The notes beneath the pieces were generated by a model. It had not been told where the DNA came from. It did no database searches and saw only the letters and a program-made list of their open reading frames with translations. Source: Woeseiaceae bacterium (GTDB lineage: Bacteria > Pseudomonadota > Gammaproteobacteria > Steroidobacterales > Woeseiaceae). Taken from it: a stretch of DNA of 64,000 nucleotides. Shown here piece by piece: positions 1 to 64,000 of this stretch. Both the position numbers and the translations under genes were made by a program. Within the stretch, counting starts at the first letter, position 1. The number at the start of each line of letters is the position of its first letter. The stretch is from contig JAJFKT010000015.1 in the NCBI GenBank assembly GCA_021773075.1, positions 109,022 to 173,021 on the forward strand, given 5' to 3'.

Positions 1-1761
1 ATCGGCAAGTCGCCTTTCGAGGCCAGCCATCGTTCTTCGCCCGGCTTCAAGTTTCATTTCAACGTCTCTGACGGCGTCATAAAGTGGCTTCAGGCGCTTG
101 CGCTGTTCCGCCTGCTCTTGTCGTTGTTGTTTTTTATTGAGCGATTTAGCGGGTTTCTCCTGCCATTTCTCCTCGATCTTGCCGGCCTGATCTTCCTGCT
201 CCTTTAACCAGGCCGGATACTCGTCCAGGCTGCGGTTGAAGCGATCAACGATGCCGTCGTGAACGATCAATAATTCGTCGCAAACACTTCTTAGCAGGTG
301 CCGGTCATGAGAAATAACGACGAGCGCGCCAGAGTATTCGATGAGAGCAATACTCAGCGCCTGCCGCATTTCGAGATCGAGATGATTGGTTGGTTCGTCA
401 AGCAACAGCAAATTCGGTCCCTGGCGAATCATGAGTGCCAGGACCAAGCGCGCCTTTTCACCACCCGAGAACGGCGCTACCGGTTCGAAAATGCGCTCGC
501 CACTAAATCCGAATCGACCGAGATAATTGCGGTGGTCCTGTTCCCGGTCTTCAGGCGCATAGTCGCGCAGGTGATCAATAGGACTATGTTCGGGCCGCAG
601 CAATTCCAGTTGATGCTGGGCGAAGTAACCGATCTTGGTGTCCTTGCTCATCACGCGCTCACCTTTGAGCACGGTACTCCCGGTCGACAGGGCTTTGACG
701 AGTGTCGACTTGCCCGCGCCATTGACGCCGAGCAGTCCAATTCGATCGCCCGCAGACAGGTTCAGGTTGATCTTCTCGAGCACTAGATCTTCGCCATACC
801 CCAAATCACCATCAGTGAGACCCAGCAAGTGCTGCGGTTGCTTTTTCGGTTCGATGAAATGAAATCGAAACGGCGAATCAACGTGTGCTGGCGCGATCTG
901 CTCCATGCGTTCGAGCATTTTGAGTCGACTTTGGGCCTGGCGTGCTTTCGACGCCTTGTAGCGGAATCGATCGACGTAGCTTTGAATGTGCTTAATCTCT
1001 TTTTGCTGTCGCGTAAACATCGCGTGCTGCTGAGCAAGCTGTTCGGCCCGTTTCGCTTCAAATTGACTGTAGTTGCCCGTAAATAAATGCACAGTCTCGT
1101 GTTCGATATGGGCAATCCGGGTGCATATCTGATCGAGGAAATCGCGATCGTGCGAGATCACCAGCAAGATGCCCTCGTAGCGTTTTAACCAGCGCTCCAG
1201 CCATAAAATCGCAGGCAGGTCGAGGTGATTGGTTGGCTCGTCAAGCAACAGGATGTCTGAGCGACACATCAAGGCACGAGCAAGATTGAGTCGCATGCGC
1301 CAGCCGCCAGAGAATTCTCTTACGGGCTTTCGAAACTCGTCCGGCGCGAAGCCCAGACCATGCAACAGCCGCGACGCTCGGGACTCAGCGGTGAATCCGT
1401 CTATCGACTCCATACGCTCGTAAAGGAGATGCAGGTCCGGCTTGTCGTCATCCGCTTCACCGGTGGCAATTGCAGCTTCAACCTCGCGTAGCTCCGTATC
1501 GCCATCCATAACGTAGTCGACTGCGGAACCGCTACCGTGTGGGCTCTCTTGTGCGACGTGGGCAATTTCATTTTTGGGGTCGAGCCCGAGCTCACCGTCA
1601 TCGGGCTCGAGTTCTCCGAGGATCATTGCGAACAGCGAAGACTTGCCACAGCCATTAGCGCCGATCACGCCCATTCGCTGCCCCGAATGAATCTGGACGC
1701 TGGCGTTTTCAATAAGTACTTTGCGCCCGCGGCGCAAAGCGATGTTTGTGAGGGCAAGCAT
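1..1761 (-). CDS. ABC-F family ATPase (YheS/Uup-like), 3' end truncated by the window edge
   Basis: Reverse-strand reading from the ATG at 1761 gives MLALTNIALRRGRKVLIENASVQIHSGQRMGVIGANGCGKSSLFAMILG, then two ABC signatures (FSGGWRMRL, FSGGEKARL) and two LLLDEPTNHLDL Walker B motifs. It is absent from the ORF track because it runs off the window. Confidence 0.93.
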   Translation of the reverse strand, partial: MLALTNIALRRGRKVLIENASVQIHSGQRMGVIGANGCGKSSLFAMILGELEPDDGELGLDPKNEIAHVAQESPHGSGSAVDYVMDGDTELREVEAAIATGEADDDKPDLHLLYERMESIDGFTAESRASRLLHGLGFAPDEFRKPVREFSGGWRMRLNLARALMCRSDILLLDEPTNHLDLPAILWLERWLKRYEGILLVISHDRDFLDQICTRIAHIEHETVHLFTGNYSQFEAKRAEQLAQQHAMFTRQQKEIKHIQSYVDRFRYKASKARQAQSRLKMLERMEQIAPAHVDSPFRFHFIEPKKQPQHLLGLTDGDLGYGEDLVLEKINLNLSAGDRIGLLGVNGAGKSTLVKALSTGSTVLKGERVMSKDTKIGYFAQHQLELLRPEHSPIDHLRDYAPEDREQDHRNYLGRFGFSGERIFEPVAPFSGGEKARLVLALMIRQGPNLLLLDEPTNHLDLEMRQALSIALIEYSGALVVISHDRHLLRSVCDELLIVHDGIVDRFNRSLDEYPAWLKEQEDQAGKIEEKWQEKPAKSLNKKQQRQEQAEQRKRLKPLYDAVRDVEMKLEAGRRTMAGLERRLAD

Positions 1762-1853
1762 GACCGGCGCGATTATAGGTCACGCCGGGTTACGGTGACA
1801 GGAGTTAAGATGCAGCCGTAATAGTTGCGGCCGGTCCGAGGTCTATATGCAGC

Positions 1854-2180
1854 ATGAGTAAAAAAAATATCCGAATTCGACTGCGAAGCAGCGGTACCGT
1901 TATCGCTGAGGGCCCGCTTGGCTGGGGTATCACGCCATTTGAGGGTAATTTCTACATTTCTCCGAAATTCCTGAAAACAGCCGGGTTTCGCGCTAACTAC
2001 ATCCCGGGTCTGTGTATCTACAAATTCTTGTATGTCTGGATGGATTACGAAGTCGATTCCGAAACTACGATTCACAATCTGGGTTGGAAATACTGGCTGC
2101 CGAATCCACTGCTGCCTTTCATCTGGTTTCGGGTAGCGGTCGCGCGGCGGCATCCTGAAATTTCTTACGAGGAATATTGA
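1854..2180 (+). CDS. Conserved hypothetical small protein
   Basis: 108-aa ORF with a coherent composition, followed by an independent gene; no family recognised with certainty. Confidence 0.6.
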   Translation: MSKKNIRIRLRSSGTVIAEGPLGWGITPFEGNFYISPKFLKTAGFRANYIPGLCIYKFLYVWMDYEVDSETTIHNLGWKYWLPNPLLPFIWFRVAVARRHPEISYEEY

Positions 2181-2257
2181 ACGTGGCCGCCGCGACTCGC
2201 GTCATACGCGATATACTCACGATCCGTATCTAACGTTGATCCACCAGGGCGCTGTTC

Positions 2258-2908
2258 GTGTTGACAGAGTTAAATGAAATCGAGACTCGGGTAATTGCTT
2301 GCCTGGTTGAAAAATCAATAGTCACTCCCGACCAATACCCGATGACATTGAATGCATTGACCAATGCGTGTAATCAAAAATCCTCTCGTTACCCGGTCAT
2401 GTCTTTGACCCCGGGTGAAGTGCAGCATGCGATCCGCGACCTGGAAACGAAGCACCTCACGCGAACCGAGGAAAACTTCAAGAGTCGAGCAGAAAAGTAC
2501 TCACAGCGGTTTTGCAGCACACGCTACAGCGACTTTCAGTTTGATTCCGCGCAAGTGGCCATCGTTTGTTTGCTGATGCTTCGTGGTCCACAGACACCCG
2601 GCGAGCTCAAGAATCGCAGTGGCCGATTGCACAATTTTGCGGATAATAGTGAAGTTGTTGTGGCATTGGACAGCCTGATTAATCGTGACGGCGAGAGCTT
2701 AATCGTGAAATTGTCGCGTACCCCGGGCAGAAAAGACGCCGAATACATGCACCTGTTCTCCGGGCCGGTTGATGTCGAGGCTCACGCGGAGCAGGCACTC
2801 GCCGCCAAGCCCGTTGCGGGTTCCGCTGCTAGTAACATCGCCGAACTTAGCGAGCGCGTTGAAAAACTCGAAGCCGAAGTGGCCGAACTCAAGTCTTTAT
2901 TACGTTAA
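2258..2908 (+). CDS. yceH: YceH family protein (UPF0502/DUF480)
   Basis: MLTELNEIETRVIACLVEKSIVTPDQYPMTLNALTNACNQKSSRYPVM... is characteristic of YceH; C-terminal coiled coil EKLEAEVAELKSLL. Confidence 0.92.
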   Translation: MLTELNEIETRVIACLVEKSIVTPDQYPMTLNALTNACNQKSSRYPVMSLTPGEVQHAIRDLETKHLTRTEENFKSRAEKYSQRFCSTRYSDFQFDSAQVAIVCLLMLRGPQTPGELKNRSGRLHNFADNSEVVVALDSLINRDGESLIVKLSRTPGRKDAEYMHLFSGPVDVEAHAEQALAAKPVAGSAASNIAELSERVEKLEAEVAELKSLLR

Positions 2909-3022
2909 ATAGACAGATTCCAAAGCTACACTGTTGCCGTTTGGAGACATCTGGACGAATTCCCGAATTTGCGAGAAAGTAAATATTCGGAATCTGGCGG
3001 GGGTCGGATCAGAGCGACGGAA

Positions 3023-4213
3023 ATGCAGGTAGATGGAGTTGGGCTGCGCGAACAAAGGGCAATCGTCCGTTACAAATCGCAGCAACAAGCACTAAGATTT
3101 GTTGGAAAAATTTTGACCGATAAGCGAGGTATTGCCTTGCTACATGGTCCGAAAGCATCCGGTAAGTCTGTAGTAGCCAATCAATTTGTGCGCGAAGTTC
3201 AAGCGGATCTTGCGATCGCGGTTGTTGATGGCGCGCGCATGAAAACCGCAGAACTACTATCGGCGATACTCGAACAATTCGGCTATCACATCGTGCTCGA
3301 CTCTACGGATGAAATGCTGAATATGATCAGCGTGTTTGTTGTCCAGCAATCTCGAACACGGCAAGCACCCGTGTTGATAATCGAGAACATCAACGACATG
3401 TTTCCAAGCGCTTTGGGCGCGCTTTGTCGACTTGCGGAACTTAACGTGAACCAGCGTTACGCAATGCGGATGATCCTGATTAGCAATCGCAATATTGAAC
3501 GCATCATAAAATCGCCGAGCATGACGGTGATTGCAAATCGGGTGATCGGAAATTTCGAGTTGGGCCCGATGACATCCAAGGAGGCGCTGCTTTACCTGTA
3601 CGCGAAGCTGCGTGCGCGTGGCGTAGAACGGCCCGACGATATTTTTTCAGTCGATGTATGCGAGAGGCTACATTCACTTTCTGGCGGGTGGCCCGGTGAG
3701 TTAGAGACGATTGCGTTGTCGATCATAGAGCAGGCCAAAGAATTCCCAGTTCGAGTGGACGACATCGTCGATCCGGACGCGCCTGTCAAAGACACCACGC
3801 CGAAACTCATAATCACCTTAACCGGCGGGTCACCAAAGGAAGTTCGGCTAACGGAAAAGCGCGCGTTAGTCGGGCGCTCGGATTTGAGCGATATTGTCAT
3901 TCTCGATCAATTCGTGAGTAGCCAGCATGCTTTGTTGATTCGGAATGAAAGCGCCGTCGTATTGGTCGATCTCAAAAGTCGAAATGGCACGTTCGTGAAC
4001 TCACGGCGAGTGCAAAGCAAAGTTCTTTTGCACGATGACATTGTTTCTATTGGCGACCATCGAATGAAGATGGTTTACGCGGATGGTCATTCGACAATCG
4101 AAATAGAAGATCCGGAATTGGCCGACACAGCCAAGATGAAGAATATTGCCGATGCGCGCCGCAATCGCGAAGAGAAAATTCCAACGCTGGTCGTCGTCAG
4201 AGACGAAAAGTAA
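3023..4213 (+). CDS. AAA ATPase (ExeA-like) with C-terminal FHA domain, copy 1
   Basis: Walker A GPKASGKSV, Walker B-like PVLIIENIND, FHA core GRSDLSDIVILDQFVSSQHALL...LVDLKSRNGTFVNSRRV. ATG at 3023 chosen over the track start at 2969. Confidence 0.85.
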   Translation: MQVDGVGLREQRAIVRYKSQQQALRFVGKILTDKRGIALLHGPKASGKSVVANQFVREVQADLAIAVVDGARMKTAELLSAILEQFGYHIVLDSTDEMLNMISVFVVQQSRTRQAPVLIIENINDMFPSALGALCRLAELNVNQRYAMRMILISNRNIERIIKSPSMTVIANRVIGNFELGPMTSKEALLYLYAKLRARGVERPDDIFSVDVCERLHSLSGGWPGELETIALSIIEQAKEFPVRVDDIVDPDAPVKDTTPKLIITLTGGSPKEVRLTEKRALVGRSDLSDIVILDQFVSSQHALLIRNESAVVLVDLKSRNGTFVNSRRVQSKVLLHDDIVSIGDHRMKMVYADGHSTIEIEDPELADTAKMKNIADARRNREEKIPTLVVVRDEK

Positions 4214-4412
4214 TTCACCGCAGCTGGCTGTCTTTGCTGCCGCGGCGATTGTACCCGGCCGCCTTTTTATTTGCCTTATCCACAGTATAAATCGCGCTTA
4301 AGCGGACAACCAACAATTTGGCTATGTAGGTAGAATTCACGACCCTCTGGCGGCCTGATCGTGAGCTGGAGTGAGCTATACTTTTTGTGTTGAACCGAAC
4401 CGGAATACGCGC

Positions 4413-5021
4413 GTGAGATACCTGACATTCTTTCTTTTGTCGATTTTTCTCTTGTTTGGCTGCGTAAGTGACGGGCCAGGCAACGGCTCTGCTAATTACG
4501 AAGAACTCGATACGGCGACGATGATTGATGCGCCAGATCCTGTATCCGGTACCTTTCATCCCGGTGACCGCGACAAAGTAGAGCGTGGCGCATACCTTAT
4601 CGAGCTGCTGGGTTGTGGATCCTGCCATACGAATGGTGCGTTTGATGGTGCTCCCGAGCTAGATAAAGCGCTGGCCGGATCAAACACGGGCATCGCCTTT
4701 TCCAATCCGGTCGGGGACAGGTATCCCGGTGTTATTTACCCGTCCAATATTACTCCCGATCCGAAAACCGGAATTGGCGATTGGTCGGATCGGCAGATAG
4801 CAAACGCCATTCGCGCGGGCATCGGTCGCCACGGCGGTCGTCGCATCGTATCGATGCCCTGGCAGGGCTACTCGAAGCTCACGGACGATGATGTCGATGC
4901 CATGGTCTCGTATTTACGTAGCATCAAGCCGATCCGGAATACCGTACCTGCGGAAGTTTCGCCCGGACGACGCGCGACTGCGCCGTATGTCTACTTCGGC
5001 GTTTACCGGAGCAAGCAATAG
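4413..5021 (+). CDS. c-type cytochrome lipoprotein
   Basis: CGSCH heme-binding motif, C-terminal MPW methionine region. GTG at 4413 gives a lipoprotein signal VRYLTFFLLSIFLLFGC. Confidence 0.82.
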   Translation: MRYLTFFLLSIFLLFGCVSDGPGNGSANYEELDTATMIDAPDPVSGTFHPGDRDKVERGAYLIELLGCGSCHTNGAFDGAPELDKALAGSNTGIAFSNPVGDRYPGVIYPSNITPDPKTGIGDWSDRQIANAIRAGIGRHGGRRIVSMPWQGYSKLTDDDVDAMVSYLRSIKPIRNTVPAEVSPGRRATAPYVYFGVYRSKQ

Positions 5022-5086
5022 CTTCGTTTTTGGCGAGCTGCCCGTCTGCTAGACTGCCTTACGAACAACAATAAGAGCAACCTGTA

Positions 5087-7126
5087 ATGAATCGAATTCG
5101 ACTCGCGGCCGTCATGCTGTCGCTACTATCGCCAGCAGCCCACGCAGACATTCGCGAACTTATCCCTGAGGATGTCCTGCTGCAAATCGCCGAGGAAACA
5201 TCCGGCGAAGCGGCCAAACGCAATCTCGATACGATTACGCTGCAGCATCGTATGCGAGCAAGTAGCCAATTCGAAGTCGCGACAAATCACATTGTTGATC
5301 AACTCAAACAGTACGGGCTCGATGAAGTTGAAGTGCTTGAGTACGCTGCGGACGGCAAGACAATGTACGGCACACAAAAATCGCGTCCGGTTTGGGATGT
5401 TCGGTTCGCGCAACTTTGGGAAGTGGCCGAAAACGACGGAGATATCACCCGCGTTCGTAAGCTTGGCGATTGGGACTCCGTGCCGCTAACACTTGCGCAG
5501 GATAGCCAGTCCGGCGATGTCACGACATCGCTGGTTGATATTGGGGCTGGAATGCAAGACGCCGACTACGCGGGAAAAGATGTTCGCGGCAAGCTGGTGC
5601 TGACATCGTCCCAACCCGGTGCGGTTGTTGAACGAGCGGTCGGCGAGTTAGGTGCTGCGGGCATCATCTCGTACGCACCGAATCAGAAGTCGGCCTGGTG
5701 GAAAGAAGATGACCGTCTCGTGCGTTGGGGACACCTCAGTGCTTTTCCGAAAACGAAATCCTTCGGATTCATGGTTTCGCTGGGCGAGGCGCGGGCCTTG
5801 CAAGCGCGGTTGGCCGCGGACGAGAGCATTTTGTTTCACGCCAAAGTTGATGCTGGTCACAAACGCGGTAAGTATCGCTTCGCGACCGCCGCGATCAAGG
5901 GTAGTTATAAATCCGGGGAGGACATTAATTTCACCTGTCATCTCGACCATCCGCGACCGGGCGCCAACGACAATGCGTCCGGCTGTGTTTCAATTCTTGA
6001 AGTTGCACGCACGTTGAATTCTCTCATCAAGGACGGCATATTGCCGCGCCCGTCGCGAACGATTCGCTTTCTCTGGCCGGCAGAGATCGAAGGCAGCATC
6101 ATGTATCTGGCTGGACATGACGACCCGTCAAGCATCAAAGCCAATATCCATATGGATATGGTCGGTGGTGGTCCGGTTACAAAATCGGTGTTCCGAATTT
6201 CCGGTGGGCCCTACAGCGTGCCGTCATTCATCAGCGATCTCGGTCACGAGGTCGGTCACTTCGTCAACGATCAAACCAGGCGTTTCGCCGACGGCGAGGA
6301 AGTGGCGTTTCCATTGAATGCGCCCGAGGGCGGCAAGGAGCCACAGCTTGCGTTGATGGAAGGCCTGGACATGGGTAGTGACCACGACGTTTTCTTCGAA
6401 GGTAGCTGGCGTATCCCGGGCTTGTATCTGCATGACTGGCCAGACCGCTATATCCATACCAATTATGACCTGGCGGCCAATATCGATCCGACCAAACTCA
6501 AGCGAGCGGCGTTTATTGGCGCGGTGAGTGCCTGGTATCTGGCGAATCTTTCAGACGCCGATGTGCCGGCAGTCATGGCAATGCTGAAGCGAAATGCGCT
6601 GCAAAGGAGTGCCGCGTTAGCCGAAAGACGTGCGGGCATGGCCGCAATCGATGCCGTCGCAGCCACTCGGGTTCACTTCACGCTGGAGCGTCGCAAAGTC
6701 CACAGCGTAGAGCCGTTCGCTACTTTAGTCGAAAGCGATCACGAACATATGGTCGACTGGCTTGCAGATCTGGAGCGCTTGCTTGCAACGCCCGAACCCC
6801 GAATTCCGTCGCAGCGCGATGAAAAAATTTATGCGCGAAATCCTGATATTCAGGGACCGATGCGCGCATTTGGATACTCCTACCTCGAAGACAAATTCGG
6901 TGTCGATAATGTATCAGCACTTGCTCTTATGAATCACAGCACACTCTGGGGTAGCAGCGGCATGTTCACGTATGAGGCGCTGAATCTCGTCGATGGCAAG
7001 CGCACCGTCAGCGATATCCGGGACTGGTTACTCGCTGAAATGGGAGCGGTGTCAGTTGAGCATGTTGCGGCGTACCTGAAGGCGCTCGAGTCAATCGACG
7101 TTATCAGAACGGTCAAGAAAGAATAG
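5087..7126 (+). CDS. M28 family metallopeptidase with PA-like insert, secreted
   Basis: Signal peptide MNRIRLAAVMLSLLSPAAHA; M28 metal-site context HLDHPRPGANDNASGCVSILEVART; later LDMGSDHDVF. Confidence 0.85.
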   Translation: MNRIRLAAVMLSLLSPAAHADIRELIPEDVLLQIAEETSGEAAKRNLDTITLQHRMRASSQFEVATNHIVDQLKQYGLDEVEVLEYAADGKTMYGTQKSRPVWDVRFAQLWEVAENDGDITRVRKLGDWDSVPLTLAQDSQSGDVTTSLVDIGAGMQDADYAGKDVRGKLVLTSSQPGAVVERAVGELGAAGIISYAPNQKSAWWKEDDRLVRWGHLSAFPKTKSFGFMVSLGEARALQARLAADESILFHAKVDAGHKRGKYRFATAAIKGSYKSGEDINFTCHLDHPRPGANDNASGCVSILEVARTLNSLIKDGILPRPSRTIRFLWPAEIEGSIMYLAGHDDPSSIKANIHMDMVGGGPVTKSVFRISGGPYSVPSFISDLGHEVGHFVNDQTRRFADGEEVAFPLNAPEGGKEPQLALMEGLDMGSDHDVFFEGSWRIPGLYLHDWPDRYIHTNYDLAANIDPTKLKRAAFIGAVSAWYLANLSDADVPAVMAMLKRNALQRSAALAERRAGMAAIDAVAATRVHFTLERRKVHSVEPFATLVESDHEHMVDWLADLERLLATPEPRIPSQRDEKIYARNPDIQGPMRAFGYSYLEDKFGVDNVSALALMNHSTLWGSSGMFTYEALNLVDGKRTVSDIRDWLLAEMGAVSVEHVAAYLKALESIDVIRTVKKE

Positions 7127-8284
7127 CGGCACCGCCGCGCACAATACGCCCGTGACCATAACGGTAGCCTGCAAGCCGAATGCCGCAGCCGCTGAGCCGA
7201 CAATCAGGCTGCCAAAAGCGGTGCCGCCGAAGGCGATCATGCCCCACAGGCTGCTAACGCGGCCGCGAACTTCTTCTTCGACCAGTGTTTGTATGAGAAT
7301 CTGTGAGCCGACACCGCACAAAGACAGGAGCACGCCGAGTGACACAACCAGCGGAATCGCAATCCAGAATTCTGTATTCGCGCCGAAGAGGACGATGAGA
7401 ACTCCGGCTGTGATAACCGAGAATCTCACCACGCTGCTATTCAACCAGGCGGTACTTCGTGACAGCACCAACCCCGACATAATCGCGCCGATGCCGATGG
7501 AGGCTGTCAACGTTGCAAGACCGGATGCACCGCGTTCGTAAATAGCATCTGCGAACGCGGGCATCATCTCAAGTGCACCACGACCAAAGATCGAGGCAAC
7601 CGCGACGGTGATCAGTAGTGCACGAATGGTTTTGTGAGTAAGGGTGTAGCGTACGCCTTCGAGTAACTCCGCCCACACATCGCCAGATTTTTCTGATCGA
7701 AGTGCCGTTGGTCGCAGTTCGACTATTGCAACCGCCGCAATAATCGCAAGATAGGAAATCCCGTTGATTGCGAATGCAGCACTTACGCCCCATGTCGCGA
7801 TGACAATGCCGGCAACAGCCGGTCCGATAAATCGCGAGATGTTGAAAGATATCGAAGCGCTTGCGATGGCGCTTTGCAGTTGCCCCTTTTCCACGAGGTT
7901 CGGCAATAGCGTCATTCTCACGGGTGAATGCGCACCATCAAGTGCACCCTGAATAAAGGATTGCGTGGTCAGCACAAAAATATCAACGTGGCCGAACCAG
8001 GCGAGAATTCCCAACAACGTCATATTGATGACGCTACCGGAGTTAATAAGGATTGAGGCCCTGCGGCGGTCAAATCGATCCGCAAGCACACCAAATATTG
8101 GCCCGAAAACCACTGCCGGTGCGAATTGACTGAATGCGACAATGCCGACCCAAAACTCGGAGCCCGTCAGTTCCCACGTGAACCAGCCAAGGGCTACGCG
8201 GTACACCCACAGGCCATGCAAGGATACGGTGCTGCCGACGAGGTAAATAAGAAAGTTGCGACTGGAAAGCGCGGAAGTGCTCAT
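7091..8284 (-). CDS. MFS transporter (EntS-like, MFS_3/DUF894)
   Basis: 12-TM pattern; FAPAVVFGPIFGVLADRFDRRR MFS motif. Start at 8284 (MSTSALSSRNF) avoids overlap with the upstream gene. Confidence 0.85.
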   Translation of the reverse strand: MSTSALSSRNFLIYLVGSTVSLHGLWVYRVALGWFTWELTGSEFWVGIVAFSQFAPAVVFGPIFGVLADRFDRRRASILINSGSVINMTLLGILAWFGHVDIFVLTTQSFIQGALDGAHSPVRMTLLPNLVEKGQLQSAIASASISFNISRFIGPAVAGIVIATWGVSAAFAINGISYLAIIAAVAIVELRPTALRSEKSGDVWAELLEGVRYTLTHKTIRALLITVAVASIFGRGALEMMPAFADAIYERGASGLATLTASIGIGAIMSGLVLSRSTAWLNSSVVRFSVITAGVLIVLFGANTEFWIAIPLVVSLGVLLSLCGVGSQILIQTLVEEEVRGRVSSLWGMIAFGGTAFGSLIVGSAAAAFGLQATVMVTGVLCAAVPLFFLDRSDNVD

Positions 8285-8291
8285 CGCGTAG

Positions 8292-9467
8292 TTATACGCC
8301 CTCGTCGGGGTAGGGGAAGTCCTTGGGTGCTGGAAGGCCGTCTTCAACCCATGAGCGAATGCCTGCGTCGCATATTGCGTAACCCCAGTTTATGAGCCGC
8401 CGTTGAGTATTGACGTCTTTGGCCGCCAGGTCTGTCGGGATGTCGGCGAGTTCGCGTGCACGTTCAGGCGAGCAAGGCAGTTTGTCTTCGGCCGGGTAGC
8501 CCTCGATTTCGCTGCGAATGCTGAAATAGACGCCGGTTCTTTGCAATGACTCCAATGAAGAGATGAGCACGCGCTTGCGCAAAGATCGCACCTGGTTATC
8601 GATCGTGCTCATGACGCGATAACTCTGTAGTGCCCAGTCACCAATAATCTTTTTCTTTGGTTTGTATTTTCCGCCGGCGTTGCTGACGATGACTGTCTGA
8701 AAATTCTTGAATACGGTCTCTAATCCCAGGTTGTCATAGACGCCACCGTCCGAGAGTGTCGGGCGAGTAGTGTAGGGCGGCCTTTGTAGGTCGCTACCGC
8801 TGTTGGGTGTGTACTGTGATTCGTCATACTTGAATCGTGACGGTGAGAGGAACGGCGGAAACGCGGATGATGCGGCGACCACAGATGCGATGGAATCAGT
8901 CGGGTTCTTTATCTCGCCCACACGCCAGTCGCGCGTAAACGGTTTCGAAAATCGCCACAATGCACCGGACTGCAGGTTGGTTGCGTTGATAACGAAGCGC
9001 GGCGAGTCCGGCAAGTCCTGCAACGTTTTTTTGTCGAACAATCGGCGCCGATAAACCCGTTTGACGCTCTTGTTTACGGTGCTGACAATTGCCGACCAGG
9101 TTGCGGTCCAAATAGACACGGTTGTCTGACTCGCAAAACTCTCTATAGGCGCAACAACCAATTCCCGAAAGCGATCGAGCAAGTCCTCGTCGTCAACTTT
9201 CAGATCATCCCAGGCGAGTCCCAGGACGCCCGCGATAATGGAGCCGCCAGAAACAGAGGACACGCGCTGCAGAGAACCGATAGGCCCGTGCATGCCAACC
9301 CGATCGTTTGAGCTCAGGTAGCCCAATTCGGCGAGTCGCCACAAGACGCCAAGATGAAACAACATGGCACGATAGCCACCACCACTGAGGCATAGCCCAA
9401 TGCCCACGGCAGGTGAGTTGCCTCCGGGTGCATCCAAACTAACGGGTGAGAGTTGTTCCTTTGACAT
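8292..9467 (-). CDS. Patatin-like phospholipase
   Basis: GLCLSGGGYRAMLFHLGVLWRL, SSVSGGSIIAGVLG (GXSXG-like nucleophile elbow), DGGVYDNLG (Asp-Gly). Confidence 0.9.
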   Translation of the reverse strand: MSKEQLSPVSLDAPGGNSPAVGIGLCLSGGGYRAMLFHLGVLWRLAELGYLSSNDRVGMHGPIGSLQRVSSVSGGSIIAGVLGLAWDDLKVDDEDLLDRFRELVVAPIESFASQTTVSIWTATWSAIVSTVNKSVKRVYRRRLFDKKTLQDLPDSPRFVINATNLQSGALWRFSKPFTRDWRVGEIKNPTDSIASVVAASSAFPPFLSPSRFKYDESQYTPNSGSDLQRPPYTTRPTLSDGGVYDNLGLETVFKNFQTVIVSNAGGKYKPKKKIIGDWALQSYRVMSTIDNQVRSLRKRVLISSLESLQRTGVYFSIRSEIEGYPAEDKLPCSPERARELADIPTDLAAKDVNTQRRLINWGYAICDAGIRSWVEDGLPAPKDFPYPDEGV

Positions 9468-9511
9468 TGTGGGACGGTAATACCATATTTCGGTCGGTCG
9501 TGCGGGTGCTG

Positions 9512-10705
9512 TCAGCCGCTACCGTACTTCTTGAAGTGCAGTTCCTTTGCCTGACCAATCCAGTCGTCCTGTTCCATACGACCTTTGAACTCTTTAAGTT
9601 CTGCATTCACTCGCGCGATATCGGAAACGCCGAATGTAGCAATCTGTCGAAAATTGAAGATTCCGAGCTCATGCAATGTGTGTTCGAACACTTTGCCGAT
9701 GCCAATGATTTCCTGAAGATCATCTTTCACTTCTTCAGCTGAGGAAGAATCGTTCGCCGCCTCAGTTGCTGACGACTCGCGCGCGGTTTTCAGTGCCTTG
9801 CTTTGCTGTTCCTCGATTTCCTGGAAGTTTTTCTCAACTTCGTCCAAACGGACGCGCAGAGTTTCTGACTTCTTTTCTGTCTTATCGGCATGTTCACGGT
9901 AGCGATTGGCGTCGTTCTCGTACTGATTGCGACTGTTTTCCATGGACTTCAGAACTTGCGCCAGCTCTTTGTTCTGAATCTTTAGCTCTTCATTTTCTGC
10001 GATGTCGCGATTCAGAGCGTCGATCTCCTGACGAACCAGGGCATTGTCGTGTTTGAGCTGTGCGTTCTCAGCCTCAAGCTTGATAACGTCCTGTTCGAGT
10101 TTGTCGAGATTCGCGAGACGCGCCTTGGCTGCAGCCAGCATTTTGTTGACGGATTCATGTTCTGCTCGCGATGACTGCAGCAGATTGCTAAAAGACTCGT
10201 ACTCGTGTTTCGAGTTATCCAGTTTTTCCTCCAGCAAGGAGCGTTTCTCGAATGCTTTTTTGAGTTCGCCGACGTAGAAGTCACGCGACTTGAGGAACTC
10301 GTTTTGTAATTCGGACGATTGTTGCTGCAGAGCAACCATTCGATCCTGAAAGCTTGCCATCTTCGATTTTGTGTCCTCACGTTCGGCACGCAGTGTGAAG
10401 ATGTCCTTCGTCAGGTGTTTTTGTCTTTCCAGCGCAGAGTCAAGTTCTGTACGCGCCTTGGTTATGGCCATATCGCGTCGATGCACGACCGCTTCCTGTG
10501 CCTCGATAGAGGTCCGTAGCGTTTCCGCTTCTGACATCAGTCGGTCTCGGACCCGAACAACGGTATCGAGCCGATCCTGCCAGCTGTCATTCAAGATATT
10601 GATTCGACTGTTACTGACGGCATTTCGAATCAGCCAGCCGACAGCAATTCCGCCCGCAGCAGCAGCGAGCAATAAAAGCCAAAGATCCGAAGAGAGACCG
10701 TCCAT
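9512..10705 (-). CDS. Membrane-anchored coiled-coil protein with C-terminal helix-hairpin-helix domain (COG3743-like)
   Basis: N-terminal TM LWLLLLAAAAGGIAVGWLI, long coiled coil, C-terminal DDLQEIIGIGKVFEHTLHELGIFNFRQIATF...GRMEQDDWIGQAKEL. ATG at 10705. Confidence 0.75.
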   Translation of the reverse strand: MDGLSSDLWLLLLAAAAGGIAVGWLIRNAVSNSRINILNDSWQDRLDTVVRVRDRLMSEAETLRTSIEAQEAVVHRRDMAITKARTELDSALERQKHLTKDIFTLRAEREDTKSKMASFQDRMVALQQQSSELQNEFLKSRDFYVGELKKAFEKRSLLEEKLDNSKHEYESFSNLLQSSRAEHESVNKMLAAAKARLANLDKLEQDVIKLEAENAQLKHDNALVRQEIDALNRDIAENEELKIQNKELAQVLKSMENSRNQYENDANRYREHADKTEKKSETLRVRLDEVEKNFQEIEEQQSKALKTARESSATEAANDSSSAEEVKDDLQEIIGIGKVFEHTLHELGIFNFRQIATFGVSDIARVNAELKEFKGRMEQDDWIGQAKELHFKKYGSG

Positions 10706-10837
10706 CGGGGGATTATGGCGGAGGAGAATATTATGGAATATGACCTGTCGCACATTTTCGGGCGGTACTAGGCCGATTATCAGCAAAAGTCGTGTGTTTT
10801 CCTATACTCAGGTGATACTCATCTGAGGAGAACAGGA

Positions 10838-11620
10838 ATGAGAAAAGTATCTGTAGTTTTGAGTTTGGTCGGAATGGCCACATTGACACTGCCGTCTTTC
10901 CTTTGGGCTGAGCACCATGAGGAGGCGCCGCCGACATTGAGCGATGTCTGGCTGATGGAACCGAAGGCAGGAATGGAGGATGAATTCTTCGCCGCCGTTG
11001 CTGCGGACAAGAAGTTCCGTGACGACGCTGGCGATTCGCGGCAATGGGATGTATACACCGTTGAAATGGGTGATCATATGGGCGTGGTTCAGTTTCGCGC
11101 CTGCTGTTTTGATTGGGCGGGTCAGGATGCTTATGACGTTGAAACCAAGGAAAAGGGTTTTTCAGACCATTGGAACGAAAATGTGCATCAGTTCGTCGAT
11201 CATTATCACCACCATCTCCAGCAGATGGATTTCGAAAACAGTCATTGGCCAGAGGGCCAGGAAGAGGGACCACTTTTCGGTGTGACGACATGGAAGGTGA
11301 AAGGCGGATCGGGACCAGCCAGTTCGGACGCACGCAAAAAACTAAGCCAATTGGCGATTGAAGGTGGCTGGGGGAGCGATAGCAACAATTGGTTGTGGCA
11401 CTGGTCTCTCTCGGGAGCGCCCGATCTAATGCTTGTCTCGTCGTATGAGAACTTCGCGGCCATGGCCGATCCAGAGCAGAGCTTCATGGATTTTCTGAGC
11501 GAGGAAATCGGCGCCGAGGAGGCCGCAGAATTGTTCAAAGCGTTCAATTCCGGACTGGGGGAATCCGACTACACAGTTTGGCGACATCAACCCGAGTTAT
11601 CTTCGGCCCGTGCCGATTAA
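10838..11620 (+). CDS. Secreted hypothetical protein
   Basis: RBS-like GAGGAG upstream of ATG, signal peptide MRKVSVVLSLVGMATLTLPSFLWA, followed by a hairpin terminator. Confidence 0.75.
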   Translation: MRKVSVVLSLVGMATLTLPSFLWAEHHEEAPPTLSDVWLMEPKAGMEDEFFAAVAADKKFRDDAGDSRQWDVYTVEMGDHMGVVQFRACCFDWAGQDAYDVETKEKGFSDHWNENVHQFVDHYHHHLQQMDFENSHWPEGQEEGPLFGVTTWKVKGGSGPASSDARKKLSQLAIEGGWGSDSNNWLWHWSLSGAPDLMLVSSYENFAAMADPEQSFMDFLSEEIGAEEAAELFKAFNSGLGESDYTVWRHQPELSSARAD

Positions 11621-11649
11621 AAGAGCGCATCACAGCGGCTAAGCCCAGA

Positions 11650-11674
11650 AAGCCCGCGAAAGCGGGCTTTTTTT
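11650..11674 (+). terminator. Rho-independent terminator
   Basis: AAGCCCGC-GAAA-GCGGGCTT followed by a T-run. Confidence 0.9.
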
Positions 11675-11682
11675 ATACTTTA

Positions 11683-11714
11683 CCTAGAACTGCATAGTAT
11701 TATATAGTTCTAGG
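11683..11714. promoter_or_regulatory. Perfect 9-bp inverted repeat CCTAGAACT-N14-AGTTCTAGG, operator or hairpin candidate
   Basis: Read directly: cctagaactgcatagtattatatagttctagg, 56 nt before the TPR gene start. Confidence 0.5.
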
Positions 11715-11769
11715 CATATATCGACAGCGAACATTCGAAAGTGCGGGAAGCTACCGAGAATGTATCGAC

Positions 11770-13116
11770 ATGAAGATTCAACAATTCACAGCCGCGGGCG
11801 CACTGGCGCTGGTTCTGGCGCTAAGCTCAAATCCGGCATTCGCACAACGGGCCAACCAGCCGGAAGAAGACCCGCAAACGACTCGACAGGCACAGGCGGT
11901 TAGTCGCGCTCTTTATGAAGTCATCGAGAAGGCTCAGGTATTCGTGGAGGCGGAGGATTTCGCTGCTGCTGTTTCGCTGCTGACAGCGCGCATCGAAAAG
12001 GGCGGCCTCACTGAATACGAACTTGCGAATCTGTATCAGTATCTGGGATTCAGTTTGCACAACATGGGTGACACCAAAGCGGCGATCGCCGCGTTCAGCA
12101 ATATATTGGCTATCGAATCCCTGGAAGAGCAGATGCGAAAGTCGACGCTGTATACGATTTCACAGTTGTACACCGTCGAAGAACGCTACGACGAGGCATT
12201 GCAAAGTACAGAGGCCTGGTTTGAGCTGGAGCCGAACCCGGCACCCGGCGCATTAATCCTGTATGCACAAATTTTGTACCAGCTCGGTCGCTATGGCGAC
12301 ATGATCGCGCCAATTGAGGAAGCGCTATCCGTCGCTGAAACGCGGGGCAGGCAAGCCAAAGAACAGTGGTACACGCTATTGAGCTTTGCCTATTTTCAAC
12401 AAGAAAATTTCGTGAAAATTCGCGATATCAACAAGATCCTGATCGCCAACTGGCCAAAGAAACAGTACTGGCTTTATCTGGCCAACGCCTATAGAGAGCT
12501 GGATAAAGAAGATGAGCTCTTGGCGGCCTACGATTCTGCGCACCTGCAGGGGATGCTCGAGTCCGAAGCCGAGCTCGTTACCCTGGCACAACTCTATCTG
12601 CAGGCAGAGCTTCCATTCAAAGCGGCCAAACTGCTGGAAACCGAAATGGAAAGCGGCAGGATCGAGAAAACGACCAAGAACTATCGCCTACTGTCTCAAG
12701 CGTGGTCTCTGGCGAGGGAGGACGAGAAGGCGGTCGGGCCACTAAAGATTGCCGCCGAGCGGCATGATAATGGCGATTTGTATATTCGGCTCGCCAATGT
12801 CTACACGAATCTCGAGCAGAATCAGAATTGCGTCGATGCGGCGGAGGCGGGGATCAACAAGGGCGGACTCAAGAGCCCCGATTACGCACAAATGTCGCTC
12901 GGCATGTGTTTGTACAACCTGCACGAGTACGTAGCGGCCATCCGGGTATTCCGGCGCGCGGAAAAAACAGCGCGTTCTGCATCGACGGCCAAACAGTGGA
13001 TTCGGATCGCGAATATCGACATCCGGCGCGATCAGGAAATCGAAAAAGCCGAAGCTCAGGCTACCAGGCGATTTCAGGACCTGGCGGCACGGCGTGCTGC
13101 CAGTGATCGGAGCTAG
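11770..13116 (+). CDS. Secreted tetratricopeptide-repeat protein
   Basis: Signal peptide MKIQQFTAAGALALVLALSSNPAFA; repeated TPR-like helices (YELANLYQYLGFSLHNMGDTKAAIAAFSNIL etc.). Confidence 0.8.
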   Translation: MKIQQFTAAGALALVLALSSNPAFAQRANQPEEDPQTTRQAQAVSRALYEVIEKAQVFVEAEDFAAAVSLLTARIEKGGLTEYELANLYQYLGFSLHNMGDTKAAIAAFSNILAIESLEEQMRKSTLYTISQLYTVEERYDEALQSTEAWFELEPNPAPGALILYAQILYQLGRYGDMIAPIEEALSVAETRGRQAKEQWYTLLSFAYFQQENFVKIRDINKILIANWPKKQYWLYLANAYRELDKEDELLAAYDSAHLQGMLESEAELVTLAQLYLQAELPFKAAKLLETEMESGRIEKTTKNYRLLSQAWSLAREDEKAVGPLKIAAERHDNGDLYIRLANVYTNLEQNQNCVDAAEAGINKGGLKSPDYAQMSLGMCLYNLHEYVAAIRVFRRAEKTARSASTAKQWIRIANIDIRRDQEIEKAEAQATRRFQDLAARRAASDRS

Positions 13117-13222
13117 CTGCCCGCCAGTCCAGTCAAAGATCCGCGTACCTGATTATTGCTTGTAATTACTGTTCGCCAGTTGTACCATTACCGCACATGG
13201 TGCATATGGGACGGTAGAAGCA

Positions 13223-13612
13223 ATGGAAATCACTACAGACATTGACGATCCGCAACCGCTGTTTGCCCAATTGATCGCACAGGTCAAACAGGCGGTGCTC
13301 ACCGGACAGGTAAGTCCGGGGGATCCTCTGCCGTCAATTCGACAGCTCGCTAATGATCTGGAGCTAAATAGTAAGACGGTTGCGAAGGCATACCGTTTGT
13401 TGGAGCGAGATTCGGTCGTGCAGACGCGAGGCTATCGAGGGACGTTTGTTCATGCGGACGCATTGGCGAACAGCACAGTCGATTTGACCGAGTGGGTGGT
13501 CGGCAAGTTAAGCGAGATAATAGCGGCATTCAGGGAATCGGGCGTCACAGACTCCGAGATTCGAATTGCTTTTGGCAATGTAATGAATGACCGCAGCAAA
13601 TTAGGAGCCTGA
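13223..13612 (+). CDS. GntR family regulator, YtrA-type (short)
   Basis: PLFAQLIAQVKQAVLTGQVSPGDPLPSIRQLANDLELNSKTVAKAYRLLERD, typical GntR winged HTH. Confidence 0.9.
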   Translation: MEITTDIDDPQPLFAQLIAQVKQAVLTGQVSPGDPLPSIRQLANDLELNSKTVAKAYRLLERDSVVQTRGYRGTFVHADALANSTVDLTEWVVGKLSEIIAAFRESGVTDSEIRIAFGNVMNDRSKLGA

Positions 13613-13615
13613 ATA

Positions 13616-14497
13616 ATGTCGACCTGGACAAATACACTTTTCTACATCACTTTCCTGAGCCAGATATTTCTGATCTCATACTATTTCCCAAACAAACTAA
13701 TTGCTCGTATGAAATGGGTGCTTGAGACGTATCCCCCTTCGGAGTATCCGAAGCTTTATCCGAAGCCGCTTGAGTATTATAAAATTGGCCGACTGGGGTT
13801 CAAGCTCGCAACGCGAGGTGTCCTGGTACTCGGCTTCCTGATTCTGTTCGCAGTCATATTTGTCGTTGACCACAGTAGCTTTGCCGATGACGGGTATATC
13901 TCGGAGTTCTGGCCTGCACTCTACGGGATGATCCAGTTTGCGCCACTCATGGTTTTAGAATTCACCGAGTTCAGCCAGTTCAAGCTCATGCGCAAAGCAA
14001 ACACGGCTACGAAACGGACGGCAGCTCTACGCCCGCGCCGCCTTTTCGATTTCGTCTCGCCCAGGCTCGTTGCTATTGCGATTCTCCTGTACATCACGGT
14101 CATCATTTTCGATCTCTATGTGCACGACTTTGTTATCGCTTGGGACCACGATACGTTCCAGAGAGCGGCTGTTATTACAGTGACTAATCTGTTCCTCGGC
14201 GGCTTCGGCGTCTGGAACCTGTACGGTCGAAAACAAAATCCGCACCAGACCCCCGAGGATCGAAACAAACTAATTGGGGCAGCCTTGAGCTCGCTGGTCT
14301 TTGTCAGCATGGCGATGAGTGTCTTTTTCATAACGCAAATTGCAGACGATGTTATCGAAATGAGTTTTCTCGACGCCACACTGATGAGCTTCTACTTTCA
14401 GGCCATAACCTACTTGTCAGTCGGACACACCTTGCGAAGTGTCAGGCTTGATGACATTGATTTCGATGTCTACAGGAATGCTACGGCCACTACCTAG
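13616..14497 (+). CDS. Multi-pass membrane protein, co-transcribed with the GntR gene
   Basis: Starts 3 nt after the GntR stop; several hydrophobic segments. Confidence 0.75.
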   Translation: MSTWTNTLFYITFLSQIFLISYYFPNKLIARMKWVLETYPPSEYPKLYPKPLEYYKIGRLGFKLATRGVLVLGFLILFAVIFVVDHSSFADDGYISEFWPALYGMIQFAPLMVLEFTEFSQFKLMRKANTATKRTAALRPRRLFDFVSPRLVAIAILLYITVIIFDLYVHDFVIAWDHDTFQRAAVITVTNLFLGGFGVWNLYGRKQNPHQTPEDRNKLIGAALSSLVFVSMAMSVFFITQIADDVIEMSFLDATLMSFYFQAITYLSVGHTLRSVRLDDIDFDVYRNATATT

Positions 14498-14600
14498 CCG
14501 CTCGCTTTTGGCCAGGGATTCGCCGTATTATGGAATCTCCGCTACGTTCCTGAGCGGAATAGAGCAATAATGGTACAAACGACAAAAACAAGACAATTTC

Positions 14601-15770
14601 ATGCAAGAACACAGTTCTTCAATTGGCAGCCAGGCGTTCGGGGAGCACGCTGACACCGGGCTGATCGTTGCCTACCATTCGCACCAGGATGCTTTGCGGT
14701 TCCTGGCGTCTTCGCTGGGTCAGACGAATGGCGTAGCGCTTTTGCAAGGTCCCGCTGGGTCCGGCAAGAGCACCATTATCAAGGAGCAACAAAGCTGGTC
14801 TCTTCGCGAATCGGCGGTCGCGCTGATGGACGGCATTCACCTTAGCCCCCGGCAGCTACTAAGCGAAATGCTGTCGCAGTTCGATATCAACTTTACGACA
14901 GAACACGACGAGCACCTGTTGCAGTTATTAAATGGCTTTCTGACACAGCAGACCAGTAGCGGACGGACCCCGGTGCTGATCATCGATAACGCGGATCGGG
15001 CGACACCCAGTGCGCTCAGACTGTTGAACTGGCTCGCGGCTCTGGATGCGCGCGGCAATTACGCGCTGCGTATTGTACTAACGGGTAAAGAGCGACTTAG
15101 AGCACTGCTGAAAAGCGACAGCATGCGTAGTTTCGTACGTCGCCATCCCGCAATTTATTCCCTGAATCCAATGACGCCGCAGGAATCGACTATCTATTTG
15201 CGAACGCGTCACATCGCCGCAGGTGGCAAACGCAGTGACGAAGCGTTCACGGTAAAGGTCTGCGAAAAGCTGCATGAGTTATCGGGCGGATGGCCTGGCC
15301 TGTTGAACCGGTGTGCCTTGAAAGCAATGCAACGGCTGGACGAGTTGGAGTCGGCGAAGCCAGTGCCGCGCATAATAGTCTCGCGCGATGGCGAGCAAAT
15401 GGCCGAGTATGAATTAACCGAGCGACAATATCTGATCGGGCGCAACGAGCTTTCGGATATTGTTATCGAAGACACCTATGTCAGCAAGATGCACGCGATG
15501 TTACAGATTTACTCAAACGCGATTGTTCTGCTCGACTTAAACAGCACCAACGGCACAACAGTAAATTCCAGAATCGTGCAAAAAACGATTCTGCGTAGCA
15601 ATGACATCATATCGCTGGGTCATTATCGCTTGAAGATCGAAAATGCCCCGGCAATTGATGCCGATATGGACGATCGTTTGAAGCTGTCAGACACGCTAAC
15701 CATGCAAAATCTCGTGGATATGCGTCGATCGCGCGCGCGCCGGACAATCAAGGCTCTCAAGCACAAATAG
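14601..15770 (+). CDS. AAA ATPase (ExeA-like) with C-terminal FHA domain, copy 2
   Basis: GPAGSGKSTI Walker A, PVLIIDNADRATPSALRLLNWL, FHA core GRNELSDIVIEDTYVSKMHAML...LLDLNSTNGTTVNSRIVQ; collinear with the 3023-4213 protein. Confidence 0.87.
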   Translation: MQEHSSSIGSQAFGEHADTGLIVAYHSHQDALRFLASSLGQTNGVALLQGPAGSGKSTIIKEQQSWSLRESAVALMDGIHLSPRQLLSEMLSQFDINFTTEHDEHLLQLLNGFLTQQTSSGRTPVLIIDNADRATPSALRLLNWLAALDARGNYALRIVLTGKERLRALLKSDSMRSFVRRHPAIYSLNPMTPQESTIYLRTRHIAAGGKRSDEAFTVKVCEKLHELSGGWPGLLNRCALKAMQRLDELESAKPVPRIIVSRDGEQMAEYELTERQYLIGRNELSDIVIEDTYVSKMHAMLQIYSNAIVLLDLNSTNGTTVNSRIVQKTILRSNDIISLGHYRLKIENAPAIDADMDDRLKLSDTLTMQNLVDMRRSRARRTIKALKHK

Positions 15771-15789
15771 CCTGCGTCGGTCTTGCATC

Positions 15790-16989
15790 TCAGTAGAACC
15801 AACTGAGCCGCAGCTGCACGTAGTCGTCCTCTGATACTGAGTGCAGCGAGTCGCCGGAGTCGGAGTTCAGGAAGCTTCGTAGTTGCAGTTCGACGGTCAA
15901 CTTGTCGCCAAAGCGACGTTCCGCTTCCACGTTCAGAAACAATTCCTGCGTATCAAGATCCACAGCGATACCAGCCAGAACGCTACTGTCGTCAGCGTCA
16001 TTGAAGGCGAGTCGCGTACCCATGAACAGGTCGTTATCAGATGCGGTTGGCGCTGAACGATCATTGCGCTCATCGTACAGGTACTCGACCAACACACCGA
16101 TATCGGCTGCGGATTCGCGTACGCCATAAAACGTGTATTCAAGTCCGGCGACCGTGGCGAAAAAAGTATCGACTCGCGTTTCCCTCGAGATCGCCTCCAG
16201 TTTCCACAGCCAGGACTCGGAGGTGTACTGGAGGTCAACGCCGACTTGCGTCATTTGGTCGTAGACCGGTACGAGCTCGTCGCCACCGCTTGCTATGACA
16301 AAGCGTGGTTCACGCGATGTTCCTTCAAATACGTGTGCGCCGATGTCGATATCGCCAATGTAATGGCTGTAGCGCAGTGCATAATCGACGTGTTTTTGCT
16401 GGTCGCCGGACTCGTATATCGGGTTGTCGGTATCCACAACCAACGGCGCGCGAAAGCGTCCCTCGATGCCGGGAAAAGTCCGCTCACGGAAGTAGGGCAT
16501 CACGTACAGTCCGAATCGACCGTAGTCCCGTTGCAGATTAATATTGATGAGCGGCTGGCCGAGTTTACTTTCCTCATCGAGGTTTTCGACGAGGTCAGTT
16601 TGATTGATGACATCGACCAAATGCCGTGATTCTGCTACTCCCCAGTAGACTTTACTGACACCTGCCGTAATATCCCAGCCATTGCCTTCGAAGCCCCAAT
16701 ACGCTTCACGCAAGTCAGCGTGAGAGCGTTCATCGTCGGTAGCGTCGATGCGCGCAAATCCCACGAAGCTTAGACGTTGCTGACCGTCGTCGCTGCGCCA
16801 GTAAAATTCGGGCTGCAACAATAAAGAGGGGCTTAGACGCTTGTCCTGCCCCTGGTACTGTCCGTCGAGCCAAAATGCCTGGGTATCGATGCCAACAAAT
16901 CCGGTGATGTCCCAGTCCTCGGCGCTCGCACCGCTAACCGCGAAAGTCGCGGCCAGCAGCGCTGCAAATTGTCGGATCCTGAGTTTCAT
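15790..16989 (-). CDS. Predicted outer-membrane beta-barrel (porin-like) protein
   Basis: Signal peptide MKLRIRQFAALLAATFAVSGASA; alternating hydrophobic strands; C-terminal ...LRLSWFY ends in an aromatic residue; adjacent to the RND gene. Confidence 0.7.
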   Translation of the reverse strand: MKLRIRQFAALLAATFAVSGASAEDWDITGFVGIDTQAFWLDGQYQGQDKRLSPSLLLQPEFYWRSDDGQQRLSFVGFARIDATDDERSHADLREAYWGFEGNGWDITAGVSKVYWGVAESRHLVDVINQTDLVENLDEESKLGQPLININLQRDYGRFGLYVMPYFRERTFPGIEGRFRAPLVVDTDNPIYESGDQQKHVDYALRYSHYIGDIDIGAHVFEGTSREPRFVIASGGDELVPVYDQMTQVGVDLQYTSESWLWKLEAISRETRVDTFFATVAGLEYTFYGVRESAADIGVLVEYLYDERNDRSAPTASDNDLFMGTRLAFNDADDSSVLAGIAVDLDTQELFLNVEAERRFGDKLTVELQLRSFLNSDSGDSLHSVSEDDYVQLRLSWFY

Positions 16990-19900
16990 CGAAGTCTCGC
17001 GAGGCGACCCTTCACGAAGTCGTTGTCTTCGAGGCCAATACCAAACTGATAGTCACCGTAGAGAAAGTCAGTACTCTTGCCAGTCTGATGATTCACCATT
17101 GCCATGCGGTGGCTGCGCCACACGCCGTTGTAATCACGGTAGTCATCCAGCGTTAGCGTTTTCAGCAGGTCGCCGCGACGGTCATAGAACTCCACTTTTC
17201 GAACCTGGAATATTTCCTGGTCAACCCAGCTCACCTGACGTGAGTAACCCGAGTTGTCGTAGCGCGGGCTGCGTTCGATAACATCCGTTTGTATCCCGGC
17301 GAGACTCTCTTCCCGCAAGTACGTGTAGTCGTACTTATTCAGTTCCAGCGCGGTGAAATCCTCGAATGCGAATTCCGATCCGACAAATGGCCCCGATTTG
17401 TTCGCTGACGAGATGCGTTTGACACGTTTTAGCGCAGGAAGGAACAGCCATTGGTCATCCGGGTCCAGAATATTGGCATGCGAAAGCAGGGCGGTTCCTT
17501 TGATGTCGTTGGGATTGTCAAAGACAACCAGCGACTTGTCGCCAACACTCTCGTCCTGAATTTCCAGTGTGGTGATTTTCAGGGTTCGAGTGGACTCCCG
17601 ACCTGCGGCGTTGCGCAGAATCATTTGCAGTTCGACCTTGCTGTCATTAAAGCCGCGATCACTGCGATCAGCTCGGGCGGCGATTTCGAAACCGCTACGT
17701 TCAGCATCGGTATCGCCGCGAACGGCTGTCTCGCCAGTCGTCGCATTGCTGTCGAACGGCATCAATGTCATTGCCAGACCTGCGAGCAGTACCAGTCCGG
17801 CAACGCTGGTCGCCGGACGGGGAAGGGCGCTTGGGTTGTTCATAATATTTACTCCTTGTGATTCTGTTTTGCGGCTAACACGGTCGAGTAACAACAACAG
17901 TGCTGGCAGGAAGAGGAAGTCGAGAATCAATGCAAAGACAATAGCGAGTGCCGTAAGAAGGCCCATGTCCGCATTCACCTTGAAGCTCGATGTCAGCAAC
18001 ACGAGGAAGCCGACAGATAAAATGATGGTGTTGACGACAATCGCGACGCCGACGCTCTTGAATGCATAACGAATCGCATCAGCCGCGCTACCGTTTTGCT
18101 CGCGTCGCGCGCGAACATATTTGGACAGTAGATGCACTGTGTCATCAACGATAATGCCAAGCGAGATAGACGCAACTGTAGCGACCGAAAAACCAACTTC
18201 GCCAACAATCAACGCCCACGCCCCGAAGGTTGCGAGAATGGGCAGACCGTTCGGAATCAAGCTCAATAAGCCGAGCCTGAAACTCTGCAAAGCGATCATC
18301 AGAATGACAGCAATTGCCAGAATGGCGACGATCGTTCCGCTGACCATGTTTTCAACATTGCGATCTGCGATGTAGGTAAACATTACTTGCGCGCTGGTGG
18401 GCTTGGCGATCATGTATTCAGGCAGGTTCCCCTGCATCCAGATCTCTGTCGCATTCAAAAGGCGCTTGGTCTCGATTGAGTCCACGTCGCCAAGGGTCGC
18501 GGTGATACGCGTTGCGGACTTGTCGATATTCACGCGATCGTTGAGATCCAGGCCGTAGGGCAGCGATAGCTCATAGAGCAGCAGAAACTGAGCTGCTTCA
18601 TCCCGGTTCTTTGGTGTCTGGTAAAAGGCCGGATCATCCGCGTGCAGATTTTTGTTAAGTCGTTTCATGATGTCCGAGAATGAATACACATGAACCACTT
18701 CAGGTTGCGCGCGCAGGAATTCCGCGAGGTTTTCGAGGCTCGCCAGGTATTCGGGGTCACTGATACCACCGCTGTTTTGGGCAGGCACTGAATACTCGAT
18801 CGGGTACATACCCAGATGCTCAAGCGCCTTGTCGCTGTCGCGCCTGAATTCAACGCGCTCGTCAAAATATTCGACCCACTGATCATTGAGGTTGATGCTG
18901 GGGATCAGCGTTATCAACAACACCGACGCGGCGCCCAGCGTTAACAGAATTCGACGCGGTTTGCTGATGACGAACTCGGCTACCCGCTCCATAGCGCGTT
19001 CGCCGCGACCGGCACTGTCAGTCTGTTTAACGCGATAGGGAAGAACGCTTATCAACGCGGGCAGCAGTGTTATTGAGAACAACCATGCAGCACCGATGCC
19101 GACGGCGGTGATGTTGCCCAAATGCCAGAACGGCGGTGAGTCGGAAAAGTTAAGCGCGAGAAAACCGACGACCGTTGTAATCGAGGTTACGCCGACGGGC
19201 AGAAAGTTGAGTCGAATGGCGTCCACAATCGCGGCGCTCTTTCGCATTCCTGCACGCATCGCGCTTCGTAGTGCGATGAGAATATGAATCGAATCAGCAA
19301 TAGCCAGTGTAAGGATGATGATCGGTGCTGAGCCGGATATGGGTGTGAGCTTGATACCCGCGAAACCGGCCCAGCCCATTCCCACCATCGATGAAAGCAT
19401 GATGACAGCCAGGGTCGCGATGGTTGCCGTAACGGACCGAATAATAAGCGCGGTCAAAATCAGGATGGCCCCGAACATCATCGGCACAAGCGTGCCAAGG
19501 TCGGACACGCCGGTTTCCGCGAATGCGTTGTTGAGCATCGATACGCCGGTCAGCGAGACGTCGATGTCCGGGTGCTGTGTCTCGATTTGTGCACGAAGAT
19601 CGCGTGCGAACTCGACCGCCTCAGGAACCTCAGTGAGGCTCTTTTCAGGGTATTGGAGTACAACATTAACGGCGGTAACCGCGCCATCGGCTGTAACCAG
19701 CTGATTTCGCAGCAGCGGCTCGGCTAATGCGACATTGCCGCGACGAGCACGTTCTTCTGCCGACATCAGCGATGGGTCTTCGTACAAATCCTCAACAATC
19801 AGGTCGTCGTCAATACCGTAGGTATGTTGGAAGTTGCTGATTGAGTCGACGCGGATGGCGAAAGGTATTTGCCACGCTGCCTCGGTTAGCGATTCGACGG

Positions 19901-20186
19901 CGGTTAGCGTATCGACGGAAAAAGCATCGCCGTTTGCCGGCTCAAGAACGAACAGGAAGTTGTCGTTCTTCGTGTAGGTCGCCTGCAGATCTTCAAAGGC
20001 GGTTAGCTCCGGGTTCTCATCGGAGAAAAAGACTCGGTAGTTATTTGCGAATTCGAGATTTTGAGCGCCGGAGCCGATGGCCACAGCGCCGACAATCGCA
20101 GCGAGAATGACCAGCCAGCGAAAACGCAGGACGGCTTTCGTGAACGTTGCCGCGAAGCGGTCAATTGGGTTGGTGGATTTAGACAT
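16986..20186 (-). CDS. RND/MMPL-family transporter fused in frame to an outer-membrane lipoprotein-sorting (LolA-like) domain
   Basis: 1066 aa: 12-TM RND/SSD architecture (residues ~1-770), then a second signal-peptide-like segment MNNPSALPRPATSVAGLVLLAGLAMTLMPFDSNA and a LolA-like domain (VFDNPNDIKGTALLSH...DDQWLFLPALKRVKRISSANKSGPFVGSEFAFEDF). Confidence 0.85.
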   Translation of the reverse strand: MSKSTNPIDRFAATFTKAVLRFRWLVILAAIVGAVAIGSGAQNLEFANNYRVFFSDENPELTAFEDLQATYTKNDNFLFVLEPANGDAFSVDTLTAVESLTEAAWQIPFAIRVDSISNFQHTYGIDDDLIVEDLYEDPSLMSAEERARRGNVALAEPLLRNQLVTADGAVTAVNVVLQYPEKSLTEVPEAVEFARDLRAQIETQHPDIDVSLTGVSMLNNAFAETGVSDLGTLVPMMFGAILILTALIIRSVTATIATLAVIMLSSMVGMGWAGFAGIKLTPISGSAPIIILTLAIADSIHILIALRSAMRAGMRKSAAIVDAIRLNFLPVGVTSITTVVGFLALNFSDSPPFWHLGNITAVGIGAAWLFSITLLPALISVLPYRVKQTDSAGRGERAMERVAEFVISKPRRILLTLGAASVLLITLIPSINLNDQWVEYFDERVEFRRDSDKALEHLGMYPIEYSVPAQNSGGISDPEYLASLENLAEFLRAQPEVVHVYSFSDIMKRLNKNLHADDPAFYQTPKNRDEAAQFLLLYELSLPYGLDLNDRVNIDKSATRITATLGDVDSIETKRLLNATEIWMQGNLPEYMIAKPTSAQVMFTYIADRNVENMVSGTIVAILAIAVILMIALQSFRLGLLSLIPNGLPILATFGAWALIVGEVGFSVATVASISLGIIVDDTVHLLSKYVRARREQNGSAADAIRYAFKSVGVAIVVNTIILSVGFLVLLTSSFKVNADMGLLTALAIVFALILDFLFLPALLLLLDRVSRKTESQGVNIMNNPSALPRPATSVAGLVLLAGLAMTLMPFDSNATTGETAVRGDTDAERSGFEIAARADRSDRGFNDSKVELQMILRNAAGRESTRTLKITTLEIQDESVGDKSLVVFDNPNDIKGTALLSHANILDPDDQWLFLPALKRVKRISSANKSGPFVGSEFAFEDFTALELNKYDYTYLREESLAGIQTDVIERSPRYDNSGYSRQVSWVDQEIFQVRKVEFYDRRGDLLKTLTLDDYRDYNGVWRSHRMAMVNHQTGKSTDFLYGDYQFGIGLEDNDFVKGRLARLR

Positions 20187-20257
20187 TTCAAATTTCCTTG
20201 TGAATCTAATTTATTACCGTTTGGTCATAAATAGCTTGAAAAAAAGAGATCAAAACA

Positions 20258-20271
20258 TGACTGATCGGTCA
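20258..20271. promoter_or_regulatory. Predicted TetR-family operator upstream of the RND fusion gene
   Basis: TGACTGATCGGTCA, one base off the perfect palindrome found before tetR; extended match TTCTTGAC(C/T)GATCAGTCAT on the minus strand. Confidence 0.7.
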
Positions 20272-20316
20272 AGAATGAAGGCAAAAAAAAGGCTTTAATT
20301 TCATGTGCTTGATGTG

Positions 20317-20904
20317 TCATAGCAGGGCGTCCAACTGGCCATCGAGAAGCGCGTGTCCTTCTTCGCAGGAGGCCCCTGAGTTTGCCCAGGTTGCCAGCCC
20401 GTCCATGAAGATCATGAGCAGATGCGTGATCATTTCGGGCGACTTGTCGGCATCCAACTCGCCGATTTTTTGAGCCGCCTCGAGCTGTGTGATCATCGAT
20501 TTCTTCATGTTGGCTTTGTGGCTGTCCATGATGTCTTGCACCTCAACATCATCAGGCGCCATCTCGACCAGCGTCTTCACGGCGAGGCAACCTTTTGGGC
20601 AACCAACATTGGTCTCGGATTTGTCAATAAAGCCGTGCAAAACATCGCGAATCCCGGACAAGGGCGATTTCGCGTTAGCTAAAGCCTCATTCTTGTGCAG
20701 GCGAACATCCGCAAGATATCGATTCAGTGATTGCACGAACAGAGAATGCTTGTCACCAAAAGCCTGGTACAAGCTGCCCTTGTGCAGCCCGGTTGCTGAG
20801 ACCAGATCCGCCAGCGACGTCGACTCAAAGCCGTTCGCCCAGAAAGCGCGCATTGCGGCTTCCAATACCTGTTCGGTGTCAAATTCTCGGGGTCGTCCTA
20901 CCAT
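20317..20904 (-). CDS. TetR/AcrR family regulator
   Basis: MVGRPREFDTEQVLEAAMRAFWANGFESTSLADLVSATGLHKGSLYQAFGDKHSLF, canonical TetR HTH. Confidence 0.94.
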   Translation of the reverse strand: MVGRPREFDTEQVLEAAMRAFWANGFESTSLADLVSATGLHKGSLYQAFGDKHSLFVQSLNRYLADVRLHKNEALANAKSPLSGIRDVLHGFIDKSETNVGCPKGCLAVKTLVEMAPDDVEVQDIMDSHKANMKKSMITQLEAAQKIGELDADKSPEMITHLLMIFMDGLATWANSGASCEEGHALLDGQLDALL

Positions 20905-20925
20905 GCGGTGCATCCTAGTCGTTTA

Positions 20926-20939
20926 TGACTGATCAGTCA
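20926..20939. promoter_or_regulatory. Predicted TetR autoregulatory operator
   Basis: TGACTGATCAGTCA, a 14-bp perfect palindrome immediately upstream of the tetR start. Confidence 0.72.
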
Positions 20940-20956
20940 AGAACTAATTTCCCGGA

Positions 20957-22201
20957 CTATTCAAGGTCTTCCTGCAGACTTTCCTCTTCGTAGATTGGTG
21001 ATGCCGTTTGTGTCGACGCCAATGCATCGCTGAATGTGATTGGCGTATCAATAGCGGTCTGTTCGGGCCGTAAGGTTCTGAAGATGATGTAGATGGCGAG
21101 CAAGCCATGCGTAGTTGCTGCGTACGTAAAGAGGTATCCAGCATCCAGGTAGGTCATCAGCGCCGAAGCGATAAACGGTCCGATAACGGCGCCGGCGCCA
21201 TACATAAGCAGCAAGCCGCTTGAAACCGTAACGTACTCGTGTGGGTCTGCATGGTCATTCGCATAGGCTACTGCGACCGGATAAAGCGTAAATGCAAACG
21301 CTCCCCACACCGCGCCGAGAAGGTTGATCATCAAGAAGGATGATTCCGGTCCGGACAGGCCGAGACCAATGCTAACAACGCAGCCTGCGATACTCGTCGC
21401 TGCCAGGGTGCCGCGGCGACTGAACTTGTCGGATAAAAGTCCGATGGGCCATTGCCCAATCGCACCGCCGATAACGGCGGAGGTCATGAACCACGCCGCC
21501 AGCGATGTGCCACCCGAAATACTCAGTGTGTAAACAGGGGCCAGCGCCCAAAACGCGCCGTTCGCAAAACCTGAGACAAGACAACCTAGCGCACCGGACG
21601 GGGACACCTCGAACAGTCGTGGAATATCGATTGCAACGGATTGCGGTTTGTCGGGTGACGGCGAGGTCGAAAGCGCAATCGGCACAGCACCAATAGAGAC
21701 GAGTACTGAGGCGATAACGAAAAGCTCGAAGTTCGCGGGGTCATAAACGAGCGTCAGCATTTGACCAAGGGCCATCACGGTCAATGTAATCATCGCGTAA
21801 GTCGAGAATACGATGCCTCGTGTTTCGTTAGTGGAGCGCTCGTTAAGCCAACTCTCGATGACGACGTACAAAGCGGCGAAGCAAAACCCGGTTGCCATAC
21901 GCAGTATTGCCCAGGAAACGGGCTCCACAAGCAGGGAATGTATGAGCGGTGTTGCCGAGGCAATTGCCGTCATCGCCAAAAAGACCCTTACATGTCCGAC
22001 GCGCTGAACCAGCTCTCCGCCTTTGAGGCAGCCAAGAGTGAAGCCGATGAAATAGGCCGCACCCATCGCGCCGATTGCAAGCGTCGGAAAGCTCTCAAGC
22101 GTTGCCCGCACTGGCAGCAGCGTGCTTTGCAGACCCTGACCGGTCAGCAAGATGGAAACGCTGATCAGCAGTGCGGCTACGGGTGCGAAGGTCTTTTTCA
22201 T
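20957..22201 (-). CDS. MFS transporter (YcaD-like)
   Basis: 12-TM protein MKKTFAPVAALLISVSILLTGQGLQSTLLPVRATLE...FTLGCLKGGELVQRVGHVRVF. Confidence 0.85.
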   Translation of the reverse strand: MKKTFAPVAALLISVSILLTGQGLQSTLLPVRATLESFPTLAIGAMGAAYFIGFTLGCLKGGELVQRVGHVRVFLAMTAIASATPLIHSLLVEPVSWAILRMATGFCFAALYVVIESWLNERSTNETRGIVFSTYAMITLTVMALGQMLTLVYDPANFELFVIASVLVSIGAVPIALSTSPSPDKPQSVAIDIPRLFEVSPSGALGCLVSGFANGAFWALAPVYTLSISGGTSLAAWFMTSAVIGGAIGQWPIGLLSDKFSRRGTLAATSIAGCVVSIGLGLSGPESSFLMINLLGAVWGAFAFTLYPVAVAYANDHADPHEYVTVSSGLLLMYGAGAVIGPFIASALMTYLDAGYLFTYAATTHGLLAIYIIFRTLRPEQTAIDTPITFSDALASTQTASPIYEEESLQEDLE

Positions 22202-22317
22202 GGGCGGGATTCTACTCCCGAAGTTCTGGCGAGATATACTCTTTACATGCCTCGTATAGCAAAATCAGACAGCCCGTTTGCCGACTTCGAGACACGCCAC
22301 TTCAGTTCCTGTTTCAA

Positions 22318-23037
22318 ATGCGCGTAGTGGACCTTCGAGGCGAGCGATTGAGTGTCGCCAAAGCAGCATTGCGAAGCCTTCTGTTGATAGGCGCAGTTTT
22401 GGCGGCGATGACGCTATTCAAGAGTCCTGAATATCCGATGTTCGCGTTGCTGGCAATTCCGGTAATCGCCTTGTTATTCATCGCCACGCTAACGCCAAAC
22501 CGGCAGGCCGCACACGATTATCTGGTGCGTTCGATTGTCGTAACCAAAAGCGCGCTTAAATCGCCAGAGGACCGGGATCGACTTCGCGCCGACGTTGCAG
22601 GCGAAGGGTCAAAAACGAAGAGACGGCCATCGTTCCTGCGAATAGCAAGCGCACTGCTCGTGATCGGAATTCCGATCTTCGTTTTGTACAACGTCGCGTT
22701 AATTCAGCTCGATAGAGAACTCCGCCACCGTATCAGCTACGCGCTTGGCGGAACTGCCGGGCTGAGAATTGCGTTGCAGGAGCTATATCTTCTCGATGAT
22801 CGTTGGGGGACGTCCGCCAAGGAGCTTGATCATCCAACCCGAGATGACTACCCCGACGGCGGTTACTACGAACTCGAAAAAGACGGCGTTATTCGAATTC
22901 GATTCACCGTAATTCCGAAACTCAAGAAAGTTTCGATCACGATGACCCCGACGAAAACGGAAGAGGGCTTCGATTGGGAATGCCGCGCAGAGGGCGACAT
23001 TGTCCAGGCTATTCTTCCGTCGGTTTGTCGAGACTAG
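22318..23037 (+). CDS. RDD-like membrane domain (apparently N-terminally truncated) plus pilin-like C-terminal domain
   Basis: MRVVDLRGERLSVAKAALRSLLLIGAVLAAM resembles the internal RDD segment; C-terminal SYALGGTAGLRIALQELYLLDDRWGTSAKELDHP resembles pilin-like domains. The track start at 22171 overlaps the divergent MFS start. Confidence 0.55.
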   Translation: MRVVDLRGERLSVAKAALRSLLLIGAVLAAMTLFKSPEYPMFALLAIPVIALLFIATLTPNRQAAHDYLVRSIVVTKSALKSPEDRDRLRADVAGEGSKTKRRPSFLRIASALLVIGIPIFVLYNVALIQLDRELRHRISYALGGTAGLRIALQELYLLDDRWGTSAKELDHPTRDDYPDGGYYELEKDGVIRIRFTVIPKLKKVSITMTPTKTEEGFDWECRAEGDIVQAILPSVCRD

Positions 23038-23530
23038 CGGCTTCGTAACGAATTGATAGCACTTCCAGAGTGGCGGTCTTTTCACCAATCTTGACGACGA
23101 CCTCGTCGTTCACGCGTTTTGACAACAGTGCCCGCGCGATAGGCGAGTCCATGCTGATCAAAGATGTCTTCGCGTCTGTTTCGTCAGGGCCGACGATTCG
23201 ATAACTGCGAGTCTCGCCGGACTCGTCAGAAACTTCGACCGTCGCACCGAAATATACTCCATCGACTTTTGGCGTTTCTCGAACGACATTCAATTCCGGC
23301 AGGCGCTTCTGCAGATAGCGAATTCGATAGTCGATGCTGCCAAGCTCTTTCTTGCGATAGATATACTCAGCATTTTCGGAGCGATCACCTTCCGCCGCCG
23401 CAGCGGCCAGTGCTTTGACCACATCACGGCGATGAACCCAAATGTCCTTGAGTTCCTGCTGCAACACGGCGAAACCAGCAGGCGTGATATACGCGGAGGA
23501 CTTTGGAGCAGGTGGACGCCAGCGACCCAC
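23009..23530 (-). CDS. greB: Transcription elongation factor GreB
   Basis: SSAYITPAGFAVLQQELKDIWVHRRDVVKALAAAAAEGDRSENAEYIYRKKELGSIDYRIRYLQKRL; GTG at 23530 avoids overlap with the upstream cupin gene. Confidence 0.9.
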   Translation of the reverse strand: MGRWRPPAPKSSAYITPAGFAVLQQELKDIWVHRRDVVKALAAAAAEGDRSENAEYIYRKKELGSIDYRIRYLQKRLPELNVVRETPKVDGVYFGATVEVSDESGETRSYRIVGPDETDAKTSLISMDSPIARALLSKRVNDEVVVKIGEKTATLEVLSIRYEAASLDKPTEE

Positions 23531-23537
23531 TGGGCAC

Positions 23538-24209
23538 TTATCCTCTGGCCGCTGGCAAATGCCCGGCCTTCGCGAGTAGTAGCGCTCCTTCCTCATGCGT
23601 GAAGGCTGAGTGGCTGCTTTGGTCGGGACTGCGGATCCAGGTACCGGCCGGGTAGTCGCCGTGTTCGTCGCTAAACGATCCTTCGATGACAAATATTTCT
23701 TCTCCGCCATGGTGTGTGTGTTGCTGATACGGCGTATTCGGCGCCCAGCGAATCAGGGCTACGCGCTCGTTCTGAAACTCGTGCAATAACATCGCTTCCA
23801 GACCGGGCGCAACAGGTTCTGGCCACTCGGCCTTGAGCGTGTCCGTCACAACGGGCGTGTCATCTTCTTTATCAAACTGATGCAGTTTGACGATAACAAT
23901 GCAGCCATCAGCACCAACACGCGGCGAATGACTCGTGCCAATCGGATTGCGAACGTAAGTGCCTGCGGGGTAGCTCTGATGCTCGTCGCCGAATTCACCT
24001 TCGAGTACGAAAAACTCCTCGCCACCGCCATGTACGTGTGGTGAGAAGCTACTATTGGGTGCGTAACGTACAAGAGAGGTAGCACGCGCTACCTCGTCGC
24101 CAATGCGATCGAGCATCATGCGTTCGACACCCGGCATCGGCGAATCAACCCACCGATAATCTTCGGGACGAATGACGACTTTTTGTGAAAAATCGGAGTT
24201 TAAGTGCAT
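23538..24209 (-). CDS. Bicupin (ChrR-like) protein
   Basis: Two cupin repeats: HVHGGGEEFFVLEGEFGDEHQSYPAGTYVRNPIGTSHSP and HTHHGGEEIFVIEGSFSDEHGDYPAGTWIRSPDQSSHSA. Confidence 0.88.
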   Translation of the reverse strand: MHLNSDFSQKVVIRPEDYRWVDSPMPGVERMMLDRIGDEVARATSLVRYAPNSSFSPHVHGGGEEFFVLEGEFGDEHQSYPAGTYVRNPIGTSHSPRVGADGCIVIVKLHQFDKEDDTPVVTDTLKAEWPEPVAPGLEAMLLHEFQNERVALIRWAPNTPYQQHTHHGGEEIFVIEGSFSDEHGDYPAGTWIRSPDQSSHSAFTHEEGALLLAKAGHLPAARG

Positions 24210-24280
24210 ACCCGGATACTCTCACGGACGGGCTAGCGATGTCCCCGGTAATCGACTCGCGTATGCGTGGAAAACCACGC

Positions 24281-24318
24281 AAAAAAAACAGGGCAATCCA
24301 GTCGCCTGAATTGCCCTG
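24281..24318 (-). terminator. Rho-independent terminator for the 24331-24780 gene
   Basis: Minus strand CAGGGCAATTCAG-GCGA-CTGGATTGCCCTG followed by a T8 run. Confidence 0.9.
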
Positions 24319-24330
24319 CCGGACATGCTT

Positions 24331-24780
24331 TTACTTCAGTTTAATTTCGCGCACGAGGTATTCGCCCGTGATGGTGCGAATATCCGGGTAGGTCGGCACG
24401 ATTTCGTCACTGACTGCCTGGTTCGCATCGGACCATTCCTTCATGAACGCGTCGTATAAATCTTTGGACGGTTGCAAAGCGCTTGCGTCTTTGAAGTTGG
24501 TGACCAAAACAACGTTGAAGTCACCACTAGCCGGTAACTGACTCACGTAGATTGAGTAGCTTTCCATCTGACCAAGCTTAATGGCGACCTCATTGCCTGT
24601 TGCCCAGGTCTTGCTCAAACCTTCGAGATACTTGTCGATCATGTTTGAGTCGACTTTGACGGTCGTGACGTTCGAGACACCTTCGCTGATATCGTAATCC
24701 TTCCAGGCTTCAAGATCGGCTACTGCGACGTGTGCCATGGTGGCAAGTACAAGTCCGGCAATTAATTGACGTAATTTCAT
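24331..24780 (-). CDS. Secreted hypothetical protein
   Basis: Signal peptide MKLRQLIAGLVLATMAHVAVA; followed by a terminator. Confidence 0.75.
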   Translation of the reverse strand: MKLRQLIAGLVLATMAHVAVADLEAWKDYDISEGVSNVTTVKVDSNMIDKYLEGLSKTWATGNEVAIKLGQMESYSIYVSQLPASGDFNVVLVTNFKDASALQPSKDLYDAFMKEWSDANQAVSDEIVPTYPDIRTITGEYLVREIKLK

Positions 24781-24991
24781 TCTTTTTTGTCCCCAGTTCT
24801 ATTAAGTTTATTGTTATTTCTAACGGTCGCCGCCGTACTATGTGGCGATCGAGTGCGTCGACCCTACGTCACGCAAAGGAGTAACACAAACCAGCGACGA
24901 CGATTTCCAAGCGTCAGGGAACTGAAGTATTATCGCCGGAGTCAAAAAAATACCTAATCCTAAGACGAGAATCACTAATTCAGGATGTCCT

Positions 24992-26095
24992 ATGAAAACA
25001 TCACGACGCAGCTTTATCCGCTCAGCATCTACGCTTGCTGCGCTCGCGGCATTCCCGGGATTGGCCTGCACCCAGGAACCCGCTCGAAAGTCACTAAACC
25101 TGTTAGTCCTGGGTGGGACAGGATTCATCGGACCACATGAGATTAATTACGCGTTGTCTCGCGGCCATAAGGTGTCCATGTTTAATCGTGGCAAGACGGC
25201 ACCGGGCATGTTTCCTCAGGTAGAAAATTTGATCGGTGACCGGAATGGTCAGCTTGATTCCCTGAAAGGTCGCGAGTGGGACGCGGTAATTGATAACTCC
25301 GGCTTCTTTGCGTCACACGCACGCCAATCCGCCGAGTTGTTGTATGGGCATGTCGATCAATACATGTTTGTGTCCAGCATCTCTGCGTATGCCGAATCTC
25401 TGACGCTCGAAGACGACGAGTTTTCTGCAGAATACGCTGTCATGGATGACCCAAGCGACGAGTCCGGTTCAATCTACGATCAGCACTACGGCCCGCGTAA
25501 AGCACTTTGTGAGCAGGAAGTCGCGAGAGTGTTTGGCGACAAGGCGATCAATGTTCGACCGGGCATTATCACTGGTACAGGTGACCCGACAGAACGACTG
25601 CGTCATTGGTTAAGACGTATGGTTGCTGGCAACGAGATCATGGTTCCGGGGCAGGATGACTTGCCGGTGCAATACATCGACGCGGCGGACATGTGTGGCT
25701 GGATGATTCGCATGCTGGAGGACGGAAGCGGAAGCGGTCCGTATAACGCGTGCGGTGCTAAAGACCCCTACGTCGCCAGACCGCTGCTCGAGGGCCTCGT
25801 TGAGGCAACCGGATCGACCTCGGAACTGACATGGATCGACTGGGAATGGATTCGGGCACAAACATCGGCCAATCCAAACTACGGTCCCTGGTATGGAGAA
25901 GGACCGTTAGCTTTCATGCAGGTCAACAATGACCGAGCAATGGCAGCGGGTCTTAGCTTCCGACCTATCGCCGATACCGTAAAGGACATGATCGCGAAGC
26001 TTGACGAGGTACCCGTTCGAGAAGGCCGGCGTGGTGGATTTAGCGCGGAACTTGAAGCCGAGCTATTACAGAAGTGGCATGCGAAACAGGTCTAA
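24992..26095 (+). CDS. NAD-dependent epimerase/dehydratase family protein, Tat signal
   Basis: SRRSFIRSASTLAALAAFPGLA Tat-like leader; NLLVLGGTGFIGPHEINYALSRGHKVSMFNRGK Rossmann motif. Confidence 0.87.
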   Translation: MKTSRRSFIRSASTLAALAAFPGLACTQEPARKSLNLLVLGGTGFIGPHEINYALSRGHKVSMFNRGKTAPGMFPQVENLIGDRNGQLDSLKGREWDAVIDNSGFFASHARQSAELLYGHVDQYMFVSSISAYAESLTLEDDEFSAEYAVMDDPSDESGSIYDQHYGPRKALCEQEVARVFGDKAINVRPGIITGTGDPTERLRHWLRRMVAGNEIMVPGQDDLPVQYIDAADMCGWMIRMLEDGSGSGPYNACGAKDPYVARPLLEGLVEATGSTSELTWIDWEWIRAQTSANPNYGPWYGEGPLAFMQVNNDRAMAAGLSFRPIADTVKDMIAKLDEVPVREGRRGGFSAELEAELLQKWHAKQV

Positions 26096-26103
26096 GAGTT
26101 TCT

Positions 26104-26859
26104 TTATTCGTTAGTCAGCGTCTCGGCCAAAAACTCAAGCACGACTTGCCAGGTCGCTTCGGTCGACGCGCCAACGCGTTCAGCGCTGAGCATTGACGAA
26201 CCATGAACGCCCGGATCGGCGACGTAAGTTTGCACACCGAAGTGCTCGAACTCTTTCATCTGAGCTTGCACCGACTCAATCTCAAATTCCCCTTGTGGGC
26301 GCAACGCCAGCGCGGGTATCGATAGATTGGCGAGGTATTGTTGCGGTGCGCATCCGGCAAGCGGGCCACCCGAGGCAGGTGAAAAACCCAGTATCGCCGC
26401 AACCTCGTCCTCGTGCTTAGCGCCCAACTGGAATACGAGCGCAGCAGAGTAACTGCTGCCCCAGACCGCAAGCGGACCCGAGAAGCCGGACTCCCGTGCA
26501 TAAGCCAGCGCAGCTTCGAGGTCCGGATAGACCTCGCAATAAGCGTATTCGGTTTTGTCCAAGCCCGCGATCGTACGATTCACGCCACCGAAACGGTCGC
26601 CGCCCGAGCGTTGATCAATGGCAAGAATGTTATAGCCGGTCTTCAGTAAACGATTTGCAATACCGCTGTACTCACCACGCGCGTCGCCGCCAGCCTGGTG
26701 AAACAGGAGTATGACGGGCGCTGATTTTCCAGCAGCGCTTGTGTACAGATCGCCGAATACCGTGATGCCGTCGCTGCTGCGGAACTCAACTTCGACTGTT
26801 GCCGCATTGGCGGTGATGGAAAAGAGCAGCGCGGAGGAAATTATTATGAGTCGTAGCAT
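26104..26859 (-). CDS. Alpha/beta hydrolase, secreted
   Basis: Signal peptide MLRLIIISSALLFSITANA; VILLFHQAGGDARGEY and VWGSSYSAALVF nucleophile elbow; ATG at 26859. Confidence 0.83.
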   Translation of the reverse strand: MLRLIIISSALLFSITANAATVEVEFRSSDGITVFGDLYTSAAGKSAPVILLFHQAGGDARGEYSGIANRLLKTGYNILAIDQRSGGDRFGGVNRTIAGLDKTEYAYCEVYPDLEAALAYARESGFSGPLAVWGSSYSAALVFQLGAKHEDEVAAILGFSPASGGPLAGCAPQQYLANLSIPALALRPQGEFEIESVQAQMKEFEHFGVQTYVADPGVHGSSMLSAERVGASTEATWQVVLEFLAETLTNE

Positions 26860-26923
26860 GCGAGGCTGAACCTTGTTTTGTCGATTTGGGGCATTATAGC
26901 GACTCGATGCGTTGCTACAAAAC

Positions 26924-27070
26924 TGAGCCAGATATTGCTCATTAACGACCATCGGAATATTTAGTGAGCCATATAAGGCTCAAAAATAACTAATAATTGA
27001 CAAATAGATTATGCGCAGTATACTGCGCAAAAAAGGATATATACCTACTTAATGAGCAGAATATGACGCA
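26924..27070. promoter_or_regulatory. hipBA control region: four TGMGC-N8-GCKCA-type sites and a near-consensus sigma70 promoter
   Basis: Sites at 26924-26941, 26965-26982, 27012-27029 and 27053-27070; TTGACA at 26997-27002, 16-nt spacer, TATACT at 27019-27024. Confidence 0.72.
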
Positions 27071-27425
27071 AAATATAGACTACCACGTGGCATCCCCGGA
27101 GGCCGTCGAGTCGGAGCTTGGGCAAAAGCTGGAGCGACTCCGCCTCAGCAAAAACATCAACCAGACGACGCTTGCGAGAGAGGCTGGCGTATCTCGCCGA
27201 ACCATTACGCGGCTGGAGAACGGCGAGGGGATTTCGCTCGACACCCTTATCCGTGTGATGCGAGCACTCGGTGTCGTCGATCGCTTTGCAACGCTCTTGC
27301 CGGACCCGACGACGCGCCCCGTTGAACGCATCAAACTCGGCGGACGTGAGCGCAAGCGTGCACGTAGCAAGAAGACGGCAGACGCAGGCGCGTGGACGTG
27401 GGAGCCAGAGTCCGGCGAACAATGA
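27063..27425 (+). CDS. hipB: HipB-like XRE-family antitoxin/regulator
   Basis: LGQKLERLRLSKNINQTTLAREAGVSRRTITRLENGEGISLDTLIRVMRALG; ATGA overlap with hipA. Confidence 0.88.
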   Translation: MTQNIDYHVASPEAVESELGQKLERLRLSKNINQTTLAREAGVSRRTITRLENGEGISLDTLIRVMRALGVVDRFATLLPDPTTRPVERIKLGGRERKRARSKKTADAGAWTWEPESGEQ

Positions 27426-28720
27426 CAGACGCGCGCGTAATTCTCTGGGGCCGCGATATCGGCGCCGTATCCTGGTTGGATGATCGGGAAGTCGCCGTAT
27501 TTCAGTATGTGCCGGAATTTGTCGACAGCGGTATTGAAGTCGCGCCATTGATGATGCCACTGCAGGAGGCGCCCTATGAGTTTCCGGCTTTGCCGCGAGA
27601 CGCATTCAAGGGACTGCCAGGACTGCTGGCAGACTCGCTCCCCGACAACTATGGGAACGCGTTAATTGATGCCTGGCTTGTACGCCAGGGTCGAACTCCG
27701 GAGAGTTTCAATCCTGTTGAACGTCTTTGCTATACCGGTGCGCGCGGGATGGGCGCCCTCGAGTTCAAACCCACCTTATTCGGCAGGTCGAATCAAGCGA
27801 ATCCGCTCGAGGTTGCGGAACTTGTCGAACTCGCCAACAAAATTCTTGCTGAGCGAGCGACGCTTGGCGGCAGCTTGTCCGGCGTCGACGACACGCAGAC
27901 GATCGAAGATATTCTCAAGGTAGGAACATCCGCCGGTGGCGCGCGAGCGAAAGCCATCCTGGCGTGGAACGAGGAGACCGGGGAGTTTCGGTCCGGGCAG
28001 GTTGCCAATGATGATGGGTTCACTTACTGGTTGATGAAGTTCGATGGCATCGATGACAACCGGGACAAGGAAATTGCGGACCCGCAGGGCTATGGACTCA
28101 TTGAATACGCGTACTTCCAGATGGCAGTCGCGGCCGGGGTCGAAATGTCAGAGTGCCGCTTGCATAGGGAAGGCGGCCGTGCGCATTTCATGACGAAGCG
28201 ATTCGACCGGACAATGCAAGGCAGCAAGCTGCACATGCAATCGCTGTGCGCCATGATGCATTTCGACTTCAACCAGCCGGACGCGTACTCCTACGAACAG
28301 GCGCTGCAAACCATACGCCGCATCGACATGCCAGTGGCCGATGTCGAACAGCAATTTCGGCGTGCAGTGTTCAATGTCATTGCTCGCAATCATGACGATC
28401 ACGTCAAGAACATTGCATACCTGATGAACAGATCCGGCGAATGGCGCCTGTCCCCGGCCTTCGACATAGCCTATTCGTACAATCCCAGTGGCGCCTGGAC
28501 GAGCCGTCACCAAATGAGCATCAACGGCAAACGCGATGAGTTCGTAATCGACGACCTTCTGGCCCTCGGAAAATCGGCCGCCATCAAGCCGGCGCGAGCT
28601 CGGGAAATTATCGATGCGGTTGTCGAGTCAGTTCAAAATTGGAAGGAGTTTGCCGATAGCGCTGGTGTTGAAAATCAGACAGCAACAAGAATTGCGAAGG
28701 CGCACAGGGTACTGACTTAG
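27422..28720 (+). CDS. hipA: HipA family serine/threonine kinase toxin
   Basis: GTSAGGARAKAILAWN, YWLMKFDG, FNVIARNHDDHVKNIAYLMNRSGEWRLSPAFDIAYS kinase motifs. Confidence 0.92.
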   Translation: MTDARVILWGRDIGAVSWLDDREVAVFQYVPEFVDSGIEVAPLMMPLQEAPYEFPALPRDAFKGLPGLLADSLPDNYGNALIDAWLVRQGRTPESFNPVERLCYTGARGMGALEFKPTLFGRSNQANPLEVAELVELANKILAERATLGGSLSGVDDTQTIEDILKVGTSAGGARAKAILAWNEETGEFRSGQVANDDGFTYWLMKFDGIDDNRDKEIADPQGYGLIEYAYFQMAVAAGVEMSECRLHREGGRAHFMTKRFDRTMQGSKLHMQSLCAMMHFDFNQPDAYSYEQALQTIRRIDMPVADVEQQFRRAVFNVIARNHDDHVKNIAYLMNRSGEWRLSPAFDIAYSYNPSGAWTSRHQMSINGKRDEFVIDDLLALGKSAAIKPARAREIIDAVVESVQNWKEFADSAGVENQTATRIAKAHRVLT

Positions 28721-28731
28721 CCTCGTACGCA

Positions 28732-30861
<2,130 letters not shown>

Positions 30862-30965
30862 TTATATTCATGTTGGGCGGGTGGTCAGACTGGCTCATGA
30901 TTCTCGCCCCCGGCCGTGCCGTTATTACCTGGCAGCGCGAGAGCCAACATAAATGGGGACACAAC

Positions 30966-31700
30966 GTGAATTATCGAATAATAATAATGGCGGCGCTGGT
31001 CGTCTTCACCACATCGGCCTGTACAACCACCAAACAGTTTACAGACACTGGCTACAAGCCACCTTCCGGTGACTACAAGTTGATCATCATGCAGCCAGAT
31101 ATATCGGTAGGCATGCTGACGGCGGGTGGTTTGGTCGAACCGAGGGAAGACTGGACGGACCAGTGTAAGGAGCACATTCTTAATGCGCTCGTTACTCAGC
31201 AGTCTGAACGAGGTGGTCAAACCACTGTTGCGGCAAGACTCGAAGACGCTGGTGACAATCTTGAAGAACTTAACGATCTGACCTCGCTTCACAATGCGGT
31301 CGGCGGCGCAATTATTCGGCACAAGTATTTTGGTGGTCCGAATTCCCTTCCAACGAAGAAAGATTCCTTTGACTGGACATTGGGCGACAGTGCTGTTGAG
31401 TACGGCCTTGGGGCAGACTATGACTACGCCTTGTTTCTTCATGTCGAAAACTCATTTTCGTCGGGTGGCCGCAAGACGCTGCAGGTCGCGGGCTGGCTAT
31501 CGTGTGCTGTCGGCGTTTGCGTTGGTGTCACGGGTGGACAACAAGTGGCCTTTGCATCTCTCGTTGACCTGAAGACAGGGCAAGTGACCTGGTTTAACAC
31601 GCTGGTGTCGGGCGTCGGCGATATTCGAGAAGCTGAAGGCGCCGATGACATGGTCGCGAGGTTACTCGGGCCTATGCTGGTGGAAGAAAAGCCGAAATAG
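30966..31700 (+). CDS. Lipoprotein, hypothetical
   Basis: GTG start gives VNYRIIIMAALVVFTTSACTT lipobox; first of three clustered secreted proteins. Confidence 0.75.
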   Translation: MNYRIIIMAALVVFTTSACTTTKQFTDTGYKPPSGDYKLIIMQPDISVGMLTAGGLVEPREDWTDQCKEHILNALVTQQSERGGQTTVAARLEDAGDNLEELNDLTSLHNAVGGAIIRHKYFGGPNSLPTKKDSFDWTLGDSAVEYGLGADYDYALFLHVENSFSSGGRKTLQVAGWLSCAVGVCVGVTGGQQVAFASLVDLKTGQVTWFNTLVSGVGDIREAEGADDMVARLLGPMLVEEKPK

Positions 31701-31715
31701 CGAAGATACAAAACG

Positions 31716-32939
31716 ATGCCTCGTGTCTTAGTGAGTACGTTGCTTGTAACGGTGTTTCTGGCACCGTTTGCAAATGCTGGGCGTATTTCACCGATAGACA
31801 TGCAGCCACTTATCGCTCCGGGTTACGAAGCCGAGGACAGAGATGAACGCGGCATGTGGCAGCTCTTCGACCGTCTTGAGGAAGACATAGCAAACTCCAA
31901 TCTCGTGGTTCGGGATCCTGAATTGACGGCCTATGTAGGCGGCGTAATGGAGCAGCTGCTCGGCGAGATGGCAGCAGACTTCCGTGTTTATATTGTGCGC
32001 AATCCCGATTTCAATGCGTCAATGGCGCCGAACGGGATGATGCTCGTTCATACGGGTCTGTTAGCTCGTATCAAAAATGAAGCACAATTAGCGGCAGTAT
32101 TGGGCCATGAAGCCGGCCATTACTTTCGTCGCCACTCTGTTCAGCGATGGCGAAGCATGAAAACGAAGACGGCGATAATGTCAGTCATCGCGCTTGGCGC
32201 TGCCGCGGGTAGCGGAGCATCGGGCAACGCTAGTAACAACTGGTACGATCTGGCGAACGCGATCAATGCGGGCATTATGCTCAGCATTTTCAAATATAGC
32301 CGCAGTCATGAACAAGAAGCGGATGCTTACGGCTTGAGATTGCTGGCAGAATCCGGTTACGCGCCACACCAGGCCGCCGCCGTCTGGGGTCAGCTGATTT
32401 CTGAACGCAAGGCGAGTGCTGAAGCGCGCGATAAGCGTTACAAAGACCGATCTCGTTCGGCATTGTCCACGCACCCACCGACCGAGAGTCGAATGACTGA
32501 TCTCAGACTTTCTGCTGATGATCTCGTCGATACAATGCTTGACGGAAACGGTGGTAGCAACGGCGTGGGTACCTGGCGATCCGGAATTGCGTCGATTCGT
32601 TCGTCGCTCATTGAAGAACAGATTAAGCTTAATGATTCGGGTGCCAGTATTCATTTGATCAACAGCCTGGCCGATGGTGGCTGGAGCAGTGACCTACATT
32701 ACTTTCTCGGTGAGGCATACAGCCTTAGAGGCGGGGAAGGCGATACGGAGTTAGCCGCTGAAGCTTATGCCAGCGCAGTACAGTATGCGGATCCGATACC
32801 AGAGGCCTATCGCGCGCACGGCTATGCGGAGATTAAGGCGGGGTATAAGGAAGACGGATATGAGGCATTGGCCCGATACCTGGAGTTAAGGCCAGACGCT
32901 CCCGATGCCGCGATGACACGATTTACGATTGGCCAGTAA
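31716..32939 (+). CDS. M48 family metalloprotease
   Basis: HEXXH motif GHEAGHYFRRHSVQRW, EQEADAYGLRLLAESGY, STHPPTESRM. Confidence 0.92.
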   Translation: MPRVLVSTLLVTVFLAPFANAGRISPIDMQPLIAPGYEAEDRDERGMWQLFDRLEEDIANSNLVVRDPELTAYVGGVMEQLLGEMAADFRVYIVRNPDFNASMAPNGMMLVHTGLLARIKNEAQLAAVLGHEAGHYFRRHSVQRWRSMKTKTAIMSVIALGAAAGSGASGNASNNWYDLANAINAGIMLSIFKYSRSHEQEADAYGLRLLAESGYAPHQAAAVWGQLISERKASAEARDKRYKDRSRSALSTHPPTESRMTDLRLSADDLVDTMLDGNGGSNGVGTWRSGIASIRSSLIEEQIKLNDSGASIHLINSLADGGWSSDLHYFLGEAYSLRGGEGDTELAAEAYASAVQYADPIPEAYRAHGYAEIKAGYKEDGYEALARYLELRPDAPDAAMTRFTIGQ

Positions 32940-32964
32940 AGACCCGGAAATAAAGGTGATAAAA

Positions 32965-33549
32965 ATGCGAACAAAACTACTTTTCTTGGCGCTCTTCTTT
33001 TCTCTCGGTGGATGTATTCCAACCTACTCGCTGGTTGCACCAAGCACGCTTGGAGTATCGAACGGAGAGGTAAGCATTACCACCGCAATTGCGTGGAACA
33101 AAGTTCCGGGTAATGCTGATGGCCTTAAGCAAGGTGAGAGATGGACGCAAAACGGACCCGCTCTCGATTCCGTAACATTCCTCTCCGGTGTGAATGACGG
33201 CGAGAAGATCGTAAAGCAGGCAAAGAAAGCAGACCGACAAGTCCCTGCGTTCAGCGCAACGATGTCGCCGCCTGAACTGGTGTCCCTGATCGAGTCGTAT
33301 TACAGCATTGCAGGAGCGATCGACTACCAGACTACGAACGTAATGCCCGCGGATTTCCTGGGTAGTTCAGGCATGCAAATCGACTATCAGTTTACAGGCG
33401 CTGATGATGTCAAACGACGCGGGCGAACGATGCTGGTTGTCGTTGCTGACAAGTTGTACATGATGTCGGCTCTTGGAACGTCGCTGCATTATTACGACGC
33501 GATCCTGCCGGAGTTCGAGTCAATGGCACGTTCGGCAAGGATTAATTGA
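32965..33549 (+). CDS. Lipoprotein, hypothetical
   Basis: MRTKLLFLALFFSLGGC lipobox; ATG at 32965 just after the M48 gene. Confidence 0.75.
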   Translation: MRTKLLFLALFFSLGGCIPTYSLVAPSTLGVSNGEVSITTAIAWNKVPGNADGLKQGERWTQNGPALDSVTFLSGVNDGEKIVKQAKKADRQVPAFSATMSPPELVSLIESYYSIAGAIDYQTTNVMPADFLGSSGMQIDYQFTGADDVKRRGRTMLVVVADKLYMMSALGTSLHYYDAILPEFESMARSARIN

Positions 33550-33591
33550 TGTAGGGGACCGGGCAAGGAGTGCTACCATGCGCCGCCACTC

Positions 33592-34842
33592 ATGCCGGAT
33601 TTCCAGAACATGCTCGAACAACTTGGCGCTATTCATCCCCTCCTGCCGGTAGCCCTCGGCCTGACAGTTATTTTCGTGGCTGCCGTCGCTGCACACCTGA
33701 TCGTCAAGCGCATTGTCATTGGCGTCGTTCGGGCATTTGCCAAGCGCTCGCGCGCGACCTGGGACGATGCGCTGGTTGCGCACAACGTCTTCGGCCGGCT
33801 CGTGCAGATTTTGCCGGCACAGATCGTATTCATTCTTGTGCCGTGGGTCCCTGAGTTACCGGAAGCCGCTGTCTTGCTCATACGCAATGTCGCGATGGGC
33901 TACATGGTGTTGATGGCGACGATGGCGCTGACAGCGATTCTGAGCGCAGCAAACACGATCTACGAAGAATCCCCCGCGTCAAAACAACGCCCGGTGAAGG
34001 GCTTTGTGCAGATCGTGCAGATTATTGTGTGGGTGTTCGGCGGCGTGCTGATGATATCGGCTGTGCTCGATCGTTCACCGATATTGCTGCTTGGCGGTTT
34101 CGGCGCGATGACCGCGATCCTGCTACTGGTGTTCAAGGACACGATTCTGTCACTGGTTGCCAGCGTTCAGCTGACCGCTCAGGACATGGTCCGCGTCGGT
34201 GACTGGCTCGAGATGCCGCAGTTCGGTGCCGATGGCGACGTCGTCGATGTACAACTGCACACCGTCAAGGTGCAGAACTGGGACAAGACAATTACGACGA
34301 TCCCGACGCACCGCCTGATCACCGACTCGTTCAAGAACTGGCGTGGCATGTCGCAGGCGGGCGCGCGCCGGATCAAGCGCAGCATTTTTATCGATGTGTC
34401 GACGATTCGCTTGCAGACAGATGACGAGGTGGAGCATTTCACGCGCTTCGCATTGCTCAAAGACTACATCGGGACTAAAGAAAAAGAGCTGGCCGACTAC
34501 AACTCAGGACTTACGACCGAGGTGGACGAGACTGTCAACCGCCGACGTCTGACGAATGTCGGCACCTTTCGTGCGTACGCTTATAATTACCTCAAGAATC
34601 ACCCAAAGATTCATGACGGCATGACGCTCATCGTGCGGCAGCTCGGCCCCGGCCCCGAGGGCTTGCCGCTGGAGATTTACTGCTTCACAAACACCACCGA
34701 ATGGGGCGTGTACGAAGATATCCAGTCGGACATCTTCGATCACCTGATGGCCATCGTTCCGGAGTTTGGATTGCGCCTGTATCAGAAGCCTGCAGGTTCA
34801 GATTTGGCGGCTCTCAGTCCAGCAGGTCAAATATGTGGCTGA
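33592..34842 (+). CDS. Mechanosensitive ion channel (MscS family)
   Basis: Four TMs then ILLVFKDTILSLVASVQLTAQDMVRVGDWLEMPQFGADGDVVDVQLHTVKVQNWDKTITTIPTHRLI. Confidence 0.93.
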   Translation: MPDFQNMLEQLGAIHPLLPVALGLTVIFVAAVAAHLIVKRIVIGVVRAFAKRSRATWDDALVAHNVFGRLVQILPAQIVFILVPWVPELPEAAVLLIRNVAMGYMVLMATMALTAILSAANTIYEESPASKQRPVKGFVQIVQIIVWVFGGVLMISAVLDRSPILLLGGFGAMTAILLLVFKDTILSLVASVQLTAQDMVRVGDWLEMPQFGADGDVVDVQLHTVKVQNWDKTITTIPTHRLITDSFKNWRGMSQAGARRIKRSIFIDVSTIRLQTDDEVEHFTRFALLKDYIGTKEKELADYNSGLTTEVDETVNRRRLTNVGTFRAYAYNYLKNHPKIHDGMTLIVRQLGPGPEGLPLEIYCFTNTTEWGVYEDIQSDIFDHLMAIVPEFGLRLYQKPAGSDLAALSPAGQICG

Positions 34843-37020
34843 ACTTGAGGATGAACTCACGGCCCGTTGCTGGCGCACCGGAAAAACGTTCGTCGACTTC
34901 GTTATAGACCAGGAATAGGCCGGAGTTGGCATTGCGCAGCCAGGAGAATCGAATATTGGTACCGATGGTATCGGCGTTGTCGTTGTACTGGACCAGCGCC
35001 TGTAGCTGAACGCTGGGCGTGAACGAGTAGGACAGACGCAGTCGGGCCAGGTTTGCGGTGAAGTCACCGTTCGGCACGGGCAGGTCAAATTCGTTGTAGA
35101 TAAACTCCAGCTCGGAACGAAACGTTTCGCCGATCCGATATCGGATCCTCGGTGCCAGCGATACACGGTCGCCGCCGAAGCGGCCTCCGACGGTGGTTCT
35201 TAGTCGAAAACTCAGTGGCTTTGATTGATTGGTAAAGTAAACGAGCTGTACTTCGGTATGGTCGTAAGTTCCGGGCTGTACGGTCACGCCATCGACAATC
35301 TCGAACGCGTCGATGACGCCGTCTTTCGTGAAATTGATGCCGGTGTGCAATTCAGTACCGCTGTGGAATTCAAAATGATTGTCGATGTGCAGGAAGCCGC
35401 TTTCCTGAAAGCCACCGGGTTTCCAAAAACCTGTGTAGGAGATGTGCGGTCGCATTTCCAGCAAGCCCCACAGATCATCGGGACGAACACGTCGAAACAG
35501 GCGGGCGCTGACTTTGCGGTAGTTGGTTCGGGACAGGAACCCGACTTCGGGATTGAAGTCCTCGCCGACTTCCGCGTAGCTAATAGCATTCGCCCATTTT
35601 GACGTGTCGTAATTGGCGCTCACAGCGTAGGCATTGTCGTCGCCATTGAGACCCGGTGTATCAGACTTCGCCGCCCAGCCTCTCAGCAACACGTGCTCGC
35701 CGATAGCCCAGGTGCCATCCACCGCGCGTAGCTACGATTGTAGTCATCGCTCTCTGGTGTCAGGAATGATCCATCGCCGTCGCGACCAACGTAGATAGCG
35801 CCGATCGACGAACGCTTTCCTACTTCCTGGCTAATTCGCGCAACGCTAAACTGGTTGCCCGGTGCGATGCTTGCAACGGCTTCAGTACTCATGAACAGCA
35901 AACCGAGGTTGGTTCGCTCGCCGACTTTGCCGGATAGTCGGGCGCCACCTTCGACCGGGATGATCTCTCCTTCGTCGCCGATACCAATGCGGCGACTGAA
36001 AAAGAGTTCAACCTCGCCGCCATTGCCAACGCCGAACTGTCCCGCGTTCTCAAGGAAGAAGGGGCGCTTCTCGGGGAAGAACAGGGCGAATCGGTCGAGA
36101 TTTAGCTGCACATCATCGGCTTCAACTTGAGCGAAGTCGGTGTTGTAAGTGAGGTCCAGTGTCAGGCTCGGTGTAATCGAGTATTTGACGTCGACGCCGA
36201 CGTCGGAGTCCGTCTCAGTACCGATCACGCTGCCGCCGCGTCGCGCGCTACTCAGTACGTAAGGCGTCACCTGCAAATTGCGTTGTCCGGGTGTCTCGAT
36301 ACCTTTGAGCGTGCCGGCCTCGGAAACGCGTTGCAGGCTTCGGTTACGGTCCAGTGGTGCCCAATAGGCGATCTCATTGTTACGGCGAATATTGCGTTGG
36401 AAGTTGATGCCCCAGTCCTGCACGTCACCCGAGCCATAACGCAGGGTGCGAAATGGAATCTCAAACTCGGCGCTCCAGCCGTAATCGCCGATCTGCGATT
36501 TAACTGTCCACGAGCTGTCCCAGTTCAGGTTGAAGGCGCCGCCGCCGGATCCGAAATCGCCGCCGCCTTCCTTGGTGATTTGTGCGTCGTACTCGATACC
36601 GGCTGCGTTCGTACCAAATATAAAGCCGTTTTGCCGATCGAGGAGGCCGTCGATGATGACGCGAAATGAATCCGTGTCATTAAGGCTCGAATCTCGCCGG
36701 CTATCAGTGACGATAATGCCGGACGGATCATCGTCATGCGCGATAACACCGATGTACAAGGCCGTGTCCGAGTAGCCGATGAACACCTCGGTTTTCTGCG
36801 ACGACGGCTGCCCGTCATTCGGCTGCACTTGTTGTAAACCGGTAGCCGGTACTGCGCCAGCCCAGGCATCGTCACCAATGACATCGCCATCGATAACTGG
36901 CGTGCTCACAAGCGGCTGAGCCTTCATTTCGGGCGGTGCCGCGAAGCTCGCGTGCGCCAGGAATGGCAGACACACTGGTAATAGCAGCTTGAAACTTAAT
37001 GGCCGTGGCATGCCTGGCAT
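34814..37020 (-). pseudogene. DUF5916-type protein (CBM9-like N-terminal plus outer-membrane barrel) split by a frameshift
   Basis: Track ORFs 35683-37056 and 34814-35722 are consecutive halves; ...DDYNRSYA switches frame to VDGTWAIGEHVLLRGWAAKS near 35725-35735. Confidence 0.82.
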
Positions 37021-37107
37021 TATAGAGACGCTGAGAGCCGTGTCCACAGCCATCACAGCGCTCTAAAATCCAGCAGAATTCGCCGCCTCAGTCGATTCCA
37101 GACGCTG

Positions 37108-37746
37108 CTATAACAGGCCGTCCAATCCATCGAGGTCGTTGATTACCCGCCATTGTCCGCCGGTTTTCTCAACCCGGCCCTGCCACTCTTGTAGCCGGCC
37201 AAGGTATTCGCGCGGGTCGATATTGTCCGAACGTAGCTTGGTAACATTGAGCGCAATAACATCAAATCCTTCAAGCGGCACATCGATATCACGTACATAG
37301 CCTTTCTCAAGGTCCTCTTTGAGGTCCGAAAAGATCAGGATCGTCTTGGTGCCGGTGTCTTTTTCGTTGAGAAATTCCACAGCCTGCAACAAGCCGCCGG
37401 TTATATCGGTGTACTGTGCCGGCCTCGCGCTCGCCACAAAATCACTCACTTGTTGTGCAAACAATCGCTTCTGGCGATTGATGGCGCTGGGTCGATCATC
37501 AAAGGATGTTTTGGCGATGATGTCCTTCTCGCTAAAACTCCCGGTATCGATCCGGGCCACAGCAAACGTGTCCGACGCGTCCAGCTTTGAAAGCGTAAAG
37601 CGAATGATCTGCTCGGCCTTGGTGAGTTCCTCGGCGTAAGTTCCGGACGTATCGAGCAGCATGTAAACGCCGTTGTTTCTCGGCGCTGTGTCGCTGCTGC
37701 ATGCTGCGAGGAGTATGAAGAGTGTAAAGAGGATGCCGTATTTCAT
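37108..37746 (-). CDS. von Willebrand A-like lipoprotein
   Basis: MKYGILFTLFILLAACSS lipobox; GVYMLLDTSGTY (MIDAS DxSxS-like), ILIFSDLKED. Confidence 0.8.
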   Translation of the reverse strand: MKYGILFTLFILLAACSSDTAPRNNGVYMLLDTSGTYAEELTKAEQIIRFTLSKLDASDTFAVARIDTGSFSEKDIIAKTSFDDRPSAINRQKRLFAQQVSDFVASARPAQYTDITGGLLQAVEFLNEKDTGTKTILIFSDLKEDLEKGYVRDIDVPLEGFDVIALNVTKLRSDNIDPREYLGRLQEWQGRVEKTGGQWRVINDLDGLDGLL

Positions 37747-39191
37747 AGTCTCGCTCCCTTCAGGCGCTGGTCGCGTATTGGCTGCGTGCCCTCGGGATAG
37801 CGCGCTCCTGCTTTCGACATGCGTTCTTCGAGCCACAGAGGTACGAATAGCGGCAAGTCATAAATCTGCATCAGGAGCACACCGAGATAGCGAAAAATGT
37901 TGCCAAACAATCGCAGAGACAGGGATATCAAACGCAGCAACGATATCGCCAGTAGCCCGATCACCGTTCTGAGCGAGTGCACAAACGTCTCCAACGGAAT
38001 GGCCACAAACGTCAGCGCAAATGGCAGGATGAATCCCATACCCATCTGCGCAGCTGTCGTGATCCACATGTACTCGCCAGTTGCAGTTGCGCCCACATCG
38101 CCGCGCAGCAGTGCACTCGTCGCAAGTTCGTCGTGCAACAGAACCTCGCGCATGTAGGCGAGTCCCGCCTCGACGCCTGCCAGCAAGAACAGGATCGAGA
38201 ACGTGATGTAAATCATACGTACGCGCGTTTTGTCGGGCAGGGCACCGATCACCGGGAACAGGCGCGTAATGCGCAGCGACTCCATCAGGAACAGACCCAT
38301 CGATATCTCGACCAGAATGATAACGAGGGCGGCGATATCCGCGGTGCGAAAGTTTCCGATCAGGCTGGTGCCGCCGACCATTTCAGCCATCGGTCTTGCG
38401 ATCAGTGAGAAGTTAATGGTTGCACCACCGATCGCAATACACAGCACGAATGCCGAGACGAAGAAATTAACCAGTGATGACGAAGACAGCACGGATATGG
38501 CACGGTCGCGGCCGCCAACGATGTCCTCGTATTCCTGCATGTGCCGGTCGATGGTGACGGAACGACTCAGGAGACTGTCAACGTTTTTGCCGACAGCGGC
38601 CAGTGTCTGCTGGATCTGTCGCCAGTCCGGTCGCATGTGTCGCAGCAGTTTGTGACGCTTCGCGCTGGCCGCGTGATAGGCCGTCATCGCTTCCTTGTTC
38701 GCCTTGATCAGCGACTTGTGAATGTCGCTAAGGATACTGCCGACATGGGCGCGCCCTTCCTTGGCGTCCATTTCGGCCACAGCTTTGACCGCCCTGACCC
38801 AGCCGGGCGGGTCGGGTGGTACATCGACCGCTTCCTGATGGTCCTTCTCGATCCGCCCGATGGATTCACTCAGTGAGCGGTGCAGCGCCGAGTAGTTGGC
38901 AAGGTCTTTCCTCACGGTCTCGTTAATGCGTTCGAACTCACGCTCAATAATGCGTTCTTTCGCTTCCCGGCCAGCCGCAAGCAGGACGTCGCGATTGCGC
39001 ACCGCGAGATTGGCTTCCGACCGCGACACGGCCTTCGAGGCCACGCGGAAGCTGCGGTGCAATCCCTGCGCCGCGGCCTGAATAGTCTTATGTGCAGTAC
39101 TGCGTATGAGGTACAGCGCGGCGATGATCAGAATGATCCAAAGTAGTGCCGACGCAACGGGCCAGGGCGTAATGCTAAGCATGAAATTCAT
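37743..39191 (-). CDS. Integral membrane protein with coiled-coil N-terminal half, operonic with the vWA lipoprotein
   Basis: TM near the N-terminus, long charged helical region, multiple TMs in the C-terminal half; ATGA overlap with the vWA gene. Confidence 0.78.
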   Translation of the reverse strand: MNFMLSITPWPVASALLWIILIIAALYLIRSTAHKTIQAAAQGLHRSFRVASKAVSRSEANLAVRNRDVLLAAGREAKERIIEREFERINETVRKDLANYSALHRSLSESIGRIEKDHQEAVDVPPDPPGWVRAVKAVAEMDAKEGRAHVGSILSDIHKSLIKANKEAMTAYHAASAKRHKLLRHMRPDWRQIQQTLAAVGKNVDSLLSRSVTIDRHMQEYEDIVGGRDRAISVLSSSSLVNFFVSAFVLCIAIGGATINFSLIARPMAEMVGGTSLIGNFRTADIAALVIILVEISMGLFLMESLRITRLFPVIGALPDKTRVRMIYITFSILFLLAGVEAGLAYMREVLLHDELATSALLRGDVGATATGEYMWITTAAQMGMGFILPFALTFVAIPLETFVHSLRTVIGLLAISLLRLISLSLRLFGNIFRYLGVLLMQIYDLPLFVPLWLEERMSKAGARYPEGTQPIRDQRLKGARL

Positions 39192-39395
39192 GATGGTAAC
39201 TCCGCTGTCTTAGTAAGAACCGTAGACCGGTGGTTTTGCGAAGCGCCCTTTCGGACGCCGTGCCTTTTTCATCTTCGAGCGCAGCGTTTCATATTAATGG
39301 GCGGAGTGCCATCGGTATGCGACATAACGGTCTCCCGTTCAGCATCGCTTCAGCATACGTATGGCCAGATAGGCGTTACGTATCAAAGGAGCACG

Positions 39396-39959
39396 ATGAT
39401 GAAACGAACGACAATTACGCTTTCACTGGCGGCCGCGCTAGTGTTTACGACTGTATTACCAGTGGCTGCACATGCTGGCCCTGGCGCCTATGTTGGGGCA
39501 AGCATCGGCAACGCGCGTTTGGATGATAATTTCGATGGATTCGGAATTGATACCGACGCTGACGCCTATCGCTTTTTCGGTGGTATTCAAATCAGCGATA
39601 CCTTCGGCATTGAAGCGGGCTATCTGAATTTCGGAGACTTTACGGAATCGGTAGACCTGGGCGGTTTGCTGTCACGCACTGACATCAGCGGTGATGGCTG
39701 GACCCTGGGCGCAACACTCGCGCTGCCACTTTCAGAAAACCTGTCTCTTTTCGGCAAAGGTGGAGTGTTCTTTTGGGATGCTGATATTTCCGTCGATGGA
39801 TTCTCGATCGACACACCCGGAGACGACAATCCTTACTATGGCGGCGGATTGAAACTTGATCTTAGTGACAACTTCTCGCTGACGGGCGATTGGACAATCT
39901 ATGAGTTCGACGTCCTGGAGACCGACGTTATCTCACTCGGATTCAACTATCGATTTTGA
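39396..39959 (+). CDS. Outer-membrane beta-barrel (OmpA/OmpW-like) protein
   Basis: MMKRTTITLSLAAALVFTTVLPVAAHA signal; AYVGASIGNARLDD...FFGGIQISDTFGIEAGYLNFG; C-terminal ISLGFNYRF. Confidence 0.88.
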   Translation: MMKRTTITLSLAAALVFTTVLPVAAHAGPGAYVGASIGNARLDDNFDGFGIDTDADAYRFFGGIQISDTFGIEAGYLNFGDFTESVDLGGLLSRTDISGDGWTLGATLALPLSENLSLFGKGGVFFWDADISVDGFSIDTPGDDNPYYGGGLKLDLSDNFSLTGDWTIYEFDVLETDVISLGFNYRF

Positions 39960-41832
39960 CGCTCTGTTGTAGTGCATGGCAGAGCAGGCGTTGCATCAGG
40001 CGCTGCTTGAGGTTGGTTGGAAGTTCGAGGCCCATGCGAGCCAGCTCGTTCTCGAAGCCTGATTGCGTGCTGTTGAACACTGCGTGCAACATTGTGCGCA
40101 GTCGTTTTCCCGTAGTAGCGGTATTGTTTTGCAACCATCCGAGCGCTTCGACCAGCGCCTGTTCGTCACGGGTCAATTCCGTGCCGAGCGGATAGGCAGG
40201 AAAATGCTCGCGATGCTGATTGAAGACAGATGCGATGACGTCGGGACGGTTCTTAGTAGCATCACCTGCCATCCGGTAGTCGCGCTCGACCTTGCCGGCG
40301 CGGCGCGGTGCTTTAATGAGACTGCCGTGAAATTCGGCACCCGCTACGTGCAGTAGTCGATCGATCGCATCGCGGTCGCTGCAGCCACGCGTTGCAGCAA
40401 TGCCGTACTCGGTCACGAACACGTCGCGGTGATGCCGCGGCACGGTATTGTGGCCGTAATTCCAGCGAATGTTCGACGACACCTTGCCGCCACTCTCGCG
40501 ACGCGCACGACACATTAATATCGACATCGCTCCATCGAGCGACTGCGCCATCGAGACAAAGTCGAACTGACCGCCAACGCCGCTAACAACACGTCCGTCT
40601 TCAAGTGCATCGGAAACCGCCGCGCCGAGCAACGTAACCATCATGGTTTCGTTGATAAAGCGCGCATCGCGGCGCTGCGCTCGCTTCTCGGTTTCCTCGC
40701 CAAACAAAGTGTTTACTTTCGAGATGCGGGTCATGTCGATTAGACGGCGTCGCTCTTCGGGCAGTGCCCGCAATCCGTCGTACAAAGCGTTGGAACCAAT
40801 GAAGAAGCCAGCGTGCATGACGGCTTCCGTTGCATGATCGGCCGGCCGTTTGATGAGGCCTGCTTCAAACAACGTGAACAATGCATCACTGAGCAACTCG
40901 GTCGATGCGTAAAGTCCCTCCCGAAATGGCGTGAGCTCAATCGGCAGATGCCGGCGTCGTTCGGTTGCCGTTCCTCCGGGTAACTTCTCGAGCACCTCAG
41001 CAAACAGTTCCGGTGATGAGTGCCGAAGAAGCAGACAGTGAGCAACAGCATCGCTGAGTGAGCCGATACCGAGCTGCAACGTGCCGCCGTCGCGAACAAG
41101 ACTTGCAACATGCATAGCGGTCGCATAGTCGCCGTCAGACACGGCACGGTTGGGCAGAGTGAACAACGGATAGTCGAAGCGGCTGTCGTCAAGAACGATA
41201 TCGATATCTGCTGCATTGAGATCGGCGTCGCCCGGCATGAAAGGCATGTGGTGATTGACCTGCCCGACGAGCAAGGCCGACAGACCCTTATTGCGACGCT
41301 CATTGAAGTACGGAAGCAAGTCGAGCGTGACCTCCGGGTTGGAGCCGAGACTGTAATGCCCGGGCTGGTCCGGCGAGATGGCAACCAGTTGTGCCAGTAC
41401 ATTGACGCCGAGGTGCATTAGTTCGCCTGCTACCTCGCTGTAATTGATGCTTGAGTATGCTTGCTGCACATAGGTATTGCCGAGGTAGGCGCCGGGCCGC
41501 AAGTAGAATTCCTGTACACGCACGTTGGCTGGCATTGAACCGCTACGAATTGCGTCGGCGTAGCGGGGTACAGGCCAATCCGAATAGAGTCGTTCGACCA
41601 GCGGCTCGAGAAAGCGCTTCTCAAGCTCGCTCTTGGCTTGTGGTGGCTCCAGCGTCAGCCCGGTAAAAATCGTGAGCGATATCGATGAGTCCTGCGCCGC
41701 CAGCTCGAATAAGGCATCGACAACGTGCGTCGCCTTGCCGATACCGATCGGCAGACCGAGCACGACGTCAGACCCAACACGCTCGACGATAGTCCGAGCA
41801 GTTTCTTCAGCGGTTTTGTAGGTGGCAGTCAC
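39943..41832 (-). CDS. Acetyl-CoA hydrolase/transferase family protein
   Basis: VVLGLPIGIGKATHVVDALFELA...; SGVGGQFDFVSMAQSL; RHHRDVFVTEYGIAATRGCSDRDAI. GTG at 41832 is the likely start (track start 41898). Confidence 0.85.
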   Translation of the reverse strand: MTATYKTAEETARTIVERVGSDVVLGLPIGIGKATHVVDALFELAAQDSSISLTIFTGLTLEPPQAKSELEKRFLEPLVERLYSDWPVPRYADAIRSGSMPANVRVQEFYLRPGAYLGNTYVQQAYSSINYSEVAGELMHLGVNVLAQLVAISPDQPGHYSLGSNPEVTLDLLPYFNERRNKGLSALLVGQVNHHMPFMPGDADLNAADIDIVLDDSRFDYPLFTLPNRAVSDGDYATAMHVASLVRDGGTLQLGIGSLSDAVAHCLLLRHSSPELFAEVLEKLPGGTATERRRHLPIELTPFREGLYASTELLSDALFTLFEAGLIKRPADHATEAVMHAGFFIGSNALYDGLRALPEERRRLIDMTRISKVNTLFGEETEKRAQRRDARFINETMMVTLLGAAVSDALEDGRVVSGVGGQFDFVSMAQSLDGAMSILMCRARRESGGKVSSNIRWNYGHNTVPRHHRDVFVTEYGIAATRGCSDRDAIDRLLHVAGAEFHGSLIKAPRRAGKVERDYRMAGDATKNRPDVIASVFNQHREHFPAYPLGTELTRDEQALVEALGWLQNNTATTGKRLRTMLHAVFNSTQSGFENELARMGLELPTNLKQRLMQRLLCHALQQSVKIDS

Positions 41833-41937
41833 GCCGCGAGTATAACGATTAAACACGTGAATGGGGTGGTGAGCGCTCGGTGCTGCGGGACCTGCCAAAT
41901 TGTCAGTAATTATAGAAATATCAGTGGTATAGACGTA

Positions 41938-41957
41938 TACTGTATATATTCACAGTA
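41938..41957. promoter_or_regulatory. LexA/SOS box
   Basis: TACTGTATATATTCACAGTA matches CTGT-N8-ACAG with TA flanks; 24 nt upstream of the HNH gene start. Confidence 0.85.
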
Positions 41958-41981
41958 CACCACTATTGAGCGGAGGGAACC

Positions 41982-43295
41982 GTGTCCACAGCCATCGCAA
42001 TTGTCCAAACTCCAGCAGAATCCATCGCCTCAGCTGCCGAGCAACTCGGCGCTGAGATCACCGAACTTTGCAGCTACATCTACGCTGCCGAAGCTCGTCT
42101 ACTGTCCTTGATTCGCCAGTTTGACCAGAACGAATACTGGGCTGGTCAGGGCCTGTGTTCCTGCGCGCATTGGCTGAATTTCAAATGCGGCATCGGTATG
42201 AACGCGGCCAGAGAGAAAGTGCGTGTCGCACATGCATTGGCCGGTCTGCCCAAGATCAACGAAGCAATGGCCAGTGGCAAGATGAGCTATTCCAAGGTCC
42301 GCGCGATAACGCGTATCGCCGACGAGACAAACGAGGACTACCTCCTGATGATCGCTGAACATGGCACAGCTCATCACGTCGAAAAACTCGTGTCGAAATT
42401 CCGTACGGCGAAGGGCTTGCAGGACGTCGAAATTGCTAACGAGCAATACAACAATCGCGAAGTAACACACTTTTATGATCACGATGGTTGCCTGGTCATA
42501 AGAGCGCGGCTGCCAGCGGAGCAGGGCGCATTGATCGTTAAGGCACTGGAAATGGCGATGGACAATGATTTCGCTGAGACAGAAGTTCTCACAGAGAATG
42601 ACGAGCCAACTCCAATCGCAGCCCGCCGCGCCGATGCTCTGGCAGAAGTTGCAGAAACCTACATGAACAACAACGAATCGTCAGGCTCGACGGCGGACCG
42701 TTATCAGGTCGTAGTTCATGTAGGAGTAGATTCCGAGGCTGAACGTGAATGCGTCAGCCACATTGAAGATGGCCCCGGCGTTACCGCGGTAACGTCGAGA
42801 AGAATTGCCTGCGACTGCACAGTCGTAGCGATAAAAGAAGACGAAAACGGCGAGCCACTCTCAATCGGCCGCCGATCACGGACAATTCCACCCCCAATGC
42901 GCCGTGCATTACGCGCGAGAGACAAAGGTTGCCGCTTTCCGGGCTGTACCAACACCCGATTTGTCGATGGACACCATATAGAGCACTGGGCCGACGGCGG
43001 TGAAACGAGTTTGGACAATCTTGTGCTGCTCTGCCGGCATCACCACCACCTGGTTCACGAGGGAGGCTTTGTTTGCGAGAAGTCTGCGGATGGAAATATC
43101 CAGTTCAGAGACCAGCGAGAGCAGCATTTGGAGCTGTCGCCACAAATGCCGGGCGTTGCTGCGAATGACGACGTGCAGCAATGGCTGGATCGTGAGTTTT
43201 TCGAGGCGAACATCGACAGTGAATCCTGTGCCGCCCGATGCCAGGCCGGGGAACGCATGGATTGGCATGCGGCGGTCGGAAGTTTGTTTTACTGA
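41982..43295 (+). CDS. DUF222/13E12-family HNH endonuclease, copy 1
   Basis: RLLSLIRQFDQNEYWAGQGLCSCAHWLNFKCGIGMNAAREKVRVAHAL; HNH CRFPGCTNTRFVDGHHIEHWADGGETSLDNLVLLCRHHHHLVHEGGF. Confidence 0.93.
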   Translation: MSTAIAIVQTPAESIASAAEQLGAEITELCSYIYAAEARLLSLIRQFDQNEYWAGQGLCSCAHWLNFKCGIGMNAAREKVRVAHALAGLPKINEAMASGKMSYSKVRAITRIADETNEDYLLMIAEHGTAHHVEKLVSKFRTAKGLQDVEIANEQYNNREVTHFYDHDGCLVIRARLPAEQGALIVKALEMAMDNDFAETEVLTENDEPTPIAARRADALAEVAETYMNNNESSGSTADRYQVVVHVGVDSEAERECVSHIEDGPGVTAVTSRRIACDCTVVAIKEDENGEPLSIGRRSRTIPPPMRRALRARDKGCRFPGCTNTRFVDGHHIEHWADGGETSLDNLVLLCRHHHHLVHEGGFVCEKSADGNIQFRDQREQHLELSPQMPGVAANDDVQQWLDREFFEANIDSESCAARCQAGERMDWHAAVGSLFY

Positions 43296-43360
43296 TACCC
43301 AAATAAGTTGCCCGTATTGGCACGACTTATATACTGTAATTGCATCGATCTGCTGGAGAC

Positions 43361-44035
43361 ATGATGCACACTCCAAAAATACAATGTGTGGCCATTCTGC
43401 TGATGGCAGTTATTTCTCACTCTTCATTCGCACAAACAGTGAAGAAAGACGGTTATGCCGCGATGGCGTCGGGCGATTTCGATCAGGCACTTGAGATCTT
43501 CGATCAGCTCGGAGAACAAGGTGACTCTGTTGCTGAAGGAATAGCTGACTACGTCCGTAGTCTGACCCCCAAACAACGCGAGCAAGCTATCGCTGAGATG
43601 GGCGCGGAAGCTCTAAAGGAGGGTGATTTTGACCGCTCGGAACGAATGTTTTCGCTCGCTCGCGAAAATGCGGTTTCACGAGGCGATGCGGACTCTGTAA
43701 GAGTCTTTGGCGAAGTATTAGGTGTGGTTGCCAAGGCACGTGCCGAAACGGCAGACCGGCAAGCATCCACGCAACAAGAATCATTCCAGGTCCAGGATTC
43801 GGAGCCTTCATGCCAGACCACGGTCACGATCGAAATAGTCGTCGACGAGGGTCTCGGGCGAGAGAACTGTTCAGACGGTGCACCCGAAGCATTGATTACC
43901 AAACATCGTCAAGAAGTTGCCGTCGCTTGGCAGAGGCTGGTCGATGCTGGTCCTGCAAACGGCAGTATTTTGGTGCTGACGAAAGAGCAAACGTCCCGAT
44001 CAATAGTTACTTATCAACAAGACGAGAATCCTTAG
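43361..44035 (+). CDS. Secreted hypothetical protein with TPR-like region
   Basis: MMHTPKIQCVAILLMAVISHSSFA signal peptide; YAAMASGDFDQALEIFDQLGEQGDSVAEGI. Confidence 0.75.
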   Translation: MMHTPKIQCVAILLMAVISHSSFAQTVKKDGYAAMASGDFDQALEIFDQLGEQGDSVAEGIADYVRSLTPKQREQAIAEMGAEALKEGDFDRSERMFSLARENAVSRGDADSVRVFGEVLGVVAKARAETADRQASTQQESFQVQDSEPSCQTTVTIEIVVDEGLGRENCSDGAPEALITKHRQEVAVAWQRLVDAGPANGSILVLTKEQTSRSIVTYQQDENP

Positions 44036-44078
44036 CCATCGCGTTTGTTTACTGATTGGTCACTTTACACTACTGAAT

Positions 44079-44270
44079 ATGCCCGAGATTTCCGAAACTT
44101 CTATCAGTTGCCCCTACTGCGGCGAATCAATATCCGTACTGGTGGATGACTCAATACCCGAGCAAAGCTACGTTGAGGATTGCCAGGTTTGTTGCAGACC
44201 GATCGTCCTGGACGTGATCGTCGATTTGGACGGTGACGTCATCGTTTCAGCACGCAGCGAGAACGAGTGA
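44079..44270 (+). CDS. CPXCG motif-containing cysteine-rich protein
   Basis: ISCPYCGESISVLVDDS...SYVEDCQVCCRPIVLDVIVD. Confidence 0.92.
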   Translation: MPEISETSISCPYCGESISVLVDDSIPEQSYVEDCQVCCRPIVLDVIVDLDGDVIVSARSENE

Positions 44271-44356
44271 GCTCAAGGTAGTTCCCCGTATTGCCCCCGC
44301 CACCAAAATGCCCTAAATCTAGAGCGTGACCATGAGTCGCACCGGAGGACAGGGCA

Positions 44357-45583
44357 CTGGATATCCTGCTAATAATCCTGATCCTGCTCGTCGTGACCCG
44401 CATGTTCGGGGAGTTCGCGGAGCGGGCAAAATTGCCGGCACTGGTCGGTGAACTGCTGGCAGGCATCTGCCTCGGTTACCTGCTACTGCGCTTCCAGCAC
44501 CGGGCGCCCTCGATCTGGTTTACGGCCAACAGCGATATCTTCACAGGGCTTGCCGACCTCGGCATGTTCTTCCTCATGCTGCTGGCTGGCATTCGCATGG
44601 AGCCACTGGAATTCGCGCGCTCGTCGAAGTCGGCGATCCTGATTGCGATCGGTGGCATGCTCGTGCCGGTCAGCGTGGGCTATGCGCTGGGCCTCGCGGT
44701 ATTGCCCGAGTCGGCCTACAAGATGGCGCAATGCCTATTCCTTGGTGTGGCGCTGAGCATCACGGCCGTTCCCGTTGCCGTACGCATGTTTATGGATCTC
44801 GGTGCCCTCGACTCCAGGGTGGGCAAGGCCGTAATCGCGGCCGCGCTCTGGGACGATCTCCTGAGCCTGTTCCTGATCGCGTTGCTGCTCGCAGCGATTG
44901 GTGGCCACGGAACCGGGGACTTCACATTGACCAACTTGCTGCCCGTGGTCGGCAAGGTCCTGTTGTTCTTCGCGATCACCATTCCTGTGGGGCTGTACGT
45001 CTTTCCGTGGCTCGGTAAATCGTTTCGCCATCTGAGCTTTCCCGAGGTCGACTTCAGCATGTTACTAATCGCTGCGCTCGCCTACGCGGTGCTGGCCGAG
45101 ATCCTTGAGCTGCACCCAATCATCGGCGCGTTCATAGCCGGCATGTTCTTCCACCCCAAGGTCGTCGACGAAGCCAGCTACGAGCGTGTCGAACAGCAGA
45201 TGTCGGGACTGACGCGCGGTTTCCTCGCACCGATCTTCTTCGTCTCAGTGGGCTTTCATCTCGATCTAAGCAGTGTCGGCCAGGTGCCGGGCTTTGTTGT
45301 CGTCCTTACATTGCTGGCACTGGCCAGCAAGCTGATCGGCTCAGGCGTTCCGGCCTACTGGGCCGGGTTCTCGAAACAGGAGTCCCTGTTGGTTGGTGTG
45401 GGCATGAGCGGAAGAGGGGCTGTGGAACTCATCATCGCCGGCGTTGCATTCGAAGCTGGGTTATTTCTGCAACCGGATCCGCCAGGATTGATCGTGCAGA
45501 GCCTGTTCTCAGCCATCGTCATCATGGCGATCGTAACGACGGTTGCTGCGCCGATTGCATTACGGGTTTTGTGGGGGCGGTGA
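44357..45583 (+). CDS. Cation:proton antiporter (CPA2)
   Basis: 12-TM Na+/H+ exchanger domain; start at CTG 44357 inferred (see findings); the track start is GTG 44393. Confidence 0.87.
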   Translation: MDILLIILILLVVTRMFGEFAERAKLPALVGELLAGICLGYLLLRFQHRAPSIWFTANSDIFTGLADLGMFFLMLLAGIRMEPLEFARSSKSAILIAIGGMLVPVSVGYALGLAVLPESAYKMAQCLFLGVALSITAVPVAVRMFMDLGALDSRVGKAVIAAALWDDLLSLFLIALLLAAIGGHGTGDFTLTNLLPVVGKVLLFFAITIPVGLYVFPWLGKSFRHLSFPEVDFSMLLIAALAYAVLAEILELHPIIGAFIAGMFFHPKVVDEASYERVEQQMSGLTRGFLAPIFFVSVGFHLDLSSVGQVPGFVVVLTLLALASKLIGSGVPAYWAGFSKQESLLVGVGMSGRGAVELIIAGVAFEAGLFLQPDPPGLIVQSLFSAIVIMAIVTTVAAPIALRVLWGR

Positions 45584-45601
45584 GCGAAAGCGTACTCTGC
45601 G

Positions 45602-46045
45602 TCAGTCGCTCACTTGTTCCACGTTATTGACGAAGTTTCCAGCGGCAGCGTGACAGGCCTGGCACTGCTCAGTGATAAGTTTCGACGCAGCGCGTGCCGC
45701 GTCAAGATCGGGCGCAATTTCAACGCTGCGGGCTGCCGCGCGCATGCTAACCAGATATCGCTGCCAGTCTGCAGGGACACCGCTTAGCGTTTCGTGCCGC
45801 CACAACCAGCGGGCCGGTAATTTGCTGGCCTCGAGGTCGCCATCGGCGAGGGCGTTGTTGAGAACGTCAAGTCGATCCGCATGTGCGTGCATGTGCCTGA
45901 GAATCCCGGTGTATTGATAACTGTCTTTGTCGATCGTTGGGTTCTCGGTCGGCGTCGTTTCCGCAGCAGGTGCGGCTTGTGTTTTGCTCTCACAACCTGT
46001 CGCGATCAGAGCAAATCCGATGATCGCAAGTACGTGCAATCTCAT
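45602..46045 (-). CDS. Lipoprotein with a C-terminal cytochrome c'-type CXXCH motif
   Basis: MRLHVLAIIGFALIATGCES lipobox; ITEQCQACHAAAGNF. Confidence 0.8.
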   Translation of the reverse strand: MRLHVLAIIGFALIATGCESKTQAAPAAETTPTENPTIDKDSYQYTGILRHMHAHADRLDVLNNALADGDLEASKLPARWLWRHETLSGVPADWQRYLVSMRAAARSVEIAPDLDAARAASKLITEQCQACHAAAGNFVNNVEQVSD

Positions 46046-46150
46046 TACTACCTCCAAGCCAGCCATCGGCCAGCCCTAAAAACAAGAAGGATTTCAGCAC
46101 AAGTGTAGCAACGAAAAGGGGGAGTAAAGCAGCACAGCTAACTAGTAGAT

Positions 46151-46207
46151 GCACTGATTGCGGAGGGTGCGTTACCTACTGTAGCCTCACGCTACAGCGC
46201 TCAGTGC
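46151..46207. repeat. Nested intergenic inverted repeat (structured element)
   Basis: Outer arms GCACTGA/TCAGTGC, GCG/CGC, inner arms CTGTAGC/GCTACAG around the loop CTCAC. Confidence 0.6.
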
Positions 46208-46240
46208 TTGCTCCTGCGTTCGCGACCGACGTTTACACTC

Positions 46241-47845
46241 CTAGACGGATTTTTCCACTTTTTCACCGAACAATCGCTCTGCGTTCTGATAAAACAGTTT
46301 GTCCACGGTTTCGCGGGGCACTCCAGCCCGACTCAACGCCTGCTGGAACTTGATTGCGTATGACGACCATGTTCCCGTCTGCGCCAGCATGAACCAATCG
46401 GTTCCGAACATCAGTCGGTCTGCCACTGTATCGCCATGCATCAATTTCGTGTCCAACAAGTCGGTTAAGCGTTTCACGGCCTCTGGCTTATCTTCTATGA
46501 CGTCATCCCAGAAGCCGAGGTCACCGTACAGATGTTTCGCGTTCGGAGTATTCATCAGGTCCGTGAATTGCCGGGTCCAATTACCCGTTCCGCCATCCTT
46601 ATTCTTGCTGCCGCCAACATGCCCAAGGTTCACGCGAGAACCCGCACTTTCTTTCTCGCCGAAGAATGTTCCCCAACCCGATGGCCCGCCAAGGATGTCG
46701 TGCGAGGGCAACCGGCCCATGGATTCGTTGCTGTGCGACATGACCGGTACGTCCTTGTCTCGGCAATAGGTGAACAAGGCTTGCAGTTTTTTGTCGATCA
46801 AGCCGAGGTCCGGATGTTTGCCGTTTGTGGGATAGCTCGGATTTGTCGCATTACCGTGTGGGAAAAAGCCCATCGGCGGGTAGATCTTGACACCTGCAAA
46901 GCCACGCGCGCCGATAGCATCCTTGACGAGATTGATAGACTCGTCGCCGTCTTCAATATCGGTCCAGGGGTTGTAGGCGACTAACGGCCGCATGTGACCG
47001 CCGGATAATTCCGCCAGATTTTCCATGAGAATAATTTGATCGCGAAGCCGCGAGCGTGTGTGATCGCAATCACCGATCCAGTAGTCGAAATCGACCATCG
47101 ACGCGTAGCACCGATTGATTCCGAAGGCCCCGTCGCTGGTGGTGTAGCCGCGCTGATATTCGCGAAAGTTGTGCATTCGTGGCGATAGCAGGAACCCCGC
47201 GAAGGCTAAAATGCCGTCGATATTGACGCCACGTGCACGATAAATCTTTAGCGCATCCTCGGCGTCGTCAGCATTGCTGCCCGACTCAAAAGACCGCAGC
47301 AAAAATTCTTCATCAAATTTCGTCGATCCAGATTTATTGACGGCGTACTGGTTTTGAAGCTCCGCATCCATCTGCGTGGCATAGCCCGTTTTGTAAAGTC
47401 GGGTCATCAGCAGGTCGGCGACCTTCTCGCGGTGCTGCCGGATCTCGCCCGACAGGGCATTCAAGTCGCCCAGAGCGCCTTTTGCAGAAAGTGTGCGAAG
47501 GTTTTCCATCTCTTCGTGCGCCGAGATTGCAACCCTTTTCATGACCCATTCGATGGGCGATGCAAGACCGATCGCGATCCATCGCAATGATTTCGGTAGC
47601 TGATAGGCAATCGGGCCACGTAGGTATCCGGCGATCTGCAAGTCCGTCGCGTTGAATATATGGCAGTGAGGATCTATGACCTTGCTGCTAATACGATTCG
47701 CGTCATTGACGCGATACGGACTAAGGGGAGTACCCGCGGGTCTAAAACTCTCCGATTCACTGATGGGCCGTGCGGATGTGCAACAACCACTCGCGCTGAC
47801 AATGCTTGCGCCTATTGCACTCGACAAGAATTTACGACGATCCAT
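46241..47845 (-). CDS. Amidohydrolase family protein, exported
   Basis: MDRRKFLSSAIGASIVSASGC leader; VIDPHCHIF; PVMSHSNES; RLMFGTDWF. Confidence 0.87.
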   Translation of the reverse strand: MDRRKFLSSAIGASIVSASGCCTSARPISESESFRPAGTPLSPYRVNDANRISSKVIDPHCHIFNATDLQIAGYLRGPIAYQLPKSLRWIAIGLASPIEWVMKRVAISAHEEMENLRTLSAKGALGDLNALSGEIRQHREKVADLLMTRLYKTGYATQMDAELQNQYAVNKSGSTKFDEEFLLRSFESGSNADDAEDALKIYRARGVNIDGILAFAGFLLSPRMHNFREYQRGYTTSDGAFGINRCYASMVDFDYWIGDCDHTRSRLRDQIILMENLAELSGGHMRPLVAYNPWTDIEDGDESINLVKDAIGARGFAGVKIYPPMGFFPHGNATNPSYPTNGKHPDLGLIDKKLQALFTYCRDKDVPVMSHSNESMGRLPSHDILGGPSGWGTFFGEKESAGSRVNLGHVGGSKNKDGGTGNWTRQFTDLMNTPNAKHLYGDLGFWDDVIEDKPEAVKRLTDLLDTKLMHGDTVADRLMFGTDWFMLAQTGTWSSYAIKFQQALSRAGVPRETVDKLFYQNAERLFGEKVEKSV

Positions 47846-47969
47846 GATGAGGCTCCCTTCAAATAGCTTAAGTATAGGAAAGAATCCAGAGGACGCATTT
47901 TTTGGCTTGGAATAGCGGGGATATGGGCGCCAAATCAGATGTGACGGAAGGACTCAATGTTTCTATGAA

Positions 47970-48530
47970 TTACTCGAGATCCTTGAACTGTGCGACGCGA
48001 GTAACAAAAGAATGCACACGCGACGGTAAGTCCTCGGCGTCGAGGGCGCCAATCATGATGACCTTGGAGGTCTTGTCACCGTCACGAATCTCCACCAAGT
48101 CATCGGTACCGATTTCCGCCAAGAAGGCCTTTTGCCCAATGCCCGCCTTGCCGCCGCCAACGCTCCCACGATGTCCGACATGTAGTTTACCTTTGCTATT
48201 TCTCAGGAAAACGCCACCAACTCGCCGACTAATACCCTCCAATGGAAAGTTGGTTTCAACGACGATGGATTTTCCATCTCCATCAAACGGATTGCCAAGT
48301 CCAAATGCAGCCAGGAACTGCTTCTTTGCCGGCAAAAATGCTGCCCATAAATCGAGATCTGATCTCCCGTGCACTTTGGCCAGTGCCGCGCCACTTTGAA
48401 ATCCGAGTCGGATTTCCTCCGTACGATCGCTTCCGTCCGTCATTCTTTTTTCGAACAGCGAAATCGCTTTCGTAATCTCTGTTGGATCTGTAACAGTGGT
48501 CGGTCGAATAGGGTAGAACTTGCCAGCCAT
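47970..48530 (-). CDS. Hypothetical protein
   Basis: 186-aa ORF with a plausible start; no recognised domain. Confidence 0.6.
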   Translation of the reverse strand: MAGKFYPIRPTTVTDPTEITKAISLFEKRMTDGSDRTEEIRLGFQSGAALAKVHGRSDLDLWAAFLPAKKQFLAAFGLGNPFDGDGKSIVVETNFPLEGISRRVGGVFLRNSKGKLHVGHRGSVGGGKAGIGQKAFLAEIGTDDLVEIRDGDKTSKVIMIGALDAEDLPSRVHSFVTRVAQFKDLE

Positions 48531-48601
48531 GGAGATATCTCCGCATATTTTCGTTCAGTCTACCGACTATAGACCGTTCTTGCTCTCACTTTAGATACCT
48601 A

Positions 48602-49333
48602 TCAGTAAGCGACTGAGATCTGCTGCCTCAAATGCGTGGCCTGTTCCGCCTCGTCGATAAGCGCCACTGCGAAATCCGCACGTGAGACGCGAGTTCTGCC
48701 CCGGTCATCTTCAAGCGCCTGGCTGCCGCCAATGCGGAAAACGCCGGTTCGTGGCCCGTTGGTAAGGTTTTTTGGCGGCGTCACGTAGGTCCACTTAACG
48801 TCATCGACCTTGCCGTAAAACTCCAAGGCAAGAATCTGGCCCAGGATCTCAACTTCCAGACCCTTAGACAAAAGAATTGTCGGCAACTTGGCGGCGTACA
48901 GGACGCCCGGCTCAACCTCGAGCGCTCCCGAGCCGCCGACATGCAGCAGCCGCGGCGCTTCGTCCTGCAGGAACAGGACGTCGACGAGCATCTCCGCAGC
49001 CATGAATTGCAAGGCACTCTCGGGCCAACCTGAATCGCCGATCACTCCGCGCACGGATAAAATCACGACATCCTGGCCGGTCACTATTTCAGTCACGCTC
49101 GCCTTGTCGAGGAGGTCACCTTTGACGACCGAGAGCATGTCATGTCGTTTTTGGATCTGCTCGGGTTGCCGGGACACGGCCGTGACCCGGTGACCACGAT
49201 CCAGCGCCTCCTGCACAACGTGCGAGCCGACTTCTCCGGTTGCACCGTAGATAACGATATCGAGCGGCTCGTCGGCGCGTCCGACACTCGCCGCCAGTAG
49301 CAGTGCCACACATGCAAAGATTAGCTGTCGCAT
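48602..49333 (-). CDS. NAD(P)H-binding SDR family protein, exported
   Basis: Leader MRQLIFACVALLLAASVGRA; DIVIYGATGEVGSHVVQEALDRGHRVTAVSR. Confidence 0.85.
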   Translation of the reverse strand: MRQLIFACVALLLAASVGRADEPLDIVIYGATGEVGSHVVQEALDRGHRVTAVSRQPEQIQKRHDMLSVVKGDLLDKASVTEIVTGQDVVILSVRGVIGDSGWPESALQFMAAEMLVDVLFLQDEAPRLLHVGGSGALEVEPGVLYAAKLPTILLSKGLEVEILGQILALEFYGKVDDVKWTYVTPPKNLTNGPRTGVFRIGGSQALEDDRGRTRVSRADFAVALIDEAEQATHLRQQISVAY

Positions 49334-49366
49334 TGACGTGCCCTGTCGCTGAGTCGCTCGGGCATA

Positions 49367-50776
49367 TTACTTGCAGAGCTCGTAGCGATCACAGACGAAG
49401 CCGCGAGTCTTCGGCGTGGGGCCCAGTTTCTCGATACCGCGGCTCTGCATCTGGCGCTCGAAGCGATGAATGCGCTCGTTGTACTCGCGTAGCAATCGTT
49501 CTTTGCTCTCTTTGGAAACGAACGCGTGCTTGAGTGAGTTGCGCCCAAGCGTCTTGATCTCCTCCCACGACAAGCTGAACTCCGTCGCGGCCACGTAGAA
49601 CTCATCGGTCATCGTCGATTCCCACATGCCGCGATCGTCACTCGACAACGCGACCGGTATCCCGGTGCGCAGGTACTCGGGAAACGGGTGTTCGGAATAG
49701 TCATTCACATACTCGAGCAACAGGTTGCTGATGAGATTGATTTCGACGAGATAAGGCCCGTGTCGCAAAAGGAGCATGGTGTCGTCATCTGAAATCAGGT
49801 TGAGCCCGTGGCCGATGCGATCGGCGCCGAGCAATAATGTGTCCCGCACGTGCGCGTTGGGCTCATCCACCTCACCGGCGTGGATCGAGAGTCGAACGCC
49901 ACTGTACTCGCGGCGCAGCTCACGCAAGGTTGGCAGGAAACGGGCCGGATAGCCCTTATCGTTGTCCTCGCGGCCCACCATGTTGACGCCGACGAGCAGG
50001 TCGGGGTTTTCGTGCACGAGCTTGTACACATGCCGTAACTGATCCTCGGCGTTGGGCAGGAAGCGAAGGATGACGAGCTGGAAACGCACGGTGACGCCAA
50101 GATCCCGTACGTCCTTTCGCGCCAGCGCCTCGCGCAGGATATCGAATGCCTCTGGCGCATCGATGCTCGCGCCGTCCGGATCCTCGTACGAGCCGCCGCC
50201 AATCTGGTATTCGACGTACGCCATACCTTCCTCAGCATAGGCCTGCATGTTCTTCACCATCGTTTCCGCCTGCAGCCAGGGATTGCGGGTGAGGGCGTTG
50301 AGTCGCTGCCAGTGTGTCTCAAAGAATTCGCCACGGCCCTCGTAGGGCTTGTCGAGTCGAATGCTGTTCATCCAGGCGGACTTCTCGCGATCGTCGAGGT
50401 CCGCGAGCCGCTTGTACTCGCCCTTCTCACACTCGTCGAGCGATGCATACTCGAGTGCCGAGATATTTCGGAATAGCAGGAAATAGTTGGCGGCTGCGTT
50501 AGCGCCGAAATCGCGGCAGTTGCTGATGCGAACTTTGGTGTAATACTCGTAACCGCGCTCCTGTTGGGCCAGTGCCAGCTCGTACCACCACTCGGCGAAT
50601 ACGGCGCCCGAAAGGTGATTATGCAGGTCGCCTCCTTTGGGCATGTAGTAGAGCGTGCGATAGAGTGCTTCTTCGTCGTCGCCGTCGCGGATCTTATCGA
50701 ACCAGTCGGCGTCGGCCACGAATGGCAGCAACAGCAGCGCCATGGCAGTGGTTAGTAGAGCAGTAATGCGTTTCAA
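49367..50776 (-). CDS. Secreted adenosine deaminase family (ADGF-like) protein
   Basis: MPKGGDLHNHLSGAV, RLSIHAGEV, DRIGHGLNL, PVALSSDDRGMW; TTG at 50776 gives the signal LKRITALLTTAMALLLLPFVADA. Confidence 0.88.
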   Translation of the reverse strand: MKRITALLTTAMALLLLPFVADADWFDKIRDGDDEEALYRTLYYMPKGGDLHNHLSGAVFAEWWYELALAQQERGYEYYTKVRISNCRDFGANAAANYFLLFRNISALEYASLDECEKGEYKRLADLDDREKSAWMNSIRLDKPYEGRGEFFETHWQRLNALTRNPWLQAETMVKNMQAYAEEGMAYVEYQIGGGSYEDPDGASIDAPEAFDILREALARKDVRDLGVTVRFQLVILRFLPNAEDQLRHVYKLVHENPDLLVGVNMVGREDNDKGYPARFLPTLRELRREYSGVRLSIHAGEVDEPNAHVRDTLLLGADRIGHGLNLISDDDTMLLLRHGPYLVEINLISNLLLEYVNDYSEHPFPEYLRTGIPVALSSDDRGMWESTMTDEFYVAATEFSLSWEEIKTLGRNSLKHAFVSKESKERLLREYNERIHRFERQMQSRGIEKLGPTPKTRGFVCDRYELCK

Positions 50777-50870
50777 TGGAGCTCTCGCTTCGTTACACGA
50801 TTCGTTCTGCAGTCTATGCAGCGTGTACAGTACTTGTCCATACAATCGCGGAACACTTGGAGAAATTAGA

Positions 50871-52400
50871 TTGAAAACTATTGCCGCACTACTTGCCTGT
50901 CTTACGCTAGCCCCTTCGGCTTACGCTGAGCAACAATTCGATTTTGCATCATTCGACATTCCCCCAGATGGGCGCATCGTCGTGCCTGTGGTCGAAGGCG
51001 AGACATTAAGCGGCATCGCCGCAACGATCGACCAGCGAACGAATGGCGCACTCACGGTTGCAGCGGCGGAAGCGTCATTTCTCGGCGAAGCGAACGCGAC
51101 GGTGACGCTCTTGGGTGTCGCGCCTTATTCGCGCATTGACCTGATCGGTCTGGGTGCAGAAACCGTCAGCCGCGCCACTGCTGAGGATTTTGGTGGTACA
51201 GCCGCATCGTTGCTGGCGGAAACAGAGGGCGGCAACGTGCAGATTCTCTGGGATGTCGATAACGCAGATCAAGAGGCGACCGCAGCGCGTGTTGCATTCG
51301 GCTATTTGCTGCGCAGTTATCGTTTCGACAAGTACCAGGCAGACAAGATTGATCCGGATACGCTCCCGGTCGTGCGCCTTTTAAGTGACGACAATTCTCA
51401 ACCGTCGTTCGAGAGTGACCTGGTGCATCTTGCCGCCGGTGTGTACTTCGCGCGGAACATGCCCTCGGAGCCTGCTAACCATATTTATCCTCAGGCTTTC
51501 GTCGACAGAGCCGAAGAGCTGTTCGAAGGGCTCGACAACGTCAAGATCAAAGTGCTGGACGAGGAAGATCTGCAGCGGCTTGGCATGGGCGCGCATTGGG
51601 GCGTTGGCAAGGGCTCGTCACGCCCTCCCAGGCTCTTGATCATTGAGTACATGGCCGGTGGTAACAGCTCGCCTGTCGTGCTCGCCGGCAAAGGGATTAC
51701 TTTCGACACGGGTGGTATCTCGCTTAAGGACAATGACGGCATGTGGGCGATGAAAGGTGACCTCGGCGGTGCAGGCGTTGTGACAGGTACTGTGTTGGCC
51801 GCCGCGCGTCGTGGTGCAGCGGTCAATGTTGTCGCATTGGCTGCACTTGCAGAAAACATGCCCTCGGGCACAGCGATCCGTCCCGGTGATGTACTGACCT
51901 CGATGTCCGGCATTACGATCGAGATCATGTCCACCGATGCCGAAGGGCGACTCGTACTTTCCGACGCCGTGCACTACGCTCAGGTCACTTATGAGCCCAG
52001 CGTGTTGATCGATGTCGCAACCTTGACCGGGTCAGCAGGCCGTGCACTGGGTGATGACTATGCCGCAGTTTTCGGTCGTCACGATGAACTGATAGAACAA
52101 CTTACCGAAGCGTCCAACGCTGCGAACGAGGCGATTTGGCGATTGCCGCTGGACGACACGCACTTCAAGCAAATCGAATCCGAAGTTGCCGATATCAAGA
52201 ACAGCGACGCGGGTAATCCCGGCGCCAGTGCCGGGGCGGCATTTATAGGATCGTTTGTTGACGAGGATCAGGTCTGGGCTCACTTCGATATCGCGGGCGT
52301 GGACCTGCTGGAGGAGGACCGACCGACCATACCCAAGGGTTATTCAGGCTGGAGTGTGCGAACACTTGATGAATATTTGCGTCGGCATCACGAACAATAA
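50871..52400 (+). CDS. M17 leucyl aminopeptidase, exported
   Basis: GKGITFDTGGISLKDNDGMWAMKGDLGGAG, STDAEGRLVLSDA, VATLTGSAGRALG; TTG start with signal LKTIAALLACLTLAPSAYA. Confidence 0.92.
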   Translation: MKTIAALLACLTLAPSAYAEQQFDFASFDIPPDGRIVVPVVEGETLSGIAATIDQRTNGALTVAAAEASFLGEANATVTLLGVAPYSRIDLIGLGAETVSRATAEDFGGTAASLLAETEGGNVQILWDVDNADQEATAARVAFGYLLRSYRFDKYQADKIDPDTLPVVRLLSDDNSQPSFESDLVHLAAGVYFARNMPSEPANHIYPQAFVDRAEELFEGLDNVKIKVLDEEDLQRLGMGAHWGVGKGSSRPPRLLIIEYMAGGNSSPVVLAGKGITFDTGGISLKDNDGMWAMKGDLGGAGVVTGTVLAAARRGAAVNVVALAALAENMPSGTAIRPGDVLTSMSGITIEIMSTDAEGRLVLSDAVHYAQVTYEPSVLIDVATLTGSAGRALGDDYAAVFGRHDELIEQLTEASNAANEAIWRLPLDDTHFKQIESEVADIKNSDAGNPGASAGAAFIGSFVDEDQVWAHFDIAGVDLLEEDRPTIPKGYSGWSVRTLDEYLRRHHEQ

Positions 52401-52404
52401 GCAT

Positions 52405-53298
52405 TTAAACCCGACGATGTGCGATAACGGTTCCGGCAAGAACAAGCCCTGCTAAGAACATGAGCCGCAGCGTGAAGATCTCGTCAAGAATGAGTACGGC
52501 ACCGACTACTGTAATCACCGGCATCAATAATTGTAGTGAGCCTATTCTCTCTATGCCTCCGCGACCGAGCGCAAAGAACCAGAGCACATAACCCAGCAAG
52601 GACGACAGCAAGGTCAGCCAGGCAATGGCCCACCACGCGGAAGCGGGCAACGTCGTCCAGTCAGTGCCCTGCTGATAGAAAACCAATGTCGGAACGGTGA
52701 TCAAAAGCGCGACCGACAATCCCCAGAACGTCGTCGCAAATGCACCAATTTTCGGCGAGAGCTTTCCGCCGGCAACATAGCCCGCAGCGCAAAGTACGCA
52801 GCCGGCCAGTACTATCAAGTCGCCGATGGCTGCCGAGCGCGGATCTGAAACAACCAGTAAGCCTTCACGATTCGTTATCAGAAAAAGCGCGCCGGCCAAT
52901 GCCATGCCGCCGCCGATCCACCAACTGCGTTCTGGAATGGTTCGGTTAACCAAGCTGGCGAGCAACACCGTGATGACCGGCAGCGTCGCCATGATCAGGG
53001 CGGCGTGGCTGGCCGTGGTTCGCGCGAGTCCAAGACTCAGAAAGATTGGCCAGGCGGCAAAGCTGCACAGACCCGAAACTAACAACAACAGTTGGTCGTG
53101 GCGAGCGGCAGGCCATCTAAGCCGCAGCGCCAATGCGATCATGAGCGCCACGATACCGGCCAACATGGATCGAAGTGTTGCCACGACGATAGGGTCCGCG
53201 AACCCAACCGCATAACGGTTTGCTATGGCGGTGCCTCCCCAGAAAACGAGGGTCAGGAGCGCGGCGAGTATGGCTATGGGTGGGGGCTTGGTGGACAT
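52405..53298 (-). CDS. EamA/DMT family transporter
   Basis: Ten hydrophobic segments, two EamA repeats. Confidence 0.9.
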   Translation of the reverse strand: MSTKPPPIAILAALLTLVFWGGTAIANRYAVGFADPIVVATLRSMLAGIVALMIALALRLRWPAARHDQLLLLVSGLCSFAAWPIFLSLGLARTTASHAALIMATLPVITVLLASLVNRTIPERSWWIGGGMALAGALFLITNREGLLVVSDPRSAAIGDLIVLAGCVLCAAGYVAGGKLSPKIGAFATTFWGLSVALLITVPTLVFYQQGTDWTTLPASAWWAIAWLTLLSSLLGYVLWFFALGRGGIERIGSLQLLMPVITVVGAVLILDEIFTLRLMFLAGLVLAGTVIAHRRV

Positions 53299-53420
53299 AG
53301 CGATCCACTGTATTTAAGTAATACGGCTTTGGCTATCGGCTAGCGTGAAGGCACTTCTGATGATATGGCGGGTCAGATACCGGTACTATAAAAAAACAAC
53401 ACGCAATACCGGAGCCGAAC

Positions 53421-54236
53421 ATGAAAAAAATAATCACTGTACTGACCCTGGCGTTTGTAGTCGCCGGTTGCGACCGGCAGGCGAGCGAACCCGAAGCCGC
53501 CACAACTGCGCCTGAGCCCGCGGCAGCAGCCGTTGTCGAAGCGGAAGTGTCCATTTACGCGGCAGCCGTTGCCAGCGAGACACGTCCCGAAGCTGATCGC
53601 GAGAGCGATGCCGGCCGTCAACCCGAAGCCGTACTCGAATTTTTCGGCATCCAGCCCGGCGACGTCGTTCTCGAGATGTGGGCCGGCGGTGGTTACTACA
53701 CTGAAATGCTCGCGCACGTGGTGGGTGAGAGCGGCAAGGTCATCGTGCACGCCAACACACCGATGCTCAATTTCGCCGGTGAAGCGCACACGATGCGGCA
53801 TGCAGACAATCGCCTGCCCAACACCGAAATCCTGATGGCCGAGAACAATACGCTGGCACTCGAGGCTGATAGCTTCGATGCAGCGACAATCGTTCTCAAT
53901 TATCACGACCTTTATTGGTCGTCGGAAGAATACGGCTGGGATCAGATCGATGTACCTGTCTTCCTCGCCGAGGTGTGCAAGGGCATTAAGCCTGGCGGTA
54001 CCTTAGGCATTATCGATCATCAGGCCGCTAGCGGTTCGCCATCAGAGACGGGCAGCACACTGCATCGTATCGATTCGGCGATCGTGATCGCTGAGCTTGA
54101 GGCCGTCGGTTTTGTCCTCGACGGTGAAAGCAATGCGCTGGCCAATCCCGAAGACGATCATACGAAGGGCGTCTTCGACCCGGAGATACGCGGCAAGACA
54201 GATCGATACGTGCTGCGCTTTAAGAAGCCGGAGTAA
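53421..54236 (+). CDS. Lipoprotein with class I methyltransferase-like domain (COG4798-like)
   Basis: MKKIITVLTLAFVVAGCDRQ lipobox; QPGDVVLEMWAGGGYYTEMLAHVVGESGKVIVHA motif I-like. Confidence 0.85.
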   Translation: MKKIITVLTLAFVVAGCDRQASEPEAATTAPEPAAAAVVEAEVSIYAAAVASETRPEADRESDAGRQPEAVLEFFGIQPGDVVLEMWAGGGYYTEMLAHVVGESGKVIVHANTPMLNFAGEAHTMRHADNRLPNTEILMAENNTLALEADSFDAATIVLNYHDLYWSSEEYGWDQIDVPVFLAEVCKGIKPGGTLGIIDHQAASGSPSETGSTLHRIDSAIVIAELEAVGFVLDGESNALANPEDDHTKGVFDPEIRGKTDRYVLRFKKPE

Positions 54237-54251
54237 CGGCCGCAAGTTCTA

Positions 54252-54971
54252 CTACTGTTTAGGTTTGCGCCGCAGCCCGATGAGCGCTGCGTCCAGAAGG
54301 TCCAGCGGGGCGCCTAAGCGGAGCTTTCGAACCAACGTTTTGCGAATTCTGCGCTTCGACTCGGTGTGCGCTCGCGGATCCAGTTTGGTTGCGTCATTTG
54401 CGAGAGCCTCGGCGCGGGCCATTAGCGCATCCGGGTCGGCTAGTTCATCGAAGAAACCGGCCCTGAGCGCAGACTCCGGGTCGAAGTATTGCGAGAGCGT
54501 CACCGCACGCTGGAATGCGGCCGGCACGAGCCGGTGGCGCAGCATTGCTGCCGCAACTCGTGGCATAGTCATGCCGATCGCCACTTCATTGGCAGCGATC
54601 TTGAAATCGCCGCGACTGCCGATCACGTAATCGGCCGACAGCATCATAAAGACACCCATCGCGAGCACGTGACCGTTGCACGCTACGATGACAGGGTACG
54701 GGTAGCGCAGGATGCGAGCCGGCAGGGAATATCCCAGGCGAAGCATATTGAGTGCTTCGAAACCGCCGCGCTTCATTGTTTTGAGATCGAACCCTGCAGA
54801 GAGGACGGATTCTCGTCCGGTGAGGATGATGGCCGCGTGGTCGGATTCGGCTTGGTCTAGTGCTTGGTAGAGCTCGTGGAGAACTGCAGGCGACAGTGCG
54901 TTGCGTTTGCCGTCGTCTATGCGGATGGTGGCGAAGTTGTTTTGGAGGGTGTAGTGGACGAGGTTGGTCAT
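54252..54971 (-). CDS. Crotonase/enoyl-CoA hydratase family protein
   Basis: MTNLVHYTLQNNFATIRIDDGKRNALSPAVLHEL...SAGFDLKTM; ATG at 54971. Confidence 0.9.
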   Translation of the reverse strand: MTNLVHYTLQNNFATIRIDDGKRNALSPAVLHELYQALDQAESDHAAIILTGRESVLSAGFDLKTMKRGGFEALNMLRLGYSLPARILRYPYPVIVACNGHVLAMGVFMMLSADYVIGSRGDFKIAANEVAIGMTMPRVAAAMLRHRLVPAAFQRAVTLSQYFDPESALRAGFFDELADPDALMARAEALANDATKLDPRAHTESKRRIRKTLVRKLRLGAPLDLLDAALIGLRRKPKQ

Positions 54972-55145
54972 TGGGTAAGGATACTCGTCTACGCTTTCCG
55001 CTGTCGTCGTTTGGCAAATCGACTGCAGCCGTAGATTCGGTGTATCGCTGGCCGCCGCATTAACTTCGTAGCCCGGTTCGCACTTTGGCTCTTGCCAGTG
55101 TTCGATCGGTGCATGCAGCCCGAGTGTATTAAGGCGGGTAAGAGG

Positions 55146-55195
55146 GCGGACCGAAAATCTGCGTGTCGGTGGTTCGATATCGCCCCTGGCCACCA
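55146..55195 (+). tRNA. Decayed 3' fragment of tRNA-Phe(GAA), putative att-site remnant (not a functional tRNA)
   Basis: gcggaccgaaaatctgcgtgtcggtggttcgatatcgcccctggccacca: anticodon arm with GAA, T-arm and acceptor 3' strand with CCA; no matching GGCCAGG 5' acceptor arm or intact D-arm upstream. Confidence 0.68.
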
Positions 55196-55339
55196 TTATT
55201 ATCAATGACTTGCAGTAGTTGAGTCGTCTCAGGTCAGCCAATCTATTCGTTGAGTGCCCATTTGGCGCCCATAACGAAGAAAAGATTCCCAATGGCCTAC
55301 CTGCAATTCCGTGACCCAACCAAGAGTAGGGCAGTGAGC

Positions 55340-56482
55340 CTACTTCAAGCCAATCTCTGTGTTGCTGCGAATTTGATCCAGAAGCTGCGTTTCGCCGGAC
55401 GTGCCGGGAAGAAATTCATCTGTGTTGAATCCGCCGGGCTGAATGTCGACCAATGCGAGAATCTCGCGAAATTTTCCGCGCTTAAAGGACTCAGCTGAAG
55501 ACGATTCTCGGAGATGCAAATACAAGTCTGGCAAGAATCTCATGAATGCTCGGAATCCGTTTGTTCGCGGCAGGATGTTGCCTTTGTCTCTACTAATCCA
55601 ATCGTCATGCCATAGACTGTCAATAGCGTGGAAGTACTCCGATACATTTTTGGCGATCGCCGAGTCCTTCTCGCCGACAAATAAATGCCGAAAGGGCATT
55701 TTTCTTCGTTCATCATCATTTGGAGGTGCTAGCTTCTTGCCGCGAAGTAATCGATCGCGGTCCGTTACTTCGTCACTGGTTATTGTTGGCATGAGGGACA
55801 TGACAAACGCTGCTTGAGTGATGGTCTCGCCAGTCACGCCGGGTGTGGCGCTTCCTAATCTCTTAATCATCCCTTTGAACGGACTCTCTGCCGATCTATT
55901 CAGCGCAACGGCAATATTGTGACATGTTTTCTGAGGACTTCGAGATTTGGAGTAATCAAGAAGGTCGAAAACCAAACTTCGGTTGACCTTAGTTTGCGCG
56001 AGATTGACCGTAGCAAACATGTACGCTTGATCAGCGATATCGGCATCCACGACAATCGTTACCGGTACCTGAAATACTTTCTCCTCGAACGATCGCAATC
56101 CCTCGATTCTATGCTGACCATCCAGCACTTTTGCGATGTCAATAAATGCTATTTCGCGCCGCCCTTTCTTCTTGGCAACACTCGTTAACGTTAACAGCTT
56201 AGATTTTTCGTCGAATGAAGCGCACTCTCCCTCTACCGAAAGGACTATTGAGGTGGGGAACGCGGCATCGATCGTGTTCACAAATTTTCCGATATCCGCA
56301 ACGCGAGTCGGACTAAGTTTTCTTTGAATCCCAATATAGTTGTCAAGCTCTGTTTCGATTCTGCGCATGTCGACAAAAGAAATCTGACATAGGTCACTGT
56401 GATTCATAACGCCGACATAAAAATCGCCAATCGGTTGGGTCATTTTTATCGCATCAATAGTTATCTCGCCATGTTCCATCAC
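55340..56482 (-). CDS. DGQHR domain-containing protein (DndB-like family)
   Basis: Diagnostic VLDGQHRIEGLR; FATVNLAQTKVNRSLVFDLLDYSKSRSPQKTCHNIAVALN. Confidence 0.87.
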   Translation of the reverse strand: MMEHGEITIDAIKMTQPIGDFYVGVMNHSDLCQISFVDMRRIETELDNYIGIQRKLSPTRVADIGKFVNTIDAAFPTSIVLSVEGECASFDEKSKLLTLTSVAKKKGRREIAFIDIAKVLDGQHRIEGLRSFEEKVFQVPVTIVVDADIADQAYMFATVNLAQTKVNRSLVFDLLDYSKSRSPQKTCHNIAVALNRSAESPFKGMIKRLGSATPGVTGETITQAAFVMSLMPTITSDEVTDRDRLLRGKKLAPPNDDERRKMPFRHLFVGEKDSAIAKNVSEYFHAIDSLWHDDWISRDKGNILPRTNGFRAFMRFLPDLYLHLRESSSAESFKRGKFREILALVDIQPGGFNTDEFLPGTSGETQLLDQIRSNTEIGLK

Positions 56483-56991
56483 TGACCTCCTTCATCGCTA
56501 AGGTCTATCGACGATCCACTTTCGGCACGAGGTTGTTCGAGCATACGATCCATACGATATTGAAAGACTTGCGTTATGTACCAGGTGAGAATGGCGACGA
56601 TGTACGCGGCAATTGCAAAATAGAATACGTATTCCTTATCTACATCTGGATTCGTCTTCGACACTGCGTAGACGATGGCGGTGGAAAGGAGTAAACCCCA
56701 GATTGTCCACTCCAAAGCAAAGAAAGCGCTGCTATGTCGTCGAGCTCGCCAATGAAAAACCATGTATGTAATCGAAGGAGCAATGATTGCCGTAACATAT
56801 AGAAAGACTTCTGTCGGAATGAAGAATTCTGACCATGATTTTCCCAGGCCGGACAATGACTTGTAGCCATCATAACCATTTACTCCGCCGACAAGCCATA
56901 TCGATAAAATCGGAATTAGCGAAGATATGGACCAAATTGCAACGGTTTCCTTTGCCGCTTTGTAATAAGGTGTTTCGCGAAAATTGCGCAT
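56479..56991 (-). CDS. Small four-TM membrane protein, operonic with the DGQHR gene
   Basis: Four hydrophobic segments (SSLIPILSIWLVGG, VFLYVTAIIAPSITYMVF, WTIWGLLLSTAIVYAV, YFAIAAYIVAILTWYITQVF); ATGA overlap with the DGQHR gene. Confidence 0.78.
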   Translation of the reverse strand: MRNFRETPYYKAAKETVAIWSISSLIPILSIWLVGGVNGYDGYKSLSGLGKSWSEFFIPTEVFLYVTAIIAPSITYMVFHWRARRHSSAFFALEWTIWGLLLSTAIVYAVSKTNPDVDKEYVFYFAIAAYIVAILTWYITQVFQYRMDRMLEQPRAESGSSIDLSDEGGQ

Positions 56992-57026
56992 CAGATCCTC
57001 ATATAATAATTTTGGAGTGATTCAGT

Positions 57027-57839
57027 TCACCGCCAACACTGAATAACCAATTCGGATTGGAGTCCTCGGTACTCGCTTGATGCCGCAATTACACTCGACC
57101 GACTCACCCGCTCCTTAGAAAATCCACGGTAGAGTTTTCGAACGGTCGAATGGTCCGCGTTCGTAATCAAGACTTTGGCGCCTCTTATCGTAGCGTTTTC
57201 CACAGAATCGCGAAGGCGCAATTGATCTTGCCATGAAAAAATCTTCTCATTGTATTTTAGGAATCCGTTCAGATTGTGATTTACCGTGTACGGTGGATCA
57301 ACGAAGACAAAGTCTCCCTTCCCCGCGGCGCCGATGGTTACATCGAAATCGCAAACGCGTAGATCCGCATTTTGGAGCACCTCAGCAGTTTGGCGAAAAT
57401 CATCGGATGGCAGTAGAGCAGATTTCTTGCTGCCGATTGGAACATTGAAGTCCCCATTCCTGTTTACGCGGTAAAGTGCATTCCAGCATGTTCTATTCAA
57501 ATAGATCGTACGAGAAGCTCTCGCGAATTCTGACCTAGGGACTGTTGCTCGAACGTCGTAGAAATAGGATTTCGAGTGATTCTGGTCGTGCACTCGAAGA
57601 TACCGCCATACTAAATCGGGTCTTTTCCTTAGCGCGGTATATGCGTTAATTAGTTCACCGTTGATGTCTGAAAGAACGGCGCGTTTCGGAGCCAAGAAAA
57701 AATAGACAGCAGCGGAGCCAAGAAAAGGCTCGTAATAGCTTCGAAACCTTTTCGGAAAGAGATGAAAATGATCTTGGACAAACCAACGCTTGCCACCCGC
57801 CCACTTTAGAAATGGTGCAATTTCTTTCGCTTGATTCAT
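57027..57839 (-). CDS. D12-class DNA adenine N6-methyltransferase (Dam family)
   Basis: IAPFLKWAGGKRWFV motif I; FLGSAAVYF; FVFVDPPYTVN (DPPY). Confidence 0.93.
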   Translation of the reverse strand: MNQAKEIAPFLKWAGGKRWFVQDHFHLFPKRFRSYYEPFLGSAAVYFFLAPKRAVLSDINGELINAYTALRKRPDLVWRYLRVHDQNHSKSYFYDVRATVPRSEFARASRTIYLNRTCWNALYRVNRNGDFNVPIGSKKSALLPSDDFRQTAEVLQNADLRVCDFDVTIGAAGKGDFVFVDPPYTVNHNLNGFLKYNEKIFSWQDQLRLRDSVENATIRGAKVLITNADHSTVRKLYRGFSKERVSRSSVIAASSEYRGLQSELVIQCWR

Positions 57840-57960
57840 ATAGCACCCCATCCCCTATTCGGGCATTGTAGCCCACATATATCAACGATGCTTGAGATGT
57901 AGTTCTCGTAACGAGAGACTGTTGGTTTGACCATGAGTCGCCCACGTTGGTAGGGTGGCC

Positions 57961-58635
57961 CTACTGCTCCGGCAATTGATCGCTATTCGCTGCCTCGGCA
58001 TCCTCAGGCTCGTCTTGGCTCTCTGGAGCTTGAATGGGCAGTTCGATATCCGGCGCATCGCTAGCACTAATACTAGTTTCATCTGGTTGTTGAACTTGAG
58101 TAGTGCTGAACTCTTGGGTCTCCTTATTCTTTGCTTCCTCGGTCATAGGCGTAGGCGTGGTTACGATTAGCAGCAGTGCGAACAGTACAATTAACGCACC
58201 GCCGACTCCGTAGAAAGAATCCATTTTATCCTTCGAATGAAACGTTTTGCCAAAGAGATCGAAAGGACTTTCTTTGCCAATAGATTTGGTGAGTGAAAGT
58301 TCCGGCAACACATCCTCGTATTTTTCTTCGATTGCCTGGCCATGATATATAGAGCCCATTAATAGACGGTGATACCAAAACCGATCCATGAAGTACAACG
58401 CAAGCCAGAACACAAGTGCTGCCACAAGCACGTAGACACTAATTGGAATGACAATACTTCCAATTGATGCAGTAAGACCCTCTCTATATGACAAAGCAGC
58501 TGCGCCGAGAAGAGCACCCAAACCACCAACGGCGATGCTGCGAATTTTCATTTCGATGTCGTTAAAGTGTTTTTGAACATCAATCGTCGCTTTCCAGATT
58601 TCTACTATTGCGCCAAGTTCAGTCTTTTCGCTCAT
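57961..58635 (-). CDS. Membrane protein with 3 TMs and an N-terminal helix, SLATT-like organisation suspected
   Basis: MSEKTELGAIVEIWKATIDVQKHFNDIEMKIRS then two closely spaced TMs, an amphipathic region, and a third TM GGALIVLFALLLIVTTP; overlaps the HAD gene by 17 nt. Confidence 0.7.
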   Translation of the reverse strand: MSEKTELGAIVEIWKATIDVQKHFNDIEMKIRSIAVGGLGALLGAAALSYREGLTASIGSIVIPISVYVLVAALVFWLALYFMDRFWYHRLLMGSIYHGQAIEEKYEDVLPELSLTKSIGKESPFDLFGKTFHSKDKMDSFYGVGGALIVLFALLLIVTTPTPMTEEAKNKETQEFSTTQVQQPDETSISASDAPDIELPIQAPESQDEPEDAEAANSDQLPEQ

Positions 58636-59515
58636 CTTTTTTTCCTGTCGCGAATACGAAGTGGCCGAGCAATTCTGAGAATCCGTTTTCAAGCACAATG
58701 CTGGGCGTGACTTCGTCACGAGTCAATTTACGCTCAGTCGCTACTTGCTCGTCCGTCCAATGTGTCACTTCCCGTAATAGTTCATAGCTCTCTCGCGTGT
58801 GAGCTTCGCCGTATGCGGCGAGCACGTCATCAACGCCGGCATGCTGTGCCATCGCGACATCCTTAAATAGGCTATCGCCGACATAGACAGCATCGCTTTG
58901 GCTGACGCCCATGTCAGACACAATGTCTTGCAAGATCTGCGGATTCGGTTTGACTTCGCCGGCAGGAGTGTTCCTATGAACCGTCCTTTCCAGACTCTTG
59001 TATTCGGACTGAAATAGCTCTTCCCTATCGCGATTCAGGTTAGCCGGAATATCGTGGTCGGCGGGCGAGTAAATATAGTGGAGTAATCCATCAAGACCCA
59101 ATCGCGAGATTCGGTAGCTAGTATAGTAAGCCATCGATTCGGTATAACCGACTATTGTTCCTCCCGCCGCGGCAATCCCGGTTAGCGTATCAACAACTCC
59201 CGGGTACACCTCCAAAGTCTGTTCGCGTGCATCTCGGAACGCCTGGACGGCCTTTTGATAAGTTCGACGCGTACCTTCTGGGTCACTATGGTTCTGCAGG
59301 CTCGGGAGTTCCTCAATCAGAAATGCATATTCCGACGTGCCGTGGAGTTGATGAACAGACTTTATCTCCTTTACCAACTGAGAGCGGGGCATCTTACTCG
59401 TGGCCACGAGCGTATCCAGCATGGCTGAAAAGGACTGATACCAAATCTCAACCCAGTCAAACAGCGTATTGTCTAGGTCTGTAATTAGTAGCGTCTTTGG
59501 AATTGGTGTACTCAT
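58619..59515 (-). CDS. HAD superfamily hydrolase
   Basis: LLITDLDNTLFDW motif I (DxDxT); VKPNPQILQDIVSDMGVSQSDAVYVGDSLFKDVAMAQHAG. Confidence 0.92.
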   Translation of the reverse strand: MSTPIPKTLLITDLDNTLFDWVEIWYQSFSAMLDTLVATSKMPRSQLVKEIKSVHQLHGTSEYAFLIEELPSLQNHSDPEGTRRTYQKAVQAFRDAREQTLEVYPGVVDTLTGIAAAGGTIVGYTESMAYYTSYRISRLGLDGLLHYIYSPADHDIPANLNRDREELFQSEYKSLERTVHRNTPAGEVKPNPQILQDIVSDMGVSQSDAVYVGDSLFKDVAMAQHAGVDDVLAAYGEAHTRESYELLREVTHWTDEQVATERKLTRDEVTPSIVLENGFSELLGHFVFATGKKDERKD

Positions 59516-59909
59516 CCGAGCGTGCTGTCCTTGCGGGCTATATTCTTGGTGAGAGACTTACGTCTGCCAGAGAATTTGTAACAATTGGCCGCTGGTAGTC
59601 TACCAGTAGCTCGTAGTTATCTGCCGGCCTATATCAGTCGCCCTGTCAGATGTTATTCAGATGAACTGGATCGGTCTTAGTTACTAGATACCCCTTAGCC
59701 GTATTGTTGGCGGTATTGCCGTCGGAAGCTGACCGATTCAGGAACGAATCTACTACCTAGAATCATCGCTTAACCAAGGACGAGGATTGACCGATGATCT
59801 AGTTGCGATGAGACGTGCTCGTGATCAAGGACCTCTATGGAGTCGGCCGCTATGGCTCGCGCTGGGAATAAATGATATCGTGATATCAACTCGTCCCAGA
59901 GATCGCAAA

Positions 59910-61190
59910 ATGACAAAAGATGTCCTGATTCGTGACTTAACAACTGAAGATCAAAACTGGCTAAATGACGCGAAGCCCGCTGGCATTTCCCAAGTGGAAT
60001 TCCTCCGCTCGGTATTGCGGGAAGCGAGGGATAATTCATTGCAGCCGAGTCTCTTTGATTTCGCGATTGAGCCTAAGACCGTTTACGGAAACGTGCCGTT
60101 CAAATTTATCGATCTGTTCGCCGGCGTTGGCGGATTTCGTTCGGGGCTTACTGCCTTGGGAGGCAAGTGCGTATTCACCAGTGAGTGGGATAAATTCAGT
60201 AACAAGACATACCAATCCTGGTTCGGGGATGAAGATGTTCATACTGGCGATATTCGTGAATTGGACATCCGCACTGAGATCCCGGACCACGATGTCCTCT
60301 GCGCAGGTTTTCCTTGTCAGCCGTTCTCATTGGCAGGCGTGTCGAAAAAGAACTCTCTCGGTCGCAGCCATGGATTCGAGGATGAAACTCAGGGAAACCT
60401 TTTTTTCAAAATCATGGATATTGTCGATAAAAAACGGCCACCGGTTCTGTTCCTTGAGAATGTTAAGAACCTTAGATCTCATGACAAGGGAAATACGTGG
60501 AAAGTAATTCAGGATTCTTTGATCGAACGTGACTACTCGGTATTTAGTCGCGTTATCGATGCTCGTGGCTGGGTTCCTCAACATCGAGAGCGCATCTTCA
60601 TTGTTTGTTTTGATAAACAAATCTTTGGACGAGAAGACGAGACTAATTTCCAGTTTCCAGAACCGCCGGAAGGGGAACCGCTTACGTTGAGCTCTATTCT
60701 GGAGACCACGGCGCCGGATAAGAAATACATGCTTTCCGACAAACTGTGGAGCTACTTACAAGCCTACGCGGAGAAACATAGAAAGAAAGGTAATGGATTC
60801 GGATATAGCCTGTTCACAGGTAAGGATGTGGCCCGCACACTGAGCGCGAGGTATCACAAAGACGGCTCGGAAATCCTGATCAAACAGAAGGGCTGGAGGA
60901 ACCCAAGAAGATTGACGCCTCTCGAGGCGAAACGGCTAATGGGTTTTGTCGACAAATATGCTGAAATGTATGGGCATGAGGATGGTTTTCCTCAGGTTGT
61001 GTCAGACACACAGGCGTATAGACAGTTCGGCAATGCAGTCGTACCACTGGTAGTAGAGGCTATCGCGCGTGAAATAGTACACACTATGTCGCAGGCGATA
61101 ACTACAGCGGAAAACAGCTGCCTGCTCAAAGGGCGAGTTTTTGCATCCGATAAGAATGGACGTACACGACAAGGAAACGCGCAGCCGTAA
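59910..61190 (+). CDS. C5 cytosine DNA methyltransferase with N-terminal RHH-like segment
   Basis: FKFIDLFAGVGGFRSGL, AGFPCQPFSLAG, LFLENVKNL, QHRERIFIVCF, YRQFGNAVVPLV; N-terminus MTKDVLIRDLTTEDQNWLNDAKPAGISQVEFLRSVLREARD. Confidence 0.95.
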   Translation: MTKDVLIRDLTTEDQNWLNDAKPAGISQVEFLRSVLREARDNSLQPSLFDFAIEPKTVYGNVPFKFIDLFAGVGGFRSGLTALGGKCVFTSEWDKFSNKTYQSWFGDEDVHTGDIRELDIRTEIPDHDVLCAGFPCQPFSLAGVSKKNSLGRSHGFEDETQGNLFFKIMDIVDKKRPPVLFLENVKNLRSHDKGNTWKVIQDSLIERDYSVFSRVIDARGWVPQHRERIFIVCFDKQIFGREDETNFQFPEPPEGEPLTLSSILETTAPDKKYMLSDKLWSYLQAYAEKHRKKGNGFGYSLFTGKDVARTLSARYHKDGSEILIKQKGWRNPRRLTPLEAKRLMGFVDKYAEMYGHEDGFPQVVSDTQAYRQFGNAVVPLVVEAIAREIVHTMSQAITTAENSCLLKGRVFASDKNGRTRQGNAQP

Positions 61191-61617
61191 TATGTCCCGC
61201 ATTCGCGGGACGAATACAAGACCAGAGCTTCAGGTAAGAAGAGTTTGCCATGGGCTGGGATTCCGATACCGGCTTCATCGAAAAGATCTCCCAGGAAAAC
61301 CGGACCTTGTCTTTCCCAAATATGGGGCCGTTGTATTTGTGAACGGTTGTTTCTGGCATGGCCACGATTGCCATCTGTTTAAAACGCCAGGCACTCGTAC
61401 GGAGTTCTGGACGGAAAAAATTGCCGGAACCAGGGCGCGAGATGAGTATCAGATCGCGCAGCTCGTTGACCTCGGATGGAGAGTGATGACCATTTGGGAG
61501 TGTGCGTTGAAAGGGAAGGGTAGACTGGATACTGACGAGACTGGTAGCCGAATCTCGGAGTGGTTGCTTTCGGGGACCGTGGTCTCAGAGGTTCGGGGGA
61601 GGATGAATGGGGCCTGA
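61156..61617 (+). CDS. vsr: Very short patch repair endonuclease
   Basis: KETRSRNMSRIRGTNTRPELQVRRVCHGLGFRYRLHRKDLPGKPDLVFPKYGAVVFVNGCFWHGHDC. Confidence 0.96.
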   Translation: MDVHDKETRSRNMSRIRGTNTRPELQVRRVCHGLGFRYRLHRKDLPGKPDLVFPKYGAVVFVNGCFWHGHDCHLFKTPGTRTEFWTEKIAGTRARDEYQIAQLVDLGWRVMTIWECALKGKGRLDTDETGSRISEWLLSGTVVSEVRGRMNGA

Positions 61618-62953
61618 TCTTGCAACCTTGAAGAAGATGATGTCAGACCACGGCGTCCAAAGACTTCTGTTCAAGCGGCTATCACCCAATGACAACAGCA
61701 AGAATCAGCCTTATTTCGGGCCTGATCTTACGTCTCTCGGTTTTATTCCTACTGGGGAAATAAGAGGGACACCGACCACTTCGGATAAGCCGAAGAAGTC
61801 GCAGGTGAAGTTCCTGGCATCTTTGGATTTTTATTGGTTGGGTGACGAAGGAGAACTCGCGTCGGCGCCGAATGCCAAGCTCATTTTCTATCCTCAATAT
61901 CCTGAAGTGCGGTTTTCTGGTTTTCTTCTTGGATGCGCTTCAGGACCAAACGAGCTGATGGACCCTAAAAAACGTGGCAGGGAAGAAGGGCGGATATTAT
62001 TTCTCGGGATTAGTCAGGATGGAAGAATTATCGGGTATCTGGCCCCTGCAGATTCTGAAATAGCGCGGTACCTGACCGGCACATGGGATTTTGCATCAAT
62101 TGGAGTGTTTGAAGAAGTACCGACAGTCTATGCGGCGGCACCGTCTGACTCGAGATCGGAGCTACTTCGGGAACTGCGGCGTATCAGTGCGAAGGGCTGG
62201 ATAGATTCAAAGCGATTGAAGGCGGACGGTTCGACAATCGCATACAGTGCGCCGAATGGGGGCGGCTTCACTCTCGAAGCCGAATTTGGGATTACCCCGA
62301 ACGGTTATTCGGAGCCGGACTTTCTTGGCTGGGAGCTCAAACAATACGCCGTGCGTAATCTGGATAAACCGTCGGGAGGGCGAGTTACGCTGATGACGCC
62401 AGAGCCGAACGGCGGCTTCTATAAGGATCGAGGAGTCGAAGAATTCCTTCTCAAGTTTGGATACGCGGATACAAAAGGGCGAGATCGCCTTAATTTCTGT
62501 GGGACGCATAAGGCTGGCGTGAAGCACCAAAGAACGGGACTTACTTTATCCATGCCGGGGTTTGATGAAGAAAATACCAAGTTGATCGACCCGTCTTCGG
62601 GCCTGTTTCTTGTTAACGACGATGGCGAACCCGCAGCGACATGGAGTTATGCCTCGATTCTCGACCACTGGAAAAGGAAGCATGCTCAAGCAGCGTATGT
62701 TCCATCTACTCGGCGTCGGGATCCGAAGTTGCAGTACCGATTCTCGAGTAACGTCGATCTTGGCACAGGCACAGGCATGTCACGATTGCTTGGTGCCATA
62801 TCAAGCGGGACAGTATTCTACGATCCAGGAATAATCATGAAGGATGCGTCTGGCTCACGACGCCCGATCAAACGTCGAAGCCAATTTCGAGTAACTGCGC
62901 CGAATTTGCATACCCTCTATGAATTGTTTGAGCGAGTAGTCCTCGACGAATAA
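61607..62953 (+). CDS. MvaI/BcnI-family restriction endonuclease
   Basis: GGFTLEAEFGITPNGYSEPDFLGWELKQY catalytic region; position after C5 MTase and Vsr, with a 4-codon overlap with vsr. Confidence 0.83.
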   Translation: MGPDLATLKKMMSDHGVQRLLFKRLSPNDNSKNQPYFGPDLTSLGFIPTGEIRGTPTTSDKPKKSQVKFLASLDFYWLGDEGELASAPNAKLIFYPQYPEVRFSGFLLGCASGPNELMDPKKRGREEGRILFLGISQDGRIIGYLAPADSEIARYLTGTWDFASIGVFEEVPTVYAAAPSDSRSELLRELRRISAKGWIDSKRLKADGSTIAYSAPNGGGFTLEAEFGITPNGYSEPDFLGWELKQYAVRNLDKPSGGRVTLMTPEPNGGFYKDRGVEEFLLKFGYADTKGRDRLNFCGTHKAGVKHQRTGLTLSMPGFDEENTKLIDPSSGLFLVNDDGEPAATWSYASILDHWKRKHAQAAYVPSTRRRDPKLQYRFSSNVDLGTGTGMSRLLGAISSGTVFYDPGIIMKDASGSRRPIKRRSQFRVTAPNLHTLYELFERVVLDE

Positions 62954-63074
62954 CAGGCTCTCCGGCGATTGTGATCTACCTCGGCCGATAACTCCTGAGT
63001 ACACATGAATCAGTACCAATCACGCGAAATGGATTCAATATAACCCATTGATTATAAATTGATTTACAACAAAC

Positions 63075-63094
63075 TACTGGTTATAATAACAGTA
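63075..63094. promoter_or_regulatory. LexA/SOS-box-like palindrome
   Basis: TACTGGTTATAATAACAGTA: CTGT-N8-ACAG with one core mismatch (CTGG), 25 nt before the second HNH gene. Confidence 0.65.
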
Positions 63095-63119
63095 CTTATT
63101 CACACCACAAGGACGTGTC

Positions 63120-64000
63120 ATGAAGCCAACAAAATCACCCGAAAATCGTCTTCTCTCTATTGACGAACTCGATCGCGACATCGTCAATCTCGCCGCCCGA
63201 ATCAACGCGGCTACCTACGAGTTACTCGTGCTCATTCGCCAATTCGACGAGCGTGCCGGCTGGCTGAAATGGGGCCTTGGGAACTGTGCCGAGTGGCTGC
63301 ATTATCGCTGCGACCTCTCCATGAATGCCGCGCGTGAAAAAGTCCGTGTGGCACACGCGCTCAAGACTTTGCCCGACATCGCAGCCGCATTTGCAACGGG
63401 CGACCTGTCGTATTCCAAAGTTCGAGCGATGACACGTGTTGTTGTTAATAATTCGGAACTCTTGTCGTTTGCCTTAAAGACAACGACAGCACGTGTCGAG
63501 GAACGCTGCCGGGAGTTGCGTTGCGGCACGGTGGATTCCCTCGATGGCGCGCAGCGTGCGTTTGCCAATCGATCACTGCGCGTCAGCCGCAATGCCGAAC
63601 GGGGAACGATGACCATCACCATCGAACTCCCGATAGAGACCGGCGAGCTGGTGGCCAAAGCGCTCGACAAGGCACGCGATGATTCGACGTCACAATTGGA
63701 GTTTGTCGATGACTCCTTCTCAGCCCGACAGGCTGATGCGATGGTATCAATGGCGAGTGGGTATCTGTCGGGTAATGCAGAGCGATCGTGCAATTCCTCG
63801 CGTAACACGTCGGACGACTACCTGGTGACAGTCCACGTCGATCAATCGGCACTCGCTACCGGCAACGGTCGCTCAAACCTCCCCATCGAAAGTGTCAAAC
63901 GACTGTGTTGTAATGGTCATGCGGTGGTTCTCGGTGAAGATGAGAATGGCGAGCCATTGAATATCGGTCGCAAGACCCGAACCGTGCCAACGGCCATCAA
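63120..64000 (+). CDS. DUF222/13E12-family HNH endonuclease, copy 2 (3' truncated by the window)
   Basis: ELLVLIRQFDERAGWLKWGLGNCAEWLHYRCDLSMNAAREKVRVAHALKTLPDIAAAFATGDLSYSKVRAMTRV, collinear with copy 1; open to the window end. Confidence 0.9.
   Translation, partial: MKPTKSPENRLLSIDELDRDIVNLAARINAATYELLVLIRQFDERAGWLKWGLGNCAEWLHYRCDLSMNAAREKVRVAHALKTLPDIAAAFATGDLSYSKVRAMTRVVVNNSELLSFALKTTTARVEERCRELRCGTVDSLDGAQRAFANRSLRVSRNAERGTMTITIELPIETGELVAKALDKARDDSTSQLEFVDDSFSARQADAMVSMASGYLSGNAERSCNSSRNTSDDYLVTVHVDQSALATGNGRSNLPIESVKRLCCNGHAVVLGEDENGEPLNIGRKTRTVPTAI

Follow-up and report, generated by a model that had tools for sequence, protein, structure and literature searches.

A predicted modification-dependent defence module in which a DGQHR-domain protein is paired with a small membrane protein and a Dam-type methylase

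The three-gene locus and its island

The window, by which we mean the whole 64,000-nucleotide stretch of Woeseiaceae DNA that was analysed, carries three minus-strand genes for a DNA adenine methyltransferase, a small protein with four transmembrane (TM) segments and a DGQHR-domain protein. These genes lie among the following features:

55149-55195, plus strand: tRNA 3'-end-like relic with a terminal CCA, located at the edge of the island (from the sequence)
55340-56482, minus strand: DGQHR-domain protein, DndB/DpdB kin, 380 aa, GTG start (TIGR03187, PF14072)
56479-56991, minus strand: small 4-TM membrane protein, 170 aa, partner of the DGQHR protein (from position and AF2 model)
57027-57851, minus strand: D12-class (Dam/DpnM-like) DNA adenine methyltransferase, with the ATG at 57839 as its likely start
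57961-58719, minus strand: 3-TM protein of a Hydrolase-TM system (PADLOC Hydrolase-TM, E=1.4e-32), likely start at an internal Met at ~58635
58619-59515, minus strand: HAD-family hydrolase of the same Hydrolase-TM system (PADLOC Hydrolase, E=5.3e-85)
59787-62953, plus strand: overlapping ORFs for Dcm (C5 methylase), Vsr and a MvaI/BcnI-family restriction endonuclease, a type II restriction-modification (R-M) unit

The tight spacing described in an earlier note on this DNA proved exact in its coordinates and in its intervals, with 35 nt between the Dam and TM genes and a 4-nt overlap (GTGA) between the TM stop codon and the GTG start of the DGQHR gene. That note had also read the methylase as a D12/Dam-type enzyme, and the profile scans agree (Pfam MethyltransfD12, PF02086, E=4.7e-44; NCBIfam TIGR00571 dam, 227.6 bits against a cut-off of 114.9). 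The closest solved structure is that of DpnM (2dpm, E=1.1e-52), with E. coli Dam (4rtj) also matched, and the alignment with these two enzymes takes in the WNALYRVNRNGDFNVPIG region, the DPPY motif, which is present in 60/60 relatives, and the target-recognition region that reads GATC. Dam and DpnM enzymes methylate the adenine of GATC. No D12 gene other than that of the trio was found in the source genome.

The DGQHR protein reaches 181 bits on TIGR03187 (DGQHR; cut-off 58.85), and the kinship to DndB that had been claimed for it is borne out by PF14072 (DndB; 47 bits, cut-off 29.1), which was the sole Pfam family above cut-off on the 380-aa protein, with no HNH domain among the matches. Across 82 DGQHR sequences 21 columns are invariant, among them D121-G-Q-H-R125. 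Foldseek comparison of the AF2 model (pLDDT 91) returned ParB-CDP and sulfiredoxin as the top folds at the weak level of E=0.03-1 (best 0.034), and a PHROG ParB-like match was found at E=2.2e-5; hhalign profile comparison with chromosomal ParB was non-significant, and the DGQHR profile gave zero matches to PDB sequences. PMC4619093 and PMC10853773 treat DGQHR proteins as DndB/DpdB kin within the ParB/Srx superfamily, and the latter discusses the relation of DndB to ParB. By HMM, DpdB and DndB come closest among characterised proteins, and 82/82 members of the family have DpdB as their best PADLOC model; PADLOC hits on the DGQHR relatives were confined to the generic DpdB/DndB models, and the TM family falls under none of the PADLOC models. 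No nuclease was recognised in the typical trio.

For the 4-TM protein, Pfam, PADLOC, NCBIfam and PHROG scans gave zero family matches. Its AlphaFold2 model consists of four long helices (mean pLDDT 87) and had zero significant matches among PDB folds, with no known channel or scaffold among them. Because identity within the TM family averages ~13-17%, searches by sequence fail and homologues had to be located by position; direct tblastn with the TM protein against plasmids, phages and 399 genomes returned nothing useful. The signatures S-x-x-P and G-E-L-x-x-Y are common to the family.

The HAD hydrolase and 3-TM genes directly upstream on the same strand (57961-59515) were overlooked by the earlier reader. 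A HAD plus TM pair is reported to be active against T7 (PMC9122126), and these two genes were not found near the trio in its other loci. A single five-gene operon including them was rejected because they match Hydrolase-TM (Hydrolase-3Tm), a separate known system despite its position, and do not recur with the trio. Similarly, the MvaI/BcnI-family endonuclease was rejected as the nuclease of the trio because it sits divergently within the Dcm-Vsr-endonuclease unit. Beside the tRNA relic, at ~55.2 kb, GC content steps from ~57% to 46%; a second copy of the relic that might serve as an attachment site was not found, the sequence being single-copy in the assembly, and the window holds no intact tRNA. 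Taken together, the neighbouring systems, the GC step and the tRNA relic indicate that the stretch is most likely an acquired defence island. Elsewhere in the window, inspection by eye picked out two similar-looking plus-strand proteins, each resembling an ATPase that ends in an FHA-like C-terminal region (2969-4213 and 14601-15770), and a plus-strand ORF for a HipA-like kinase of 442 aa (27392-28720).

Conservation of the TM-DGQHR pair and exchange of its modification enzyme

The comparative set consisted of 85 DGQHR loci, namely the window locus, 80 loci from GTDB, three from plasmids and one from a further genome. The GTDB loci were the best 80 of 137 matches obtained when 84,980 species genomes were scanned by alignment, and more distant DGQHR branches are under-sampled because the queries were mostly DGQHR sequences from trio loci. 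The first finds were the three plasmids and one genome, all with the TM-DGQHR order; in three of them a Dam gene lies immediately upstream of the pair. The full set, including the best 80 of 137, spans 11 named phyla. The earlier note had named a lack of co-conservation elsewhere as grounds for rejecting its proposal; the same gene order is found again in dozens of unrelated genomes, and this objection was rejected.

In all 81 judgeable loci of the set, those whose upstream sequence is long enough (again with the best 80 of 137 GTDB matches), a small TM gene stands immediately 5' of the DGQHR gene, encoding a protein of ~150-300 aa with 2-5 TM segments as predicted by a simple hydropathy rule, and in 65 of these 81 the TM stop codon overlaps the DGQHR start. 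Distances among TM proteins correlate with those among DGQHR proteins at r=0.78, as against 0.33-0.37 for Dam with either partner (0.37 with DGQHR), all of these values including shared descent. Because TM linkage is found in 81/81 loci, the enzymes vary, and r is 0.78 for the pair as against 0.37 with Dam, we conclude on comparative grounds that a TM-DGQHR pair forms the obligate core, with the modification enzyme exchangeable. The trio proposed earlier is a real co-conserved unit, but its indivisible part is the pair, and Dam is a partner that can be exchanged.

An adjoining DNA-modification gene was present in 75 of the 85 loci, or 75 of the 79 that could be judged, the GTDB loci here too being the best 80 of 137. 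The enzyme is a D12 Dam in 62 cases (upstream in 56, downstream in 6), MT-A70 in 10, Dnd phosphorothioation in 2 and an N4/N6-type enzyme in 1. MT-A70 is often accompanied by a BglII-type endonuclease, and endonucleases of this type occur in 6/85 loci (best 80 of 137 included). BglII-type enzymes have GATC-containing recognition sites. The ten loci lacking an adjoining modification gene comprise six that are cut off at contig ends and four that are judgeable, and all four of the latter genomes encode a trio-type methylase in trans. In three of these genomes (L048, L060 and L064) an MT-A70 gene elsewhere shares 67-84% identity with trio-linked ones, and in one case it adjoins a BglII gene; in the fourth (L038) an unlinked Dam, with 62% identity to the Dam of a close trio relative, lies at a contig end beside an apparent insertion sequence. 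With 75 pairs linked and 4 unlinked, every one of the 79 judgeable pairs shares its genome with a modification enzyme, which in four cases is encoded in trans. Four of the six genomes with contig-end loci carry D12 or MT-A70 elsewhere, and in the other two, both incomplete MAGs, neither D12 nor MT-A70 was found. The base rate in the phylum of the window is 24/299 genomes for MT-A70 and 108/299 for D12. When MT-A70 is mapped onto the DGQHR tree, its 10 rows take 10 changes, at least 6 of which are forced by well-supported branches; read from this tree, Dam is repeatedly replaced by MT-A70.

In the Dnd loci a small ORF (TM where checked) lies directly 5' of DGQHR, beside dptFGH or dndCDE, and the pair exists in addition to DndB. 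At one such locus, in E. coli 55989 (L095, 9001-10680), the annotation calls the TM gene 'accessory gene regulator B family', and the DGQHR gene is broken up into two ORFs; of 5426 complete E. coli genomes, 123 have this stretch in near-identical form (at least 99%). Three other relatives encode an extra DGQHR protein of ~760-790 aa (L027, 1745-4126; L080, 4983-7283; L087, 5054-7330), whose N-terminus is weakly resolvase-like (Hjc/Card1 nucleases).

Several observations bear on mobility. A close DGQHR relative was found in 2 of 99 related genomes, the source genome included, a patchy distribution within the genus, and a same-genus relative has a phage integrase ~5 kb upstream. Relatives of the trio reside on both small and large plasmids. 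In IMG/VR, 28 viral or proviral contigs, some of them near-duplicates, carry a relative, with a methylase in 28/28 and the TM gene in 27/27 of those with upstream sequence; in the provirus L110 the set lies, by eye, near repressor and UmuDC-like genes. DGQHR was absent from INPHARED phages at 1e-20. By its genomic distribution, the trio is a widely co-conserved mobile unit of chromosomes, plasmids and prophages. On many of the viral or proviral contigs (L103-L106, L108-L112, L116, L119 and L123) the methylase is convergent, tail to tail, with TM-DGQHR.

Relation to known systems

The earlier note had not recognised the trio as a named system, and none of the named systems in the scanned PADLOC library matched it either. 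Among the closest known systems is SspABCD-SspE, which also combines modification enzymes with a protein carrying a DGQ[QH]R-motif NTPase domain and displays mark-dependent antiphage action (PMC9646914). SspE, however, carries a nuclease at its C-terminus and lacks a membrane partner, whereas the trio has a predicted 6mA mark and a 4-TM partner, and Pfam detected neither the DUF262-type DGQQR domain nor the C-terminal HNH of SspE in the DGQHR protein. Dnd loci share the DGQHR superfamily and can hold a small-protein plus DGQHR pair beside dptFGH/dndCDE, but the window, as the earlier note had said, is without dnd genes: tblastn with DndB/C/D and DptF/H gave zero matches there. Dnd membership was rejected on this absence of dnd/dpt genes and on TIGR04172 (DNA phosphorothioation-associated DGQHR protein 1), on which the trio protein scores 172 against a cut-off of 450. 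DpdB, the best PADLOC model, is described in PMC12839542 as a ParB-like ATPase; membership was rejected with 72 bits on NF041060 (cut-off 300), the trio has Dam in place of a transglycosylase, and neither dpdA nor dpdC was identified by Pfam and NCBIfam scans among the neighbouring genes examined.

Type II R-M systems of the DpnII/BglII/BstYI kind, which act at GATC-containing sites, resemble the trio in their Dam/DpnM-like or MT-A70 methylases, and some trio relatives come with a BglII-family endonuclease, but Pfam, PADLOC and NCBIfam found no restriction endonuclease among the three genes themselves. Kiwa, with a small 4-TM membrane protein (KwaA) and a putative DNA-interacting protein (KwaB), serves as a working analogy (PMC12904381); it has no methylase, and Kiwa membership was rejected with no KwaA or KwaB (DUF4868) match among the PADLOC hits. 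Passages of the open literature on DGQHR, Dnd and BREX (PMC4619093, PMC3226654, PMC10853773, PMC12839542) do not describe the trio. It is probably a so far unnamed defence system, as far as its gene content indicates.

Candidate mechanism and competing explanations

The earlier note had suggested a modification-sensing system that acts at the membrane, and this idea is the best-fitting reading of the trio at the level of sequence. Put generally, the trio is predicted to be a mobile, modification-dependent defence module that would distinguish self from foreign DNA by methylation, a prediction for which we regard the case as evenly balanced. Dam would place 6mA marks at GATC sites of the host, the DGQHR protein would act as a ParB/sulfiredoxin-fold NTPase that probes DNA and takes the mark as the difference between self and non-self, and the 4-TM partner would hold the DGQHR protein at the inner membrane or couple it to that membrane. 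We slightly prefer a version with Kiwa-like tethering, in which incoming unmarked DNA would be blocked or damaged at the membrane, over a second version in which the membrane would be opened, leading to abortive infection. SspE offers a precedent for the sensing step, its DGQQR NTPase domain detecting phosphorothioate in a defence that depends on the host mark (PMC9646914), and a review covers Kiwa, Zorya and SNIPE as cases of membrane action at DNA entry (PMC12904381).

A more specific proposal, which we put forward tentatively, is a nuclease-free, methylation-gated membrane immunity: the DGQHR NTPase would read 6mA, or phosphorothioate in the Dnd-linked cousins, and unmarked DNA would cause the 4-TM partner to seal off the DNA or depolarise the cell, one pair thereby serving several chemistries. 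R-M has been thought to need a nuclease that enforces the methyl mark, whereas the trio couples the marker to a membrane protein and a predicted ParB-like NTPase, a pair that phosphorothioation loci contain as well. Should it prove immune in function, the pair would give unrelated DNA modifications a 'reader plus membrane arm' in common, and a role would be gained for long-uncharacterised DGQHR proteins beyond DndB/DpdB and for many orphan Dam genes of prophages and plasmids.

The TM-DGQHR pair might instead regulate or localise its modification enzyme, which would make the trio an orphan epigenetic system with no immune arm. Negative regulation by DndB of the modification operon to which it belongs has been published (PMC4507180), DpdB is described in PMC12839542 as a ParB-like ATPase that assists modification, and these two are the closest characterised relatives of the DGQHR protein by HMM; nevertheless, transcriptional or enzymatic control needs no membrane partner, and the pair occurs with chemically unrelated enzymes (D12, MT-A70 and Dnd), accompanies DndB itself in Dnd loci, tolerates an unlinked methylase and has a Dam that evolves loosely relative to it. 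We judge regulation credible but rather unlikely. Less probable again is restriction of a classical type, in which the DGQHR protein itself would cut unmethylated GATC, Dam would protect and the TM protein would help or localise. An obligate modification gene, present even in trans, is what such a system would have, some ParB/Srx members nick DNA and nucleases of that superfamily are cited in PMC12839542, and BglII-type partners accompany 6/85 loci (GTDB loci being the best 80 of 137); a known nuclease motif is absent, however, and several relatives already possess an endonuclease (BglII) or the ~760-aa resolvase-like protein.

The viral and proviral contigs (28 in number), the plasmids, the surroundings of provirus L110 and the ParB-like fold would all suit a trio that serves the mobile element, with epigenetic or anti-restriction methylation and TM-DGQHR as an exclusion or partition-like helper. 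We nonetheless consider this quite improbable, given that chromosomal islands are equally common hosts and that the pair also occurs in non-phage Dnd loci and has been added to complete BglII R-M units. As for the idea that functionally unlinked neighbours merely pile up in defence islands, the island in the window does hold two other known defence systems, but the HAD and 3-TM neighbours, by contrast with the trio genes, are not conserved with it, gene order is fixed and methylases are repeatedly swapped for functional equivalents. Such accumulation is the least probable account of the trio by far, and for TM-DGQHR it is refuted by the linkage in 81/81 loci and by the overlapping start and stop codons.
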